DNA of 64,000 bases, taken from Azospirillaceae bacterium. GTDB taxonomy: Bacteria; Pseudomonadota; Alphaproteobacteria; Azospirillales; Azospirillaceae. Shown here piece after piece: positions 1 through 64,000 of the stretch. Position numbers and translations under genes: made by a program. The stretch spans positions 124,001 through 188,000 of the forward strand of contig DASQNC010000002.1 of assembly GCA_035645145.1 (NCBI GenBank), given 5' to 3'. Positions within the stretch are counted from its first letter, which is position 1. Each line of letters begins with the position of its first letter. Under the pieces are notes generated by a model. It searched no databases. It was not told the origin of the DNA and was given only the letters and a program-made list of their open reading frames with translations.

Positions 1-1307
1 TGATAAATCCAGATCTTTCTGTTGGTGCAGATGTAACAAGTGCGGTTCCGTTACAAGCAAATGACTACATTTGTTCTCCAGGTGTGAAACTACATGGTGA
101 GGGCTTTGCGGTCACGCCTCAACAGGCGGTTCATCTTGGGTTTGATAAGCGCGAGGGTTTGGGTCGGTATATCCGACATTATCGAAATGGACGCGACCTA
201 GCAGGGATTGCAAGGGGAGTTATGGTAATCGACCTGTTCGGGTTATCGGCGGAGGAGGTTCGTGCCCGATATCCCGAAGTTTACCAGCATCTTCTTGTGA
301 CTGTTAAGCCAGAACGCGAACATAACAATCGTAATACTTATCGGTTGAATTGGTGGATATTTGGTGAGCCGCGTCGAGAGTTGCGAGCCGCGCTTACCGG
401 TCTGCCCCGCTACATCGCGACAGTTGAGACGGCCAAGCACCGCGTCTTCCAGTTCCTGGATGCATCGATCCTCCCCGATAATATGCTTGTCTGCGTGGGC
501 CATGATGATGCCTGGGTTCTCGGGGTTCTCTCCTCACGCATCCATGTCTTGTGGGCCTTGCGAACCGGTGGTTGGTTGGGGGTTGGCAACGACGCTCGAT
601 ACCAGAAAGCGCGATGCTTCGACCGCTTTCCCTTCCCCGATCAATCCGAACCGCTCCGTGACGACATCCGGGCCATCGCCGAGGAACTGGACGCCCATCG
701 AAAGACCCGACAAGCGGAGCATCCCCGACTCACGCTCACGCAGATGTACAACGTCCTGGAAAAGCTAAGGGCTGGAACTCTGCTCGATGCCGATGATGAG
801 CGCATCAAGAGCGAGGGCTTGGTGCTGATCCTCAAGGAGCTTCACGATCGGCTCGATGCTCTCGTGTTCCAAGCCTATGGATGGTCTCCCGATCTGTCGG
901 ACGAGGAGGTGATTGCCCGTCTCGTCGCCCTTAACAAGGAGCGGGCGTCCGAGGAGGCACAGGGTCTCGTCCGATGGCTCCGCCCTGCCTACCAGAAGGC
1001 TCGCGCTGGGATCACCGAACAGGTCGTACCGGAAGTGATGGAGAGCCAACGCGAGATGGTCCTTGTGGCGGAAGTCACCAAGGATCAGAAGCCCCGCTTC
1101 CCCGATGATGAGGTGGCCCGCACGGCTGCTGTCATGGCTGCCCTCGCAAACAGCACCGGAGGGCTCGATGCCGCGACGCTCGCCAGCACCTTCCGGCAGG
1201 GCAGGCGTGTCGAACCTCAGATCAGGGCAACCCTCACGTCGCTCATGCGGCTCGGATTCGCCTCATCGAACGATGGCTCCACGTTCCGCCTTCGCCGTGC
1301 GGCATAG
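1..1307 (+). CDS. MmeI-like class I SAM-dependent DNA methyltransferase / type IIL restriction-modification protein, 3' part (5' end outside window)
   Basis: The reading frame is open from base 3 with no stop before the first ATG at 84, so the gene begins upstream of the window. What remains is the target-recognition and C-terminal helical part: a Tyr/Trp-rich stretch (RNTYRLNWWIFGEPR, about residues 130 of the visible frame), then LGVGNDARYQKARCFDRFPFPD and a C-terminal DAYGW/LSDEE-like region seen in MmeI-type fused methyltransferase/nucleases. The catalytic NPPY and nuclease motifs would lie upstream and are not visible, so whether the protein cuts or only methylates cannot be told. The role would be modification, and probably restriction, of unmethylated invading DNA. 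The first ~360 bases have clearly lower G+C and a different codon style than the rest of the gene and the genome. Confidence 0.75.
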   Translation, partial: INPDLSVGADVTSAVPLQANDYICSPGVKLHGEGFAVTPQQAVHLGFDKREGLGRYIRHYRNGRDLAGIARGVMVIDLFGLSAEEVRARYPEVYQHLLVTVKPEREHNNRNTYRLNWWIFGEPRRELRAALTGLPRYIATVETAKHRVFQFLDASILPDNMLVCVGHDDAWVLGVLSSRIHVLWALRTGGWLGVGNDARYQKARCFDRFPFPDQSEPLRDDIRAIAEELDAHRKTRQAEHPRLTLTQMYNVLEKLRAGTLLDADDERIKSEGLVLILKELHDRLDALVFQAYGWSPDLSDEEVIARLVALNKERASEEAQGLVRWLRPAYQKARAGITEQVVPEVMESQREMVLVAEVTKDQKPRFPDDEVARTAAVMAALANSTGGLDAATLASTFRQGRRVEPQIRATLTSLMRLGFASSNDGSTFRLRRAA

Positions 1308-1393
1308 CCGGAAGACAAGCCATTCTGGAGTTAGTCGTTTGGCTGCGAGACTTCCTTGGCGTGGAGGACGGCGCGGAGAGCGTTGACCCGGTT

Positions 1394-1546
1394 GCGGGCC
1401 TTGGTGCGCCAAGGTGCCGGGTGTGCGGGTCACCGAGGCCGCCCCCGGCTTCCTCGCCACCGTCGGGCGGCGCGAAGCGCGTCTATGTTACGCGCCGGCG
1501 GGGCCTCACGGCCCTGTGGCTGTCTCTTTTGCCGAGGCCGGGATGA
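1394..1546 (+). pseudogene. Decayed fragment of an SDR-family gene (copy of the 3' end of the gene at 4347-5081)
   Basis: Bases 1394-1546 match 4850-5081 in two blocks: one around VRVTEAAPGF (1416-1460), one around VYVTRR...LALWL...LPRPG (1463-1546), with about 85-95% identity by eye. About 100 bases between the blocks are missing, including the codons for the TDRPFW region, and the frame changes. There is no start region. It is therefore a truncated, internally deleted paralogous remnant and not a gene. The remaining bases up to 1599 hold nothing else recognisable. Confidence 0.75.
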
Positions 1547-1599
1547 TGGACGTGGAGGCGAGCTGATCCACCAATCCCGGCCTCGGGTGCCTTGAGTGG

Positions 1600-2511
1600 C
1601 TAACGACTATCCCCACCCAGCATCCCCAATGCCGCGACCACGCGCTGGCGGTCGGCGGGGGACAGCGGGAGGATCGGCCGCGGCGGTTCGGAATGGCAGA
1701 GGCCCAAGGCATCGGCGGCGGCATACATGACCCGCAGGCTGCCCAACTCCTTGAACAGGTCCCAGAGCGGCTCGAAGCGCCCGTTCCAGCGCGCCACTTC
1801 GGCCTCGTCGCCCGCCTGGGCGGCGCGGAGGAGCTTCAGGGTCGGTACGGGCAGCAGACCGCCGACCACGCTGTACCACGCATCTCCACCGGCCAGGACG
1901 GCAGCCGGGACGTTCCAGTCACCGCTGTAACCGATGGCAAACGTGCCCGGGACCCTTGCGCGGAGCGCCTCGTGCCGCGCTCGCGCCTCCGCGGCCGGGG
2001 GCGCCGGGTTTTTCACGGCGGCAATGCCGGGAACGGTGGCCAACCGCTCCAGCAGGGCATCGGAGAAGGTGAAGTGGGTCGTCGCCGGGTTGTTGTAGAT
2101 GCAGAGGGGCAAGTCCGTCGCCCGCGCGACGGCAATGAAATGCTGGAAGACCTCTTCCTCGGTCAGCGGGGTGTAGGACACCGGGGCGAGGAGGAGGCCG
2201 TCCGCTCCCGCCGCCTGCGCATCGCGCGCCAGATCCTGCGCGTCGTCCGTCCGGAGCGCGCCGACGCCCACGATCAACGGAACCCGCCCGCGCCGGCAGC
2301 CCGCCGCCGCCTCGATTGCGCGCCGCCGCTCGGCCCGGGTCAGGTACGCATAGGTGCCTGTGCTGCCGAGCAGGCCGATCGAATCCACCTCCGCCGCCGC
2401 AAGGCGCTGCACCAGGCGCACGAGGGCGTCGGTGTCCACGTGGCCGCGCGGGTCGGCGGGTGTGATGGGAAACGCGGAAAGACCACGGAACATCGTCGGC
2501 ACCATGGACAT
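1600..2511 (-). CDS. Dihydrodipicolinate synthase / N-acetylneuraminate lyase (DapA) family protein
   Basis: A 304-residue class I aldolase of the DapA/NanA TIM-barrel family. Visible family marks are the GSTGT loop (49-53), the catalytic Tyr in IYNNP (Tyr139) and the Schiff-base Lys in AAVKNP (Lys167). The start at 2511 is chosen because AGAGGAG lies about 7 bases upstream; a longer frame to 2742 has no family similarity and overlaps the divergent regulator. The substrate is not evident. True DapA for lysine synthesis is normally housekeeping, while a copy divergent from a MocR regulator is more likely catabolic (a pyruvate-linked sugar acid or hydroxyproline-type substrate). That last step is inference from context. 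Confidence 0.85.
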   Translation of the reverse strand: MSMVPTMFRGLSAFPITPADPRGHVDTDALVRLVQRLAAAEVDSIGLLGSTGTYAYLTRAERRRAIEAAAGCRRGRVPLIVGVGALRTDDAQDLARDAQAAGADGLLLAPVSYTPLTEEEVFQHFIAVARATDLPLCIYNNPATTHFTFSDALLERLATVPGIAAVKNPAPPAAEARARHEALRARVPGTFAIGYSGDWNVPAAVLAGGDAWYSVVGGLLPVPTLKLLRAAQAGDEAEVARWNGRFEPLWDLFKELGSLRVMYAAADALGLCHSEPPRPILPLSPADRQRVVAALGMLGGDSR

Positions 2512-2676
2512 CGCTTGGCTCCTCTGGACGGCTGAGCTCGGTCGGGGCAATCGGTTCGGGATCTGCGCCGCCACGGCGCGGTCGGGGGCGTCCAACCCCT
2601 CGGCCGTGGCGGTGACGAGGCTCGCCGGGCGGGACATGCATCCGCGCGGCACCTCGACAGTCCTGGACCCTGGTCC

Positions 2677-2730
2677 GAAACTGGTACACAAGGAACATCC
2701 AGTTTTCGCCGAAAAAACCAGGCCAGTTTC
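2677..2730. promoter_or_regulatory. Candidate MocR operator: repeats of CCAGTTTY
   Basis: Just upstream of the mocR-type gene lie GAAACTGG (2677-2684), CCAGTTTT (2699-2706) and CCAGTTTC (2723-2730): two direct copies 24 bases apart plus one inverted copy. MocR-type regulators are known to bind direct repeats with an inverted element in the shared promoter of divergent genes, so this is a plausible operator. No other strong site was seen in the 224-base gap. Confidence 0.45.
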
Positions 2731-2735
2731 CTGCC

Positions 2736-4232
2736 ATGGCATCGGACGCCCCCGCGCAGGCGCGGATCACCCAAAGGATCTGCGAGGCAATCAAAGGCCA
2801 GATCGCCTCCGGCCTGCTGGCCCCCGGCGCCCGGCTGCCCTCCACCCGGTCCTTGGCCGCGGAGTGGGGCGTCTCGCGGACGACGGTGATGGTGGCCTAC
2901 GAGCAATTGGCCGCCGAGGGGTACCTGGAAACCCGGCAGGGTGCCCGGGCACGGGTCGCACAGGGGCTTGGGCCCCCGGCTGCGCAATCCGGGCCGCCTT
3001 CCCCCGCGGCCATGCCCGGTCGGCTTTCGGCCTTCGGGCAGCGGTTGGCCGGTTTCCCGCTCCCGCCCGTCGCCGGCACGGAGCGGTTGGTGGCGGATTT
3101 CCGCTACGGCGAGCTGGCGGCCGCCGACTTCCCCAGGCTCGCCTGGAGAAAGGCCGTCACCGGTGCCCTGCTGCGCCGGCATTCGCGCCTCCAGTATGAC
3201 GACCCCTGTGGCTCGCCGGATCTTCGGACGGCTCTGCAGGGCTATTTGTGGCGGGCCCGCGGATTGCGCTGCGATCCGGGCCAGATCCTGATCGTGAACG
3301 GCTCGCAACAGGGGCTCGACCTCTGTGCGCGGCTGCTGCTCGATCCGGGGGAGCGGGTCGTGATGGAGAACCCGGGCTACACTCTCGCGCGGCAGGTCTT
3401 CGTGGCGGCCGGGGCGGAGGTGGTCCCCGTCGCCGTCGACCGGGAGGGACTGCGGGCGGATGGGCTCCCTCCGGCGCGGCTGGCCTATGCCACGCCGTCC
3501 CATCAGTTTCCGCTCGGCAGCGTCATGTCGGCGGGACGGCGGCGGGAACTGCTCGCCTGGGCACGGCGTACCGGCGCCTACGTCATCGAGGACGACTACG
3601 ACAGCGAGTACCGCTTCGATATCGCTCCGATCCCACCGCTTCAGGCCTTGGATGCCGCGGGACGGGTCATCTACCTGGGGACGGTCTCCAAGACGCTCTC
3701 GCCGGCCTTGCGCCTCGGCTACCTCGTCGTCCCTGCGGCGCTGGCTTCCATCTTCGCCAAGGCCAAGAGGCTCGCGGACCGGCACACGCCCAACCTGGAA
3801 CAGGAGGCCCTGGCCGCCCTGATCGGGAGCGGCGGCTACGAGCGGCATGTGCGGCGTGCCCGCCGCCGGAATGGCGAGCGGCGCGCCGCCCTGCTGGCCG
3901 CCTTGTCGGCAAATTTCGGCGACGACGTGACGGTGGTCGGTGCCGATGCCGGACTGCATGTCGTCGTTTGGCTGAACCGGGTGCCGAGGACCCAGGAACG
4001 CATGCTCATCGCGCGGGCGCATGCGGCCGGTGTCGGCGTGTACCCGGTCACTCCCCTGTATGCCCCCGTTCCCACGGCCGCCCTACCCGAAACAGCCGGG
4101 CTGGTGCTGGGGTACGCCGGCCTTGATGAGCAGGCCATAGAGCGGGGCGTGCGGGCGCTGAAGTCGGTTCTTGATGCCCTCTCCGCCGAAGGGACGGCAG
4201 GTCCGGCACCGGATCAACAACGCCCGCGATGA
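2736..4232 (+). CDS. MocR/PdxR-type GntR-family transcriptional regulator with aminotransferase domain
   Basis: A 498-residue two-domain regulator: an N-terminal winged helix-turn-helix (about residues 10-80, with LPSTRSLAAEWGVSRTTV typical of GntR) and a class I aminotransferase-like domain (about 110-490). The PLP pocket is recognisable from IEDDYDSEYR and the Lys of TVSKTLSPALRLGY. In this family the PLP domain senses PLP or an amino compound and does not usually catalyse transamination. It is divergent from the DapA-family gene with a 224-base shared promoter, which suggests that gene is its target. There is no clear Shine-Dalgarno at 2736, so the exact start is uncertain. Confidence 0.9.
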   Translation: MASDAPAQARITQRICEAIKGQIASGLLAPGARLPSTRSLAAEWGVSRTTVMVAYEQLAAEGYLETRQGARARVAQGLGPPAAQSGPPSPAAMPGRLSAFGQRLAGFPLPPVAGTERLVADFRYGELAAADFPRLAWRKAVTGALLRRHSRLQYDDPCGSPDLRTALQGYLWRARGLRCDPGQILIVNGSQQGLDLCARLLLDPGERVVMENPGYTLARQVFVAAGAEVVPVAVDREGLRADGLPPARLAYATPSHQFPLGSVMSAGRRRELLAWARRTGAYVIEDDYDSEYRFDIAPIPPLQALDAAGRVIYLGTVSKTLSPALRLGYLVVPAALASIFAKAKRLADRHTPNLEQEALAALIGSGGYERHVRRARRRNGERRAALLAALSANFGDDVTVVGADAGLHVVVWLNRVPRTQERMLIARAHAAGVGVYPVTPLYAPVPTAALPETAGLVLGYAGLDEQAIERGVRALKSVLDALSAEGTAGPAPDQQRPR

Positions 4233-4346
4233 CGATCCCGGCGCCCCAACCATCCCTTCGGAATCCGAGCGTCTGGATTTCCGCCACTTGTGGTGGTACG
4301 CGTCGCTCTGCGCACCCCGTGGCAGGGTGGGATTACGGAGTTCCGC

Positions 4347-5081
4347 ATGTCCAGGTCCCCATCCGGCCGTCTGCGCACCGCGCTCATCATCGGCGCATCT
4401 TCCGGCATCGGCGAGGCACTCGCCCGCGCGCTGGCCCGACAGGGCGGCTGGCGACTGGGGCTTGCCGCGCGCCGGACCGAGCGGCTGGCGGCCATTGCTG
4501 CCGAGTTGAGTCCGGTCCCCTGCGTGATCCGCGGCCTCGACCTGTCCGCACCGGATGCGGCACGCGCGGAAACCGCGGCCCTCATCGAGGAACTCGGCAC
4601 CGTCGACCTGTGCATCGTGTGCTCGGGGACCGGTCACTTCAACGAGGCCCTGGACTGGGGGCCGGAGCGCGAGACGATCACGGTCAACGCGCTCGGGTTC
4701 GCCGCCGTCGCCGGTGCGGCCCTGACCCATTTCTTCGGCCGTGGCGAAGGCCACCTCGTGGGCATTTCCTCCATTTCCGGCCTGCGTGGCAGCGGACGGG
4801 CGCCCGCCTACGCCGCGACGAAGGCCTTCGTGTCGACATATCTCGACGGGCTGCGCGCCTTGGCACGCGCCAAGGCCCCGCGTGTGCGGGTCACGGAGGC
4901 CGCCCCCGGCTTCGTCGCCACCGCGATGATGAAAACGGACCGCCCGTTCTGGGTGGCCTCGCCCGAAAAGGCGGCGCAGGACATCCTGGGCGCCGTCGCG
5001 CGCGGGGCGAAGCACGTCTATGTTACGCGCCGGTGGGGCCTCATGGCCCTGTGGCTGCGTCTTTTGCCAAGGCCGGGCTGA
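4347..5081 (+). CDS. SDR-family NAD(P)-dependent oxidoreductase
   Basis: A 244-residue classical short-chain dehydrogenase. The cofactor loop GASSGIG is near residue 15, the central strand carries VCSGTGHF in place of NNAG, and the catalytic Ser and Tyr-x-x-x-Lys appear as SSISG and YAATKAF. The C-terminal VRVTEAAPGFVATAMM is a typical SDR motif for the substrate-side loop. The start at 4347 is chosen over 4290 because ACGGAG precedes it and the fold begins at once. The substrate is unknown. A broken partial copy of this gene lies at 1394-1546. Confidence 0.88.
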   Translation: MSRSPSGRLRTALIIGASSGIGEALARALARQGGWRLGLAARRTERLAAIAAELSPVPCVIRGLDLSAPDAARAETAALIEELGTVDLCIVCSGTGHFNEALDWGPERETITVNALGFAAVAGAALTHFFGRGEGHLVGISSISGLRGSGRAPAYAATKAFVSTYLDGLRALARAKAPRVRVTEAAPGFVATAMMKTDRPFWVASPEKAAQDILGAVARGAKHVYVTRRWGLMALWLRLLPRPG

Positions 5082-5191
5082 GCCCTTCCGGCCGGGGACG
5101 GAGGCCGGGGATCCCGCCGCGGGCCAATCGCTTTGAATTTTCGGCGCAATTGTGCCATCGGATGCCCGCCCAACCGCACAGGAGGCAAGGC

Positions 5192-5803
5192 ATGGACCGT
5201 TTGCTCGAAGGCTACCGCCGTTTTCGCACCGAGGTTTGGCCCGCCGAACGCGACCGCTACGAGACGCTCGCGACCAAGGGGCAAAGCCCGGAGACCCTGG
5301 TGATCGCCTGTTCGGACTCGCGGGTCGATCCGCAAACCGTGTTCGGCGCCGGACCCGGGGAGATCTTCCAGGTGCGCAACGTGGCAGCCCTGGTGCCGCC
5401 CTACCAGCCCGACGCCAACTATCATGGCACCAGCGCCGCCGTGGAGTATGCGGTCCGGGTGCTGAAGGTGAAGCGCATCGTCGTGCTGGGCCATGCCCAA
5501 TGCGGCGGCGTCCGCGCCATGGTTGAGCGCACGCCCTTGGAATCCCTCGACTTCGTGGGGCACTGGATGGGGATCGCCGCGGACACCGTCTGTCCGCCGG
5601 CCGGTGACGATCTCGACCTTGCCGAGGTCTGTAACCACTGCGAAGCCGAAGTGATCCGCCTGTCGCTGGACAACCTGATGACATTCCCCTGGGTCGCGGA
5701 GGCCGTGAACGCCGGGCGGTTGAAGCTGCAGGGATGCCGGTTCGACATCCACACCGGCGTCCTCATGATGCTGGAAGGGGACCGGCTCGTGCCCGTCGCG
5801 TGA
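5192..5803 (+). CDS. Beta-class carbonic anhydrase
   Basis: A 203-residue cytoplasmic zinc enzyme interconverting CO2 and bicarbonate. Zinc ligands are Cys40 (in CSDSR), His101 and Cys104 (in GHAQCGG), with the Asp42/Arg44 dyad present. The protein has the usual beta-CA length, and GGAGG lies about 6 bases before the ATG. It supplies bicarbonate to carboxylases at low CO2. It follows the SDR gene by 110 bases on the same strand and converges with the MBOAT gene, 22 bases away. Confidence 0.95.
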   Translation: MDRLLEGYRRFRTEVWPAERDRYETLATKGQSPETLVIACSDSRVDPQTVFGAGPGEIFQVRNVAALVPPYQPDANYHGTSAAVEYAVRVLKVKRIVVLGHAQCGGVRAMVERTPLESLDFVGHWMGIAADTVCPPAGDDLDLAEVCNHCEAEVIRLSLDNLMTFPWVAEAVNAGRLKLQGCRFDIHTGVLMMLEGDRLVPVA

Positions 5804-5825
5804 ACGGGCACGGCCGGCAAGGCTT

Positions 5826-7361
5826 TCAGAAATTGAAGTAGAGGAACGCGCTCACCTCGGAAAACCGGGTGAAGCAGAACAGCAGCACGGTGGAGATGCC
5901 GAAGGCCCAGGCGGTATTCGGCCTCCACCGGATGCTGAGCGACCGCAGCCTCGATGCTTCGGCGCCCATCCCATCGACGATCTCCTGCGAGTTCGGCAGG
6001 AACCAGACAACGCCCAGCAAAAGCACCATCAGGGGCAGCTCGGCCGCGTTGTCGATGGCGTAGAGCATCGCCGCCAGCGGATCCGGTGACTCCAGGGCCG
6101 GACCGACGACCGTCCACAGCAGGTCGCCCTGCGCGATCGGGCCGTTGGCACCCGCCATGCCGGCCAGCACCGCCAACGCATCGTCCAGATCCTCGGCCCG
6201 GAAGAACACCCAGCCGACCATGGCCGCAAGGAACGTGAGCAGCCGGCCGGCCCACAGGCCGGCGGCGGTGGGCGGTCCCGCCAGCCCCAGGCCCGCGCGT
6301 GCGGCCGTCCAGGCGTGGTTGACGACCAGGTACGTGCCGTGCAGCGCCCCCCAGATCACGAACGTCCACCCGGCCCCGTGCCACAGCCCGCCCAGCACCA
6401 TCGTCGCGAGCAGGTTGAGGTGGCGGCGGACCGGACCTTTCCGGTTGCCGCCCAGCGGGATGTACAGGTAGTCGCGCAGGAAGCGGGACAGCGTCATGTG
6501 CCAGCGCCGCCAGAAATCCACGATGCTGGCCGCCTTGTACGGCGAGGCGAAGTTGTAGGGCAGCCGGACCCCGAACATCCGTGCCAGGCCGACCGCCATG
6601 TCCGAATAGCCGGAAAAGTCGAAGTAGAGCTGCAGGGTATAGGCCAGCGCCCCGGTCCATGCCGCGGCCAGGGACACGGGGCCTTCGCCGGCTTCGGCGA
6701 ACACCGGAGTGGCAACGGTCGCCATCGTGTCCGCCAGCGCGACCTTCTTGAAAAGCCCGATGGCGAAGAACGTCACCCCCTCGGCGAAGGCCGCGTGGTC
6801 GAAACGGGAAAAGGAGGGCCGTGCGAACTGGTCCATCACGTCCTTGTGGTGGACGATCGGCCCGGCAATGAGCTGCGGAAAGAAAAAGACGAACAGGCAG
6901 AAACCCAGGAAATCATAGGAGGCCGTCTTGCCCTCGGCGGAATCCGCCAGGAAGGCGATCTTCTGGAAGGTGAAGAACGAAATGCCGAGCGGCAGGACCA
7001 CGGCCCGGACCGCGAACTCGATCCCGGTCAGGGCGGCGACGTTGTCGACCACGAAGGTGGCGTACTTGAAATAGCCGAGGACCGCGAGGTTGCCGGCGAT
7101 CCCCAGCGCCAGCAGCCGTCCGCGCCAGCGCGATCCCGTCGCGGCCATCCGCCCCAGCGCCTTGCCCAGGGCGAAGTTGCAGGCCGCGCTGACGCACAGC
7201 AGCGGCAAATGGAGGGGATTCCACCAGCCATAGAAGAACAGCGAGGCCGCAACCAGGAACGCCACGGCCGTCCGCTGGCGTCCGGCCGCACCGATGGCGT
7301 GGAAAACGACCAGCGTGACCGGCAGGAAGGCGAAGACGAAGACGTAGGAATTAAAAAGCAT
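5826..7361 (-). CDS. MBOAT-family O-acyltransferase (AlgI-like)
   Basis: A 511-residue polytopic inner-membrane protein of the membrane-bound O-acyltransferase family that moves acyl (usually acetyl) groups across the membrane onto extracytoplasmic polymers. Seen are DFSGYSDMA (248-256), the amphipathic WRRWHMTLSRFLRDYLYIPLG loop (284-304) and the two family histidines, His328 in GGLWHG and His341. Relatives include AlgI for alginate and PatA for peptidoglycan. Its start overlaps the end of the upstream SGNH-like gene by 11 bases, so the two are translated together and probably work as a pair. The polymer acylated is unknown: no polysaccharide genes are adjacent. Confidence 0.92.
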   Translation of the reverse strand: MLFNSYVFVFAFLPVTLVVFHAIGAAGRQRTAVAFLVAASLFFYGWWNPLHLPLLCVSAACNFALGKALGRMAATGSRWRGRLLALGIAGNLAVLGYFKYATFVVDNVAALTGIEFAVRAVVLPLGISFFTFQKIAFLADSAEGKTASYDFLGFCLFVFFFPQLIAGPIVHHKDVMDQFARPSFSRFDHAAFAEGVTFFAIGLFKKVALADTMATVATPVFAEAGEGPVSLAAAWTGALAYTLQLYFDFSGYSDMAVGLARMFGVRLPYNFASPYKAASIVDFWRRWHMTLSRFLRDYLYIPLGGNRKGPVRRHLNLLATMVLGGLWHGAGWTFVIWGALHGTYLVVNHAWTAARAGLGLAGPPTAAGLWAGRLLTFLAAMVGWVFFRAEDLDDALAVLAGMAGANGPIAQGDLLWTVVGPALESPDPLAAMLYAIDNAAELPLMVLLLGVVWFLPNSQEIVDGMGAEASRLRSLSIRWRPNTAWAFGISTVLLFCFTRFSEVSAFLYFNF

Positions 7362-8334
7362 GGGCGTGCCTCCGGGCCGGGATCGGCAGGACGCCGGCGG
7401 CCTGCATCTCCGCCACCAGCCAGCGGGTCAGGATGGGGGTGGCCGGCCATTGCAGATGCATCGGGTCGGTGAAGTGCGCATCCCGGAGGCGCAGGGATGC
7501 GGCCCCGTCCCGAACGATGGCGCCGGTGCCGGCCAGCGTGCGCACGACGCCCTCGCGCCAGGCGCGGTCCCGCGTGCCCTGCGGATCGTAGGCCGCAAGC
7601 CACGCGGGCATGGGCGGCAGCAGGGCCACCACCAGCCGCACGCCGCGGGCCTTCAGCGCCCCCGCCATACGGCGCAGGTGGGTCAGGCAGGACGGATCCG
7701 CGACCATGTTCCCGTAGGGATCGGGGGTTCGGCTCGCCATGGGCGAGGAACCGTACCGGTCCATCGCCAGGGATTCGCCTTCGGGCGGGGCGGTCCGCAT
7801 GTCCTTCAGCCTCACCACATCCTTGATGAAGCGGACCGGGCGGAAGTTCAGGAAGTACAGGTGCCAGGCGGGGGCGCGTTCGAACACGTAGTGCCGGGCG
7901 TCGTCGGAGTCGAAGAATGCGCCGGGCCCCTCGCACGCCTCGAGATCGCGCATGGCCAGGACCGTCAGGACGGTCCGGACACTGGGCATGTTGTCCACCA
8001 GGAAATTCGCCAGGAACGCCGTCTCGTGGACGTGCAGGTAGCAAGGCGCCGCGTTCAGGGCATCCGCCGGCCGGCCGTCGCCCGCCTCGAGAACCGAAAG
8101 GTCGAGGTTGCGCCAAGTCACCGAGGACCCCACCGCGACGAGCGAGGGCGAACGCAGATCCGTCTCGTGCAGGAACTTGAACTTTTCGTCGATGCAGTTC
8201 GTCGCCGTCAGCGGCGGTGCGGGAAGGCGGCCGGTCCTGTCGAGGAGGATCAGGAATGCGGCGGCAACGGCCAACACGATCCCGGTGCTGATCAACAGCG
8301 CACGATTGTACGCTCTAGCGGACGTTTGGGTCAT
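7351..8334 (-). CDS. Membrane-anchored SGNH-like (AlgX/AlgJ-type) acetyltransferase partner
   Basis: A 327-residue protein with one N-terminal transmembrane helix (about 12-32) and a periplasmic domain. The domain has a possible SGNH block I at VAVGSSVTW (Ser70/Ser71) and a block V-like Asp290-x-x-His293 in TDPMHL near the C-terminus. In alginate-type systems such proteins receive the acyl group from the MBOAT partner and transfer it to the polymer. Overall similarity to named families is weak, so the call rests on the motifs and on the 11-base overlap with the MBOAT gene. It might alternatively be a hydrolase-like structural partner. Confidence 0.65.
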   Translation of the reverse strand: MTQTSARAYNRALLISTGIVLAVAAAFLILLDRTGRLPAPPLTATNCIDEKFKFLHETDLRSPSLVAVGSSVTWRNLDLSVLEAGDGRPADALNAAPCYLHVHETAFLANFLVDNMPSVRTVLTVLAMRDLEACEGPGAFFDSDDARHYVFERAPAWHLYFLNFRPVRFIKDVVRLKDMRTAPPEGESLAMDRYGSSPMASRTPDPYGNMVADPSCLTHLRRMAGALKARGVRLVVALLPPMPAWLAAYDPQGTRDRAWREGVVRTLAGTGAIVRDGAASLRLRDAHFTDPMHLQWPATPILTRWLVAEMQAAGVLPIPARRHAHAF

Positions 8335-8823
8335 CGCCAGTCTTCCAAACGGTGCGGACCATCGAACCGGCGCGGCAGCCCGCGCCGTCCGGCATCGGTC
8401 ACGAATTCGGGTTTCGGGTTTCCGGTGTTCCGGTCGGGGCGAACCGGATCAGGGCGGAGACGCCAGGATCTTCCGCTGGCCTGCCGTGCGCACCACACCC
8501 AATGCGTGCGCCCCGGTGTCGATGCCGTGCGCCCGGACGAAGCGCCAAACGCGACGTTGCAACACGCCGGGGATGGTCGCTTCCAAAATGTGCACGGTCC
8601 AGGTTCGCATGCCCAATCCGTTCTGCGGATGGAAGCGGAACAGCCTCAAAGCTAGCTGGGTTGCCTGGCCACAACGGCGAGTGGACGGATTATGGAATTA
8701 AACCCCGACCACGTGGATGCAACGAAGCGGCGAGTTACCCTTCCGGTGTTCGGTGTCGCGCGTGCCCTGGGGTGGACGCAGTGCACAGACCGCCACGGCT
8801 GCGCGCCGCCTGTGCCTGGCCCG
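8335..8823. other. Intergenic region with no firmly supported gene
   Basis: This 489-base gap between the SGNH-like gene and the GGDEF gene should hold the promoter of the minus-strand acyltransferase pair. A minus-strand frame at 8449-8610 (53 codons from ATG, or 66 from a TTG at 8649) reads plausibly as protein (WTVHILEATIPGVLQRRVW) but has no ribosome-binding site and no recognised relatives. No repeats, RNA gene or terminator were recognised. Confidence 0.4.
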
Positions 8824-9957
8824 TCAGGCGGTCCGCGCCGCCTCGATCGGTGTCGGCGTGGCGACCTCGACCCGGTCGCGCCCGCCCGCCTTGGCCTGGT
8901 AAAGCGCCTCGTCCGCCCGCTTCAGCAATTCGTCCTCCCCCTCGTTGGGGAGTGCCAGGGCGGCGACGCCGATGCTGACCGTCACGTTCACGGGACCGGC
9001 CGGCGTTTCGGCCGGCGACGACGCCACGGCAACACGGATGCGCTCGGCCAGTTGGACGGCCCCCTCGATGGGGGTGGTCGGCAGCACCAGGCAGAACTCC
9101 TCGCCCCCCAGGCGCGCCGCCATGTCCTCGGCGCGGATGTTGGACGCCAGGACGCGCGCCACATGTTTTAGGACGGCGTCGCCGGCATCGTGGCCGAAGG
9201 CATCGTTCACCCGTTTGAACCGGTCGATGTCGGCGGCCAGCACGCAAAGGGGCGCTTCCAAGCGTCGGGCCCGCGCCAATTCCCGGCCAAGGGTCTCGGA
9301 CAGGGCCCGTCGGTTCGCCAGCTCCGTCAGCGGGTCCGTGGTCGCCGCCTGGAGAAGGCGCTGCTGCATGTCCAACCGACTGCGCTCGCGCGACAGCATG
9401 GTGCCGAAGACGAGCGCCCCCACCATGTTCGCCGCGGTCAGTGGCGGCCCCGCCTTCCAGAGCACGGCCCACGTCAGTTCCAGTGACGGCAGCAGGAAGA
9501 AGCTCAGCACTCCCGATGAGATCGTGAGGCCGAGCGCGATCAGGTGGACCGGGGACGAGGGCCAGGGTTTTGCGTGCGGCAACCGCGCGAACCACATCCC
9601 GGCGGATGCCGCGATGAGAATGCCGGCAATCCCCGATAGGGCGGCGGGGCCGCCAAGGGCATACCGGTAGGACGCGGTTATCCCGGCCGCGATCACGGCG
9701 GCAAGGGGGCCGCCGAACGGGCTCGCCATGCCGACCAGGACGCCACGCGCATCGATGCGCACGCCATCGGCCAAGGGCACCGGGTCCAGCATCGACAGCA
9801 GGGCGCCGGCTCCGAAAAGGATCCCCGTCGCCACTTGCCGCAGAACGGGTTGCTGTGCAAACCGCTGCCACACGGCCGCATAGACCAATGTGACGACGGC
9901 AACGAGGCTCACCCCGCGTCCCAGGCTGATCAAGAGGGGAAGATCGAGCAGATCCAT
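8824..9957 (-). CDS. Membrane-bound GGDEF-domain diguanylate cyclase
   Basis: A 377-residue protein with an N-terminal membrane part of about five or six helices (residues 5-190, resembling the 5TM receptor module of LytS/YhcK) and a C-terminal GGDEF domain (about 205-370). The active-site loop is GGEEF at 284-288, so it should make cyclic di-GMP from GTP. The inhibitory site RxxD is present as RAED (275-278), five residues before the loop, which predicts product feedback. There is no EAL domain. It probably links an unknown membrane or small-molecule signal to motility or biofilm. It stands alone between two gaps. Confidence 0.93.
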   Translation of the reverse strand: MDLLDLPLLISLGRGVSLVAVVTLVYAAVWQRFAQQPVLRQVATGILFGAGALLSMLDPVPLADGVRIDARGVLVGMASPFGGPLAAVIAAGITASYRYALGGPAALSGIAGILIAASAGMWFARLPHAKPWPSSPVHLIALGLTISSGVLSFFLLPSLELTWAVLWKAGPPLTAANMVGALVFGTMLSRERSRLDMQQRLLQAATTDPLTELANRRALSETLGRELARARRLEAPLCVLAADIDRFKRVNDAFGHDAGDAVLKHVARVLASNIRAEDMAARLGGEEFCLVLPTTPIEGAVQLAERIRVAVASSPAETPAGPVNVTVSIGVAALALPNEGEDELLKRADEALYQAKAGGRDRVEVATPTPIEAARTA

Positions 9958-10182
9958 GCCGGGGTCCCGAGGGCCGGAAGTGTCCGTGACTCTCTCACCC
10001 CGGTGGTTAAGCGGATTCTAACATCTCCGTAATGGTTGTGGGCCCGGGCTCCGGTGGGGCCTCCATTTTGCGGCACCCTCCAGCCTTCTTCCGTGGGCGC
10101 CGTGTCCTGTGATAGAACAAACAGTGAACTAATGTGGTTAACGCAAGCGGCGGTGCCGCTTCCGCGGGGCAGTGGTGATGGA

Positions 10183-10446
10183 ATGAAGGGTGAGTTGCAA
10201 AAGCCCTTGCGCCGGGGCGGCCCCTACCGCGCCGGGTCGGGGGCCCGCATGGACGAGGCGGCGTTGGAGCAGTGGATCCACGAGGCGGTGGCGCGAAGCC
10301 GGGGGACCATGCCCCTGACCCTCGTTGCCGCCGACGAACCGACGGCCACAAGGATCCGAAGCGGCTTGAAGGCGCTGACGGGGGAGATGCGGAAACAGGC
10401 CCGCGTGCTCGATGTCGTCGTCGACACCCGGTACTGTTCGGGCTGA
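10183..10446 (+). CDS. Small hypothetical protein
   Basis: An 87-residue protein with no recognised family. It has a basic N-terminus, then an amphipathic helix (MDEAALEQWIHEAVARSR, from residue 23) and a mixed alpha/beta tail ending in VLDVVVDTRYCSG. The start at 10183 (ATG) is uncertain; Met23 at 10249 is an alternative. It is 71 bases upstream of plsC on the same strand. Coding is supported by the G+C-rich third positions and absence of a competing frame, not by homology. Confidence 0.45.
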   Translation: MKGELQKPLRRGGPYRAGSGARMDEAALEQWIHEAVARSRGTMPLTLVAADEPTATRIRSGLKALTGEMRKQARVLDVVVDTRYCSG

Positions 10447-10517
10447 AACGCCGCCCGGCTGGAATGGGGGTGGCGGCTCGCGTATAACCCCGCGGCCCCG
10501 CCTTCAGGACGCGCCCG

Positions 10518-11372
10518 ATGCACACCGTCCGTTCCATCCTGTTCAACATCGTCTTCTTCGGCTGGCATGTGATCCTGTGCACGGCCTACAGCGGATTGTT
10601 CCTGCTGCCGCGCAACCGCATCTGGGCGGCGATCCGCTTTTATGCGCACTCCGTCCAGTTCCTGGAGCGCACCATCATCGGGATCCGCTGGGAGCACCGC
10701 GGCGACCCGTTCCCGCAGGGTGCGTGCATCGTCGCCATGAAGCACCAGTCGGCGTGGGAGACCTTGAAGATCCCGCTCTGGTTCCGGGACGGCTCGATCG
10801 TGCTGAAGCGCGAGCTGACGTGGATTCCGATCTGGGGGTGGTTCCTGCGCAAGATGGACTTCATCCCCATCGACCGCGGCGCCCGCGGCAAGGCGATCCA
10901 ATCGCTCGTCCGTGGCGGGCAACGGGCCAAGGCGCAGGACCGGCCGATCGTGATCTTCCCGCAGGGCACCCGGATCGCACCCGGGGTGTGGCGTCCCTAC
11001 CGCTACGGCATCGCCGCGCTGTACGCCGAGCTCAATCTGCCGGTGGTGCCGGTGGCGCTCAATTCCGGGCTGTTCTGGCCCCGGCGCGCCTTCCGCAAGC
11101 GGGCGGGCACGATCACGGTCGAGGTGTTGCCCGCCATTCCCCCCGGCCTGCCCCCGGCCGAGATGATGGCCGAGTTGGAACGGCGGCTGGAGGCGGCGAG
11201 CGACCGGATCGTCATGGCGGCCGGTGGCCCTCCGACCCTTCGCCCGAAGGAGGAGGAGGGCAGGCCCGTCTCCGCCGGTTTGGCGGGTTCGGACGTTTCC
11301 GGGGCGTCGTCCATGGGCAATGCTGTGGAGCCTGTGGGTAAGTCGATCGACCGGGGTGCTCCCGGCGCGTAG
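10518..11372 (+). CDS. plsC: 1-acyl-sn-glycerol-3-phosphate acyltransferase (PlsC-like)
   Basis: A 284-residue inner-membrane acyltransferase that makes phosphatidic acid from lysophosphatidic acid in phospholipid synthesis. One N-terminal helix (about 8-30) precedes the LPLAT domain. Block I is KHQSAWET, an H-x4-E version of the usual HX4D. Block II IPIDRG and block III FPQGTR are clear. The C-terminal ~50 residues are a low-complexity Ala/Gly/Pro-rich tail absent from short family members. It is monocistronic or the second gene after the small gene at 10183. Confidence 0.9.
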   Translation: MHTVRSILFNIVFFGWHVILCTAYSGLFLLPRNRIWAAIRFYAHSVQFLERTIIGIRWEHRGDPFPQGACIVAMKHQSAWETLKIPLWFRDGSIVLKRELTWIPIWGWFLRKMDFIPIDRGARGKAIQSLVRGGQRAKAQDRPIVIFPQGTRIAPGVWRPYRYGIAALYAELNLPVVPVALNSGLFWPRRAFRKRAGTITVEVLPAIPPGLPPAEMMAELERRLEAASDRIVMAAGGPPTLRPKEEEGRPVSAGLAGSDVSGASSMGNAVEPVGKSIDRGAPGA

Positions 11373-11530
11373 GCCGTTGGCGCGGAACGAATCCGGAACG
11401 GGTGCGTTGACCGCCCCCCAGGCGGGGCATAGCTTGTTGGTGCAATTGTGATTCGACCTGCCGGCGTGATCCGGCACGCATCCCCGAGCCTTCCGGTCCC
11501 GGTGCCGGCCGGGGTATCCGCGAGGCGACG

Positions 11531-13852
11531 ATGACGGCAATCAGCGCGATCTCCCGGCAGGTCTGGGACATGAAGTACCGGCTGAAGCGGCTCGACGGTG
11601 CGCCGGTGGATGCCCGCATCGAGGACACGTGGCGCCGCATCGCCCGGGCGCTCGCCGAACCCGAACGCGAACCCGACCTGTGGGCCGACCGCTTCTACGA
11701 GGCCATGGACGGGTTCAAGTTCCTGCCGGCCGGCCGGATCATCGCCGGGGCAGGGGCCGGGCGGGCGGTGACGCTGTTCAACTGCTTCGTCATGGGGACG
11801 GTGCCCGACGACATGAGCGGGATCTTCGCGCACCTGCGCGAAGCGGCGCTCACCATGCAGCAGGGCGGGGGCATCGGGTACGATTTCTCGACCCTGCGGC
11901 CCAAGGGGGCGCCGGTGCACGGCGTCGGCGCCGACGCCTCGGGCCCGGTATCGTTCATGGACGTCTGGGACGCCATGTGCCGCACGATCATGAGCGCCGG
12001 CGCCCGGCGGGGGGCCATGATGGCGACCCTGCGCTGCGACCACCCGGACATCGAGCTGTTCGTCGACGCCAAGCGGGAACCGGGACGGCTGCGCAATTTC
12101 AACCTGTCCGTCCTGGTCACCGACGCCTTCATGGAGGCGGTCAAGGCCGATGCGCCCTGGCCGCTGGTGTTCGGCGGCGAGACGTTCAAGGTGGTCAAGG
12201 CGCGGGCCCTGTGGGACCGCATCATGCATGCCACCTACGCCTATGCGGAGCCGGGGGTGATCTTCATCGACCGCATCAACCGGTCGAACAATCTCTGGTA
12301 CTGCGAAACCATCTCGGCGACGAACCCGTGCGGGGAGCAGCCGCTTCCCCCCTACGGCGCCTGCCTGCTCGGCTCGGTCAATCTGGCGGCGCTGGTGGTC
12401 GATCCCTTCACCGACACCGCGCGGGTGGACATCGGCGCGCTGGAGCGGCTGGTGCCGGTCGCCGTGCGGATGATGGACAATGTGGTCGACGTTTCGCGCT
12501 TCCCGCTGCCCGAACAGGCCGCCGAGGCGCGCAACAAGCGCCGCATCGGCCTGGGCGTCACCGGCCTTGCCGATGCGCTGGCCATGTGCCGCGTCCGCTA
12601 CGGGTCGGCGCAGGCGGTGCACCTGACCGAGCTGTGGCTGGGCGCGCTCCGCCGGGCGGCCTACCTGGCTTCGGCGGAGTTGGCGGCCGAGAAGGGGCCG
12701 TTCCCCCTGTTCGACAAGGAACGCTACCTCCAGGGCAAGATGATCCGGGCCCTGGAGCCGGAGGTGCGCGAGGCCATCGCGCGGCACGGCATCCGCAACG
12801 CGCTGCTCACCTCCATCGCGCCGACGGGCACCATTTCGCTGTTCGCCGACAATGTGTCGTCGGGGATCGAGCCGATCTTCGCGCGCAGCTTCACCCGCTC
12901 GGTGCTGATGCCCGACGGCACCCGCCGGCAGGAGACGGTGAGCGACCACGCCTGGCGCCTGTACCAGGAGAGGCACGGGGCGGACGCGCCGGTCCCCGAT
13001 TACTTCGTGGACGTGGAGACGTTGCGGCCCATCGACCACGTGGTCATGCAGGCGGCGGCCCAGAAATACATCGACAGTTCCATCTCCAAGACCATCAACG
13101 TGCCGGAGGAGCTGCCCTTCGACGCCTTCGTGGACGTGTACGTGAAGGCGTACGAGAGCGGCTGCAAGGGCTGCACGACCTACCGGCCGAACCCGGTGAC
13201 CGGCTCGGTGCTGCAAACGTCCAAGCCGGCGGAAACACCGGCGGGGGCCGCCGCGGCCTCGGCGGAGGTGCGCGGCGAGACCGGGGCGGTGGTCTACATG
13301 ACCCGGCCGCTCGACCGGCCCGAGGCGCTGCCGGGCGAGACCTACAAGGTGCGGTGGGCGGACAGCGAGCACGCCATCTACATCACCATCAACGACATCC
13401 TGCAGGACGGCCGCCGCCGCCCGTTCGAGGTCTTCATCAACTCCAAGAACATGGAGCATTACGCCTGGACCGTGGCCCTGACCCGCATGATCAGTGCGGT
13501 GTTCCGGCGCGGCGGCGACGTCAGCTTCGTGGTCGAGGAGTTGAAGGCCGTCTTCGATCCCCGCGGCGGCCAATGGATGCAGGGCCGCTACGTCCCCTCG
13601 CTGCTGGCGGCCATCGGCGACGTGATCGAACGGCACATGATCGCCATCGGCTTCCTGCCCAAGGCCGACGGGACCCGGGCGGACGGCAGCACGGACGCCG
13701 GCCGGCCCGCCGTGGCGGCCGAGGCGGTGGCCGGCCCGGACCATGCCGGGGGCGTGCGCCCGCGCCATTGCTCCCGCTGCGGTCAGCCCGGCCTGATCGT
13801 GCAGGAAGGGTGCGAGGTCTGCCCGTCCTGCGGCTATTCGAAGTGCTCGTAG
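11531..13852 (+). CDS. nrdJ: Class II (adenosylcobalamin-dependent) ribonucleoside-diphosphate reductase
   Basis: A 773-residue reductase producing deoxyribonucleotides without oxygen or an iron radical subunit. Seen are the N-terminal redox Cys85 (FNCFVMG), the finger loop Asn265-Pro-Cys267-Gly-Glu269 with the thiyl radical Cys, and a C-terminal TSCPD-like domain (about 600-700). The tail is a Cys-rich zinc-ribbon/redox tail (CSRCG...CPSCG...CS, 745-773). Many alphaproteobacterial NrdJ proteins are ~1200 residues; this is the compact form. No cobalamin-riboswitch box was recognised upstream. It depends on adenosylcobalamin, which the PduO-type enzyme at 27460 can make. Confidence 0.95.
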   Translation: MTAISAISRQVWDMKYRLKRLDGAPVDARIEDTWRRIARALAEPEREPDLWADRFYEAMDGFKFLPAGRIIAGAGAGRAVTLFNCFVMGTVPDDMSGIFAHLREAALTMQQGGGIGYDFSTLRPKGAPVHGVGADASGPVSFMDVWDAMCRTIMSAGARRGAMMATLRCDHPDIELFVDAKREPGRLRNFNLSVLVTDAFMEAVKADAPWPLVFGGETFKVVKARALWDRIMHATYAYAEPGVIFIDRINRSNNLWYCETISATNPCGEQPLPPYGACLLGSVNLAALVVDPFTDTARVDIGALERLVPVAVRMMDNVVDVSRFPLPEQAAEARNKRRIGLGVTGLADALAMCRVRYGSAQAVHLTELWLGALRRAAYLASAELAAEKGPFPLFDKERYLQGKMIRALEPEVREAIARHGIRNALLTSIAPTGTISLFADNVSSGIEPIFARSFTRSVLMPDGTRRQETVSDHAWRLYQERHGADAPVPDYFVDVETLRPIDHVVMQAAAQKYIDSSISKTINVPEELPFDAFVDVYVKAYESGCKGCTTYRPNPVTGSVLQTSKPAETPAGAAAASAEVRGETGAVVYMTRPLDRPEALPGETYKVRWADSEHAIYITINDILQDGRRRPFEVFINSKNMEHYAWTVALTRMISAVFRRGGDVSFVVEELKAVFDPRGGQWMQGRYVPSLLAAIGDVIERHMIAIGFLPKADGTRADGSTDAGRPAVAAEAVAGPDHAGGVRPRHCSRCGQPGLIVQEGCEVCPSCGYSKCS

Positions 13853-14286
13853 GCCGCCGACGGCTTTGCGAGGGCCCGGGCATCTGCGCCCCGCGGCGTA
13901 TGCCGATGGCCGATTCAGACATAGGCGGGAAGACCGATTGTCTTACCGCAACAGTTAGTCGGCTAAATAAACATGCGGCTTTTTAAGCAAAGATCAACTG
14001 TGGTCCCGAGCTGATTGTTTTGGTTCGAACGTTGATATTGCGTTCTGTTCGGGAAAGAGTCATCGTTCTGTTGTTTGGTGAATCTTTCCAAGTGGCAGAG
14101 GACCACCCTGGAAGGATAGCCGCCATGGAAGTGTGTCGATTGCGCTTCCGTGGACGTGGCCTGCTGAGGTCGTTGGAGCAAAGCTGCGCTTCAGGTGCAC
14201 GGCATCGCTCAAGGGCTCCTGCCTCCATTAGTGCGGCAGGAGCCCCGGGCCTCATCCAAAACCAATGCAAGAATTGATGATGGATA
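13853..14286. other. A+T-richer intergenic leader before the orphan gene
   Basis: This 434-base stretch has noticeably lower G+C than its neighbours (runs such as ggctttttaagc, ttgttttgg) from about 13930 to 14120. It then returns to mixed composition. Short frames on both strands have no start signals or protein character. The only structure seen is the inverted repeat at 14213-14245, listed separately. It probably carries the promoter of the 14287 gene and may be the left edge of an acquired segment. Confidence 0.5.
14213..14245. repeat. Perfect 11-bp inverted repeat with 11-base loop
   Basis: GGGCTCCTGCC (14213-14223) and GGCAGGAGCCC (14235-14245) pair perfectly around 11 bases. No run of T follows on either strand, so it is not a typical intrinsic terminator. 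It ends 41 bases before the ATG of the orphan gene and could act in its leader RNA or as an operator. Confidence 0.6.
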
Positions 14287-15759
14287 ATGCTACTTCAATT
14301 CACTTTCCCCATCGCGGACATGCGGGGATTCCTGCCCGAAGGGACAGCTCGGCTGGCTTTTCCAAGCTGGCCGGACGCCCGGCCCGACGAAGAGTTCGTC
14401 CGGCTTTTCGGCCACATCCGGAAACGGCGGCGCGGCGGAATTGCGGGGTGGATTGGAGAGGCGACCGTTTGCAACGCCAGCCGGGCGTTTTCCTTCACGC
14501 CGCCGAGTGACGGCACCGCCCGGCAATTCAGGGTGGCGTACCGCCGTTTGTATTCCGATGGGCTCGCGGTCACCAAGCTGGATGTAGGGGTTTGCCCAAT
14601 CTTCGCAGGGCGGCAATTCCACCTGGACACGGACCTGGAGGATTTGACGTCCGAACTCCTGCACAGCAAAGTTTGCATCAAGCAAGACAAGGACCAGAAC
14701 TCGGGTGTTGCTCTTGCCGGCCTCGGCCGTGGGCTGGTTCCGAAATACGTGTGTGCGACCACCGCATCGCGGGCCGATGTTCAGTTTGCCAAAGGGGCCG
14801 TTAGGGCGTGCCCGCCCGTCGCGGTGGTCGAGTGGCGGGGTGAATTGGAGTCCGCGCCGGGTGATGATGCCCCGTTCTGCTTGATCTCCGGCTTCAACAG
14901 GGTGTCAACTGGCGACAGAAGTCCTTGTAAATTGTATTTCCACCACGTTGCCGTTGCCGGCGAAGGAGAGGTCCCTGTTTGGTTCATCATTTACAAACCT
15001 GGTGAGTTTGCGAAGGCCAGGGCGCTTCGGGTCTATATTTCCAGGCTTCATGCGGAACACCATGTCCTGAGGAGGATTTTGCAGTCCATTACGAAAGGGA
15101 TCCTCGCGCCACGGCCGGGGACTCCGGAATCCGATTTGCTCCAGGAGTATATAAACAAGGCCACGGCTCGTATTTCGAAGGTCGACCGGAACGCCCGTGG
15201 CATGTTGGATGTGACCGAGTTCGACGCCGAGAGCATGGCGCATCTGTCCTATCAATTGACCTCGCCCGGCGAGCTGGACGCCCTGATCGACCGGCTTTCA
15301 ATCATCAAAATCAGGAAGAACATCGAGAGGAAGGCGATCGACTACGCGAACAAGCCTCCCTCAATCATCAACATCAGTGTTGAAAATTCAAAAGATGTGG
15401 AGGTGAAAGTGGGCGACGATTACAAGGTTGGCCAAGCCGTCAACGTTGGCCGCAACATTGACGCCAAGAATCAGCAGAACACACAGCACAATCAGGCTCA
15501 AGTCGCATCCGCCGACATGGAGAAGCTTGCCGAGGAGCTTCGGCAACTTGCGGAGGCGCTGAGGCGTCAGGCGGCCACACCGGAGCAGGAGGTCGCCGCC
15601 GAGCAGGTGGACGCCGCTTCGAAAGCCGCGAGCGAGGGGAATCCGAACAAGATTTCGGTTTACCTGAAGAATGCGGGGTCGTGGGCGCTGGACGTGGCCA
15701 AGGGTATCGGCATCCCGCTGGCCGTCGCCGCGTTGAAACGGCAGATCGGGCTGCCGTAG
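14287..15759 (+). CDS. Hypothetical protein with C-terminal coiled coil (orphan, possibly conflict-system related)
   Basis: A 490-residue protein that I do not recognise as a characterised family. It begins with a Trp/Pro-rich segment (about 1-100), continues as a mixed alpha/beta domain to ~320, and has a low-complexity linker rich in Val/Asn/Gly with alternating pattern (SVENSKDVEVKVGDDYKVG, ~360-385). A coiled coil follows (about 415-460), then a short hydrophobic amphipathic tail (SWALDVAKGIGIPLAVAALK). The linker-plus-tail layout is reminiscent of effector-associated adaptor proteins in bacterial conflict systems, but no catalytic motif is seen. ATG 14287 is the first start after an in-frame stop at 14278. 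Its composition is slightly lower in G+C than flanking genes. Confidence 0.7.
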   Translation: MLLQFTFPIADMRGFLPEGTARLAFPSWPDARPDEEFVRLFGHIRKRRRGGIAGWIGEATVCNASRAFSFTPPSDGTARQFRVAYRRLYSDGLAVTKLDVGVCPIFAGRQFHLDTDLEDLTSELLHSKVCIKQDKDQNSGVALAGLGRGLVPKYVCATTASRADVQFAKGAVRACPPVAVVEWRGELESAPGDDAPFCLISGFNRVSTGDRSPCKLYFHHVAVAGEGEVPVWFIIYKPGEFAKARALRVYISRLHAEHHVLRRILQSITKGILAPRPGTPESDLLQEYINKATARISKVDRNARGMLDVTEFDAESMAHLSYQLTSPGELDALIDRLSIIKIRKNIERKAIDYANKPPSIINISVENSKDVEVKVGDDYKVGQAVNVGRNIDAKNQQNTQHNQAQVASADMEKLAEELRQLAEALRRQAATPEQEVAAEQVDAASKAASEGNPNKISVYLKNAGSWALDVAKGIGIPLAVAALKRQIGLP

Positions 15760-15826
15760 CGACCTCATCGCGGGCGCCGGGCGGGACCGGGGATCCGGTC
15801 CCGGGAAAGCCCTCCCCGGAGCCGGT

Positions 15827-17002
15827 TCAGGCCCCCTTGTTGTGCCAAGCGACCTCGCCGCCGACCCAGGTTGCCAGCACGTCCACCCGCTCGGTGACCA
15901 GCGCCAGATCGGCTTGGTACCCCGGCGCGAGGCGGCCGAGCCGGTGGTCGAGGCCGAGGAACGCCGCCGGATAGAGCGAGGCCATGCGCAGCGCCTCGGG
16001 CAGCGGGACGCCCAGCAGGGCGACCGCGTTGCGCACGCTGGCCGCCATGTCGATGTCCGCGCCGGCCAGCGTGCCGTCGGTGGTGACCAGCCGGCCGCCC
16101 CGGCGCAGGATGGTCTGGCCGTACAGTTCGAATTCGGTCGCGTCGGTGCCGACCGGATCCATGGCGTCGGTGACCAGCATCACCTTGCCCGCCGGCTTGG
16201 CCGCCAGCACCGCCCGCAGCAGGGTAGGGTGGACGTGGTGCCCGTCGGCGATGATGGCGCACCACGCCTCGCGGCTGGCCATGGCCGCCCCGACCGGGCC
16301 GGGCTCGCGGTTGACCACCGGCGGCATGGCATTGCCGAGGTGGGTGAAGCCGCGCACGCCCAGGGCGAGCGCCGCGTCCACCCGTTCGGCCGTGGCCGCC
16401 GTGTGGCCGGCGGACACCACCACCCCGGCCTCGACCAGACGCCGGATGTGGGCATCCGACACCACCTCCGGCGCCAGCGTCACCAGCACCCGGCCGTCCT
16501 TGGGGGCGATCCGGCCGGCGAGCGCCGTGATCGCGTCGATGTCGGCGTCGTCGGGCGCACGCACGAAGCGGGGCTCGTGGACGCCACGGCGCGCCTCGTT
16601 GAGGAAGGGGCCTTCCAGGTGCACGCCCAGCACGCCCGCGCCCATGGCGGCTTCGGCCGCCTTGCACGCCTCGATCATGCGGGTGCGGTCGTCGGTGATG
16701 AAGGTGGGCAGCAGCCCGGTCGTGCCGAACGGACGCATGGCGGCCGCGATGGCCCGCGCGGCGTCCGGCGTCGGGGTGCGGTTGAACAGCACCCCGCCCG
16801 CGCCATTGACCTGATGGTCGATGAAGCCCGGAACGAGAAGCGCATCCGCCGGCAGGTCCACGCGCTCGTCCACCGCCGGGCCGGAACCGGCCCCGCGGCG
16901 GGGCAGGTCCACGATCCGGCCGTCCTCGACCAGCAGGTCGCGGTCGTCGTGCAGCGTGGTGCCGTCGAAGATCCGGCAGCCGGTCAGAAGGCGTCGCATC
17001 AT
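15827..17002 (-). CDS. nagA: N-acetylglucosamine-6-phosphate deacetylase
   Basis: A 391-residue amidohydrolase-fold enzyme converting GlcNAc-6-P to GlcN-6-P plus acetate in the cytoplasm, used in amino-sugar catabolism and cell-wall recycling. Visible are HLEGPFLN with the metal-binding Glu (about 130), the GHT motif, HLGNAMPP and the catalytic Asp in VTDAMDP. Full family length. Its start overlaps the end of the SIS-domain gene by four bases (ATGA), so the two form an operon and carry out consecutive steps. Confidence 0.95.
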   Translation of the reverse strand: MMRRLLTGCRIFDGTTLHDDRDLLVEDGRIVDLPRRGAGSGPAVDERVDLPADALLVPGFIDHQVNGAGGVLFNRTPTPDAARAIAAAMRPFGTTGLLPTFITDDRTRMIEACKAAEAAMGAGVLGVHLEGPFLNEARRGVHEPRFVRAPDDADIDAITALAGRIAPKDGRVLVTLAPEVVSDAHIRRLVEAGVVVSAGHTAATAERVDAALALGVRGFTHLGNAMPPVVNREPGPVGAAMASREAWCAIIADGHHVHPTLLRAVLAAKPAGKVMLVTDAMDPVGTDATEFELYGQTILRRGGRLVTTDGTLAGADIDMAASVRNAVALLGVPLPEALRMASLYPAAFLGLDHRLGRLAPGYQADLALVTERVDVLATWVGGEVAWHNKGA

Positions 17003-18051
17003 CGGGTCTCCGTCACCTTGCGGAGGTTCGGCGGCTGGTCGGGGTCGAGGCCCCGCGCCTGCGCCAGCCGGCTGATGGCCATGTAGAAGCTCTGCACCTG
17101 TGCCAGCGGTGCCACTTCGGGCGCAAGGCCGGGGACGGTCGGCAGCCGCTTGGCGCCGGGGGCGTCCAGCGCCGACCAGACCGGGCTGCCGAGTTCGGCC
17201 ATGCGGGCCACGGCCGGGCGGATGGTGGCCGCGGCCTCGTCCTCCTGGCCCAGCGCCAGCACCGGCAGGTTCGGGCCGACCAGCGCCAGGGGGCCGTGGA
17301 TCACCTCGGCCGCGCTGAACGCCTCGGCATGGATGCGCGAGGTTTCCTTGAACTTAAGCGCCATCTCCAGCGCCGTGCCGTAGCTGGTGCCGCGGCCGAC
17401 GACGAACAGGCCGCGGGCGTTCGCCAGCGGCTCGAAGGCGGGCCACCAGTCGAGCTTGGCCGCCTGCTCCAGCGCGTCCGGCAGCCCGTCCACGGCCGCG
17501 TGGAGGTCGGGGGCCTCGCTCCAATGGGCGGCGAGGCTGAGGAAGGCGAGCCCGGACAGAAGGTACGACTTGGTGGCGGCCACGCTGGTTTCCGGGCCCG
17601 CGCACAGGGGCAGGGCCACGTCGCACCGTTCCAGCAGGGGCGACGTCTCGTCGTTGACGAACCCGACCACCAGCGCGCCGCCGGCCCGTGCCGCATCGGT
17701 CAACTGCAACAGGTCCGGGCTGCGCCCCGACTGCGACACGGCGATGAACAGGCTGTCCTTCAGGTCGAGCTTGGTGCCGTAGACCGACGCGACGCTGGGC
17801 CCCACCGACGCGACCGCCCGGCCGAGGCGGGTTTCGATCAGGTACTTGCCGTAGACGGCCGCGTGGTCGGAACTGCCGCGGGCGCAGGTGACGACGAAGC
17901 GCGGCGGAGCGGCGCGCAGCCGTGCGCCCAGCTCCTGGAAGGCCGCCCGGTTGCGGTCGATCTGGCGGCGCGCGGCGGCGGGGGCTTCGGCGGCTTCGCG
18001 GGCGAGGGCGGTCGTCTGGGGAGAAGGCGTGCTCATCGGTGTCCGGTCCAT
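16999..18051 (-). CDS. SIS-domain glucosamine-6-phosphate deaminase/aminotransferase-like protein (NagB-II type)
   Basis: A 350-residue protein with two SIS sugar-isomerase domains. It resembles the isomerase half of GlmS but lacks the glutaminase half, as in NagB-II/AgaS enzymes that convert GlcN-6-P to fructose-6-P plus ammonia. Motifs are CARGSSDHAA (phosphosugar loop), SQSGRSPD and KFKETSRIHAEAF. It lies directly upstream of nagA with a 4-base overlap, which strongly supports the role. An internal ATG at 18036 is an alternative start. No GntR regulator, PTS or kinase gene is adjacent. Confidence 0.9.
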   Translation of the reverse strand: MDRTPMSTPSPQTTALAREAAEAPAAARRQIDRNRAAFQELGARLRAAPPRFVVTCARGSSDHAAVYGKYLIETRLGRAVASVGPSVASVYGTKLDLKDSLFIAVSQSGRSPDLLQLTDAARAGGALVVGFVNDETSPLLERCDVALPLCAGPETSVAATKSYLLSGLAFLSLAAHWSEAPDLHAAVDGLPDALEQAAKLDWWPAFEPLANARGLFVVGRGTSYGTALEMALKFKETSRIHAEAFSAAEVIHGPLALVGPNLPVLALGQEDEAAATIRPAVARMAELGSPVWSALDAPGAKRLPTVPGLAPEVAPLAQVQSFYMAISRLAQARGLDPDQPPNLRKVTETR

Positions 18052-18274
18052 TCCCGTGGGGGGCGGGCGGGCAACTGTCCGTGTCGTGGGAGTACCCGCC
18101 CCGTGCGGATAAGGCGCACTCCATACCAGTTCCGCAGGCGCCGTGCATGCCCTATGCGTCCGCAGTCATCCGGAGCCGCGTCTTGGGCCGGGGGACGACC
18201 GGCGCTATACCTTGCGCCGTATGTTCCGCGGTCGGGCACCGTTTCCGGGCCGGCCCCACGCAGGGATCGGAGCC

Positions 18275-19297
18275 ATGCGCCGTCTCACCGTCCTCGCCGC
18301 TGTCCTGGCCGGTCTGGCCATCGCCGCCTATTGCGGCTGGTGGTGGTTCGCCGCCCGGACGTTGGAGCGCGAGCTGCTCTCCCGGATCGAGCGGGAACGC
18401 GCCGCCGGGACCGATATCGCCTACGACGCCCTGTCCATCGGCGGCTTTCCGCTGAATCTGAACGCCGACATCCGGGGGCCACGGATGACGCGGCGGGACG
18501 GGCTGGCCTGGATGGGCCGGGCCGTGTCCCTTTCCGCCCGCCCCTGGGCCGTGACGACCGTGGACGTGGTTCTGCGGGGGCCGCAGAACGTCACCCTGGC
18601 CAATCCCGATGGGCGGTCGGTGGTCGAGCTGTCCGCCCAGGGCGGAAAGGGGCGGCTGGAGTTCCGGATCGACGGCTCGCTGGAGGGTGGGTCCATCGTC
18701 CTGGACCGCCTGGATGCCGCCTTCTACGGCCCGGCGGGGCGCGAGATGACGACCGCCGTCCAGGGCGAGGCATGGTTCACCCTTCCGCCCCCCGGGGTGG
18801 CGTCGCCCCGACTGGTCACGGCCGTGTTCGACGACGTGAATGTGCCGTTGGCGGCATCCACCCCCCTCGGGCCGGCCATCCGGCGCCTGTCGGTGCAGGC
18901 GCGTGTCGCCGGCCCGCTGCCGTCGGGCTTCGACCGCGCCGCGCTCAACACCTGGGTCGAGCGCGGCGGACAGGTCCTGGTGGACGCCGCCCATGTGCTG
19001 TGGGGACCGGTGGCGATGGCGGCCGATGGAATTCTGGGCCTGGACGCCACCCTTCAGCCTTCGGCGCAATTGACCGCCCGCGTGACCGGCTTCAACGAGG
19101 CGATCAATGCCGCCCGGCGGGTGGGCTGGCTGCGCGACAATGTCGAACTGGTCCGCGGCTTCCTGAACCTCATGGCGCGTCCCACCGGCGAGGGCGGACG
19201 GCCGGAAATCACCACGTCCGTCCATCTCCAGGACCGCTGGCTGAGCATCGGCCCGATGCGCCTTGTGCGTGTGCCGCCGGTGGAGTGGGCGGGGTAG
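18275..19297 (+). CDS. DUF2125 domain-containing protein
   Basis: A 340-residue protein of a family common in Alphaproteobacteria. It has one N-terminal helix or signal anchor (about 5-25), then a periplasmic beta-rich domain, with the GGFPLNLNADIRGP motif typical of the family. Function is unknown; a role in envelope lipid or protein handling has been suggested from fold-level resemblance to AsmA-like proteins, which is inference. The start at 18275 has GGATCGGAG upstream. It is divergent from the SIS-domain gene. Confidence 0.85.
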   Translation: MRRLTVLAAVLAGLAIAAYCGWWWFAARTLERELLSRIERERAAGTDIAYDALSIGGFPLNLNADIRGPRMTRRDGLAWMGRAVSLSARPWAVTTVDVVLRGPQNVTLANPDGRSVVELSAQGGKGRLEFRIDGSLEGGSIVLDRLDAAFYGPAGREMTTAVQGEAWFTLPPPGVASPRLVTAVFDDVNVPLAASTPLGPAIRRLSVQARVAGPLPSGFDRAALNTWVERGGQVLVDAAHVLWGPVAMAADGILGLDATLQPSAQLTARVTGFNEAINAARRVGWLRDNVELVRGFLNLMARPTGEGGRPEITTSVHLQDRWLSIGPMRLVRVPPVEWAG

Positions 19298-19424
19298 GGC
19301 GCCGGGCGCCCGGCTTGCGCACGCCCTGTTGGAACCTTGGCGGCGCGGGGCGCGGTCGCGCCCGCCGCCGGGTGAAAGTTGAACCTTTCGCCCGGCGGGA
19401 TGACGGTCACCGCCGGGAGGCGTC

Positions 19425-22043
19425 CTACGGGCCGAACCGGCGCAGCAGGCGCTCGATGTAATCCCGTTCGACCTGCGGGCGAGCGGTTTCACCGGCCCGC
19501 CGACGCAGCTCGTCCAGGATTTCGCGGGCCCGCTGGAGGTCGGCCTCGGCCGGAATCCGCACGTCCTCGCCGCTGGAGGTCCCGGTGCCCTGGAGGTTCC
19601 GGCCCAGGGGATCGCGGCCGTTGCGCGGGTTGGGCCGGCCGAATTGCTGCTGGGCTTGGCCGTCCTGGTTGCCGCCGCCGGCCTGCTGGCCGCCCTGCTG
19701 CCCCATCTGCTCGGCGAAGCTCTGCAGGCCCTGCTGCAACTCGTCCAGCGCGGTGGACTGCTGGGGGAGTGCCTGTCCGGGCTGCCCTTCGCCCAGCGCC
19801 TGGCCGGCGCCGCGCATGGCCCGTTCCGCCCGGCCCAGCTCGCCAGGGATGTCGCCGTTCATTTCACCCATCCGGCGCATGAGTTCCCCAAGCTCGCGGC
19901 GCAGGCGCTCCTGCATCGCCGCCATGTCGCCCGACGGACCCTCGCCCGGCTGCGCCCCCTGCGGGTCACCGCCCTGCTGGCCTTGTTGACCCTGCTGGCC
20001 CGGTTGGCGCTGCCCCTGTCCCTGGCGGCCCTGTTGTCCGCGCTGCTGTTGCTGGGACTGGCGGAAGGTCTGATCCATCAGACGCTGCTGTTCCTGGATC
20101 AGGCGCTGCATGTCCTGCATCATCTGGCCGGCTTCGCCGGCCTGCGGCTGCTGCATCATGCCCATGCGCATGTTCTCCATCATCTGCTGGAGGCGCGAGA
20201 GCATCTGGCGTGCGGCATCGCGCGAACCGGATTCGGCCATCTGCCGCATCTGGTCCATCATGCGCTGCAGATCCTGCTGGCTGAGCGTCTGGGCATTCGG
20301 GTCGTACGGCATCATGGGGGGCGTTTCGCCCCGCTCCAGCATCTCGCGAAGCTGCTGCTCCACGGCCTGGAAGAACCTGTCCATGGCCCGCTGCAACTCA
20401 TCCATCAGGCGCCGGATCTCCTCTTCCGACGCGTTGCGGTCCAGGGCTTCGGCCAGGGCCCGTTGGGCCGCGCGCAGGTCGCGCTCGACCGTGGACAGGC
20501 GGCCTTCCTCGATCCGCAACGCCAGTTCCCAAAGCAGGGACTGGGCGGTGGCAATGGTGTCGGGCTCGCGGCTCATGGCCAGGCGTGCCACCGTCGTCCG
20601 CAGGCCCAGGAAGACCACAAGGTCCTCGCCATAGGTCCGCGGCCGCGCGCTGATCGAGCTCAGCATCCGCGCCACGTCCTCGCGGGCGGGCTCGCCGCGC
20701 AGCGCCAGCGTGCGCCGCTGCTCGATGATGGCCCGGGCGACGGGGTGGGTGAACTCCCGCGCCGGCAGCTCGAACACCGTCTCTTCGGTGCGGCCGGTCT
20801 GGCCCGCCGCATCGGTGGCCGTCAGGACCATCGCCACCGGGAGGCCGGCCCATGGATGGGCGCTCAGGTCGTGGTAGCCGCTGTGCTTGGCATGGACGGG
20901 GCGTGTGCCCGAAACGGGCAGCGGCAGTTCGACGGGCGCATTCGCGACGCCTTCGGGCGGCTGGTGCAGGCGGATGGCGGCCTTCACCTCCACCAACCCG
21001 TAGTCGTCCGCGGCCTCGTAGTCGATCCGGAGCGTGCCGCGCTCGGTCCGCTTCGGCTGGTCGGTCAGGGCGACGGTCGGCGGGTTGTCCGCCACCACGG
21101 TGATGGGCCAACTGCCGAGCATCCGGCCGTTCTGGGTGACGGCGATCCGGTCGCCTTCGGTCACCTTGGCTTCGACGTGGTAGTTGGTCCCGTCGGTCCG
21201 GAGGAACGGGGTCTGCTGCCCGTTGGCCGTCAATTCCGGGGGCTTCGTGCCGCCGGCAACGCGGGCGAGAAGACCGCTGCCGGCCGGTATGCTGACCGGC
21301 GGCTGCGCCGGGTTCCGGTCCTGACCACTTGTGGCGGCCGCCTGCCGCGGCTGGGCCGGACCCTGGCCGGGGCGCAGGAGTTGCGGGGGCAGGCGCGTGT
21401 ATTCCGGCGGGTTGACCCAGATGTCCAGCACCGGTGGCCCGGAGAGGGCTGCGCCGGCGATGTTGGGGGAGAAGGCCGCGCGCAGGCGGTTGTCCCAATC
21501 CCCCCAGGCGACCGCAACGCCCAGGACCAGGAAAAGCGCCGCCGCGGCGCGGAGCCCGAACGGATCGCGCCGCGCCACGTCGGGCCGGGGCGGGGTGACC
21601 CGCAGGTTCGCCAATTGGCGCCGTGCGTGGGCCTGGTGGGCCTGCCAGAGGGCGATGGTTTCCGGGTCGGCGTCGGCCGGAAGGCGGTCGCTGACCACCT
21701 GAAGCGGCCGGTGGAGCAAACCACTGTCACGTTCCAGCCGACGGCGGGCCGCAAGGGGGTCCGGCACGCGGAGCCCGCGGACACCGCGGTACAGGGCGTA
21801 TCCGATCCCACCGAGGAAGGCGGCCAAGGCCAATCCGTGGAGCCATCCCGGCAGGACGGCGGGCACGTTCAGGAAGGCCAGCGCGGCGAACAGGGCCAAC
21901 AAAGCCACGGGGACCCAGAGGGCCGGCCACAGCGCCTCCCAGAACAGGGCCGCGCGGGCCAGCGCGAGCCGGAGCCGTGGTTCGGACCGGGTTTCGACCC
22001 GGGTGCCAGTGGTTCCGCTGCGCCGTCCGCCGTCCCGCGTCAT
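19425..22043 (-). CDS. TIGR02302/DUF4175 family membrane protein
   Basis: An 872-residue alphaproteobacterial protein of unknown function. Two or three helices in the first ~180 residues anchor a large extracytoplasmic part. Residues ~560-800 are rich in Met, Gln and Arg (QQLREMLERG, MMDQMRQMAES, QGRQGQGQRQPGQQGQQG), predicting long helices and a disordered Gln/Gly-rich linker. The C-terminus (RAREILDELRRRAGE) is the conserved family end. It follows lysA by 10 bases on the same strand, so it is probably cotranscribed, an arrangement conserved in related genomes. Confidence 0.88.
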   Translation of the reverse strand: MTRDGGRRSGTTGTRVETRSEPRLRLALARAALFWEALWPALWVPVALLALFAALAFLNVPAVLPGWLHGLALAAFLGGIGYALYRGVRGLRVPDPLAARRRLERDSGLLHRPLQVVSDRLPADADPETIALWQAHQAHARRQLANLRVTPPRPDVARRDPFGLRAAAALFLVLGVAVAWGDWDNRLRAAFSPNIAGAALSGPPVLDIWVNPPEYTRLPPQLLRPGQGPAQPRQAAATSGQDRNPAQPPVSIPAGSGLLARVAGGTKPPELTANGQQTPFLRTDGTNYHVEAKVTEGDRIAVTQNGRMLGSWPITVVADNPPTVALTDQPKRTERGTLRIDYEAADDYGLVEVKAAIRLHQPPEGVANAPVELPLPVSGTRPVHAKHSGYHDLSAHPWAGLPVAMVLTATDAAGQTGRTEETVFELPAREFTHPVARAIIEQRRTLALRGEPAREDVARMLSSISARPRTYGEDLVVFLGLRTTVARLAMSREPDTIATAQSLLWELALRIEEGRLSTVERDLRAAQRALAEALDRNASEEEIRRLMDELQRAMDRFFQAVEQQLREMLERGETPPMMPYDPNAQTLSQQDLQRMMDQMRQMAESGSRDAARQMLSRLQQMMENMRMGMMQQPQAGEAGQMMQDMQRLIQEQQRLMDQTFRQSQQQQRGQQGRQGQGQRQPGQQGQQGQQGGDPQGAQPGEGPSGDMAAMQERLRRELGELMRRMGEMNGDIPGELGRAERAMRGAGQALGEGQPGQALPQQSTALDELQQGLQSFAEQMGQQGGQQAGGGNQDGQAQQQFGRPNPRNGRDPLGRNLQGTGTSSGEDVRIPAEADLQRAREILDELRRRAGETARPQVERDYIERLLRRFGP

Positions 22044-22053
22044 CGCGCCACCC

Positions 22054-23325
22054 CTATGAAGCGTGCGTCTCCAGCCAGGGCGGGAGCCGTTCCGCCGCCA
22101 GCAGCTCTTCCATCGTCTGACGCCGCCGCGACGTGGCGAACCGGTCGCCTTTGACGATCACTTCCGGCGCCAAGGGCCGGGAATTGTATGTCGAGGCCAT
22201 CACCGCCCCGTATGCGCCCGCAAACCGGAACGCCACCAGATCGTCCGCCGACAGCGGTGGCATTGGCCGTTCGATCGCGAAGGTATCGCCACTCTCGCAC
22301 ACCGGTCCAACCACGTCGACCGGACCAATGGGCGCATCCGGCGCCGGTTCGCCCACCGGATCGATGGGGTGGTAGGCGTCGTACATGGCCGGGCGGATCA
22401 GGTCGTTCATGCCCGCATCGACGATGACGAAGCGGCGGCTGGTGCCGTCCTTCACATGGACAACGCGGCTGACGAGGACTCCGGCCTCCGCCACCATCCA
22501 GCGCCCCGGCTCGCAGGCGACATGACAGTCGAGGGGGCGGATGATTTCACGCACCAGGGCTGCATAGGCCGACAGGTCCGGCGGCGTTTCGCCGCGGTAC
22601 GGCACGCCGAGGCCGCCGCCCAGATCCACCCGCGGCACCCCGTGGCCGTCGGCCCGCAGGGCGCGCACGAGGTCCGCCACCCGCTTGAAGGCGTCGCGGA
22701 ACGGCGTCACGTCGGTCAACTGCGAACCGATGTGGACGGCGATGCCCACCGGTTCGATCCCGGGCAGGGACGCCGCCAGGGCATAGGCCTCGCGGGCGTG
22801 GTCGTAGTCGATGCCGAACTTGTTGTCCTTCTTGCCCGTCGCGATCTTGGCGTGGGTTTTCGCATCCACGTCCGGATTGATGCGCAACGCCACCGGCGCC
22901 TTGACGCCCATGGACACGGCCACCTCGCTCAGCGCATGCAGCTCGGGGACCGACTCGGCGTTGAACTGCCAGATCCGGTGTTCCAGCGCCGTGCGGATCT
23001 CTTCCCGCCGTTTGCCGACCCCGGCGAAGATGATCTTTTCGGCCGGCACCCCCGCGGCGCGCGCCCGCAGCAACTCGCCTTCCGAAACGATGTCGGCGCC
23101 GGCCCCCAGGCGGGCGAAGGTCCGGATCACCGCCTGGCTGGAATTGGCTTTCAGGGCGTAGCAGATCGTCGGGTTCATGTCCGCCAGGGCGGCGGCGAAG
23201 GTGCGGTACCGGTCCTCCAGGGTGCTGGCCGCATAGCAGTAGAACGGCGTGCCGACGGCCGCCGCGATCTCGGGCAACGGAACGTCTTCGGCGTGCAGGA
23301 CGCCATTGCGGTAGGTGAAGCTCAT
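22054..23325 (-). CDS. lysA: Diaminopimelate decarboxylase
   Basis: A 423-residue PLP enzyme (alanine racemase-like TIM barrel plus beta domain) catalysing the last step of lysine synthesis, meso-diaminopimelate to L-lysine. PLP Lys59 lies in CYALKAN; HIGSQL and GGGLG shape the cofactor phosphate site; CESGD carries the catalytic Cys. Full length. The start overlaps the lipoprotein stop by four bases, which fixes the start and shows translational coupling. Confidence 0.96.
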   Translation of the reverse strand: MSFTYRNGVLHAEDVPLPEIAAAVGTPFYCYAASTLEDRYRTFAAALADMNPTICYALKANSSQAVIRTFARLGAGADIVSEGELLRARAAGVPAEKIIFAGVGKRREEIRTALEHRIWQFNAESVPELHALSEVAVSMGVKAPVALRINPDVDAKTHAKIATGKKDNKFGIDYDHAREAYALAASLPGIEPVGIAVHIGSQLTDVTPFRDAFKRVADLVRALRADGHGVPRVDLGGGLGVPYRGETPPDLSAYAALVREIIRPLDCHVACEPGRWMVAEAGVLVSRVVHVKDGTSRRFVIVDAGMNDLIRPAMYDAYHPIDPVGEPAPDAPIGPVDVVGPVCESGDTFAIERPMPPLSADDLVAFRFAGAYGAVMASTYNSRPLAPEVIVKGDRFATSRRRQTMEELLAAERLPPWLETHAS

Positions 23326-23612
23326 CGGGTGCGGATCGCTGGCGGGTTCAAGGGTTGGCTCATGGGCCGGGTTGCCGGATCGTCCACGGGTGGGGCGGCC
23401 GACGGGGGGGGCACCGGGACCCCGGGGGTGCCCTGCGCCGGCGGGCCGGAGCGCAGAAGCGGATCCCTGGCGGGGTTCGGATAGACGCGCGGATAGAGAT
23501 TGGGGTTCACGCCCTCGGGCGCGCCCACATTGGCGGGCTTCTTGCCGCACCCCGCAAGGGCCAGCACGACGGCCGCCAGCACGCCGGCGGTCCGGAGGCG
23601 GCCGGTCGGCAT
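23322..23612 (-). CDS. Small lipoprotein (LptM-like)
   Basis: A 96-residue lipoprotein: Lys/Arg N-terminus, hydrophobic core, and lipobox LALAGC with the Cys at about residue 22 followed by GKKP. The remainder is Pro-rich with no defined fold. LptM-type lipoproteins are found next to lysA or dapF and help mature the LPS transport protein LptD; assignment here rests on size, CGKKP start and position before lysA. The ATG at 23612 sits behind AAGGGCGGC, which is part of a 15-base tandem repeat. Confidence 0.75.
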   Translation of the reverse strand: MPTGRLRTAGVLAAVVLALAGCGKKPANVGAPEGVNPNLYPRVYPNPARDPLLRSGPPAQGTPGVPVPPPSAAPPVDDPATRPMSQPLNPPAIRTR

Positions 23613-23618
23613 GCCGCC

Positions 23619-23659
23619 CTTGAAGACGCCCACCTTGAAGACGCCCACCTTGAAGACGC
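23619..23659. repeat. 15-bp tandem repeat, 2.7 copies, in the leader of the lipoprotein gene
   Basis: The unit CTTGAAGACGCCCAC occurs at 23619-23633 and 23634-23648, with a partial third copy at 23649-23659. Read on the minus strand every unit contains CAAGGTGGG or similar, and the copy nearest the ATG supplies the Shine-Dalgarno AAGGG. Confidence 0.85.
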
Positions 23660-23801
23660 TTGGGCGCGCATTGATGTTGTATGCCGCACCGGCCCCTTGG
23701 TATCCCGCAGGGCCGGGCCGGGCCCCGGATGGTCCGGGGGGTGCTTCTGGCGCCATCCTCATCCGCGCGGGTCCGTGCCGGTTCCAACTCGAAAGGGTCA
23801 C

Positions 23802-24413
23802 ATGAATACGCGTGGCGCCGCGGTTGCCGCAATCCTGTTCGCGGTGGGCCTGCTTGTTCTCGGTGGGGTGGGGGCCGTCGCATGGCTCGCCGGTCCCGAG
23901 CAGCGCGATGCTCCGCCGGCATCCGCCACCGCCCAGGCGTCGTTGGGGCAGCTCGGCCGCCCCGTGCCGACCGACCCGCCCCGGCCCGTGCCGGAGCTGT
24001 CCTTCAAGGATGGCGAGGGGCGGACGGTCGGTCTGGCCGATTTCCGCGGCCAGGCGGTGCTGCTCAACCTCTGGGCCACCTGGTGCGTGCCCTGCGTGCG
24101 CGAAATGCCGGCGCTGGACAGGTTGCAGGCGCTGGCCGGCGGCCAGGGGGTTCATGTGGTGGCGCTGTCGCTGGACCGCGGCGGCCTCGACCAGGTGCGG
24201 CCGTTCTATGCGCGCCACGGTCTGGTGAACCTGGGCATCTACCTCGATCCCGGCGGCGACGCGATGCGGGCGTTCCAGCCGCGCGGTCTGCCCACCAGCA
24301 TCCTGATCGACCCCGATGGCCGCGAGGTCGGGCGTGTGGAGGGGGAGTTCGCCTGGGACGGCCCCGAGGCCCTTGATCTCGTCCGCCGCGCCGCCGGACG
24401 TACCGGCGGCTGA
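23802..24413 (+). CDS. TlpA-family thioredoxin-like disulfide reductase
   Basis: A 203-residue membrane-anchored periplasmic thioredoxin. An N-terminal helix (about 8-30) is followed by a thioredoxin fold with active site Trp-Cys95-Val-Pro-Cys98 (ATWCVPC) and the cis-Pro loop GLPTSILID. Such proteins pass electrons to cytochrome c maturation or copper-centre assembly. The start at 23802 is preceded by GAAAGGGTCAC. It is divergent from the lipoprotein-lysA operon; in many relatives argH lies between, and here it does not. Confidence 0.9.
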   Translation: MNTRGAAVAAILFAVGLLVLGGVGAVAWLAGPEQRDAPPASATAQASLGQLGRPVPTDPPRPVPELSFKDGEGRTVGLADFRGQAVLLNLWATWCVPCVREMPALDRLQALAGGQGVHVVALSLDRGGLDQVRPFYARHGLVNLGIYLDPGGDAMRAFQPRGLPTSILIDPDGREVGRVEGEFAWDGPEALDLVRRAAGRTGG

Positions 24414-24426
24414 TCCTGGCGGCCCT

Positions 24427-25299
24427 TTACCGGGTGGGGCGGGGGATTTCGCCCGAATAGTCGTAGAAGCCGCGGCCCACCTTGCGGCCGAGCCAGCCGG
24501 CCTCGACGTACTTCACCAGAAGCGGGCAGGGGCGGTACTTGCTGTCGGCCAGCCCTTCGTAAAGCACCTGCATGACCGACAGGCAGGTGTCGAGGCCGAT
24601 GAAATCGGCCAGCTCCAGCGGGCCCATCGGGTGGTTGGCGCCCAGCTTCATCGCCGTGTCGATCGCCTCGACCGAGCCCACGCCCTCGTAGAGCGTGTAG
24701 ACCGCCTCGTTGATCATCGGCAGCAGGATGCGGTTGACGATGAAGGCGGGGAAATCCTCGGCCGGGACGGGCGTCTTGCCCAGGCGCTCCGTCAGGGCGG
24801 TGATCGTGGCGAAGGTGTCGTCCTCGGTGGCGATCCCGCGGATCAGCTCCACCAGCTGCATCACCGGCACCGGGTTCATGAAGTGCATGCCCATGAACTT
24901 GCCGGGCCGGTCCGTGCACGCCGCCAACCGGGTGACGGAAATGGACGAGGTGTTCGTGCAGACGATGGCGTCGGCCTTCAGATGCGGGACCAGGGCCTTG
25001 AAGATGGCGCGCTTGGTCTCCTCGGCCTCGGTCGCGGCTTCGATCACGACATCGCAATCGCCATGGTCGGCCATGTCGGCGCCGGTGCGGATGCGCTTCA
25101 GCGCCGCGTTCATGTCCGCGTCGGACACCTTTCCCTTGGCCACCTGCCGCTGGATGTTCCGGGTGATCGTGTCCACCGCCTTGGCCAGTTGATCCGGGTT
25201 GACGTCGGTCAGGATGACTTCGAAGCCCGACAATGCGGCGACATGGGCGATTCCGCTGCCCATCTGGCCCGCACCGATGACGCCGATCCGCTGGATCAT
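24427..25299 (-). CDS. 3-hydroxybutyryl-CoA dehydrogenase
   Basis: A 290-residue NAD(P)-dependent dehydrogenase acting on (S)-3-hydroxyacyl-CoA. The Rossmann motif is GVIGAGQMGSGIA (residues 6-18). The catalytic region has NTSSISVT and GMHFMNPVP with the active His; the C-terminal helical domain contains GPLELADFIGLD. The start at 25299 is chosen because the fold begins there; GGGAACAG is the likely ribosome-binding site. It lies 285 bases downstream of etfA on the same strand, a common pairing with ETF in fatty-acid/polyhydroxybutyrate metabolism. Confidence 0.94.
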   Translation of the reverse strand: MIQRIGVIGAGQMGSGIAHVAALSGFEVILTDVNPDQLAKAVDTITRNIQRQVAKGKVSDADMNAALKRIRTGADMADHGDCDVVIEAATEAEETKRAIFKALVPHLKADAIVCTNTSSISVTRLAACTDRPGKFMGMHFMNPVPVMQLVELIRGIATEDDTFATITALTERLGKTPVPAEDFPAFIVNRILLPMINEAVYTLYEGVGSVEAIDTAMKLGANHPMGPLELADFIGLDTCLSVMQVLYEGLADSKYRPCPLLVKYVEAGWLGRKVGRGFYDYSGEIPRPTR

Positions 25300-25545
25300 G
25301 GTTCTGTTCCCGACGAATGCCCGCTCAAGTGCGGCGGGCCGATCAACAAGGGCCTTCCCGGCGGCCCTGGAGCCGTGGCCGGACATCGTATTCGGATAAT
25401 CCGCCAACAGCGCCAATGAAGCGACTGCCCCACGCCGACGCAAGTGCTTTGGTCTTGCCGGTGCGACGGCGCCCGTTCGGTTCGGCCGGCGATGCCCATG
25501 ACGCGGGATGCCGGGATTGCCATGGGGCCGGGCCGAACGTCATTT

Positions 25546-25576
25546 GCCCCCGGCCGGATCGGAACCGGCCGGGGGC
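25546..25576 (-). terminator. Strong stem-loop after etfA (possible terminator)
   Basis: A 12-bp perfect stem (GCCCCCGGCCGG / CCGGCCGGGGGC) with a 7-base loop begins 9 bases past the etfA stop. There is no T run after it on the minus strand (AAATGACG follows), so it might stall or protect RNA ends and not be a classical intrinsic terminator. Confidence 0.5.
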
Positions 25577-25584
25577 TTGGAGTG

Positions 25585-26514
25585 TCAAAGCTTCTCGGTC
25601 AGTTCCGGCACGACCTTGAACAGGTCGCCCACCAAGCCGTAATCCGCGACCTGGAAGATCGGGGCTTCCTCGTCCTTGTTGATCGCGACGATGACCTTGC
25701 TGTCCTTCATGCCGGCCAGGTGCTGGATGGCGCCCGAGATGCCGACGGCGATGTACAGCTCCGGCGCCACGATCTTGCCGGTCTGGCCCACCTGGTAGTC
25801 GTTGGGAACGAAGCCCGCGTCCACCGCCGCGCGCGACGCGCCGACGGCCGCGCCCAGCTTGTCGGCCAGCGCATTCAGGATGGCGAAGTTCTCGCCCGAA
25901 CCCATGCCGCGGCCACCCGACACCACCACCCGGGCCGAGGTCAGCTCGGGCCGTTCGCTCTTGGACAGCTCGGCGCCGACGAAGCGGGACTTGCCCTGGT
26001 CGCCCGTGGCGGTCACCGCCTCGACACCGGCGCCGCCACCTGTCTCGGCCGCCTTCTCGAACGCGGTCGTGCGCACGGTGACGACCTTGACCGGATCCTG
26101 CGACTGCACGGTGGCGATGGCGTTGCCGGCGTAGATCGGGCGTTCGAACGTGTCCGGGCCGTGGACGCCGGTGATGTCGGACACCTGCGCCACATCCAGG
26201 AGTGCCGCCACCCGCGGCATGATGTTCTTGCCGAAGCTGGACGCCGGCGCCAGCACATGGCTGTAGCCCTTGGCGAGGTTCGCCACCAGCGGGGCCAGGT
26301 TCTCGGCCAGGCCGTGGGCGTACTCCGCCCCGTCGGCCAGCAGCACCTTTTCCACACCGGCCACCTTGGCGGCGGCATCGGCGGCGGCGCGGCAGCCTTG
26401 GCCCGCGACCAGGATGTGCACCGGGCCGCCGCACTGGGCGGCGGCGGCGACGGTGACCAGCGTCGACGGCTTCAGCGCGTCGTTGGAATGTTCGGCGACG
26501 ACGAGGACGCTCAT
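25585..26514 (-). CDS. etfA: Electron transfer flavoprotein subunit alpha
   Basis: A 309-residue FAD-binding subunit of ETF. The C-terminal FAD domain shows [38 protein letters not shown] and [17 protein letters not shown], all family signatures. ETF takes electrons from acyl-CoA dehydrogenases to ETF-ubiquinone oxidoreductase. It begins one base after the etfB stop, so the two are one operon and give a 1:1 heterodimer. Confidence 0.97.
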
Positions 26515-26515
26515 G

Positions 26516-27265
26516 TCAGATCACCCGCGCTTCGTTCTTCAGCTTGTCCACCAGGGCCGCCACGTCGGCCACCTTGATGCCGGCCTTGCGCTTCGGCGGC
26601 TCGGCCACCTTGAGGGTCTTCAGGCGGGGCGACACGTCGACGCCCAGCTCCTCCGGGGTGGTGGCCTCGATCGGCTTCTTCTTGGCCTTCATGATGTTGG
26701 GCAGCGAGGCGTAGCGCGGCTCGTTCAGGCGCAGGTCGGTGGTGACCACCGCCGGCAGTGCCAGTTCGACCGTTTCCAGGCCGCCGTCCACCTCGCGGGT
26801 GACGGACACCTTGCCGCCCGCCACGTCCACCTTCGAGGCGAAGGTGCCCTGCGGCCACCCGGTCAGCGCCGCCAGCATCTGGCCGGTCTGGTTGGCGTCG
26901 TCGTCGATGGCCTGCTTGCCCATGATGACGAGCTGGGGTTGTTCCTTGTCCACCAACGCCTTCAGCGCCTTGGCGACGGCCAGCGGCTGCAGTTCGACGT
27001 CGGTGTTCACATGGATGGCGCGGTCGGCGCCCATGGCGAGCGCGGTGCGCAGCGTCTCCTGGCAGGCCTGGACGCCCATGCTGACGGCCACGACCTCGGT
27101 CGCCACGCCCTTTTCCTTCAGGCGCACGGCCTCTTCGACGGCGATCTCGTCGAAGGGGTTCATGCTCATCTTGACGTTGGCGGTTTCCACGCCCGATCCG
27201 TCGGGCTTCACGCGGATTTTGACGTTGTAGTCGACCACCCGCTTCACGGGGACGAGGACCTTCAT
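26516..27265 (-). CDS. etfB: Electron transfer flavoprotein subunit beta
   Basis: A 249-residue AMP-binding subunit of ETF. The N-terminal [20 protein letters not shown] and the motif [24 protein letters not shown] are diagnostic. Full family length. It starts the etfBA pair; a 194-base gap to the PduO gene upstream could carry a promoter, although the order (twin-TM, PduO, etfB, etfA, 3-hydroxybutyryl-CoA dehydrogenase) is conserved in related bacteria by my recollection. Confidence 0.97.
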
Positions 27266-27459
27266 GGGCGCGACCTTGCTTTTCAGACAACGGGAAGGCC
27301 TTGGGCGCGGCCGGACTCCGGGTATGGAAACCGGGGCGCCGGAACGGCCGCGACCTTAGAAGCGCCACCGGGGTGAGTCAACGAAGCGACAATCGCATAG
27401 GACGCCACGCCCGGCTTAGCCGGTTCGGCCCTTCGAAGGAGAGGGGGCCGGAGCCGGGA

Positions 27460-28023
27460 TCAGCGGTTCGCGCCGGGAACCCACAGCACGTCCCCGGCAC
27501 CCCCGTCGTTCACATGGCGGCTGAGGACGAACAGATGGTCGGACAGGCGGTTGATGTATTTCAGCGCCGGGGCGCCGACGGGTTCGACCTCGGCCAATTC
27601 GGTCATCATCCGCTCGGCCCGGCGGACCACGGTCCGTGCCAGATGCAGATACGCCGCGCACGGCGTGCCGCCCGGCAGGACGAACGAGTTCAAGGGCCGG
27701 AGCCCGGCGTTCAAGGCGTCGATCTCCCGCTCCAGCCGCTCCACCTGCGCATCGACGATGCGCAGTGGCGGGTAGGGCGGGTCCGCCTGCTCGGGCGTGC
27801 AGAGATCGGCGCCCAGGTCGAACAGGTCGTTCTGGATGCGCGCCAGCATCGCGTCGGTGGCCGCGTCGGCGTGCAGGCGGGCGATGCCGATGGCGGCGTT
27901 CGCTTCGTCCACCGTGCCGTAGGCGGCCACGCGCAGCTCGTGCTTGGGAACGCGCCGGCCGTCGCCCAGCGACGTCTTCCCCTTGTCGCCGCCCCGCGTG
28001 TAGATGCGCGTCAACCGGACCAT
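27460..28023 (-). CDS. Cob(I)yrinic acid a,c-diamide / cob(I)alamin adenosyltransferase, PduO type
   Basis: A 187-residue trimeric helical enzyme that adds the adenosyl group of ATP to cob(I)alamin, making coenzyme B12. Seen are the N-terminal ATP loop TRGGDKGKTSLGDG (residues ~9-22), VAAYGTVDEANAAIG, FVLPGG and the Arg-rich ARTVVRRAER. The product is the cofactor required by NrdJ at 11531. It starts at 28023, 8 bases after the twin-TM gene. Confidence 0.93.
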   Translation of the reverse strand: MVRLTRIYTRGGDKGKTSLGDGRRVPKHELRVAAYGTVDEANAAIGIARLHADAATDAMLARIQNDLFDLGADLCTPEQADPPYPPLRIVDAQVERLEREIDALNAGLRPLNSFVLPGGTPCAAYLHLARTVVRRAERMMTELAEVEPVGAPALKYINRLSDHLFVLSRHVNDGGAGDVLWVPGANR

Positions 28024-28031
28024 GCGACCCC

Positions 28032-28229
28032 TCAGCCCGCCTGGGTCAGGACGGCCAGGACGAAGCAGGCGATGGCGATGCCCTGCAGGATGACGCGCGC
28101 CCGCATCATCTTGTTCGAGTATTTCCGGGCGAATTCGCCGCCCCGGACCATTGCGAACAGGCCGATCCCGAGCGAGGCGAGCACGGCCACCATCGCCAGG
28201 ATCATCAGGAGTGTGAAGAAGCTGCTCAT
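28032..28229 (-). CDS. Twin transmembrane small protein (HIG1-like)
   Basis: A 65-residue inner-membrane protein with two helices (about 4-27 and 45-63) separated by a basic loop (EFARKYSNKMMRARV). This layout and the gene position beside PduO and etfB match a small alphaproteobacterial family distantly like HIG1 factors of respiratory chain complexes. Its exact role is not known. Confidence 0.85.
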   Translation of the reverse strand: MSSFFTLLMILAMVAVLASLGIGLFAMVRGGEFARKYSNKMMRARVILQGIAIACFVLAVLTQAG

Positions 28230-28348
28230 TGTTCGAATATGGGGCGGGTCGTCCGGTGCGCCAGGGGTGCGCCGTCCTGACATGCGCCGCCCGGGCGGCC
28301 ATATGGTGGGACCGTAAGTCCAAGGCCGCAAGCACAAGGGAGCCGTCC

Positions 28349-29830
28349 GTGACCCTTCCAACCTCGTCCGTTCCGAAGGCCACGCGGCCCGCCGGGATCG
28401 ACCGGCGCAGGCTGCTGAAGGCCGGGGTTGCCGGTGCCGCGGCCGTGCCCTTCGCCTCACGTCTGGCCGGTGCGGCATCGGGGCCGGCCGGCCCGGTGGT
28501 GCCGTTCCCGGACGGATTCCTGTGGGGGGCCTCGACCTCCGCCTACCAGATCGAAGGCGCGCACGACGTCGACGGTCGCACCCCGTCCATCTGGGACACG
28601 TTCTCGCGCACGCCCGGCAAGGTCGAGGACGGGCACACCGGCGATATCGCCGCCGACCATTACCGCCGCTATCCCGAGGATGTGGCGCTGATGGCCAATG
28701 CCGGCCTGAAGGCATACCGGCTGTCCACGTCCTGGCCGCGGATCCTGCCCCAGGGCACCGGTGCGGTGAACGCCGCGGGGCTCGACTTCTACGATCGCCT
28801 GGTGGATGCGCTGCTGGCGGCGGGCATCCAGCCCTGGGTATGCCTGTACCATTGGGATCTGCCGCAGGCCCTGCAGGACCGGGGCGGCTGGCTGAACCGC
28901 GACATCGCCGACTGGTTCGTCGAATACGCCTTGGTGGTGTCCGGCCGCCTGGGCGACCGGGTCCGGCACTGGGTCATGCTGAACGAGCCGGGCGTGGTTT
29001 CGCTGATCGGCCATGGTGCCGGCGGACATGCACCGGACATCCGCGGGCGGGACAGCTATTTCGCGTCGGCCCACCACCAGAACCTGGCCCAGGGAAGGGC
29101 GCTGCACGCGATGCGGTCGGCCGGCGGCGGCCGTTGGGAATTGGGCACCGTCCTGTCGGTTCAGCCCGCCCGGCCGGTGACGCCGACGGAACCCGACATC
29201 CGCGCCGCATTGGTATGGGACGCCCTTTGGAACCGGGCGTTCCTCGACCCGCTGTTCAAGGGCGCCTATCCCGAAGCGGTCCGGGACGGGTTCGCACCGC
29301 TGGTGCGGGACGGCGACATGGACGCGATCCGCTTCCCCGTGGATTTCCTCGGCCTGAACTACTACAGCCGCATGCACATGCGGGCCGATCCCGGGGGGCT
29401 GTTCGGCACCGCCCACGGCCCCGCGCCCCAGGGGACGCCCTACACCGGGATGCCCTGGCCCGTGGAGCCGGACGGCCTGTTCGAGCAGTTGATGGATTTC
29501 CGCGACCGCTACGGCAATCCGCCCGTCTACGTCACCGAAAACGGTGCCGCCTATCCCGACCCCTTGGGACCGGACGGCAGGATCGAGGACGGCGACCGGA
29601 TCGGCTTTCTGCGCGACCATCTGTTGTGGGCGCGGCGTGCGATCGACCAAGGGTGCGACCTGCGCGGCTACTTCGTATGGACCCTGCTCGACAATTTCGA
29701 ATGGGCATTCGGCTACACCAAGAACTTCGGTTTGGTGCGGGTGGAGCTTGGCACGCTCCGCCGCGTGCCGAAGGCCAGCTATCATTGGTACGCCGAGGTC
29801 GTCCGCGCCAACGCCGTTCCGGCGGCGTGA
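28349..29830 (+). CDS. GH1 family beta-glucosidase with twin-arginine signal
   Basis: A 493-residue glycoside hydrolase of family 1. The acid/base Glu213 lies in LNEPG and the nucleophile Glu397 in VTENG; HWDLPQAL and the WTLLDNFEW end motif are typical. The first ~45 residues form a Tat signal (DRRRLLKAGVAGAAAVPFA), unusual because most GH1 enzymes are cytoplasmic. The likely start is GTG 28349 after AAGGGAG. The usual Trp after NEP is Gly here. It probably acts on beta-glucosides in the periplasm; substrates are unknown. Confidence 0.9.
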   Translation: MTLPTSSVPKATRPAGIDRRRLLKAGVAGAAAVPFASRLAGAASGPAGPVVPFPDGFLWGASTSAYQIEGAHDVDGRTPSIWDTFSRTPGKVEDGHTGDIAADHYRRYPEDVALMANAGLKAYRLSTSWPRILPQGTGAVNAAGLDFYDRLVDALLAAGIQPWVCLYHWDLPQALQDRGGWLNRDIADWFVEYALVVSGRLGDRVRHWVMLNEPGVVSLIGHGAGGHAPDIRGRDSYFASAHHQNLAQGRALHAMRSAGGGRWELGTVLSVQPARPVTPTEPDIRAALVWDALWNRAFLDPLFKGAYPEAVRDGFAPLVRDGDMDAIRFPVDFLGLNYYSRMHMRADPGGLFGTAHGPAPQGTPYTGMPWPVEPDGLFEQLMDFRDRYGNPPVYVTENGAAYPDPLGPDGRIEDGDRIGFLRDHLLWARRAIDQGCDLRGYFVWTLLDNFEWAFGYTKNFGLVRVELGTLRRVPKASYHWYAEVVRANAVPAA

Positions 29831-29835
29831 CGGGC

Positions 29836-30264
29836 ATGAGCCAGGACGCCCTGCGCCCTCAATTCGCGGTCCAGCGGCCGAAGGGAACGTCGTGGAAGAC
29901 GCTGCACATCGGGCCCGACCGGACCGAGGCCGAACGCTATTTCGATGCGGCGAAGGCGCATCTGCGGCTCGTCCGCCTGATCCAGGTCGATTTGGAAGCC
30001 CTGGACGACCGTGGCGAGCAGTACAAATGGTCCCTTCTGGATCTGCACGACAGCCGCGGCAAACCACTCCCCGGTGCACGGACCCACCCGCAGGGCCGGC
30101 CCGTGCGCCAGGGGGCCATGCACCGGGGGGACGTCGGGCGCCGCATCCCATCCCGGCCCACCCGGCGGGCCGAGCGGATCGCCGCACCCCTGCGGCTTTA
30201 CCTGGTGGTGCTCGGGCTGGGGGTGCTCGGCGGGGCTGTCCTGTACGTTATGGTGCGAACCTAA
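29836..30264 (+). CDS. Hypothetical tail-anchored membrane protein
   Basis: A 142-residue protein. The N-terminal part (1-75) is charged and appears helical (TEAERYFDAAKAHLRLVRLIQVDLEAL), the middle is basic and Pro-rich, and a single helix (about 118-138) ends the chain with VMVRT, giving an N-in, C-anchored topology. I recognise no family. It starts 5 bases after the GH1 stop and is probably cotranscribed with it. The start ATG is the first after the GH1 stop. Confidence 0.6.
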   Translation: MSQDALRPQFAVQRPKGTSWKTLHIGPDRTEAERYFDAAKAHLRLVRLIQVDLEALDDRGEQYKWSLLDLHDSRGKPLPGARTHPQGRPVRQGAMHRGDVGRRIPSRPTRRAERIAAPLRLYLVVLGLGVLGGAVLYVMVRT

Positions 30265-30473
30265 CGGTACCACGGAGCTTGACAGCCGGAGTGGCCCGGC
30301 CTCTCATGCATTCATGCGGACGCATCTGCACATCGGACGGCGAATTAGGATCCCGGCCCTCGGTTGAGGGCCGGGTCAACGGGTGTCATTCCCCCGCCCC
30401 GATCCCGGTGTCCCATTCCTGGCCGGGCCGGCGCGATCCATTTCCCTCCGCAGTTCATCCGCAGGTTCCAACC

Positions 30474-30791
30474 ATGACCGTTCCCTTCGCCGGCGCCCCC
30501 GGCGTCCAATCCTTTGAGTCCCCGTCCGTCCTGCCGACGGCCTGCTTTGCCGTCCATGCCAGGGCCACGCCGGGTACCCTGCCGCGTATCCTGGAAATCT
30601 TCGCCAAGCGCGGCTGGATCCCGTCCAGTGTCGAGGCGCGCCTGGTGTCCGGCGGCGAGGAACTTGCCGCCGACATCCAGATGCCGGGTCTGGACCAGGA
30701 TACGGCGTTGCTGGTGGCGGCCAACCTGCGGGCCATTGTGGATGTGCAATCCGTTCTGACGACGCAGCGAATCCGCTCCCGCGAGGGGTGA
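30474..30791 (+). CDS. Small single-ACT-domain protein (IlvH-like fold)
   Basis: A 105-residue protein consisting of one ACT-like beta-alpha-beta module. The stretch ARATPGTLPRILEIFAKRGW (residues ~30-50) is the classic ACT loop and helix, as in the regulatory subunit of acetolactate synthase, and VEARL plus ADIQMPGLD complete the sheet. Such orphans often bind amino acids. There is no second ACT or enzyme domain. It is followed by the Nudix gene after 3 bases, so the two share a transcript. Confidence 0.75.
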   Translation: MTVPFAGAPGVQSFESPSVLPTACFAVHARATPGTLPRILEIFAKRGWIPSSVEARLVSGGEELAADIQMPGLDQDTALLVAANLRAIVDVQSVLTTQRIRSREG

Positions 30792-30794
30792 GGC

Positions 30795-31646
30795 ATGGCG
30801 TTCCTGGACCATATCAGGGCCTGCAATCGGCACGATCTTTCCGACTTCCGTCCCTTCCTGGCCGGCCGCCGGCGGGTGGGTTGGGTCCGCCACACGGCCG
30901 CGGCCGCACTCACGGGGGATCCACACCTGAGGGTGACCGGCGAGGCGGTGGTCCTGGCGCCCGCCCGCGAGGATTTCGACGGGCGCACCGCCGCCATGGC
31001 GGCGGTCGTGGACCGGTTGGCCGCGGCCGGCGTGGTGCCCAAGCTGCGGGGCGAGCACTATCCCGTCCTGGTCCGCTGGGGCGATGACCCGTTGTTCCAG
31101 ATCGACCGGGCCGCCGTGCCGTTCTTCGGGGTGCACAGCTACGGTGTCCACGTGAACGGCCTGGTCCGCCGGCCGGACGGGCTGCACCTCTGGGTGGGGC
31201 GGCGGGCGAAGGACAAGGCCGTGGCGCCGGGCAAGCTGGACAATCTGGTGGCCGGGGGGCAGCCCTTCGGTCTGAGCCTGTCCGAGAACCTGCGCAAGGA
31301 GGCGGCGGAGGAGGCGGACCTGCCGGCGGACATCGCCGACCGGGCACGGCCGGTGGGAGTGGTCACCTACACCATGGAGACGCCGGAGGGGCTGAAGCCG
31401 GACACCCTTTTCGTCTACGACTTGGAACTGCCGGACGGCCTGATGCCGCGGAACACGGACGGCGAGGTCGAGACGTTCGAACTGTGGCCTGTGGACAAGG
31501 TGGCGGCGCGGGTGCGCGACACCGACGACTTCAAGTTCAACGTCAATCTGGTGGTGATCGACTTCCTCGTGCGCCACGGCATCCTCACGCCCGAGGATCC
31601 GGACTACCTGTCCATCTGCGCGGGCCTGCGCAGCCCGCCTCCCTGA
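30795..31646 (+). CDS. Nudix hydrolase with DUF4743 domain
   Basis: A 283-residue protein with an N-terminal DUF4743 domain (about 1-115, like the front half of eukaryotic thiamine pyrophosphokinase-associated Tnr3) and a Nudix domain (about 116-275). The Nudix box is AGGQPFGLSLSENL...KEAAEEA, with the REUXEE-equivalent KEAAEE at 168-173. Family members hydrolyse damaged forms of thiamin diphosphate or similar diphosphates. The substrate here is inferred from family, not shown. Confidence 0.88.
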   Translation: MAFLDHIRACNRHDLSDFRPFLAGRRRVGWVRHTAAAALTGDPHLRVTGEAVVLAPAREDFDGRTAAMAAVVDRLAAAGVVPKLRGEHYPVLVRWGDDPLFQIDRAAVPFFGVHSYGVHVNGLVRRPDGLHLWVGRRAKDKAVAPGKLDNLVAGGQPFGLSLSENLRKEAAEEADLPADIADRARPVGVVTYTMETPEGLKPDTLFVYDLELPDGLMPRNTDGEVETFELWPVDKVAARVRDTDDFKFNVNLVVIDFLVRHGILTPEDPDYLSICAGLRSPPP

Positions 31647-31693
31647 CGGTCCGGCCAGTCGGTCGCGGGCCGGGCGGGGCGCTGTCCCGCGCC

Positions 31694-32236
31694 TCAGGCC
31701 GCCGGCACGGTTGCGGCACGCCGTGCACGGTGGTCGCGCAGCAGGTTCATCGCGTTGAACAGCGTCCCGAACATGTCGGACAGCATACCGGGCACGGACC
31801 CCACCAGCACATTGTTGCCGAACCAAAAGGGCAGGGTCAGCCCGACCAGCACGCGGAACCGCATCGTGTCGGTCTGGTAGCGGCCGATGCTGAGCAGCGT
31901 CATGGCGACGGCGGCGAAGACCGATGGCCAGCCGTTCCATGTGTAGACGGTTCCTGCGGCGATCAGCGGCAGCGTCAGCAGGTAGACGCGCCGGAACCCC
32001 GGCCGGGTGCCCAACGGAATGGCGGCCAGTGCCTGAAGCCCTGCCAGGATATTCATCAGCGCGGCCGTCATCGCGCCGCCGATCAGGACGTAGTGCCCGG
32101 TGAAAGCCGCCGCCACGGCGACCTGTGCCAGCAGCATCCCGTTCCGGCTGCGGTAGAGCGGCCAAGTGGCCCCCAGCACGGCCCCCAGCAGGCCCAGGAT
32201 GTTGGCGGCGGGGGCTTCAAGGAAGGCTTCGATCAT
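31694..32236 (-). CDS. YgjV-family inner-membrane protein
   Basis: A 180-residue protein with about five helices (NILGLLGAVLGATWPLY, AQVAVAAAFTGHYVLIGG, TLPLIAAGTVY and so on), matching the YgjV family of unknown function. An upstream ATG at 32299 is possible, but the first 21 codons from it do not look like protein; neither start has a convincing ribosome-binding site. It is convergent with the Nudix gene and in line with gluQRS. Confidence 0.75.
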   Translation of the reverse strand: MIEAFLEAPAANILGLLGAVLGATWPLYRSRNGMLLAQVAVAAAFTGHYVLIGGAMTAALMNILAGLQALAAIPLGTRPGFRRVYLLTLPLIAAGTVYTWNGWPSVFAAVAMTLLSIGRYQTDTMRFRVLVGLTLPFWFGNNVLVGSVPGMLSDMFGTLFNAMNLLRDHRARRAATVPAA

Positions 32237-32371
32237 CGTGGGGCACCCGGGGGAATTGGCTCCATCCAACAAGCAGATGGAGCACGACCGCCGATCCATG
32301 GGATCGAGCCGTGCTCCGGCGGGTATAGCCGGTGGGCGCCGCGACGCACCAGCGGTGGTGCGGCAACGGTC

Positions 32372-33217
32372 CTATGCCGGGTCGGGATGGCCGGCCAGCG
32401 CCCGCACCGCCGCGGCCGAAAGCCCCTCGGCCCGGAGCGCGCGAATCGCCTTCGCGCCGTCGCGCTTGGACAGCCGCTCGCCCCGCTCGTTGGTCAGGAG
32501 CCCATGATGGCGGTAGGTGGGCGTGGGCAGGTCCAGGAGCGCCTGCAAATGCCGGTGCACATGGGTGGCCGTGAACAGGTCCTCGCCACGCACCACCAGG
32601 GTGACCCCCTGCCGGGCGTCGTCCACGGTGACGCACAGGTGATAGCTGGCGGGCACGTCCCGGCGCGCCAGAACCACGTCGCCCAGCGCCCCGGCATCGG
32701 CGCGGACGATGCCGAACCGTTCGTCCCGCCAGTCCAGCGGACCGGTCAGCGAGGCGGCGCGGGCGGAGTCCAGCCGCCAGGCGTGCGGCGCCCCCGCGGC
32801 AATCCGCCGGGCCGACTCGTCCGCATCCAGGCCGCGGCATGTGCCGGGGTAGAGCGGTCCTTCCGCCCCATGGGGCGCATGGCCGGCGCGCGCGACCTCC
32901 GCCTGGATTTCCTTGCGCGAGCAGAAGCAGGGATAGACCGCGCCCATGGCCCTCAGCCGGTCCAGGGCGGCGCGGTAGTCGTCCATGTGTTCGGACTGGC
33001 GGCGCACCGGCCCGTCCCAATCCACGCCCAGCCAGGCCAGATCCTCGAGGATCGCCGTTTCGAAATCCGGGCGGCAGCGGCTGGGGTCGATATCCTCGAT
33101 CCGCAGCAGGAAGCGTCCGCCCGCCGCGCGCGCGGCGCGCCACGCGGCCAGTGCCGAATGGGCGTGGCCCAGGTGCAGATGGCCGGTCGGGCTGGGGGCG
33201 AAACGGCTTGTCGTCAT
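32372..33217 (-). CDS. gluQ: Glutamyl-Q tRNA(Asp) synthetase
   Basis: A 281-residue paralogue of the GluRS catalytic domain that attaches glutamate to the queuosine base of tRNA(Asp). HIGH is HLGH (15-18), KMSKS is the RLSKRD variant, and the Zn-binding CFCSRKE...YPGTC cluster is present. The anticodon-binding domain is absent, which is the family feature. The start at 33217 is chosen because the Rossmann strand RFAPSPTG begins at once. Confidence 0.93.
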   Translation of the reverse strand: MTTSRFAPSPTGHLHLGHAHSALAAWRAARAAGGRFLLRIEDIDPSRCRPDFETAILEDLAWLGVDWDGPVRRQSEHMDDYRAALDRLRAMGAVYPCFCSRKEIQAEVARAGHAPHGAEGPLYPGTCRGLDADESARRIAAGAPHAWRLDSARAASLTGPLDWRDERFGIVRADAGALGDVVLARRDVPASYHLCVTVDDARQGVTLVVRGEDLFTATHVHRHLQALLDLPTPTYRHHGLLTNERGERLSKRDGAKAIRALRAEGLSAAAVRALAGHPDPA

Positions 33218-33303
33218 GGCGGTGCCAAGGTGGCGGCCCGCGCGTTTCGTCGCAAGCCGCCGTCCCCCTCCCGCCTTCGCCCGGGCTGCGCCCGGAACGG
33301 TGG

Positions 33304-33495
33304 TCAGTCGCCGTATTCGGCGTAGTCGGTGTAGGGGTTGTCCGGGATCCGGGTCACCGGAATGCGCTCGCCCCGCAGGACGGCCTGGAGGCGCCGCGAC
33401 AGTTCGCGGTCGAACGCGTCCTCGCGCGCACGACGGATCTTTTCCTCGTGCTGCCAGCGCCAGACGGTGAAGTCGATGATCTTGCACTTGGTCAT
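33304..33495 (-). CDS. Small hypothetical protein
   Basis: A 63-residue charged protein (TVWRWQHEEKIRRAREDAF) with a long predicted helix and an acidic Pro/Tyr tail. No family is recognised. ATG 33495; it lies 86 bases upstream of gluQ on the same strand, so it may share its promoter. Supported by codon pattern and lack of competing frames. Confidence 0.6.
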   Translation of the reverse strand: MTKCKIIDFTVWRWQHEEKIRRAREDAFDRELSRRLQAVLRGERIPVTRIPDNPYTDYAEYGD

Positions 33496-33603
33496 GGGTC
33501 GGCCCGCCTTAGCCCCGTCGGGGTATGTCCGTTGCGACCCGACTGTGTGGCGGACATGGTTAACACCGACCTAATGGCGGAGGAAAACGGCTATTGACCG
33601 GCG

Positions 33604-34293
33604 ATGGCCCCGGACGCGACAACTGCGCCCATGAGCATATCCATCCGACTGGACGGGCCCCGGCTGGAGCCCAAGGGCGGCACTCCGGACCGTCTGATCG
33701 TCCTCCTCCATGGACTCGGTGCCGACGGCGACGATTTGATCGGCCTCGCCCCGCACTGGCAATCCGTCTTGCCGACCGCGGCCTTCATCGCGCCGAACGC
33801 ACCGTTCCCCTGCGATATGGCGCCCTACGGCTATCAGTGGTTCAGCCTGCAGGACCGCACCCCGGCGCGCATCCTGGCCGGCGTGCAGGCCGCTGCACCC
33901 ATGCTCGACGCGTTTCTGGACGAGCTGCTGGAGAGCTACCGGCTGGGGCCCGAGCGTCTGGCATTGGTCGGGTTCTCGCAGGGCACCATGATGGCGATGC
34001 ATGTCGCCATGCGGCGGGACAAGCCGGTCGCCGGTGTCGTCGGCTTTTCCGGGGCGCTGGTCGGTGCGGAACTCCTGGCGGAGGACATCCGTTCACGCCC
34101 GCCGGTGCTGCTGGTCCATGGCGATGCCGACCAGATCGTGCCGGTCCAGGCGTCGCGGTTGGCGCTGGGCGCACTCGAGGCTGCCGGGATCAAGGCCCGG
34201 CTGGTGGTTCGGCCGGGATTGCCGCATTCCATCGACGGCGTCGGCTTGACGGAAGGGGCCGCGTTCCTGCGCGAAGCGTTCGGAGCGGGGTGA
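33604..34293 (+). CDS. Alpha/beta hydrolase (phospholipase/carboxylesterase family)
   Basis: A 229-residue cytoplasmic esterase of the PF02230 type. The nucleophile elbow is GFSQG (Ser125), the acid is Asp176 in HGDADQIVP, and His208 completes the triad (PHSIDGVG). The oxyanion segment LLHGLGADGDD is typical. It hydrolyses short-chain esters or lysophospholipids; real substrates are unknown. The start at 33604 or at 33631 (Met10) is uncertain. It is divergent from the 63-residue gene. Confidence 0.92.
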   Translation: MAPDATTAPMSISIRLDGPRLEPKGGTPDRLIVLLHGLGADGDDLIGLAPHWQSVLPTAAFIAPNAPFPCDMAPYGYQWFSLQDRTPARILAGVQAAAPMLDAFLDELLESYRLGPERLALVGFSQGTMMAMHVAMRRDKPVAGVVGFSGALVGAELLAEDIRSRPPVLLVHGDADQIVPVQASRLALGALEAAGIKARLVVRPGLPHSIDGVGLTEGAAFLREAFGAG

Positions 34294-34443
34294 GAGTCGG
34301 CCGAGCCGCCCTGAAACCGGGGCTAACCGGCCGAATTCTCCAAATATTGTGGAGCAAAGTCGTTTCGAGTATGTAGATAGGTAGGTAGGACCGGTCAATT
34401 CCGGTTGACCGGCCCGGCGGCGAAGCAGGTCAGGGAGGGTGCA

Positions 34444-35004
34444 ATGGCACCACCCGATCACTGTCCGGCCCTTGTACTCAATGCGGATTTCCGCCCATTG
34501 AGCTACTTTCCCTTGTCCCTTTGGCCGTGGCAGGAAGCCGTCAAGGCCGTCTTCCTGGACCGGGTCAACATCATCGCCCAATACGACCGCGTGGTCCGGT
34601 CCCCCAACTTCGAGATGCGGCTGCCCAGCGTCATCTCGCTGAAGGACTATGTGCAGACCGCGCGACGGCCGGCGTTCACACGGTTCAACGTTTTCCTGCG
34701 CGACCGCTTCACCTGCCAGTACTGCGGGCAACAGTATCCGACGCAGGAACTGACCTTCGATCACGTCATGCCGCGGTCCAGGGGCGGCAAAACCACGTGG
34801 GAGAACGTCGTCACAGCCTGCTCGGCGTGCAATCTGCGCAAGGGCAACCAACTGCCATCGCAATGCGCGATGTTCCCGCTGAAGCGGCCCTACCAGCCCT
34901 CCTCGCTCCAGTTGCAGGAGAACGGCCGGGCGTTCCCGCCCAACTTCCTGCACAAAAGCTGGCGCGACTTCCTCTACTGGGACACCGAACTGGACCCGTT
35001 CTGA
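34444..35004 (+). CDS. HNH endonuclease-family protein
   Basis: A 186-residue protein with a zinc-binding HNH domain at 80-135: Cys91-x-x-Cys94, Asp106-His107, Asn121, and Cys126-x-x-Cys129. The N-terminal VLNADFRPLSY and C-terminal WRDFLYWDTELDPF are conserved in a housekeeping group of alphaproteobacterial HNH proteins of unknown role. The start at 34444 has GGGAGG upstream. It is not linked to a restriction gene here. Its 3' end overlaps the 3' end of the convergent gene by 31 bases. Confidence 0.85.
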   Translation: MAPPDHCPALVLNADFRPLSYFPLSLWPWQEAVKAVFLDRVNIIAQYDRVVRSPNFEMRLPSVISLKDYVQTARRPAFTRFNVFLRDRFTCQYCGQQYPTQELTFDHVMPRSRGGKTTWENVVTACSACNLRKGNQLPSQCAMFPLKRPYQPSSLQLQENGRAFPPNFLHKSWRDFLYWDTELDPF

Positions 35005-35330
35005 CCGTCGGCAATGTGGCGGCGGAAGGCGGCGACCACGTCGCGCAGCCATGCGGCGGCCTCGTCACCGTTCGGGAACCACAGGTTCGCCCGGCGGCGC
35101 ACGCGGTCGTGCAGGGCATCCGGGCCCTGCGCCTCCAAGCCGGCCACCGCCGCTTCCACACCGGCCAACCTGGTCGAGGCGGACGGTCCGGTGCCGTAGT
35201 TGGCGGACACCACGGCGTATGGATCGGTGTTGCCGAACTCCGCCTCCGCCGCGAACAGGGCGAGAAGCTGGTCCAGCGCCTCGTCGGGATCGGTCGGGGG
35301 GGGCGGGGGCCTGTGGGCGGGCGTGTCCAT
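34974..35330 (-). CDS. Candidate immunity protein for the RNase A-like toxin
   Basis: A 118-residue acidic protein without signal peptide or membrane segment and with no recognised family. A Pro-rich start (AHRPPPPPTD) precedes a helical domain (DEALDQLLALFAAEAEFGN, then SASTRLAGVEAAVAGL) and an Arg-containing C-terminal helix (AAAWLRDVVAAFRRHI). It begins 8 bases after the stop of the RNase A-fold gene, the position and size expected of a cognate immunity protein. That role is inference from context. Ends overlapping the HNH gene tail-to-tail. Confidence 0.6.
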   Translation of the reverse strand: MDTPAHRPPPPPTDPDEALDQLLALFAAEAEFGNTDPYAVVSANYGTGPSASTRLAGVEAAVAGLEAQGPDALHDRVRRRANLWFPNGDEAAAWLRDVVAAFRRHIADGQNGSSSVSQ

Positions 35331-35338
35331 GGCGGTGC

Positions 35339-35866
35339 TCAGTCGTCGGGGTAGGCCGTCAAAATGAGAAACGGACGGCCGTCGATCTTGCGCAGGACGA
35401 TCGTTGCTTCGATGGCGGGTTTGGGCCGGCCGCCGCGGGGCAGGATGCGGCCCACCACCTCCCGCCCGCGGTATCGCAGGACCAGGGTTCGGTCATCCGG
35501 GGCTGCGCGCCAGCGTTCGATTCGGCGCTGGTTCCCGGTATCGGCCAGTGCCCGGTCGACGACACACTGCGCCGTGGACAGATCCGTGAAGGTCGAGGCG
35601 GCCGCGATTCGGGGTTCGCGCTCCAACCGGGCGTGCAGGTCGGCGTCGGACAGGCCCACATGACGCGCGAGGGTGTGGCCGAGCGGCGGCCGGCCCTCGT
35701 GCGTGCGCAGGTCGTGCGCCGCCGGCCGCTCCGTCGGGCAGGTGCCCGGGACCGGTTGCGGGGTGAACTGGGCCAGCGCCGTGGCCGGCAGGGTGAGTCC
35801 GATGGCCAGCGCAAGGGCCTGGACCAGCCACAGGACCGGGATCAAGGCGGCGAAGCGTGCGCGCAC
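35339..35866 (-). CDS. Secreted RNase A-fold (CdiA-CT type) nuclease domain protein
   Basis: A 175-residue protein: N-terminal signal peptide (about 1-32, ending ATALAQ) and a domain matching the bacterial RNase A-like fold first found at the C-terminus of CdiA toxins. The motif GHTLARHVG (63-71), then STFTDLSTAQ (91-100) and the end TAYP (170-173) fit the family. The expected active set is His69, Arg80, Thr170 and Tyr172, with spacings (11 and 2) that agree with the CdiA-CT active site as I recall it. Unlike CdiA it is a stand-alone exported protein. The start codon is GTG. It lies 28 bases after coq7. Confidence 0.75.
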   Translation of the reverse strand: MRARFAALIPVLWLVQALALAIGLTLPATALAQFTPQPVPGTCPTERPAAHDLRTHEGRPPLGHTLARHVGLSDADLHARLEREPRIAAASTFTDLSTAQCVVDRALADTGNQRRIERWRAAPDDRTLVLRYRGREVVGRILPRGGRPKPAIEATIVLRKIDGRPFLILTAYPDD

Positions 35867-35894
35867 GGCCGGAAACGCGTCCCGAGACGGCGCC

Positions 35895-36512
35895 TCAGAA
35901 CCGTTCGGACAGCCAGATGGCGGCGCGGCTGCCCGCCTTGATGGCTGCCGACAGGAGTTGGTAGGCCGGGGCCAATTCGGCTTCGTGGGCCAAGCCGATG
36001 TCGCGGTGCTCCAGCTCCTCGGCCCGGAACCGCTCGATGGTGTCCTTCAACTCGCCATCCTGCGGGCCGAGGCGTTCCGCCTGGTCGGCGTAGTGCTGGT
36101 CGATGACCTCTTCCACCGCCACGGTGCACGCCATGGCGGCGCGCTCGCCCATGAGCGCGGTGACGGCGCCGAGTGCGAAGCCCGCCAAATGCCAGACGGG
36201 CTGCAGCACGGTCGGGCGGACATGCCGCTTGGCAATGAGGTGCTCGAACGTTTCGAGGTGGACCTGTTCCTGCTCGGCCATGTGGCGCAGCAAGGGGGCC
36301 TTGTCGGACTTGCCGAGCACGGCCAACTGGCCCTCGTAGATGCGCTTGGCGCCATACTCGCCGGCATGGTTCACGCGGATCATCCGCGCCACCTGCTCCT
36401 TGTAGGGGCGGTCGCCGGGCAGGGGGCGCCGCCGGGCGGGAGCCGGATGGGGACGCGGATGGTCCACCGTGGCCGGCGCAGGGCCGGTGGCGGTCACGGG
36501 TTCGGCGGTCAC
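35895..36512 (-). CDS. coq7: Demethoxyubiquinone hydroxylase (Coq7)
   Basis: A 205-residue di-iron monooxygenase hydroxylating 2-polyprenyl-3-methyl-6-methoxybenzoquinol in ubiquinone synthesis; it needs oxygen. Iron ligands are visible: Glu52 (GEYGA), Glu82 and His85 (EQEQVH), Glu134 (VEEV), Glu166 and His169 (EELEH). The N-terminal 35 residues are Pro-rich and unstructured. GTG start at 36512 overlaps the dsbB stop (GTGA) and has GGAG upstream, so it is coupled to dsbB. Confidence 0.93.
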   Translation of the reverse strand: MTAEPVTATGPAPATVDHPRPHPAPARRRPLPGDRPYKEQVARMIRVNHAGEYGAKRIYEGQLAVLGKSDKAPLLRHMAEQEQVHLETFEHLIAKRHVRPTVLQPVWHLAGFALGAVTALMGERAAMACTVAVEEVIDQHYADQAERLGPQDGELKDTIERFRAEELEHRDIGLAHEAELAPAYQLLSAAIKAGSRAAIWLSERF

Positions 36513-37030
36513 GGGCGCTCCGATGCAAAGGCACGGGCGGCACCGGCAAAGGCCAGGGCGCCCAGAACGAGGGAAATGAGGAAGTTCCATCCGGCCATGG
36601 ACACGCCGGCCAGCGACCACGCGGCCTGGTCGCAGCGGACCACGGGGGCGTTCATGACCATCGCGCGCAGCTCCTCCAGCGAAGCGGCGCTCTGGGTGGA
36701 ACCACAGCCGGGCGTACCGGCCCACCAGTGCTGCTCCACGCCGACGTGGAAGGCGGCGATCCCCGCGCCGATCCACAGGGCGGCCCCGGCCAGCGCCAGC
36801 AACCCTCCCAGCAGTCCCGCCTGCACCGGGCGGCTGCCGCAGGCCAGCAGGGCGAGCAGGGCCAGGACCATGGCGATTCCATGGGGCCACCGTTGCCAGA
36901 TGCACAGGATGCACGGTGCCAGGCCACCGACATATTGGAACAGCAATGCGCCACCCAAGGTGGCGGCGCTGGCCAGTAACACGGTGGCTGCGGACAGCCG
37001 GGGATGGGGCAGGGCATTGGCTGCTGTCAT
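36509..37030 (-). CDS. dsbB: DsbB-family disulfide oxidoreductase
   Basis: A 173-residue four-helix inner-membrane protein that re-oxidises DsbA using ubiquinone. Cys40-x-x-Cys43 (APCILCIWQRW) is the quinone-side pair, and Cys109/Cys133 in the long periplasmic loop form the second pair. The Trp/Gln/Arg motif after the CxxC (WQRWPH) is the DsbB quinone site. The start at Met of MTAANALP (37030) is preferred over an upstream ATG at 37120 that lacks homology. Cotranscribed with coq7. Confidence 0.9.
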   Translation of the reverse strand: MTAANALPHPRLSAATVLLASAATLGGALLFQYVGGLAPCILCIWQRWPHGIAMVLALLALLACGSRPVQAGLLGGLLALAGAALWIGAGIAAFHVGVEQHWWAGTPGCGSTQSAASLEELRAMVMNAPVVRCDQAAWSLAGVSMAGWNFLISLVLGALAFAGAARAFASERP

Positions 37031-37166
37031 GACCGGAATATGCCATGACCGACCCGGAGCCGGGAGAGCGCCAAGGTGCCGCGGCGTCTGTCCGCATCTA
37101 TTCCGCGAAAACCCGTTCAAACCCGGTTGACCGGACAGGGTCGGTCGTAGCAGTGTGCGCGCCCGT

Positions 37167-37253
37167 GCCCCTGTGGCGGAACCGGTAGACGCGGCAGACT
37201 CAAAATCTGTTGCCCGGAAGGGCGTGGGAGTTCGAGTCTCCCCGGGGGCACCA
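37167..37253 (+). tRNA. tRNA-Leu (anticodon CAA)
   Basis: An 87-base type II tRNA. The acceptor arm gcccctg pairs with cgggggc before acca (one T-G pair), the anticodon loop ctcaaaa contains CAA, the long variable arm is tgcccggaagggcg, and the TpsiC arm gggagttcgagtctccc is canonical. The 3' CCA is encoded. It reads UUG leucine codons. It separates the dsbB operon from the regulator cluster; no duplicated 3' end was found nearby, so no integration site is called. Confidence 0.97.
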
Positions 37254-37273
37254 TTTTACGGAATATCGCCGCC

Positions 37274-37654
37274 TCAGTGGCTCGGAGCCGTGGGGCGTGG
37301 CGCGGTGGCGAGCAGGGATGCGAGCGTCCGCCGCAGTTCTTCCCGGTGGATCGGCTTTCCAATGCGCGGGTAACCACGCAGGTGGTCCGGCAGCAAGGCG
37401 GGGCTTTCGTAGCCGGTGACGAAGGCGAAGGGAATGCGGCCGCCCGCCAAGCGGTCGGCGATCCCAATGGACAGTTCGCCATCCAGATCGATGTCCAGGA
37501 TGGCGGCATCGATAACGTCCGTATTCAAAATGGCGTGGGCTTCCGCGACGCTCGTCGCAATGCAGGTGGACTCGTATCCGAAGGACCGGATTGTCGCCTC
37601 GATCGCCCAGCCAATAAGGAATACGTCTTCGACGATGAGAACTTTTGGTTTCAA
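37274..37654 (-). CDS. Receiver-only response regulator
   Basis: A 126-residue CheY-type receiver. The phosphorylation site is Asp54 in AAILDIDLDG, the acidic pair is Glu9-Asp10 (IVEDV), the switch Thr80 lies in FVTGYE and Lys100 in GKP. There is no output domain, so it acts by phospho-transfer or protein binding. No histidine kinase is adjacent. Its G+C is a little lower than the neighbours. Confidence 0.9.
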   Translation of the reverse strand: MKPKVLIVEDVFLIGWAIEATIRSFGYESTCIATSVAEAHAILNTDVIDAAILDIDLDGELSIGIADRLAGGRIPFAFVTGYESPALLPDHLRGYPRIGKPIHREELRRTLASLLATAPRPTAPSH

Positions 37655-37782
37655 TATCGGCTCTCCACCCTTCTTGATAGGCTAGGGCGGACAAATATGA
37701 ATGTGCAAGTTCTTTAAATGCATAAACCAAAAGGTGTGGTGGTTGTCGCGCCCTCTCTCGTGGCCCGGCCTCACCGGAAGGA

Positions 37783-38151
37783 CTAAATCCGACCGATCAG
37801 GCTGTTGCTGCGTCGGATATATTGGACAAGCAGATCCAGCAAAATTTTGACCAGCGGATCGGCGGTTTCGATTTTTGCCTCCAATTGGTGTCGGAAAATG
37901 GGCACGAGCACGGTGTCTTCCACCGCCGTTGCCGAGGCAGACCGCACCCCGCCATCGAGCAACGCGATTTCACCGAAAAAGCCTCCGGGGATGATGAAGT
38001 CCAGCGTGACGCTTTGGTTGTTCACCATGCGGCTGATCTGGACACGGCCACGTTCGAGGAAGTAGGCGCAGTTCCCTGGATCGCCCTCTTTGAAGACTGG
38101 GGTGCCGGCATGGAACACATGGCGGTTCAGCGCCGACAGCTCTCTTTCCAT
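37783..38151 (-). CDS. Cyclic nucleotide-binding domain protein (no DNA-binding domain)
   Basis: A 122-residue protein that is a single cNMP-binding beta-roll. It begins NRHVFHAGTPVFKEGDPG and continues with FLERGRVQI and GGFFGEIALLDGG, a phosphate-binding cassette-like stretch (GEIALL, then RSASATA). The winged helix that makes CRP/FNR a transcription factor is absent, so it is not a full regulator. The start at 38151 has GGGAAGG upstream; an ATG at 38301 has none. It is 128 bases upstream of the response regulator on the same strand. Confidence 0.82.
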   Translation of the reverse strand: MERELSALNRHVFHAGTPVFKEGDPGNCAYFLERGRVQISRMVNNQSVTLDFIIPGGFFGEIALLDGGVRSASATAVEDTVLVPIFRHQLEAKIETADPLVKILLDLLVQYIRRSNSLIGRI

Positions 38152-38627
38152 GGATGCCTTCCCAATGGGCGTCGCGGCTCTGCCGCCTCGAATTTCCGCA
38201 ATCCGGCCAAGCTCCGCAAGTGCATTGCTGATGCGCACGCACGCGCTGCGTGCGTGGGGCAGCCCCGGCGGCTGCGTCCCGTGCCGGTTTTCACACTGCA
38301 TCGGGGCGGGAGTGGCTCCGATTTGAAAATCCGCTGTTCGGACGGGGGCGCGGTCCTGGATTCATTGCGACCGTACGCGGGCAATGCGGTGTAGCTCAAA
38401 GGTGGTCGTCTGTATGCACCAACGTATACATCCAAAGGTGGATGAGAGCGGGGCGCCCACCCCTGTAGAAGGTCTACCACCATCGCTACGGCCTTATGCC
38501 TCAGCGTGTTTTCCGGGGGCTTCGGCAGCACGTAAAACACTTCCGTGCGACCGCGCGAATTGTGCGACTGGCGCCGAGATACCACTATCCGGTATACAAT
38601 ATCTGACCGGGACAGGCGGAGCGGGAC
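38152..38627. other. Intergenic region between divergent regulators
   Basis: A 476-base, mixed-composition gap. It holds short inverted repeats: GTAGA-AGG-TCTAC (about 38466-38480) and tgtatgcaccaacgtataca (about 38410-38430). A candidate -10 box TATACAAT lies at 38593-38600, upstream of the XRE gene, without a clear -35. No gene on either strand was convincing. Likely the regulatory region for the two divergent genes. Confidence 0.5.
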
Positions 38628-39188
38628 GTGACGGACGTCAATATGAAGACGAGGCGGCGTCGGGCAGGGCATAGGAACTTTGACGCCCATGTTGGGCAGC
38701 GAGTTCGCCTGCGGCGTACGCTTCTTGGAATGAGTCAAGAGAAGCTGGGTGAGGCCCTGGGCCTGACGTTCCAGCAAATCCAGAAGTATGAGCGGGGCGC
38801 CAACCGCATCTCCGCTGGAACGCTTTACCGGCTCGCCCAGATCCTGGACGTTCCGGTCAGCTTCTTCTTCGATGGTCTTGATGAAACCGCCGATGGCCGC
38901 GCCCCGCAGGGCGACGCGTCCGATGCGGTCCTGACCCGGCGGGAAGCCCGCATCCTGCGTCTGTCCCGCCGCGCTCCGGTCGACGTCGTCGAGCAGGTGG
39001 TGGGCCTGTTGTCCGCCGTCTGCCGTGATGGGCAGGAGGTGGATGATTTGGGCGACGAGGCGTCGACCGACACCACCGCAGCCGCAGCGGCAGCGATGAA
39101 GCGCGCCCAACAAGAGCGGCGCAGGCGGCGTTACGGGGCGGTCTGGGATCCAAGCGACATCGGGGCGGCTGCCCGCGACCACCGCTGA
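38628..39188 (+). CDS. XRE-family helix-turn-helix transcriptional regulator
   Basis: A 186-residue regulator with a Cro/CI-type DNA-binding domain at about 20-78 (GQRVRLRRTLLGMSQEKLGE...FQQIQKYERGANR) and a C-terminal region with an Ala-rich helix and basic end (AQQERRRRRYG). It is the common alphaproteobacterial SinR-like type with unknown targets. GTG at 38628 has GGAG nearby; ATG at 38643 is the alternative. Confidence 0.85.
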   Translation: MTDVNMKTRRRRAGHRNFDAHVGQRVRLRRTLLGMSQEKLGEALGLTFQQIQKYERGANRISAGTLYRLAQILDVPVSFFFDGLDETADGRAPQGDASDAVLTRREARILRLSRRAPVDVVEQVVGLLSAVCRDGQEVDDLGDEASTDTTAAAAAAMKRAQQERRRRRYGAVWDPSDIGAAARDHR

Positions 39189-39279
39189 TCCGCAACCCGC
39201 TGCGGCACCGGTGTGGCGACACCGGTGCCGCAGCGGGTGGTCCGTTCACGTATCTTTTCGGGGATCCTGAAGCCGCGGC

Positions 39280-39486
39280 TCAATAGCCGTGGCGGAATCG
39301 CCCCAGCAGGCGGGCCAGCAGGCCCCGTTTGCCACGCTGCGGCTGTCGCGCGTCCACCAGCGTCGCGTGTGCCCGGGTCGTCGCCTTCCGGGCCATCCAC
39401 TGCTCCAACGTCATTCCGGCCTTGGCGGCACGGCGCGCCTCGTATTCGCGCTGTCCCTTCGACAGTTGCGCGACGGTGTCCTGCAC
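39280..39486 (-). CDS. Small basic hypothetical protein
   Basis: A 68-residue strongly basic protein (REYEARRAAKAGMTLEQWMARKATT) with a Lys/Arg-rich C-terminus ending LLGRFRHGY. No family is recognised; a nucleic acid- or membrane-binding role is possible from charge alone. GTG start at 39486 has CCGGAG nine bases upstream; ATG 39510 lacks a site. Confidence 0.55.
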   Translation of the reverse strand: MQDTVAQLSKGQREYEARRAAKAGMTLEQWMARKATTRAHATLVDARQPQRGKRGLLARLLGRFRHGY

Positions 39487-39659
39487 GTTTGGTCTCCGGA
39501 ATCCGGTCATTGATGGCGGAAGGTGGCGCTGCACCGGGGGCCTTGCAAGTGGGCCTCCGGGTATCCTGGCGGCCCGCACACGGCCCATCGTGGACCGGGA
39601 GGGACTCCCCTGCTAGGGTGCGCGCAATCTTGTCCGTAGCACAACCACAAGCGAGCGCG

Positions 39660-41114
39660 ATGGGCGCCATCGACGTCCGGCCGGTCCTGTACGTGATCGG
39701 CAGCATGCTGGGCATCATCGCCATCGCCATGCTGATCCCCATGGCGGCCGACCTCACGACCGGCCATCGGGATTGGCAGGCCTTTGCGGTCTCGGCATTG
39801 GTCACCTTGTTCTTCGGCGTATTGATCATGCTGACCAACCGCACACCGGGCGTGCGGTTGTCGCTCCGCCAAACCTTCCTCCTGACCACCCTCAGCTGGA
39901 TCGCGGTCTGCGTCTGTGCGGCGATCCCGTTCTCCTTCACCGAGGTCCGCCTCAGTTACACCGATGCGCTCTTCGAGGCGACGTCGGGTCTGACGTCGAC
40001 CGGGGCGACGGTGATCGCCGGCCTGGACACGGCGCCGGCCGGCATCCTGTTATGGCGTGCCTTGCTGAACTGGCTGGGCGGCATCGGAATCGTCGCACTC
40101 GGCATTGCCATCCTGCCGTTCCTGCGGGTCGGCGGAATGCAGCTTTTCAAGTCCGAGTCGTCGGACAAGTCGGAAAAGGTCCTTCCCCGCGCCGCCGACC
40201 TGGCGTTCGCACTGGGGTGGGTCTACCTGATTCTGACGCTGGCCTGCGCCGCCCTGCTGGCGCTGGCGGGCATGCCCATGTTCGATGCGGTCTGCCACGC
40301 CATGACGGCGCTTGCGACCGGCGGCTTTTCGACCCGCGATGCGTCCATCGGCGCCTACGGCAATCCGGCGGTGGAATGGATTGTGACGCTCTTCATGTAT
40401 CTCGGTGCGTTGCCGTTCGTGCGCTTCATCAGCTTCGCGCGCGGGGACTACCGGGCGATCTGGCAGGACAGTCAGGTTCGCCGTTTCACCTACATGCTGC
40501 TGGCGATCGGTGGCGGCCTGGGTCTGTGGGTCAGTGCCACCCAGGGGGTGTCCATACCGACCGGACTTCGTCTGGCGATGTTCAACGTGGTGTCCATCGT
40601 CACCACGACCGGCTTCGTGACGACGGACTACCAGCTCTGGGGGGCGCCGGCCGTCAGCCTGTTCTTCGTGCTGATGCTGCTGGGTGGATGCACCGGTTCC
40701 ACGTCCGGCGGCATCAAGATGTTCCGGCTTGAACTGTTGGCCCTGGTGCTGCGCCAGCAGGTGTCGCGCCTGTACACGCCACGGCGCGTCATGCCGCTGA
40801 CCTACAATGGAAAGCCGGTGGACACCGACATCTTGTTGTCGGCAACGGCGTTCGTGTTCGTCTATCTGGCCGCACTTTTGCTGATCGGCCTGGTTTTGGG
40901 GCTTATGGGGCTGGATCTGGTGACGGCAGTGACCGGCGCCACTATGGCGGTCGGCAACATCGGTCCGGGGCTGGGGGACATCATCGGTCCTGCCGGCAAC
41001 TTCTCCAGCCTGCCGGACGGGGTCAAATGGGTTCTGTCGTTCGGAATGCTGCTGGGACGGCTGGAACTGTTCACCGTCCTCGTGCTGCTGAGCCCGCGCT
41101 TCTGGCGCGCGTGA
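39660..41114 (+). CDS. trkH: Trk-type potassium uptake protein TrkH
   Basis: A 484-residue K+-translocating membrane subunit with four M1-P-M2-like repeats. The selectivity-filter loops appear as TSTGATVI, ATGGFSTRD, TTTGFVT and AVGNIGPG, each with the conserved Gly. It takes up potassium with the TrkA gating protein, which is not in this window. ATG 39660 begins with a weak ribosome-binding site. It is on the same strand as the XRE gene but 471 bases away. Confidence 0.95.
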   Translation: MGAIDVRPVLYVIGSMLGIIAIAMLIPMAADLTTGHRDWQAFAVSALVTLFFGVLIMLTNRTPGVRLSLRQTFLLTTLSWIAVCVCAAIPFSFTEVRLSYTDALFEATSGLTSTGATVIAGLDTAPAGILLWRALLNWLGGIGIVALGIAILPFLRVGGMQLFKSESSDKSEKVLPRAADLAFALGWVYLILTLACAALLALAGMPMFDAVCHAMTALATGGFSTRDASIGAYGNPAVEWIVTLFMYLGALPFVRFISFARGDYRAIWQDSQVRRFTYMLLAIGGGLGLWVSATQGVSIPTGLRLAMFNVVSIVTTTGFVTTDYQLWGAPAVSLFFVLMLLGGCTGSTSGGIKMFRLELLALVLRQQVSRLYTPRRVMPLTYNGKPVDTDILLSATAFVFVYLAALLLIGLVLGLMGLDLVTAVTGATMAVGNIGPGLGDIIGPAGNFSSLPDGVKWVLSFGMLLGRLELFTVLVLLSPRFWRA

Positions 41115-41238
41115 CAGCCGCCCGGCCGGGACGAGCTGCGGCGTAACAGCCGCCTCGCCGTCATGACCAGCCGGTGCGATCGGTGGCTATTCTCAACTCG
41201 GCTCCGGAGCCGGGGCAGCGCGATCGGGTCCAAAAGGA

Positions 41239-41271
41239 AAGGCCCCCTCCGCTTGCGGCGGAGGGGGCCTT
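41239..41271 (-). terminator. Intrinsic terminator of the GH17-GT2 gene
   Basis: A 14-bp perfect stem (AAGGCCCCCTCCGC paired with GCGGAGGGGGCCTT) with a 5-base loop, followed on the minus strand by TTCCTTTTGG. It lies 50 bases past the gene's stop at 41321. It could also work bidirectionally for trkH. Confidence 0.8.
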
Positions 41272-41320
41272 ATCACCTGGTCATGTCCGCTGGCGGCCTC
41301 TCCGACCGGCAGCAGGGGTG

Positions 41321-43996
41321 TCAGTCCGCGGCCTGCACCGGCGTTGCCGTGACCGGGCGGCGGCCCACCAGGGCCCGCCAATCCGGCACCGCGTTGATCA
41401 TCGATGTCACCAGCGCGGCCAAGTAGGGCAGGGACTGCACCAGCAGCAGCGCGATCCACAGGAACGCGTCCCGGTTCTCCTTGCCGTAGCCGATGAACAG
41501 GGCCGCCGCCGCGGTCCACAGGCCGCTCATCAGCATCAGTTCCTCGCGGGCGCCCAGGATGCCCTGGATCAGCGCCGGCTTGTCCGCGCACTTCGGGGTG
41601 CGGAAGAACGGCCGGCCGCTGGTGAAGATGCCCTGCCAGATGGCCCGGCCCACGGTGTGGGTCAACGCCATGCCGGCCACCGCCGCGCCGAACCGGCCGC
41701 CCCAGCCGCACGGCACGCGGCTGGCGTAAAGCCAGAACCCGGCGACGACCTTGAACGTGAAGGCGGCGACCATCGGGATCATGAACGTGGTCGGCGGGAA
41801 CTCGAACAGGTGGCTGAGCGGGCCCAGGCCGATCTGGTTCACCCAGGCGCGGCCGTAGATTTCGCCCAACCAGATGGCAATCGGCTGCAGCATCAGGCCG
41901 AAGGACCAGAAGATCGCGGCGGTGGCGAACACCAGATGCGCGGCGTCCGCGAACCAGGGCATCCAGCCGGCGATGAAATGGTACTTCTGCTCGCCGTTCA
42001 GCTTGCGCGCACCGGGCAGGAACTCCCGGAAGTGCTTTTTCATGATCTGAACCGAGCCGTAGGCCCAGCGGAAGCGCTGCTTCTTGTAGGCCTCGAAGCT
42101 GTCGGGGACCACGCCCTTGCCGAAGCTGTCGGGCATGTAGACCGCCTCGTAGCCGGCCTCGAACAGGCGCAGGCCCAGCTCGGCATCCTCGGTGATGCAC
42201 CATTCCGCCCAGCGGCCGACCTCGTCCAGCGCCGACTTGCGGATGATGGTCATCGTGCCGTGCTGGATGATGGCGTTCCGCTCGTTGCGCTGGAGCATGC
42301 CGATGTGGAAGAAGCCGGCATACTCCCAGTTCAGCATGGTCTGGAAGGTGTCGCCCTCGTAGTCGCGGTAGTCCTGCGGCGACTGGACGAAGCCCACCTC
42401 CTTGCGGTCGAAATAGGGGACCGTGCTCGACAGCCAGTCCGGGCGGACCTGGTAGTCGCTGTCGATGACCGCGATCAGTTCGGCATCGGGAGCCGTCTGG
42501 TCGAGGCCGAAGTTGAGCGCACCGGCCTTGAAGCCCGGCCAGCTCGGCAGGTGGAAGAAGCGGAACCGCGGACCCAGCTGCTGGCAGTAGGCCTCGACCG
42601 GCTTCCAGATCGCCTCGTCCTTGGTGTTGTTGTCGATCAGCAGGACTTCGAAGTTCGGGTAGTCGAGCTTCGCCAGCGAGTCCAGGGTCTGCATGACCAT
42701 GTGCGGCGGCTCGTTGTAGCAGGGCACATGGATCGAAACCTTGGGCGCGTACGGCGAGGCCGGGGCCTTCACCGGGTAGAAGCGGCGGCGCCAGCGGTTG
42801 GCCCACACCACCTCGGTCAGCTCCATGCCGTCGGTCAGCAGCAGCGCCAGCAGCACGAGCTGCAGGCCGATCATCACCGTCCAGACCAGGTGCGTGGACG
42901 TGGCAAGGCCGGGCTGCATCCAGTCCAGCACGGTCCACAGCAGCATGTTCACGGTGGACTGGATCAGGGCGCCGTAGAACACGAGGCCGCCCAGCTTGAG
43001 GTCGCGGCGGTACCAGACCACCAGCAGGATGGGCAGGGTCGCGATGGCCGAGGCGATACCGGCCAGGACCGGCCAGTTGGCGACCTCGAGGATCTCGCCC
43101 TCCATCGGGAACTTCGGCTGGCGCCACGCGTCCCAGATGCCCCAGGTCACGCCGGCGGTGCCTTCGAGCGTCCGCTTCCAGGGCTGGTCGAAGGCTTCCA
43201 TGATGTAGTAGTCGATGCGGTTCTGGCTGGCGACGTTGAACCACTGGCGCAGGAACTTCGCCTGGTTCACCACCGACGCCTCGGCGGCACGGCGCCACGG
43301 GCCGTCCGACGGCCAGCCGATCTCGCTGACCAGGATGTGCTTGTTCGGGTACTTCTGGCGCAGCTCGTTGTACCGGAACATGGCGTAGTCGACCGCCTCG
43401 TCGACCGGCACACCTTCCCAGTAGGGGAGCAGGTGGACGGCGATGTAGTCCACGGCTGCCACCAGTTCGGGGTGGTCCAACCAGACGTGCCAGGGCTCCG
43501 CGGTCGAGACCGGGACGTTCACCTGGCGGCGCACCCGCTGGATGTATTCGATGGCCTGCGGGACCGTGACGTCGGTGCGCAGGATCGCCTCGTTGCCGAC
43601 GATGACGCGGCGCACGTTGGGGTTGGCGCGCGTCAGGCGGACGAGGTTCGCGATCTCGGGTTCGTCGATCTCGGGCTTGCCCTGGATCCAGGCGCCCATG
43701 GTCACGGTCAGGCCGTGGGTGCGGGCGACCGACGGCACCAGGTCGGCGTTGTTCTGGGTCGAATAGGTGCGCACGCCGTTCACATGGCCGCGCAACAGCT
43801 CCAGGTCGCCCTCGATGTCCTTGGCGCTCGGATGCTTGTTCTCGAGCGGGCTCTGGTCGGCCTTGTAGGGGCTGTATCCCACGCCGTTGATCGTACCGGC
43901 CCAGGGCCGTTCCGATTGGGGCCGGTTGGTCAGCGCCCAGAACCCGAGGTTCCCGAGCAGCACCAGAAGTAGAACCGCAACTGCCGTTCTGCGCAT
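41321..43996 (-). CDS. ndvB: GH17-GT2 fused glucan synthase (NdvB-like beta-1,3-glucan synthase)
   Basis: An 891-residue membrane protein. After an N-terminal anchor (about 5-22) comes a glycoside hydrolase 17-like periplasmic domain (about 34-290, VSEIGWPSDG, RYNELRQKYP). Then come helices and a family-2 glycosyltransferase (about 420-660) with DSD in VIDSDYQV, TED in ITEDAELG and KQRFRWAYG, the QxxRW equivalent. A long membrane tail follows. Relatives make periplasmic or capsular beta-1,3/1,6-glucans, as in Bradyrhizobium; the GH17 part may transglycosylate or ring-close the product. The symbol is by similarity only. Confidence 0.88.
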   Translation of the reverse strand: MRRTAVAVLLLVLLGNLGFWALTNRPQSERPWAGTINGVGYSPYKADQSPLENKHPSAKDIEGDLELLRGHVNGVRTYSTQNNADLVPSVARTHGLTVTMGAWIQGKPEIDEPEIANLVRLTRANPNVRRVIVGNEAILRTDVTVPQAIEYIQRVRRQVNVPVSTAEPWHVWLDHPELVAAVDYIAVHLLPYWEGVPVDEAVDYAMFRYNELRQKYPNKHILVSEIGWPSDGPWRRAAEASVVNQAKFLRQWFNVASQNRIDYYIMEAFDQPWKRTLEGTAGVTWGIWDAWRQPKFPMEGEILEVANWPVLAGIASAIATLPILLVVWYRRDLKLGGLVFYGALIQSTVNMLLWTVLDWMQPGLATSTHLVWTVMIGLQLVLLALLLTDGMELTEVVWANRWRRRFYPVKAPASPYAPKVSIHVPCYNEPPHMVMQTLDSLAKLDYPNFEVLLIDNNTKDEAIWKPVEAYCQQLGPRFRFFHLPSWPGFKAGALNFGLDQTAPDAELIAVIDSDYQVRPDWLSSTVPYFDRKEVGFVQSPQDYRDYEGDTFQTMLNWEYAGFFHIGMLQRNERNAIIQHGTMTIIRKSALDEVGRWAEWCITEDAELGLRLFEAGYEAVYMPDSFGKGVVPDSFEAYKKQRFRWAYGSVQIMKKHFREFLPGARKLNGEQKYHFIAGWMPWFADAAHLVFATAAIFWSFGLMLQPIAIWLGEIYGRAWVNQIGLGPLSHLFEFPPTTFMIPMVAAFTFKVVAGFWLYASRVPCGWGGRFGAAVAGMALTHTVGRAIWQGIFTSGRPFFRTPKCADKPALIQGILGAREELMLMSGLWTAAAALFIGYGKENRDAFLWIALLLVQSLPYLAALVTSMINAVPDWRALVGRRPVTATPVQAAD

Positions 43997-44367
43997 GGTC
44001 TTTCTTTCGTTTCCTCGTGCCCGTCGCAACCGGCGTCAGGCACACGCGGAGAGAGCATCCGACCCCAAGAACCGGACTGAAACCGACTGGATGAACGATG
44101 AAGTCCCGCTTAGACGACCTGGCCCGCGCCGTTCTGCCCGTTGGGCGCCCCATTGGTTACGCAACCTGCCGGTCACGCCGCCTGATGGTTGCCACGTCCG
44201 GGCACGATACGCGCAAGAGGCACCTGATAAGCGTCAAAAACCCCCGTTTCGTCCAGTGGAATGTTGAATGTTTCTCGAAAATTCTCTGGGACTGCCCTCG
44301 CGTCCTAATGAACGCGGCGGCCTGTGAACTATTCCCGACCTGTTCCGACGATCCGCAGGAATCGCGC

Positions 44368-44519
44368 CCTCCCGTTGGGAGGTGTTTGGTCCCTGCGTCC
44401 TTGGGTTACTCAGACCGGAGCGGGAACACCGGCGCGCGCAGGTGGTTCCGATCTCTGCCTACCGGCAGAGCGTGCGTGCGAATGTCGCACCTCGGTTAAG
44501 GCCGAGGAGTTGCCTCCTC
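44368..44519. ncRNA. Candidate structured RNA: cluster of perfect hairpins
   Basis: Within ~150 bases lie several perfect stem-loops: CCTCCC-gtt-GGGAGG (44368-44382), CTCTGCC-tacc-GGCAGAG (44453-44470), GTGCGA-atg-TCGCAC (44476-44490) and CTCGG-(ttaagg)-CCGAG (44491-44506). A further one, GAGGAG-ttgc-CTCCTC (44504-44519), overlaps the previous stem and would exclude it. CCTGCG/CGCAGG also closes an outer arm around 44392-44440. I do not recognise a known RNA family, and strand is uncertain. Confidence 0.4.
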
Positions 44520-44556
44520 CACCACCTGCACGTGGGAATCCTTGGGGCCAAAAAGA

Positions 44557-44590
44557 AACGGCGACCGCACCGGATGATGCGGTCGCCGTT
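44557..44590 (-). terminator. Intrinsic terminator of typA
   Basis: A 13-bp perfect stem (AACGGCGACCGCA / TGCGGTCGCCGTT) with an 8-base loop, followed on the minus strand by TTTCTTTTTGG. It lies 42 bases past the typA stop. A typical Rho-independent terminator. Confidence 0.85.
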
Positions 44591-44631
44591 CCATCAAAAC
44601 CGCCGCGGCGTGCGGCCGTTGCCGTGGATCG

Positions 44632-46455
44632 TCAGCTGGCGGCGGCCTGGCGGTCGGCCTTCTTGCGCTCGTTCGGGTCGAGCAGCTTCTTGCGCAAGCG
44701 GATGGACTTGGGCGTGACCTCCACCAGCTCGTCGTCGGCGATGTAGGACAACGCCTTTTCCAGCGTCATCCGGATCGGCGGAGTCAGGCGCACCGCGTCG
44801 TCCTTGCCGGCGGCGCGGATGTTGGTCAGCTGCTTGCCTTTCAGCACGTTGACTTCCAGGTCGTTCCCGCGGCTGTGCTCGCCCACGATCATGCCCTGGT
44901 AAACCTTCCAGCCCGGCTCGATCATCATGGGGCCGCGGTCTTCCAGGTTCCACAGCGCGTAGGCCACCGCCTCGCCGTCGCCGTTGGAGATCAGCATCCC
45001 GTTCCGGCGGGCCGCGATCGTGCCCTTGAACGGCGCGTAGCTGTGGAAGATCCGGTTCAGCACGCCGGTGCCGCGCGTGTCAGTCAGGAACTCCGACTGG
45101 TAGCCGATCAGGCCGCGTGACGGCATCAGGAACACCAGGCGCAGCTTGCCGCCCCCCGACGGGCGCATCTCCAGCATCTCGCCCTTGCGCTCCTGGAGCT
45201 TTTGCACCACGACGCCCGAGTATTCCTCGTCGACGTCGATGGTGACCTCCTCCATCGGCTCCAGCTTCTGGCCGGTCTCGGAATCGGTCTTCAGCAGCAC
45301 CCGCGGGCGCGAGATCGAAAGCTCGAAACCCTCGCGGCGCATGGTCTCGATCAGGATGCCGAGCTGCAGCTCACCACGGCCCGCCACCTCGAAGCTGTCC
45401 TTGTCGTCGCTCTCGGTGATGCGGATGGCCACGTTCCCCTCGGCCTCGCGCAGCAGGCGGTCGCGGATGACGCGGCTGGTCACCTTGTCCCCCTCGGTGC
45501 CGGCCAGCGGGCTGTCGTTGACCAGGAAGGTCATGGCGATGGTCGGCGGGTCGATCGGCTGCGCCTTCAGCGGCTGCTCGAGCGAGGTGTCGCACAGGGT
45601 GTCGGCCACGGTCGCCTTGGTGAAGCCCGCCAGCGCCACGATGTCGCCGGCCTCGGCCTCCTCGACGGGGACGCGATCGACCCCGCGGAAGGCCAGCACC
45701 TTGGTCACGCGGGTCTGTTCGACGACGGTGCCGTCCGGGCTGAGGGACTTCACGACCATGTTCGACTTGACCCGGCCGGACTGGATGCGGCCGGTCAGCA
45801 GGCGACCCAGGTAGGGGTTGGCCTCCAGCGTCGTCGCCAGCATGGCGAAGGTGCCCTCCGGGTCCACCTTCGGCGCCGGCACGTGGCGCTTGATCAGCTC
45901 GAACAGCGGGGTCAGGTCCTTGTGCGGGCCGTCCACGGTCTCCGACGCCCAGCCCTGGCGGCCCGAGGCGAACAGCGTCGGGAAGTCCAGCTGCTCCTCG
46001 TTCGCGTCCATCGAGGCGAACAGGTCGAAGATCTCGTCGTGCACCTCGTGGGCGCGCGCGTCCGGACGGTCCACCTTGTTGATCAGGACGATGGGCCGCA
46101 GGCCCAGCTTCAGGGCCTTGCCCAGCACGAACTTGGTCTGCGGCAGCGGGCCTTCGGCCGCATCCACCAGCAGGACGACGCCGTCCACCATGCTCATGAT
46201 GCGCTCGACCTCGCCCCCGAAGTCGGCGTGGCCCGGGGTGTCGACGATGTTGATGCGCAGGCCGTTCCACTCGACCGAGGTGCACTTCGCCAGGATGGTG
46301 ATGCCGCGCTCGCGCTCCAGGTCGTTGGAGTCCATCACGCGCTCTGCAACCTGCTGGTTCTCGCGGAACGCGCCGGATTGCTTGAGGAGCTGGTCGACGA
46401 GAGTGGTTTTGCCGTGGTCGACGTGCGCGATGATCGCGACGTTGCGGATGTCCAT
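44632..46455 (-). CDS. typA: Translational GTPase TypA/BipA
   Basis: A 607-residue ribosome-binding GTPase needed for 50S assembly and stress or cold adaptation. G1 is AHVDHGKTT (residues 9-17), G2 and G3 appear as RGITIL and DTPGHADF, G4 is NKVD. Domains II-V and the unique C-terminal domain (GRGELQLGILIETMRREGFEL, then RLRKKLLDPNERKK) are present. The start at 46455 is set by AAGGCAGGAC just upstream and by the MDIRNVAIIAHVDHG start. It is divergent from tamA. Confidence 0.97.
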   Translation of the reverse strand: MDIRNVAIIAHVDHGKTTLVDQLLKQSGAFRENQQVAERVMDSNDLERERGITILAKCTSVEWNGLRINIVDTPGHADFGGEVERIMSMVDGVVLLVDAAEGPLPQTKFVLGKALKLGLRPIVLINKVDRPDARAHEVHDEIFDLFASMDANEEQLDFPTLFASGRQGWASETVDGPHKDLTPLFELIKRHVPAPKVDPEGTFAMLATTLEANPYLGRLLTGRIQSGRVKSNMVVKSLSPDGTVVEQTRVTKVLAFRGVDRVPVEEAEAGDIVALAGFTKATVADTLCDTSLEQPLKAQPIDPPTIAMTFLVNDSPLAGTEGDKVTSRVIRDRLLREAEGNVAIRITESDDKDSFEVAGRGELQLGILIETMRREGFELSISRPRVLLKTDSETGQKLEPMEEVTIDVDEEYSGVVVQKLQERKGEMLEMRPSGGGKLRLVFLMPSRGLIGYQSEFLTDTRGTGVLNRIFHSYAPFKGTIAARRNGMLISNGDGEAVAYALWNLEDRGPMMIEPGWKVYQGMIVGEHSRGNDLEVNVLKGKQLTNIRAAGKDDAVRLTPPIRMTLEKALSYIADDELVEVTPKSIRLRKKLLDPNERKKADRQAAAS

Positions 46456-46726
46456 TGTCCTGCCTTCAGTAGACTGGGCCGTGTCGTGGCCGGGCTTCCG
46501 TTGCCCGCCTCCGGGCCGGAGCCGTTCGTGTTGCGGTGCAGCAACGCGAGCGGCCGCGCTTAAGTAGGGTGTCGGGATGCGCCATTGCAAGGTCACCGTT
46601 TCGATGTTCGTCCCGGCAACCCCGGCACCTCCGCCGCGTTCAATGTCGGACCGTATGCCGGAATAAGGTTACGTTCTCGTGAATGTGCCGCCAGGGCCGG
46701 GATCGCATCGGGGGACGGAATAGGGG

Positions 46727-48703
46727 ATGGGGCGGAGGAAGACCGGTACCTGGGGAGGGCGCATCCCGGTGCGCCTGGGTGTGGCCGCATGCGCCGCGGC
46801 GCTGGTGTCCATCTCGCAGGGCCCCGTGTCGCGGGGCTTGGCGCAGGAGGCGACGGTTCCACCGCCGCCGATCCCGCCTCCGCCCGCCGACGCCCCGGAA
46901 CCGGAGGCCGGCACATTCCCCTACGAGGTCCGCCTGGAGGGGGTGGACGGGGAAGGCGAACTGGAAGGGCTGATCCGCGAAGCCTCATCCCTGATCCGGT
47001 TGCAGGACGAACCCCCACCGAGCGCCGCCGGTCTGCGCCGCCGCGCCCAGACCGACGAGGCGCGCATCGTCCAGGCCATGCGGTCGCTGGGGTACTACGA
47101 CGGCGTGGTGGACATCGCGGTGGACCCCGACGCGACCCCCGCCGTCGTGACGGTCGGCATCACCCCCGGCCCGCGCTACACCTTCGACGTGGTCGAGGTG
47201 GTCGCCGCCGACGGCCGCCCTCTGCCGATCGATCCGCCGTCGCCCGCGGACCTCGACCTGGAGAAGGGCCGGCCGGCCCTGGCGCGGCAGGTCGTGGCCG
47301 CGCAGGAGCGGCTGGCCGACGCGTTCGCCAAGGCCGGGCGTCCCTTTGCACGGGTGGTGGACCGCCGCGCCGTGGTGGACCACGGCAAGGACGCCATGGA
47401 CGTCACGTACGTCGTCGATCCGGGGCCGCCGGTCCGCTTCGGCGGTATCGTGGTGAACGGGCTCGAGGAGGTGAACCGGTCCCTGGTCCAGGGGCGCGTC
47501 CTGTGGAAGCCCGGCGACCGTTACGATCCGCAGAGAATGTCCGACACGCGCCAGGCCCTGCAGGATCTGGAGGTCTTCAACTCCGTCACCACGCAGATCC
47601 CGGACCGGGCGCCCCCGCCGGGACCCGATGGGTCCGTGGACGTGCCCGTCACCATCACCGTGTCCGAGCGCCCCCGCCGCTTCATCGGCGCCGGCATCGA
47701 GTACAGCACCGAGGACGGGTTCGGCGGCAACTTCTACTGGGGCCACCGCAACGTCTTCGGCGGCGGCGAGCAGTTCCGCCTGACCGGTGAAGTGGCGAAC
47801 CTGTATTCCGGGTCGCAAAGCGGCGATGGGACCGTGGAAAGCCTGACCTACCGGTTCGGTGCGCAGTTCCGCAAACCCGACTTCCTGTGGACACGCCAGT
47901 CGCTGGTGCTGGAGGCGGTGGCCGCGGTCGAGCGGCCGGAGGGCTACCAGCGCGAAGGCTTCACCACCACGGCCCGGCTGGAGTGGAAGGCCACCCCGCG
48001 GTTGACCCTGACCTACGGCCTGACCGGCGAGGTGAGCCGCACGCGACGCGATGGCGACGACACCGACGGCGACGGGCGGGGCGACCGCGAGATCAAGGCC
48101 ACCCTGGTCGGTGTGCCGTTGGGCCTGGCCTACGACAGGTCCAACAGCCTGCTGAACCCCACCTCCGGCTATCGGGTGTTCCTCAACACCACGCCCTACT
48201 ACCCGCTCGCCGGCGGCGACCCGTTCGTCATCAACCGCGTGACCGGTACGGCCTACTACGACCTCCGCGGCGACGGGAACTACGTGCTGGCAGGGCGGGC
48301 GAGCGTCGGCAGCATCCTGGGCGGGGAGGCCGAGGATTCCATTCCGTTCGACAAGCGCTTCTATGTCGGCGGCGGCGGATCGGTCCGCGGCTACGGCTAT
48401 CAGAAGGCGGGGCCGCTCGACCCCGACGGTGATCCGATCGGCGGCCGCAGCCTGGTGGAGCTGGGGTTGGAGTTCCGCATCAAGGTCACCGAGAACATCG
48501 GCATCGTGCCGTTCCTCGACGCCGGGACGGTGTCGGGCACCAGCTTCCCCACCGTCGAGGAGCGGCTCAGCCTGGGGGCGGGCATCGGCCTGCGCTACTA
48601 CACCGGCTTCGGACCGATCCGCCTGGACGTGGCGGTGCCGCTGAACAAGCGCAGGGAGGACAGCGCCTTCGCCCTCTACATCAGCGTCGGGCAGGCCTTC
48701 TGA
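46727..48703 (+). CDS. tamA: Autotransporter assembly factor TamA (Omp85 family)
   Basis: A 658-residue outer-membrane protein. A signal peptide (to about residue 41, ending GLAQE) precedes three POTRA-like domains (about 75-370; repeating VxxDPGPPVRFGGIVVNG patterns) and a 16-strand Omp85 barrel (370-658). The barrel contains RGYGYQKAGP and ends in a C-terminal Phe. With TamB it inserts autotransporters and other outer-membrane proteins. It starts a tamAB pair; typA is divergent. Confidence 0.93.
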   Translation: MGRRKTGTWGGRIPVRLGVAACAAALVSISQGPVSRGLAQEATVPPPPIPPPPADAPEPEAGTFPYEVRLEGVDGEGELEGLIREASSLIRLQDEPPPSAAGLRRRAQTDEARIVQAMRSLGYYDGVVDIAVDPDATPAVVTVGITPGPRYTFDVVEVVAADGRPLPIDPPSPADLDLEKGRPALARQVVAAQERLADAFAKAGRPFARVVDRRAVVDHGKDAMDVTYVVDPGPPVRFGGIVVNGLEEVNRSLVQGRVLWKPGDRYDPQRMSDTRQALQDLEVFNSVTTQIPDRAPPPGPDGSVDVPVTITVSERPRRFIGAGIEYSTEDGFGGNFYWGHRNVFGGGEQFRLTGEVANLYSGSQSGDGTVESLTYRFGAQFRKPDFLWTRQSLVLEAVAAVERPEGYQREGFTTTARLEWKATPRLTLTYGLTGEVSRTRRDGDDTDGDGRGDREIKATLVGVPLGLAYDRSNSLLNPTSGYRVFLNTTPYYPLAGGDPFVINRVTGTAYYDLRGDGNYVLAGRASVGSILGGEAEDSIPFDKRFYVGGGGSVRGYGYQKAGPLDPDGDPIGGRSLVELGLEFRIKVTENIGIVPFLDAGTVSGTSFPTVEERLSLGAGIGLRYYTGFGPIRLDVAVPLNKRREDSAFALYISVGQAF

Positions 48704-48818
48704 CAGGGGGGCTGGCTTGGCGGGTGTCGGCGTGGGCCTGGAGGGTGGTTCCGCTCGCCACAAATCATCCGTTGGCGTGTTGAAGAGGATTCGCGAACCG
48801 ACCGAAGGACCCACCTTG

Positions 48819-51800
48819 GTGACGGTATCCCTGATCCAACGCCTGAAGGCTTTCGCGTTGGCCGCGGTCCTCGTCGCGGCAACCGCCATCGCACTGCCGC
48901 GACCCGCCGTGGCGCAGGATTGGATCGGGGATTTCCTGGAGCGCCTGGCGTCCAACCAGGACCGCAATGTCGTGATCGAGGGCTTCGAGGGATCGGTCCG
49001 CGGCCGTGCCCGCATCCGCCGCCTGACCGTGGCCGATCCACAGGGGATCTGGCTGACCGCCGAGGGGGTGGTGTTGAACCTGCGGCCGTTGGATCTGGCC
49101 CGCCGCCGCCTGGCCGTGGACGAGCTGAGTGCCGAACGGATCACGGTCGAGCGGACACCGGTGTCCGCCGACGGGGCGAGCCCCCCCGGCGGGCAGGGCG
49201 GGGGGCTCCCGGAGTTGCCGGTGGCCGTCAATCTGGATCGTTTGTCGGTGGGCGAACTGGTCCTCAAGGAGGGGGCACCCGCGGGACCGGCGACGGTCGC
49301 GGTCGATGGGCAGTTGCGCTACGCCACCGACCGCGTCGCCGGCCGTCTCCACCTCGTCCGCAGGGATGCCCCGGGCGAGGCGCGGGTCGAGGGGGACTAT
49401 GCCCCAGGCGAGGATCGCCTGGCGCTGGACGTGAACGCCCAGGAGCCTGCCGGCGGCCTGATTGCCCGTGCGCTCAACCTGCCCGACCAACCGCCCGTCC
49501 GCATCGAGGTCAAGGGGCAGGGCCCCTTGTCCGGCTGGCGCGGGACATTGGATGCCGCGGCGGGTGATCTGCTGTCCGCCCAAGGCGGCGTGACGGTGGC
49601 CAGGGTCGAAGGCGGGTACCGCATCGGGGTCGATCTCGGGGCCGATGTGCACCGGCTCCTGCCGCCGCCGGCCGATGCCTTGGCCGGGCCGGGGGTGAGG
49701 CTGGCCGGTACGGTGGTGACGGGGCCGGGCGGCCGGATCCTGTTCGATGCCCTGCGTATGTCCAGCGCCGCCGCGACCGCCACCCTGGCCGGAGTCCTGG
49801 AGACCCAGGCCGGCCGCCTGGACCTGGGCATCGACGCAACGGCGGGGCCGGACTCCGCCTTGCGCGGGGTCGCCAAGGCGGATTGGCGCCAGTTGCGGAT
49901 CGAGGCGCGCGCCGCCGGGCCGCTGCGCCAGCCCGATGTGACGGCACGGGCCACCGTCGACGGGGTCGACGGTTTCGGCATCGTCGCCGATCGCCTGGCC
50001 GCCGATGTCCGTGCCACGCTCCTATCCCCCGTGGACCAGGGTCTGCCCTCGGCCGATCTGACGGCCCTGGTGACGGCCGAAGGTCTCGACACCCCGGTGA
50101 ACGGGCAGGTGGGCCCGATGGTCGGGGCCGCCCCCCGGATCGAGGCCCGCGGGCGGCTCGACGGTGCCGCGCGCAAGCTGGCCGTGACCACCCTGACCGC
50201 CGATATTGCCGCCGGGCGGCTGGCGGACGGGGCGGGGACCGCCGACCTGGACAGCGGTCAAGCCGAGTTCCAGGCCCGGTTGCTCCTGCCCGACCTGGCC
50301 CGCCTGCGCCCGCTGGTGCCGCTGGAACTGGCGGGGGATGCGAACCTCGTTCTCAAGGCGGCAACCGGCGGTGCCGGCACTCCGGTGGCGGTGGATGTCA
50401 ACGGAGTTATGGAGGGGCTGCGGCTCGGCATCCCCGCGGTGGATGCCCTCCTGGGATCACGGACAACGTTGGCCGCGGGTCTGCGGCGGACCGAAGACGG
50501 TGCGCTGCGGGGCGAAGGTGTCCGTGTGGACGGCACGCACGGCCACGCGACCGCCGAGGTCGTTCTCGCCGAGGGGCGCCTGTCGGTGGACTGGACGGCC
50601 GTGGTGCCGGACCTGGCGCCGGTGGCCCTGGCGGTGAACGCTCCCGTATCGGGCGGTGTGTCCGCGGCGGGCACGCTCTCCGGTCCGACCGATGCGCTGC
50701 AACTGGCCGCCAAGGTCACCGCACCGGACCTTGCCGCCGCGGGTGTCCCGCTGGGGCCGGCGGAGGTGGATGCGAATGTCGACTTGTCGGGCGGCCTTGG
50801 GGGACGGGTGGCACTCTCCGCCAACCCGAGGGGCGTACCCGCCCGGGTGGCCACGGATTTCCGCCTGCGGGAGAAGCGCCTTGCCCTGGCCAACCTGGCG
50901 ATATCGGGCCCCCCGGGCGTGGCGCTGGCCGGCAACGCCACGGTGAACCTGGAGGGCGGCCTTGTGGAGGGCCGGCTGGCGGGGAACCTCGATCGGCTGC
51001 AGGCGCTGGAACCGCTGATCGGCCAGCCGATCGCCGGCCGCGGCCGGGTCGAGTTGGCACTCGACGCCGCCAACGGTGCGCAGCAGGCCGGTCTCCGCGC
51101 GACCGCGCAGGACCTCTCGGCCGCGGGCATGACGGTTCAGGGGGCGGAACTCGTCGCCCGCGTCGTCGACGCCCTGCGCGCACCCCGTGTCGATGCGCGA
51201 TTGACCGCCAGCGGGGCGCAGATCGGCGGGACGGCGGTGCGGCGCTTCACCGCCCAGGCCCAGGGTACGCCCGCCGATCTGTCCTTCCAGGCCGACGCGG
51301 AAGGGGCCGCCGGCCGGCCCGAGGCGCCGGCGACGTTGGCGCTTGCCGGCCGCTATGCCGGCAGCGGGGAGGGGCATCGGGTGGAGCTGTCGCGCCTTCG
51401 GGGACGCTACGCCGATGCCGCCTTCGCCCTGCGCCAGCCGGCCACGGTGCTGGCCGCACCCGGCCGGATCGCCGTGCGGAACCTGTCACTCACCGGACCG
51501 GACGGGTCCGGTCTCACGGCCCAGGGGGCGTTGGAAGGCGACCGCTTGTCGGGCGAAGCCGATATCCGGCGGTTGCCGCTGGCGCTCGCCCGGCTCGTGG
51601 CCCCATCCGCGCCCATGACCGGGACCTTGGACGGGCGGATCACGTTGGGCGGAACCCTGGTTGATCCGCAGGCGACGGCCCGCCTCGCCACCCGCGACGC
51701 CCGGGTTGATACCGCGGTCGGTGCGGCGGCCGCCTCGGCCCAGGTGGATGCGTCGGTGCGGGGTGGTCAGGCGCGGGCCGATGCCCGGGTCCGGCTGGGC

Positions 51801-53270
51801 GACGGCAATGCCGATCTGGCCGCCAATGTCGCCGTCCCGGTGCGGGTGAATCTGGCGGAGGGCCGGTTTGCGCTGGGCGAGGGGCAGCCCTTGTCGGGGG
51901 CGCTCACGGGGCAGGTCAATCTGGCGCTCATCAACGATTTCCTGGCCGCGTCGGGCGACCGTGCCGGCGGCCAGGCGACCCTGGACCTGCGGCTGTCGGG
52001 GACCCCCGCCGATCCCCGCTACGGCGGTGCCGTCACGGTGGCGGGCGGGTCCTACAGCAATCTGTCGCTCGGCACCCAGGTCACCGACATCGCCGGCCGG
52101 ATCGCCGGCAACGGCGACCAGCTGTCCGTCCAGAATTTCACGGGCCGGACCCCGAACGGTGGCCGGCTTGCGCTGTCCGGTGTGGTTCGGCCGTTGGCGG
52201 GCCAACTGGATCTGCGCTTGTCCGCCCGCAATGCGCAGCTGGTGCGCATCGACTTGGTCACGGCCGCCGTCAACGCGGACATTTCGGCCGTGGGCGGGTT
52301 CGACGGGCTGCTCGTCGCCGGGCCCGTGGACATCGCCCGAGCCGAAATCCAGGTCCCGGACCGGGCACCGGTGTCGGTGGTCGACCTGTCCGTGTTCGAG
52401 GTGAACCGCGCCCAGGGCCTTCGGGGCCGCGTGCCGGTCCCCGGCCGCAACCCACGGTATGTGGCCGCCACGGCCAATGCCGGGCGGCAGACCGATCCGG
52501 CCGCGGGCGGTGGGGACGCGTCCCTGACCCGGCGCATCGCATTGGACATCCCGATCCGGGCCAACAATCAGATCTTCCTGCGCGGCCGGGGTGTTGACGC
52601 GGAACTGCGCTCCGACATCCATGTCGGCGGCACCGCCGCGGAGCCGCGCATCACGGGCGGCCTGTCGCTGCTGCGCGGCAAGCTGGACGTGCTGGCGCAG
52701 AGCTTCGAGCTGACCCAGGCGGACGTGCGGTTCCAGGGCGATGGCGGCAGGATCGACCCGCAATTGAACGTGGCGGCCCAGGCCCGCAAGCGCGACCTGA
52801 CGGCGGAGGTGCGGGTGACCGGCAGCGCAAGCAGCCCGCGGTTCCGCCTGACCTCGCAGCCCGAGTTGCCGCAGGAGGAGATTCTGTCCCGCGTCCTGTT
52901 CGACAAGCCGCTGGGCGAGCTGTCCGCCTTCGAAGCGGCGCAGATGGCCCAGGGCGCGGCGCAACTCGCCGGCGTCGACGGCGGCGGGCCGGGGGTCATG
53001 GACCGGATTCGCCGTGGCCTCGGCCTCGACCGTCTGGAGTTCGGCGGCGGTGGCAGCGATGGCAGCGGTGGACGGGGCGAGGACGGCGGCGGCGGGGTGC
53101 AGGCCGGCCGCTACATCACGGACCGGGTCTATGTGGGCGTGGAGCAGGATTTCCGGGGGGAAAGCCGCGCCCGGGTCGAGCTGGAGGTCTTCAACAACGT
53201 CCGCATCCAAAGCAGCGTCGGTCCCAGCAGCGGCACCGATGTGGGCGTCACCTTCCAGTGGGATTATTGA
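48819..53270 (+). CDS. tamB: Translocation and assembly module protein TamB
   Basis: A 1483-residue inner-membrane-anchored, periplasm-spanning protein. It has an N-terminal helix (about 6-28), then repetitive beta-rich AsmA/Tam-like segments over the whole chain and the conserved DUF490 C-terminal domain. The end (VRIQSSVGPSSGTDVGVTFQWDY) is the family's TamA-docking tail. The start at GTG 48819 has GAAGGA upstream; TTG starts at 48816 and 48717 (after AGGGGG) are also possible. It follows tamA closely and overlaps the 3' end of oxyR by 23 bases. Confidence 0.93.
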   Translation: MTVSLIQRLKAFALAAVLVAATAIALPRPAVAQDWIGDFLERLASNQDRNVVIEGFEGSVRGRARIRRLTVADPQGIWLTAEGVVLNLRPLDLARRRLAVDELSAERITVERTPVSADGASPPGGQGGGLPELPVAVNLDRLSVGELVLKEGAPAGPATVAVDGQLRYATDRVAGRLHLVRRDAPGEARVEGDYAPGEDRLALDVNAQEPAGGLIARALNLPDQPPVRIEVKGQGPLSGWRGTLDAAAGDLLSAQGGVTVARVEGGYRIGVDLGADVHRLLPPPADALAGPGVRLAGTVVTGPGGRILFDALRMSSAAATATLAGVLETQAGRLDLGIDATAGPDSALRGVAKADWRQLRIEARAAGPLRQPDVTARATVDGVDGFGIVADRLAADVRATLLSPVDQGLPSADLTALVTAEGLDTPVNGQVGPMVGAAPRIEARGRLDGAARKLAVTTLTADIAAGRLADGAGTADLDSGQAEFQARLLLPDLARLRPLVPLELAGDANLVLKAATGGAGTPVAVDVNGVMEGLRLGIPAVDALLGSRTTLAAGLRRTEDGALRGEGVRVDGTHGHATAEVVLAEGRLSVDWTAVVPDLAPVALAVNAPVSGGVSAAGTLSGPTDALQLAAKVTAPDLAAAGVPLGPAEVDANVDLSGGLGGRVALSANPRGVPARVATDFRLREKRLALANLAISGPPGVALAGNATVNLEGGLVEGRLAGNLDRLQALEPLIGQPIAGRGRVELALDAANGAQQAGLRATAQDLSAAGMTVQGAELVARVVDALRAPRVDARLTASGAQIGGTAVRRFTAQAQGTPADLSFQADAEGAAGRPEAPATLALAGRYAGSGEGHRVELSRLRGRYADAAFALRQPATVLAAPGRIAVRNLSLTGPDGSGLTAQGALEGDRLSGEADIRRLPLALARLVAPSAPMTGTLDGRITLGGTLVDPQATARLATRDARVDTAVGAAAASAQVDASVRGGQARADARVRLGDGNADLAANVAVPVRVNLAEGRFALGEGQPLSGALTGQVNLALINDFLAASGDRAGGQATLDLRLSGTPADPRYGGAVTVAGGSYSNLSLGTQVTDIAGRIAGNGDQLSVQNFTGRTPNGGRLALSGVVRPLAGQLDLRLSARNAQLVRIDLVTAAVNADISAVGGFDGLLVAGPVDIARAEIQVPDRAPVSVVDLSVFEVNRAQGLRGRVPVPGRNPRYVAATANAGRQTDPAAGGGDASLTRRIALDIPIRANNQIFLRGRGVDAELRSDIHVGGTAAEPRITGGLSLLRGKLDVLAQSFELTQADVRFQGDGGRIDPQLNVAAQARKRDLTAEVRVTGSASSPRFRLTSQPELPQEEILSRVLFDKPLGELSAFEAAQMAQGAAQLAGVDGGGPGVMDRIRRGLGLDRLEFGGGGSDGSGGRGEDGGGGVQAGRYITDRVYVGVEQDFRGESRARVELEVFNNVRIQSSVGPSSGTDVGVTFQWDY

Positions 53271-54198
53271 CGGCGTGGATCGCCGGGGGATCCAGCCCCA
53301 TGCCCGGGGGCAGGTTGCCGGCGAGCCACGCCCCCAGCATGCGGTATTCGTCCGCACGCGGGGCACCCGCGCGCCATGCCAGGCCGATGCGCCGGGTCGG
53401 CCCCGGCGGCTGGAAGGGGCGTAACGCCACCTCCTGCGCCATCCCCCCTTGCCCGGCCAACCCGGGCAGCAGCGTCACGCCCAAACCCCCGGCGACCATG
53501 GCCCGCAGCGTGTCGAGCGACGTGGCGGCGAAATCGTCCCGGTCGGCTGCACCCGCCCGGTGGCACACGGCCAAGGCCTGATCGCGGAAGCAGTGGCCCT
53601 CCTCAAGCAGCAGGAGCCGTTCGCCGCCCAGGTCGGCCTCGGTCAGGGCCGGCTTGGCCAGGAGCCGGTGGTTGCGGGGCAGTGCAACGACGAAGGGCTC
53701 GTCGAACAGCGCCAACGTGTCGATCCCGTCCTCGTCCAGCGGCAGTGCCAGCAGCAGCAGGTCGAGGTCGCCGCTGTGCAGCCGCGTCACCAACCGGCCG
53801 GTCAGATCCTCGCGCAGGTAAAGCCGCAGGTTCGGGAACGCGGTCCGCAACGTCGGCAGCAGCGGCGGCAGGAGGTACGGTCCAAGGGTCGGGATGACCC
53901 CCAGCCGCAGCTCCGCGGCGAGCGGTTCGGCCACCGCGCGGGCAGTGTGCGTCAGGTCCGCCACCAGCCCCAGGATCCGTCGTGCCCGTTCCACGACCGC
54001 GCGGCCGGCGGGGGTGAACAGGATGGCGCGGCGGTTCCGGCGCTCCACCAGTGTCACACCAATCGCCGCCTCCAGTTCCTGGATCTGGGCGGACAGGCTG
54101 GGCTGGCTGATGTTGGACGCCTCGGCCGCGCGGCCGAAATGGCCCGTGTCGGCCAGGGCCACGAGATAGCGCAGCTGACGCAGGGTGATGTTGTTCAA
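53248..54198 (-). CDS. oxyR: Hydrogen-peroxide sensing LysR-type regulator OxyR
   Basis: A 316-residue regulator. The helix-turn-helix is at 18-45 (GHFGRAAEASNISQPSLSAQI), followed by the LysR effector domain. The redox cysteines Cys203 and Cys212 (EGHCFRDQALAVC) have the spacing of the peroxide-sensing pair. The start is TTG at 54198, with AGGGA upstream. It is divergent from ahpC-ahpD, whose expression it very likely activates when oxidised. The ORF's 3' end runs 23 bases into tamB on the other strand. Confidence 0.94.
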   Translation of the reverse strand: MNNITLRQLRYLVALADTGHFGRAAEASNISQPSLSAQIQELEAAIGVTLVERRNRRAILFTPAGRAVVERARRILGLVADLTHTARAVAEPLAAELRLGVIPTLGPYLLPPLLPTLRTAFPNLRLYLREDLTGRLVTRLHSGDLDLLLLALPLDEDGIDTLALFDEPFVVALPRNHRLLAKPALTEADLGGERLLLLEEGHCFRDQALAVCHRAGAADRDDFAATSLDTLRAMVAGGLGVTLLPGLAGQGGMAQEVALRPFQPPGPTRRIGLAWRAGAPRADEYRMLGAWLAGNLPPGMGLDPPAIHAVNNPTGR

Positions 54199-54212
54199 TA
54201 GGTTTTCCCTAT
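54198..54212. promoter_or_regulatory. OxyR binding half-site
   Basis: ATAG-N7-CTAT, exactly the tetranucleotide pattern of the OxyR consensus, lies across the oxyR start codon and its ribosome-binding site (54198-54212), within the 158-base gap to ahpC. It would permit autorepression of oxyR and, together with further contacts downstream, activation of ahpC. A second matched half-site 7 bases on was not clear. Confidence 0.6.
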
Positions 54213-54356
54213 TGGTTGTGCGGGAACATGCGATTGGACTTATCAGATCCGCCGCGTAAAGTCCTGTTCCACCCCGCCCGTCGGTCTCCTCGACGGCATA
54301 TCACCGCTGAAGATCCCGTCCATACACATCCCTCCAATCGAAGGAGTCACACATCC

Positions 54357-54896
54357 ATGTTGACTGTCGGCGACAAGTTCCCCGAGTTCGACCTCCAGGC
54401 CACCGTGTCCACCGACATGAAGTCGGCCTTCAAGCGGATCAACAACACCTCGTACCCGGGCAAGTGGCTGGTCGTGTTCGCTTGGCCGAAGGACTTCACC
54501 TTCGTCTGCCCGACCGAGATCGCCGCCTTCGGCAAGCTGAACGGCGAGTTCGCGGACCGCGACGCCCAGGTCCTCGGCATGTCGACCGACAGCGAGTTCG
54601 TGCACCACGCCTGGCGCGTCCACCACGACGACCTGCGCGACCTGCCGTTCCCGATGCTGGCCGACATCAAGCGCGAGCTGTCGGAAAAGCTCGGCATCCT
54701 GGACAAGGCCGAGGGCGTGTGCCTGCGCGCGACCTTCATCGTCGATCCCGAGGGCGTCATCCGCCACGTTTCGGTCTACGACCTGTCGGTCGGCCGCAAT
54801 CCGCAGGAAGTGCTGCGCACGCTCGACGCGCTCCAGACCGACGAGCTGTGCCCCTGCAATTGGGAAAAGGGCCAGTCGACGCTGAAGGTCGCCTGA
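54357..54896 (+). CDS. ahpC: Peroxiredoxin (AhpC type, AhpD-partnered)
   Basis: A 179-residue 2-Cys peroxiredoxin that reduces H2O2, organic peroxides and possibly peroxynitrite. Peroxidatic Cys51 is in FVCPTE, and the C-terminal LCPCNWEKG carries resolving Cys165 and Cys167, the layout of AhpC proteins that use AhpD. AAGGAG lies about 10 bases before the ATG at 54357. It is the first gene of an OxyR-controlled pair; a stem-loop separates it from ahpD. Confidence 0.96.
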   Translation: MLTVGDKFPEFDLQATVSTDMKSAFKRINNTSYPGKWLVVFAWPKDFTFVCPTEIAAFGKLNGEFADRDAQVLGMSTDSEFVHHAWRVHHDDLRDLPFPMLADIKRELSEKLGILDKAEGVCLRATFIVDPEGVIRHVSVYDLSVGRNPQEVLRTLDALQTDELCPCNWEKGQSTLKVA

Positions 54897-54929
54897 TCGG
54901 CGCCTGCCCGGTGTAAAACGGCCTGACGC

Positions 54930-54962
54930 ACGGGCGGGCGCACGGCATCGTGCGTCCGCCCG
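54930..54962 (+). terminator. Stem-loop terminator between ahpC and ahpD
   Basis: An imperfect 15-bp stem (ACGGGCGGGCGCACG against CGTGCGTCCGCCCGT, with one G-T pair) with loop GCAT and then TTCGTTT. It sits 33 bases past the ahpC stop and upstream of ahpD, so it may reduce read-through and keep AhpD below AhpC. Confidence 0.7.
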
Positions 54963-55009
54963 TTTCGTTTCGGGCCACTCCAACACGTCACGTTCGAAGG
55001 GAGGGTTCC

Positions 55010-55567
55010 ATGTCGATCGACGCGCTCAAGGCACGGTTGCCGGACTACGCCAAGGACCTGCGCCTGAACCTGTCCAGCGTGCTGACCTCCACCACGCTGA
55101 CCAAGCAGCAGGTCTGGGGGGCGGCGGTGGCGTCGGCGTTGGCCGCGCGCGAGCCGGCCACCATCCGCGCCATCGTCGCCGAGGCGGCCCAGCACCTTTC
55201 GCCCGAGGCGATGAACGCCGCCAAGGCGGCCGCCGCCATCATGGGCATGAACAACATCTACTACCGCTACCTGCATCTGTCCGGGACCGCGGACCTGAAG
55301 CAGATGCCGGCCCGCCTGCGCATGCAGGTCATCGGCAATCCGGGCGTGGACAAGCTGGATTTCGAGCTGTGGTCGCTGGCGGTGTCGGCCATCAACGGCT
55401 GCGGCATGTGCATCGAGGCGCACGAGCACGAGGTGTTCCAGAAGGGAGCGACCAAGGAGGGCGTGCAGGACATCGTCCGCATCGCCGCGACGATCCACGC
55501 GGTGGCTGCGGCCATCGATGGTGAAACGGCTCTTGCCGGCGGAGCCCTGGCGGCTGCCGCGGATTGA
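55010..55567 (+). CDS. ahpD: Alkylhydroperoxidase AhpD (carboxymuconolactone decarboxylase family)
   Basis: A 185-residue helical trimeric protein that reduces AhpC using lipoyl/dihydrolipoamide electrons. The redox pair is Cys131-Gly-Met-Cys134 in [15 protein letters not shown], with the helper Glu and His138. AAGGGAGGG precedes the ATG at 55010. Gene order ahpC-ahpD and the divergent oxyR are typical. Confidence 0.95.
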
Positions 55568-55598
55568 ACGGGCCGGGCGCCTTCAGAAATGTGTGCGG

Positions 55599-55627
55599 AC
55601 CCAGGGGGCGACTGGCCGCCCCTGGGT
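55599..55627 (+). terminator. Stem-loop after ahpD
   Basis: ACCCAGGGGGCG and CGCCCCTGGGT pair over about 11 bp with a single bulged G and loop ACTGGC. No T run follows, so terminator activity is uncertain. It lies 31 bases past the ahpD stop. Confidence 0.4.
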
Positions 55628-55772
55628 TCCGGCGCGCTGCGAACGGTCTTGTGGATAGGACCCTACGATCTAAGATGTTGACGCGCGGTGGCTGATGGAT
55701 ATGGCGGGTGTCTTACTGCCTCTGTCCCCGCGGTGGCCCGTATAAGAATTAATTAGCTACAACTTCATTACG

Positions 55773-56909
55773 TTAACCGGGCTTTGAGTCCGCCTTTTTG
55801 ATGGTTTCCCTAAGGATGACCTCCAGCGGAGTCACCGGGCCATCATCTGCGATGAGGCCCGTTGCAGCAGGTCGGTATAGTGCGTTGAGTATGGGGCCGA
55901 ACTCGCCACCTGCTAAGCCGGCAGCTTGGAGTGCTGCAAATGTTTCAACCATTGTTACCCTTTCTGCTGCATCTTCCGCCAAGTGCTCATGAGAAAGAGC
56001 TTTCTTTAGTTCTTGTCGTAGTAACCATATGCCGAGGCCGGCAATTGTGCCTAAAATTAATGTATGCTGAAGAAGTTTGCCGATTAAAGGTGGTGTGGGT
56101 GAGGCGATTGCAGGTGTATGTGCTTCGGTTATTCCAATGAATGACGCAATATTTGTTGCGTACCAATCAGGTAAGCCGGCGAGTATCAAGGGGGAGAGCA
56201 GCATGAAGCCGATTGTTTCCGTGATCAGCAACATGTTCCACGCTCTCCTAGACTTTACGGCTAAGTTTTTATGATGCTCTCTTCTTTGTTTCCAGTATTC
56301 GGTCGGGGCTGAAAGGGCGGCCTTCATTACAAATGTACTTACCTTTTCGTCCCAATCTTTTTCGGCCTTATCGTATAATTGTTCGAATTTCCTAAGAAGG
56401 CCAAAGATATTTTTTGAAGATTTTTTAGATTCTTTAATGGCCGCATAAATTTTTTCCCTGTCCCCAAGTGGGTCGCCCACTGCTAGAAATGCTACCGCTG
56501 CAATGCGCCCTAGGTCCGCCTCCTGGTTGTTCATATTTATCTGAGTTGGGGAAATTTTCCCGGAAATAATGCCGGCTGCATAAACCGCGGCGCTCGGTTT
56601 TGTAAATGAAAGTAGGCGAGAAATAAACCGTCCTTTTTCTGTTCCAATAAAAACCATACCAGAATTTGAGCATAATTTAAGTTTTGATAGTATCGAGTCA
56701 TAATTATCTGTTGGCTCTATCTCTAAAAATTGACGAATTGCATCTTTGAAACAATGGTTAAATTCAGAGGAGCTGGACAGTTTATTGATCAGGATTCTCT
56801 GTTCTTTAAACCATGCCCAAAGCTTCTCTTCTGTTTCAAATGCAATATTTGACCCATCGTCATTGGTGAGTAATAGGGGAAAGCTTTCAGGAGATTTTGG
56901 CTTTTCCAT
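55773..56909 (-). CDS. A+T-rich hypothetical membrane protein (DUF6161-like)
   Basis: A 378-residue protein, markedly lower in G+C (about 42% by eye) than all its neighbours, so likely acquired. The N-terminal 200 residues are soluble and mixed alpha/beta; YWKQRREHHKNLAVKSRRAW (about 230-250) leads into two transmembrane segments (about 252-275 and 305-325). A C-terminal soluble helix-rich region (LAEDAAERVTMVETFAALQ) has the style of DUF6161 proteins. No catalytic motif is evident. ATG 56909 with an A+T-rich leader; the frame upstream to 57059 lacks homology. A role in defence is possible but unproven. Confidence 0.7.
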   Translation of the reverse strand: MEKPKSPESFPLLLTNDDGSNIAFETEEKLWAWFKEQRILINKLSSSSEFNHCFKDAIRQFLEIEPTDNYDSILSKLKLCSNSGMVFIGTEKGRFISRLLSFTKPSAAVYAAGIISGKISPTQINMNNQEADLGRIAAVAFLAVGDPLGDREKIYAAIKESKKSSKNIFGLLRKFEQLYDKAEKDWDEKVSTFVMKAALSAPTEYWKQRREHHKNLAVKSRRAWNMLLITETIGFMLLSPLILAGLPDWYATNIASFIGITEAHTPAIASPTPPLIGKLLQHTLILGTIAGLGIWLLRQELKKALSHEHLAEDAAERVTMVETFAALQAAGLAGGEFGPILNALYRPAATGLIADDGPVTPLEVILRETIKKADSKPG

Positions 56910-57021
56910 GGTTGTGATCCTAGTTAGAGCTGAAAATCTCAATTGTGGTGCATGGCTAACGCGTGATTGTAAGAAGATCAATGGCCGCTTTTGATCGGTA
57001 GCATTGCGCTGTCCAATAGCT

Positions 57022-57663
57022 TCAACCACCCAACCAAGCGGCGCCCAGTCGGACCACACCCGTGCCCAGCGCCGAGATACCGAACACGGCGAGCAGCAGG
57101 GCGGTGCCGGTGGCGACCTGCTGGTGCAGGCGGTCGGTCAGCCGCCCGTGCGCCATGCCGGCGGCCCAGGCCAGGGATGCCATCCAGGCGCACGCCCCGG
57201 TGAGCACCCCCAGGATCACCTCGATCATCTGCGCGAGGTGCTCGTCGTCGCCGATGCCGAGTGCGGCGTAGACGGCCAGGAACGCGCCGAGCGTGATCGG
57301 ATTGGTGATGGTCAGAACGAATCCGGCCCCCAGGCCCCGCATCAGCGACGACGCCTTGGGCACCCGCGGGGCCTGTGCGGTGCCGGGAGGCTTGTGGCCG
57401 AACGTCCAGGCGGCCGTCGCCAGAAGCACCGCGCCGCCGGCCAGCCGCAGCAGCAGGTCGTGCTGGTCGATGAAATCGGCCGCCGTTTGGACACCCAGCA
57501 GCGCGAGGGTGCCGAACACCAGGTCGCCCGTCGCCGCGCCGACGCCGACCGCGAACCCCGACAGCCACCCGCGTTCCAGCGTGCGGCGGATCAGAAGCAG
57601 CGCGGCCGGACCCAGCGGCGCCGCCACGACCAGTCCTGCGACGAACCCGTACAGGAAACCCAC
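57022..57663 (-). CDS. LysE-family amino-acid/homoserine exporter
   Basis: A 213-residue exporter with five or six transmembrane helices. The N-terminal motif FVAGLVVAAPLGPAALLLIRRTL and ITNPITLGAFLAVY are characteristic of LysE/RhtB transporters. It exports an amino acid or similar metabolite; the substrate cannot be read from sequence. It stands alone beside the A+T-rich gene, whose start region ends 112 bases away. Confidence 0.9.
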   Translation of the reverse strand: MGFLYGFVAGLVVAAPLGPAALLLIRRTLERGWLSGFAVGVGAATGDLVFGTLALLGVQTAADFIDQHDLLLRLAGGAVLLATAAWTFGHKPPGTAQAPRVPKASSLMRGLGAGFVLTITNPITLGAFLAVYAALGIGDDEHLAQMIEVILGVLTGACAWMASLAWAAGMAHGRLTDRLHQQVATGTALLLAVFGISALGTGVVRLGAAWLGG

Positions 57664-57693
57664 GCGTGGCGGCCCTCGGCGACGATCAGGGGA

Positions 57694-58857
57694 TCAGGCA
57701 TAGACCTCGCGGTAGAGGGCGACGATCTCGTCCTCGGTCGGAACCCGCGGGTTGTTGCCCGGCGATCCGGATGCGATGGCCTGACGCGCCATCGTCGTCA
57801 AGAGGTTGGCATAGCGCGCCTCGTCGATTCCCCAGGCCCGTGGGGTCGGAACCTTGAGGTCGGCGTTCAGGGCACGCAACGCTTCCACCAGCGCCGGTGC
57901 CGCCGCGTCGTCCGGTGTGTCGGCCGCCACCACGCCCATGGCACGGGCGCAGTCGGCGTACCGGGCCTTCGCCGCGGGCAGCGAGAACGCGGTGACCGCC
58001 GGCAGGAGCATGGCGTTGGACAGCCCGTGCGGCACATGGAAGTGGGCGCCGATCGGCCGACTCATCCCATGCACCAGCGCGACCGAGGCGTTGGAAAAGG
58101 CGATGCCGGCCTGCAGCGAGCCCAGCATCATCGCCTCGCGCGCGGCACGGTTCCCGGGATCGTTGCACGCCGTGCGGATGTTGGCGGCGATCAGGCCCAT
58201 GGCCGACTTCGCCATGCTGTCGGAAAACGGGCTGGCCTTGCGGCTGACATAGGCCTCGATGGCGTGGGTCAGGCTGTCGATCCCCGTGTCGGCGGTCAGC
58301 CGGAACGGCTTGGACAGGGTCAGCTCGTAATCGACGATCGCCGCGGCCGGCACGATGTCCGCGCCCGCGATCAGCATCTTCTCGTCGGTTTCGGTGTCGG
58401 TGATGACGGTGAAGCGGGTCGCTTCCGACCCGGTCCCGGCCGTGGTCGGAATCGCGACCAGGGGCAGGCCGGGCTTGGGCACCGGGTTCGGCACCTTGTA
58501 GTCGCGCATCCGGCCGCCGTTCGCCGCCAGCACCGCGATGGCCTTGGCCGTGTCGATGGGGGATCCGCCGCCGATCGCCACCAGCCCGTCGAAGCGTCCG
58601 CCGCGCAGCACGGCCGCCCCGGCCTCCACCACGTCGGTGGTCGGGTCGGGCACGGTGTCGGCGAACATGTCCCAGCCGATCCCCGCCCGGTCCAGCACGT
58701 CGGTCACCTTGGCCACCGTGCCGCTGTCGCGCATGAACGGATCGGTCACGATCAACGGGCGGGTGATCCCGAGCCGGCCCAACAGCTCGGCCACCTGGGC
58801 GACCGCCCCGCCGCCCACCAGCATGTGGCGGGGCATCACGATACCTGCGACCGTCAT
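57694..58857 (-). CDS. Iron-containing (group III) alcohol dehydrogenase
   Basis: A 387-residue NAD(P)-dependent dehydrogenase of the Fe-ADH family. The cofactor loop VAIGGGSPIDTAKAIA (about 90-105), the metal-binding GIDSLTHAIEAYVS (His) and FHVPHGLSNAMLLP are present, with AIPTTAGTGSEATRF as the nucleotide region. Substrates in the family range from ethanol and propanediol to 4-hydroxybutyrate and lactaldehyde; here none is indicated. Confidence 0.93.
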   Translation of the reverse strand: MTVAGIVMPRHMLVGGGAVAQVAELLGRLGITRPLIVTDPFMRDSGTVAKVTDVLDRAGIGWDMFADTVPDPTTDVVEAGAAVLRGGRFDGLVAIGGGSPIDTAKAIAVLAANGGRMRDYKVPNPVPKPGLPLVAIPTTAGTGSEATRFTVITDTETDEKMLIAGADIVPAAAIVDYELTLSKPFRLTADTGIDSLTHAIEAYVSRKASPFSDSMAKSAMGLIAANIRTACNDPGNRAAREAMMLGSLQAGIAFSNASVALVHGMSRPIGAHFHVPHGLSNAMLLPAVTAFSLPAAKARYADCARAMGVVAADTPDDAAAPALVEALRALNADLKVPTPRAWGIDEARYANLLTTMARQAIASGSPGNNPRVPTEDEIVALYREVYA

Positions 58858-59187
58858 TGTGCTCCTCCCTTGGGTTTCCCGGCCCTTTGTTCCTGGGCCC
58901 TTTGTTCTTGGATTGCCGTACCCCCACTATACCGCGCCCGGCCCCGGCTTCGATGGGCCAACCCGTCCACGCGTGGGGACGTATTCCCCACCGGCTTCCC
59001 CCATCGGCGCCGTGCCGTGCCGATCGGGCGGCGGCGGGTGGCACCGGAGGGATCCACACCATGCGGTGCGGATCCCTTGTGGCGACAAGGATTTGCGCCC
59101 GTGATTCTATGTGGCAGCCCGGGAGGGAGGTCGCTATTTTGACGCCACTGCAACGCCAAGAAACTCACAGTCGGGGGATTTTCGGGC
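58858..59187. other. Divergent promoter region with two 15-bp direct repeats
   Basis: A 330-base gap. Copies GGCCCTTTGTTCCTG (58881-58895) and GGCCCTTTGTTCTTG (58896-58910), one mismatch, lie side by side next to the alcohol dehydrogenase start. The rest is G+C-rich and holds no gene. AGGGAGG occurs at about 59124, too far from the start to serve. The transporter promoter presumably lies here. Confidence 0.5.
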
Positions 59188-60162
59188 ATGTTCCTGCGTG
59201 CAATCACCGCGGCGGCGCTGGTCGCCCTGTCGGGCGCGGCCTACGCGCAAAAGGTCGAACCTGCGCTCATCTACGACATGGGCGGCAAGTCCGACCGGTC
59301 GTTCAACCAGTCCGCCTACGAAGGGGCGGAGCGCTTCAAGAAGGAAACCGGCGTCTCGTTCCGCGAGTTCGAGATCAATGCCGACGCGCAGCGTGAACAG
59401 GCCATGCGCAACATGGTCCGGCGCGACGCCAACCTGATCATCGCCGCCGGCTTCAACATGGTGAACGCCGTCAAGGCGGTGGCTTCCGAACACCCGAACG
59501 TGCGGTTCTGCACCATCGACGCCACGGTCGATCTGCCGAACGTCCGCAGCTACACCTTCAAGGAGCACGAGGGCTCGTTCCTGGTCGGCATGCTGGCCGC
59601 CATGGCGTCCAAGACCGGCAAGGTCGGCTTCATCGGCGGCATGGACATCCCGCTGATCCGCAACTTCGGCTTCGGCTACGAGCAGGGTGCGAAGTTCGCC
59701 AATCCGAACATCGAGGTCCTGCACAACATGACCGGCACCACGCCGGCCGCCTTCCGCGACCCGGCGCGCGGCACCGAGCTGGCGCGCAGCCAGTTCGACC
59801 GCGGTGCGGATGTGATCTATGCCGCCGCCGGTGCCACCGGCAACGGCGTGATCCAGACCGCCGCCGACCAGAACAAACTCGCCATCGGCGTGGACAGCAA
59901 CCAGAACTACATGCAGCCCGGCAAGGTCCTGACGTCCATGCTGAAGCGCGTGGACAACGCGGTCTACAACTGCCTGAAGGATGCCCACGAAGGGAAGTGG
60001 ACGGCCGGTGCGCGCGCCCTGGGCGTGGCCGAGGACGGCGTGGGCTGGGCGCTCGACGAGCACAACCGGAGCCTCGTCACCGCCGAGATGCAGCAGAAGC
60101 TGGACGATGCCCGCAAGCGCATCGTCTCGGGCGACCTGAAGGTCCGCCCGTACCAGCCGTAA
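59188..60162 (+). CDS. BMP-family nucleoside ABC transporter substrate-binding protein
   Basis: A 324-residue periplasmic binding protein of the Bmp/PnrA (basic membrane protein) family. A signal peptide (1-20, AAYA) is followed by YDMGGKSDRSFNQSAYEG and KVGFIGGMDIPLI, both typical. There is no lipobox Cys, so it is soluble, not a lipoprotein. Family members bind purine and other nucleosides. It heads a five-gene operon. Confidence 0.92.
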   Translation: MFLRAITAAALVALSGAAYAQKVEPALIYDMGGKSDRSFNQSAYEGAERFKKETGVSFREFEINADAQREQAMRNMVRRDANLIIAAGFNMVNAVKAVASEHPNVRFCTIDATVDLPNVRSYTFKEHEGSFLVGMLAAMASKTGKVGFIGGMDIPLIRNFGFGYEQGAKFANPNIEVLHNMTGTTPAAFRDPARGTELARSQFDRGADVIYAAAGATGNGVIQTAADQNKLAIGVDSNQNYMQPGKVLTSMLKRVDNAVYNCLKDAHEGKWTAGARALGVAEDGVGWALDEHNRSLVTAEMQQKLDDARKRIVSGDLKVRPYQP

Positions 60163-60190
60163 TCCCCGCCCAGAGCCACCAGGAGTCCCG

Positions 60191-61765
60191 ATGGCCGCGT
60201 CGCGCCCCGACCTGCGAGTCGTCGCATCCGACGCGGCCCATCCGGCCTTGGAGGTTCGCGGCGTGAACAAGTGGTTCGGTACGAACCACGCCAACAAGGA
60301 TATCAGCCTGACCGTGCCGAAAGGCACGGTCCATGGCGTGATCGGCGAAAACGGCGCCGGCAAGTCCACCATCATGAACATCGTGTACGGCTATCTGCAG
60401 CCGGACACGGGCGAGATCCGGGTGGACGGCCGCAAGACCGACATCCGGACCCCGCGGGACGCCATCGCCGCAGGCATCGGCATGGTCCACCAGCACTTCA
60501 TGCTGGTGGACACCTTTACTGTGCTCGAAAACGTGCTGCTGGGCGCGGAAGGCGGGCTTACGCTGAGTGCCGGCGCCGCTAAGGCGCGCGAGACGCTCGA
60601 CAGGCTCAAAGGCGAGTATGGCCTCGACGTGGATGTGGACGCCGTTGTCGGCGACCTGCCGGTCGGGGTTCAGCAGCGCGTCGAAATCCTCAAGGCGCTC
60701 TACCGCGGCGCCGACATCCTGATCCTGGACGAGCCCACGGGTGTGCTGACCCCGCAGGAGGCGGACCACCTGTTCCGCATCCTCCGGGCGCTGCGGGCCC
60801 AGGGCAAGACGGTCATCATCATCACCCACAAGCTGCGCGAGATCATGGACCTGACGGACAACGTCACGGTCATGCGGCGGGGCGAGGTGGTGGCGAACGT
60901 TCGGACGGCCGAGACCACGCGCGAACAGCTGGCCGAACTGATGGTCGGCCGCAAGGTTCTGCTGCGGGTCGAGAAGGCGCCCGCCCGGCCGGGCAAGATC
61001 CTACTGGAGGTGGACGCCCTGCGGGTGGTGGACATCCAGAACGTCGCCCGCGTGAAGGACGTGAGCTTCGTGGTCCGGGCCGGCGAAATCGTTGGCATCG
61101 CGGGTGTGTCCGGCAACGGCCAGTCCGAATTGCTGGAAGCCCTGTCGGGCATGCGTCCGGCCGCCCGGGGATCCATCCGCCTGAACGGCCGCGAACTGGC
61201 CGGCCGCGACCATCGGTTCTCGCCCCGCGAGGCTCGGTCGGCCGGTCTCGGCCACGTGCCGGAGGATCGTCAGCGCACAGGGCTGGTCACCAGCTTCACC
61301 GCCTATGAAAGCTTGATCCTGGGGTTTCACGACGACCCCGCCTACAACACCGGACCGGTCCTGAACTGGGACGCGGTGCGCCGGAGCTGCGCGGAGGAAA
61401 TGCGGCGCTACGACGTGCGCCCGCCCGTGCCGCAGCTGAAGGCGGCCAACTTCTCCGGCGGGAACCAGCAGAAGATCGTGCTGGCGCGCGAGATCGAACG
61501 GAATCCCGATGTGCTGCTGGTGGGCCAGCCCACACGCGGTGTGGACATCGGCGCCATCGAGTTCATCCACCAGCGCCTCGTGCAGTTGCGCGATGCCGGC
61601 AAGGGCGTGCTTCTGGTGTCGGTTGAGCTTGACGAGATCCTGGCCCTGGCCGACCGCATCCTGGTGATGTTCGACGGTCACCTGATGGGGGAGGTTTCGG
61701 CCGAGCGTGCGGACGAGCGGCGCATCGGCCTGATGATGGCGGGTGTCGCCGAGGCGGCGGAGTAG
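60191..61765 (+). CDS. Nucleoside ABC transporter ATP-binding protein (double NBD)
   Basis: A 524-residue protein with two ATPase domains. NBD1 has Walker A GENGAGKST (52-60) and Walker B ILILDEPTGVLTP. NBD2 is degenerate at Walker A (GVSGNGQSE) but retains the signature NFSGGNQQK, as is normal for Rbs/Nup-type proteins. It powers the permease pair that follows. It starts 28 bases after the binding protein. Confidence 0.94.
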   Translation: MAASRPDLRVVASDAAHPALEVRGVNKWFGTNHANKDISLTVPKGTVHGVIGENGAGKSTIMNIVYGYLQPDTGEIRVDGRKTDIRTPRDAIAAGIGMVHQHFMLVDTFTVLENVLLGAEGGLTLSAGAAKARETLDRLKGEYGLDVDVDAVVGDLPVGVQQRVEILKALYRGADILILDEPTGVLTPQEADHLFRILRALRAQGKTVIIITHKLREIMDLTDNVTVMRRGEVVANVRTAETTREQLAELMVGRKVLLRVEKAPARPGKILLEVDALRVVDIQNVARVKDVSFVVRAGEIVGIAGVSGNGQSELLEALSGMRPAARGSIRLNGRELAGRDHRFSPREARSAGLGHVPEDRQRTGLVTSFTAYESLILGFHDDPAYNTGPVLNWDAVRRSCAEEMRRYDVRPPVPQLKAANFSGGNQQKIVLAREIERNPDVLLVGQPTRGVDIGAIEFIHQRLVQLRDAGKGVLLVSVELDEILALADRILVMFDGHLMGEVSAERADERRIGLMMAGVAEAAE

Positions 61766-61768
61766 GGG

Positions 61769-62899
61769 ATGGCTGGGATTGGCGGTGTGGCGCGGCCGGC
61801 AGGCGGCGGATTGCCCTGGTGGGCGAGCGTGGTGGTCCTGCCGCTGTTGAACGTGGCCGCGGCGTTCCTGGTGTCGGCGCTGGTCTTCCTGGCGATCGGC
61901 GCGGATCCCCTCGACGCGCTGCGGGTGCTGGTGGCCGGCGCATTCGGCGATCCCGAGTTGCTGGGCCTGACCCTCTATTACACGACCAATTACGTCTTCA
62001 CCGGCCTTGCGGTTGCGATCGCGTTCCACTGCGGCCTGTTCAACATCGGTGCGGATGGGCAGGCCTATGTGGCGGGTCTCGGCGCGGGGCTGGCGGTCCT
62101 TGCCATGAACGACTGGCCCTGGTGGCTCGCGGCACCCGTGGCGGTGGCCGCCGCGGCTGCCTGTGGCGCCGGCTGGGCCTATGGGCCGGGGTATTTGCAG
62201 GCGAAGCGGGGCAGCCACATCGTCATCACCACCATCATGTTCAACTTCATCGCCGCCGCGCTGATGAATTACATGCTGGTGGAGGTGCTGATCGAACGCG
62301 ACCAGCAGATCCCGCAAAGCCGGGCCTTCGATCGCAGCACGTGGTTGCCGGCCCTGCACGACGTGCTGGCGGTGTTCGGCATCCAGACGGCCCGGTCGCC
62401 CCTGAACGTCAGCCTTCTCCTGGCGCTTGCCTGCTGCGCCGCCTTCTACGTCTTCGTATGGCACACGCGCTGGGGCTACGAAATCCGCACGGTCGGCCAG
62501 AACGAGCGCGCGGCCGTCTATGCCGGCATTTCGCCCAGCCGCAACATCATCCTGGCCATGTGCCTGTCCGGTGCCCTGGCCGGTTTCGTCGCCATCAACG
62601 AGCTGATGGGCGTGCACCACCGCATCATCATCGGTTTCACCGGTGGGGCCGGTTTCGTCGGCATCGCCGTCGCCCTGATGGGGCGCAACCATCCGGTGGG
62701 GATCGTGCTTTCGGCCCTGCTGTTCGGGGCGCTGCGCCAGGGCGGGGCCGAACTGAACTTCGAATTCCCCAACATCACGCCCGAGATGGTGGTGGTCATC
62801 CAGGGCCTGATCATCCTGTTCGCCGGGGCATTGGAGAACCTGTTCCGTCCCCAGTTGGAGGCGCTGTTCCGGCGCCGTCCGCCGGCCGTGGCCGCGTGA
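61769..62899 (+). CDS. Nucleoside ABC transporter permease 1
   Basis: A 376-residue membrane permease of the branched-chain/ribose/nucleoside class, with about ten helices. GAFGDPELLG, FNIGADGQAYVAGLG and GAGFVGIAVALMGRNHPVG fit YufP/NupB-like proteins. It starts 3 bases after the ATPase stop. The N-terminal ~20 residues are Gly-rich. Confidence 0.92.
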   Translation: MAGIGGVARPAGGGLPWWASVVVLPLLNVAAAFLVSALVFLAIGADPLDALRVLVAGAFGDPELLGLTLYYTTNYVFTGLAVAIAFHCGLFNIGADGQAYVAGLGAGLAVLAMNDWPWWLAAPVAVAAAAACGAGWAYGPGYLQAKRGSHIVITTIMFNFIAAALMNYMLVEVLIERDQQIPQSRAFDRSTWLPALHDVLAVFGIQTARSPLNVSLLLALACCAAFYVFVWHTRWGYEIRTVGQNERAAVYAGISPSRNIILAMCLSGALAGFVAINELMGVHHRIIIGFTGGAGFVGIAVALMGRNHPVGIVLSALLFGALRQGGAELNFEFPNITPEMVVVIQGLIILFAGALENLFRPQLEALFRRRPPAVAA

Positions 62900-62906
62900 G
62901 GTTCCC

Positions 62907-63881
62907 ATGGACGACACCTGGCTCGCCCTTGTTTCCGTGATCGGTTCCACGATCCGCCTGGCCACGCCACTGGTCCTGGCGGGGCTCGCGGGCCTGTATG
63001 CCGAACGGTCGGGCGTTGTGGACGTCGGGCTGGAAGGCAAGATGCTGGCCGCCGCCTTCGCCGCCGCCGCCGCCGCCTATGTCGTGCGCGACCCGTGGGT
63101 GGGCCTTGCCGCGGGCATCGGCGCGTCGGTGCTGTTCGCTCTGGTGCACGGCTATGCCTGCATCACCAAGCACGGCAATCAGGTGGTGTCCGGCATGGCC
63201 ATCAACATCCTGGTGGCCGGCTTGGCGCCCACCCTGGGCTACGCCTGGTTCGGAGAGGGCGGCGACACACCCGCTCTGCCCACTGCCGGGCGCTTCGGCT
63301 CGATCAAGCTGCCGTTCCACGACGCGCTGGCCGATGTGCCGTTCCTGGGGCCGCTGTACACGCAGGCCATCAGCGGCCACAACCTGTTGGTCTATTTCAC
63401 GGCCGCCGCCGTGCCGCTCACCGCCTGGGTGCTGTTCCACACCCGGTTCGGGCTGCGCCTGCGCGCGGTGGGCGAAAGCCCGAGCGCGGTGGACACGGCC
63501 GGCATATCGGTCGCCGGATTGCGCTACATGGCCATGGTGGTCTGTGGCGTCCTGTGTGGTTTGGCCGGCGCCTACCTGTCCACCGCCCAGAGTGCCGGCT
63601 TCGTGCGCGACATGACCGCCGGCAAGGGGTTCCTCGCGCTGGCCGCCCTGATCTTCGGCAAATGGCGGCCGGGGCCGACCCTGTTCGCCTGCCTGCTGTT
63701 CGCAATGACCGATGCGGTCCAGACCCGCCTGCAAGGGCAGCCGATCCCTGGCATCGGCGTGGTGCCGGTGCAGTTCATCCAGATGCTGCCCTATGTGCTG
63801 ACGGTGCTGCTGCTCGCCGGTTTCGTGGGCAAGGCCACGGCACCCAAGGCCAGCGGCATTCCCTATGTGAAGGAACGATGA
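62907..63881 (+). CDS. Nucleoside ABC transporter permease 2
   Basis: A 324-residue second permease of the same class (YufQ/NupC-like), with the motifs ATPLVLAGLAGLYAERSGVVDVGLEGKMLA and AGKGFLALAALIFGKWRPGP. It starts 7 bases after permease 1, and its stop overlaps the cytidine deaminase ATG. Confidence 0.92.
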   Translation: MDDTWLALVSVIGSTIRLATPLVLAGLAGLYAERSGVVDVGLEGKMLAAAFAAAAAAYVVRDPWVGLAAGIGASVLFALVHGYACITKHGNQVVSGMAINILVAGLAPTLGYAWFGEGGDTPALPTAGRFGSIKLPFHDALADVPFLGPLYTQAISGHNLLVYFTAAAVPLTAWVLFHTRFGLRLRAVGESPSAVDTAGISVAGLRYMAMVVCGVLCGLAGAYLSTAQSAGFVRDMTAGKGFLALAALIFGKWRPGPTLFACLLFAMTDAVQTRLQGQPIPGIGVVPVQFIQMLPYVLTVLLLAGFVGKATAPKASGIPYVKER

Positions 63882-64000
63882 CCCCCACCCCCGATCAGAC
63901 ACCGGGGCGTCAAGCGCCCGCGGACATGCCCAAGGACCTGTTCGATGCCGCGCTCGCGGCACGCAAACGGTCCTATTCCCCCTATTCCAAATTCGCCGTG
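63878..64000 (+). CDS. cdd: Cytidine deaminase, 5' part (cut by window end)
   Basis: Only 41 codons are visible, so this is a truncated call. The segment DLFDAALAARKRSYSPYSKFAV is the conserved start of the cytidine deaminase family, in which the substrate loop and the Zn-Cys motif follow. ATG 63878 overlaps the permease stop (ATGA) by four bases, giving translational coupling. With the transporter it would salvage imported cytidine to uridine. Confidence 0.75.
   Translation, partial: MTPTPDQTPGRQAPADMPKDLFDAALAARKRSYSPYSKFAV

Follow-up and report, generated by a model that had tools for sequence, protein, structure and literature searches.

The gap between typA and the glucan synthase gene

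The window, meaning the whole 64-kb stretch of DNA analysed here (G+C 68%), belongs to a genome of 3.89 Mb and contains two minus-strand genes separated by a gap of 635 nt (43997-44631), which extends from the stop of typA (44632) to the ATG of a glucan synthase gene (43996). The upstream gene, typA/bipA, encodes a translational GTPase and is identified by TIGR01394 TypA_BipA (943.6 bits, above the cut-off) together with Pfam GTP_EFTU and BipA_C matches; its listed open frame occupies 44632-46596, with the conserved part beginning further in. The downstream gene (41321-43996) encodes a glucan synthase-like protein that, based on Pfam, is composed of a GH17-like part and a GT2 glycosyltransferase; the GT2 domain is present, the GH17-like stretch scores 25.4 bits, below the Pfam cut-off of 28.2, and no NCBIfam equivalog is found above its cut-off.

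Behind typA, a terminator scan locates an intrinsic terminator at 44555-44592 (minus strand, read from 44592 to 44555), in which 17 pairs, including a 13-bp perfect stem, are followed by a T-rich tail; this element is not mentioned in the earlier note on this DNA. Beyond the folded domain described below, the sole terminator-like site on the minus strand falls within the beginning of the glucan synthase gene. A promoter scan confined to the sigma-70-like type found none in 43900-44700, and the four plus-strand frames tested across the gap have no Pfam match. When the window was scanned with Rfam 15 at the gathering score, only a tRNA at 37167-37250 was returned and nothing on the hairpin cluster; similarly, ARAGORN (tRNA/tmRNA) reports only a tRNA-Leu at 37167-37253 and none over the cluster.

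Hairpins and a closed multibranch domain

Five perfect hairpins, described here for the minus strand, lie within 44368-44519, i.e., H1 (44368-44382, 6 bp), H2 (44453-44470, 7 bp), H3 (44476-44490, 6 bp), H4 (44490-44507, 6 bp), and H5 (44504-44519, 6 bp). H1 sits within a longer, interrupted stem as its inner part, and H4 and H5 overlap at 44504-44507, so that a complete H4 excludes a complete H5. The five hairpins, the 635-base gap without genes upstream of the glucan synthase, the mutual exclusion of the last two stems, and the structured character of the segment had all been put forward in the earlier note; all were recovered, the last of them through a closing stem, folding z-scores, and the clustering of the hairpins relative to shuffles. 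Dinucleotide shuffling of the 152-nt stretch never produced five hairpins (0 of 5000; mean 0.23, maximum 3), and shuffling of the whole 635-nt gap produced a five-hairpin cluster in 160 nt once in 1000 trials. From this gap-level rate, about 0.1 such cluster is estimated per 64-kb window, given that the stretch was chosen out of 64 kb; with that choice allowed for, the hairpin count alone is unusual, not extreme. Within the window, 44368-44519 is the only place with five hairpins, and four occur at two others.

Because perfect palindromes are readable as DNA too, the cluster could instead consist of binding sites for proteins ahead of the glucan synthase promoter, to which an additional 20-nt imperfect palindrome across 44418-44453 might be counted. 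This DNA-level reading is very unlikely, however, since the palindrome sequences differ among themselves, whereas repeated sites for a single protein would be alike, and the stress-sigma-like site at 44423-44447 is one of four in the window, where at least four are found in 9 of 100 shuffles.

An inverted repeat that is absent from the earlier note pairs 44435-44446 with 44521-44532 in a 12-pair closing stem, by which H2-H5 are enclosed in a multibranch domain on the minus strand (44435-44532), with H1 lying outside. Folding of 44430-44540 yields -57.4 kcal/mol (z -5.58) for the minus strand and -54.3 kcal/mol (z -4.38) for the plus strand, and the predicted pairing of the closing stem on the minus strand is 0.82-0.99 in 44330-44550 and 0.67-0.82 across the whole gap. 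A minus-strand RNA is favoured because one closing-stem position pairs only on that strand, being U.G on the minus strand and C.A on the plus strand. The loop of H5 reads GCAA (GNRA type) on minus, and this too would speak for RNA from the minus strand, although both are single features.

Two non-overlapping 110-nt windows, 39191-39300 plus and 14151-14260 minus, have a lower dinucleotide-corrected energy than 44431-44540 minus, which comes third when both strands are ranked; thus, the energy alone is not unique. In 180-nt windows with a G+C correction, 44441-44620 minus ranks first, but the typA terminator is included in it. As separate observations on the window, 39191-39300 plus has the lowest dinucleotide-corrected 110-nt folding energy (-71.6 kcal/mol), lies near the start of a listed open frame (39213-41114), and has no Rfam match at the gathering score; 14081-14260 folds strongly and has a G+C of 0.56-0.61 in 180-nt windows, which is low for the window; and 56641-56860 is likewise low in G+C (0.33-0.36 in 180-nt windows, compared with 68% for the window).

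The earlier note had proposed a switching leader, which would act in cis from within the 5' untranslated region of the mRNA for the glucan synthase; this reading draws on the position of the cluster upstream of that gene on the same strand and on the mutual exclusion of H4 and H5. On the minus strand, however, H5 is paired at 0.88-0.97 and H4 at no more than 0.36, and forcing H4 costs 5.9 kcal/mol (-57.4 kcal/mol with H5 versus -51.5 with H4); with the H5 conformer dominant by about 6 kcal/mol, a minus-strand leader does not look bistable. The two are closer on the plus strand, where H5 is paired at 0.53-0.82 and H4 at 0.01-0.93, depending on the pair. Moreover, about 370 nt separate the end of the cluster from the start codon, and a sister species is without the cluster while retaining the glucan synthase gene and, next to it, a part of the gap that can be weakly aligned; only the gene-proximal 344 nt (43997-44340) align with the sister gap beyond chance (score reached by 1.3% of shuffles). 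The proposal of a switching leader is accordingly not borne out, and a leader of the glucan synthase is distinctly unlikely.

Distribution among relatives

The only other genome of this genus, G052, represents the sister species and likewise has typA and the synthase side by side. In a BLAST comparison of the two genomes, the coding parts are joined and the gap is not, and the distance from the terminator to the first weakly alignable block is 38 nt in G052 versus 214 nt here (44336-44549, minus strand), i.e., about 176 nt shorter. The cluster and the closed domain align with the sister gap no better than chance, the scores being reached by 0.64 and 0.77 of shuffles. Two genomes would not by themselves tell a gain here from a loss in G052.

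A covariance model built from the single sequence, which was run with stricter filters in the large searches and could therefore miss distant relatives of the fold, found a single copy among the 82 genomes of the family, in the own genome, and none in the 81 others. A DNA search agrees (1 of 82), and the search at the order level returned the identical 82 genomes. A looser family search with 221 nt of DNA (E up to 0.1) matched 28 of the 82, with only short pieces at E of at least 0.0015 beyond the own copy. In the class sample, 3 of 385 genomes match the covariance model at E up to 0.5, and in the phylum sample, 3 of 398 match by DNA at E up to 0.001, the own genome being included in both; the four foreign matches (two class and two phylum genomes) were rejected as homologues, because they overlap long reading frames and are at chance level for 385 and 398 genomes. 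A REP/MITE-type repeat was likewise rejected, as the segment is single-copy in its own genome by DNA (next best E 0.65) and by the covariance model.

The closest glucan synthases from named relatives belong to Rhodospirillales MAGs, Azospirillum, and Nitrospirillum. Among 80 relatives' loci, two were matched by cmsearch, each at E 4.1; typA is upstream in 11 of the 35 loci checked, and the hairpins counted upstream in 15 of the 80 number 0 to 5 per 700 nt, none being clustered comparably, with the five of the sister locus spread across about 350 nt. The typA frame of loci L070, L072, L073, L075, L076, and L078 (genus g10) is reported at 608 aa with one TAG within the match. The window aligned with 8 upstream regions reveals no clear common leader. 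The plasmid search returned a single 28-nt match at E 0.5 and the phage search none; a G-rich viral pattern of 17 nt matched at least 120 stretches and is uninformative, and one of 25 nt had no match. No homologue in which compensatory changes might be sought was found, and since no searched relative carries the cluster, it is not demonstrably a conserved regulatory RNA.

This distribution would also fit a non-functional relic, left in one lineage by an insertion or by turnover of the local sequence, in which template switching would have made the short perfect inverted repeats; it would have been tolerated because of its place between the terminator and the upstream region of the next gene. 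Such a relic, the nearest rival, is possible but doubtful: the 38 nt of the sister species, the chance-level alignment to its gap, and the lack of similarity beyond chance in any search are as expected of it, whereas it would be unusual for chance to produce five perfect stems together with a closing stem of 12 pairs, and without a second copy there is no identifiable mobile element.

Interpretation and comparison with known systems

Taken together, the cluster appears to be a lineage-specific structured intergenic segment and at most a candidate for an orphan small RNA. The preferred reading, to which a probability of roughly 0.4 is given, is a stable minus-strand RNA domain, either an orphan small RNA or a read-through tail of typA. 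Accordingly conceived, a single-copy segment of roughly 180-210 nt directly behind the typA terminator would fold on the minus strand into a closed multibranch domain, in which the 12-pair stem surrounds three or four short hairpins, with a further hairpin coming after it; if active, it would most likely work as an orphan small RNA or as a tail that stabilises transcripts reading through the terminator. Counted for this RNA reading are the clustering beyond shuffles, the z of -5.6 on minus versus -4.4 on plus, the single copy, the closing-stem position and GCAA loop of the minus strand, the plus-strand frames without Pfam match, and the location on the strand of the typA terminator and behind it. 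Counted against it are the lack of a homologue and hence of covariation, the typA terminator that stands before the domain, the lack of a sigma-70-like promoter and of a terminator right behind the domain, a strand asymmetry that amounts to one base pair and one loop, and the two 110-nt windows that fold better after correction. The narrower version, a species-specific multibranch RNA whose fold has no known relatives and which would arise as a discrete small RNA encoded behind typA, is unlikely. Should the segment prove to be transcribed, it would add to the orphan structured RNAs of recent origin and could help in studying the emergence of new RNAs between bacterial genes.

No family had been recognised in the earlier note, which proposed an Rfam scan, and that scan likewise found no match on the cluster; with relaxed thresholds on the gap, the best hit is Xoo2 (24 bits versus 45), located on the typA terminator and not on the cluster. 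Riboswitch and attenuator leaders share with the locus the presence, ahead of a gene, of stems that exclude each other; they differ in that the cluster has no family match, one dominant conformer, a distant start codon, and no counterpart in the sister species. Retron non-coding RNAs likewise have an inverted repeat of about 12 nt that closes a set of hairpins, but a retron was rejected here, as the reverse transcriptase model PF00078 has 0 matches in the whole own genome.

The nearest likeness in the same bacterial family is found in the orphan intergenic small RNAs of Azospirillum brasilense Sp245, which also lack an Rfam homologue (PMC7685610); the main text of that paper contains none of the words typA, bipA, and glucan, and no paper on typA and small RNA in Rhodospirillales was found. 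The Sp245 small RNAs were seen as transcripts, whereas the present candidate is a prediction from sequence. As 53 of the 59 small RNAs reported for Sp245 have no homologue in Rfam or BSRD, an orphan candidate is unremarkable in this family, and the cluster stands as such a candidate rather than a pointer to a new kind of system.
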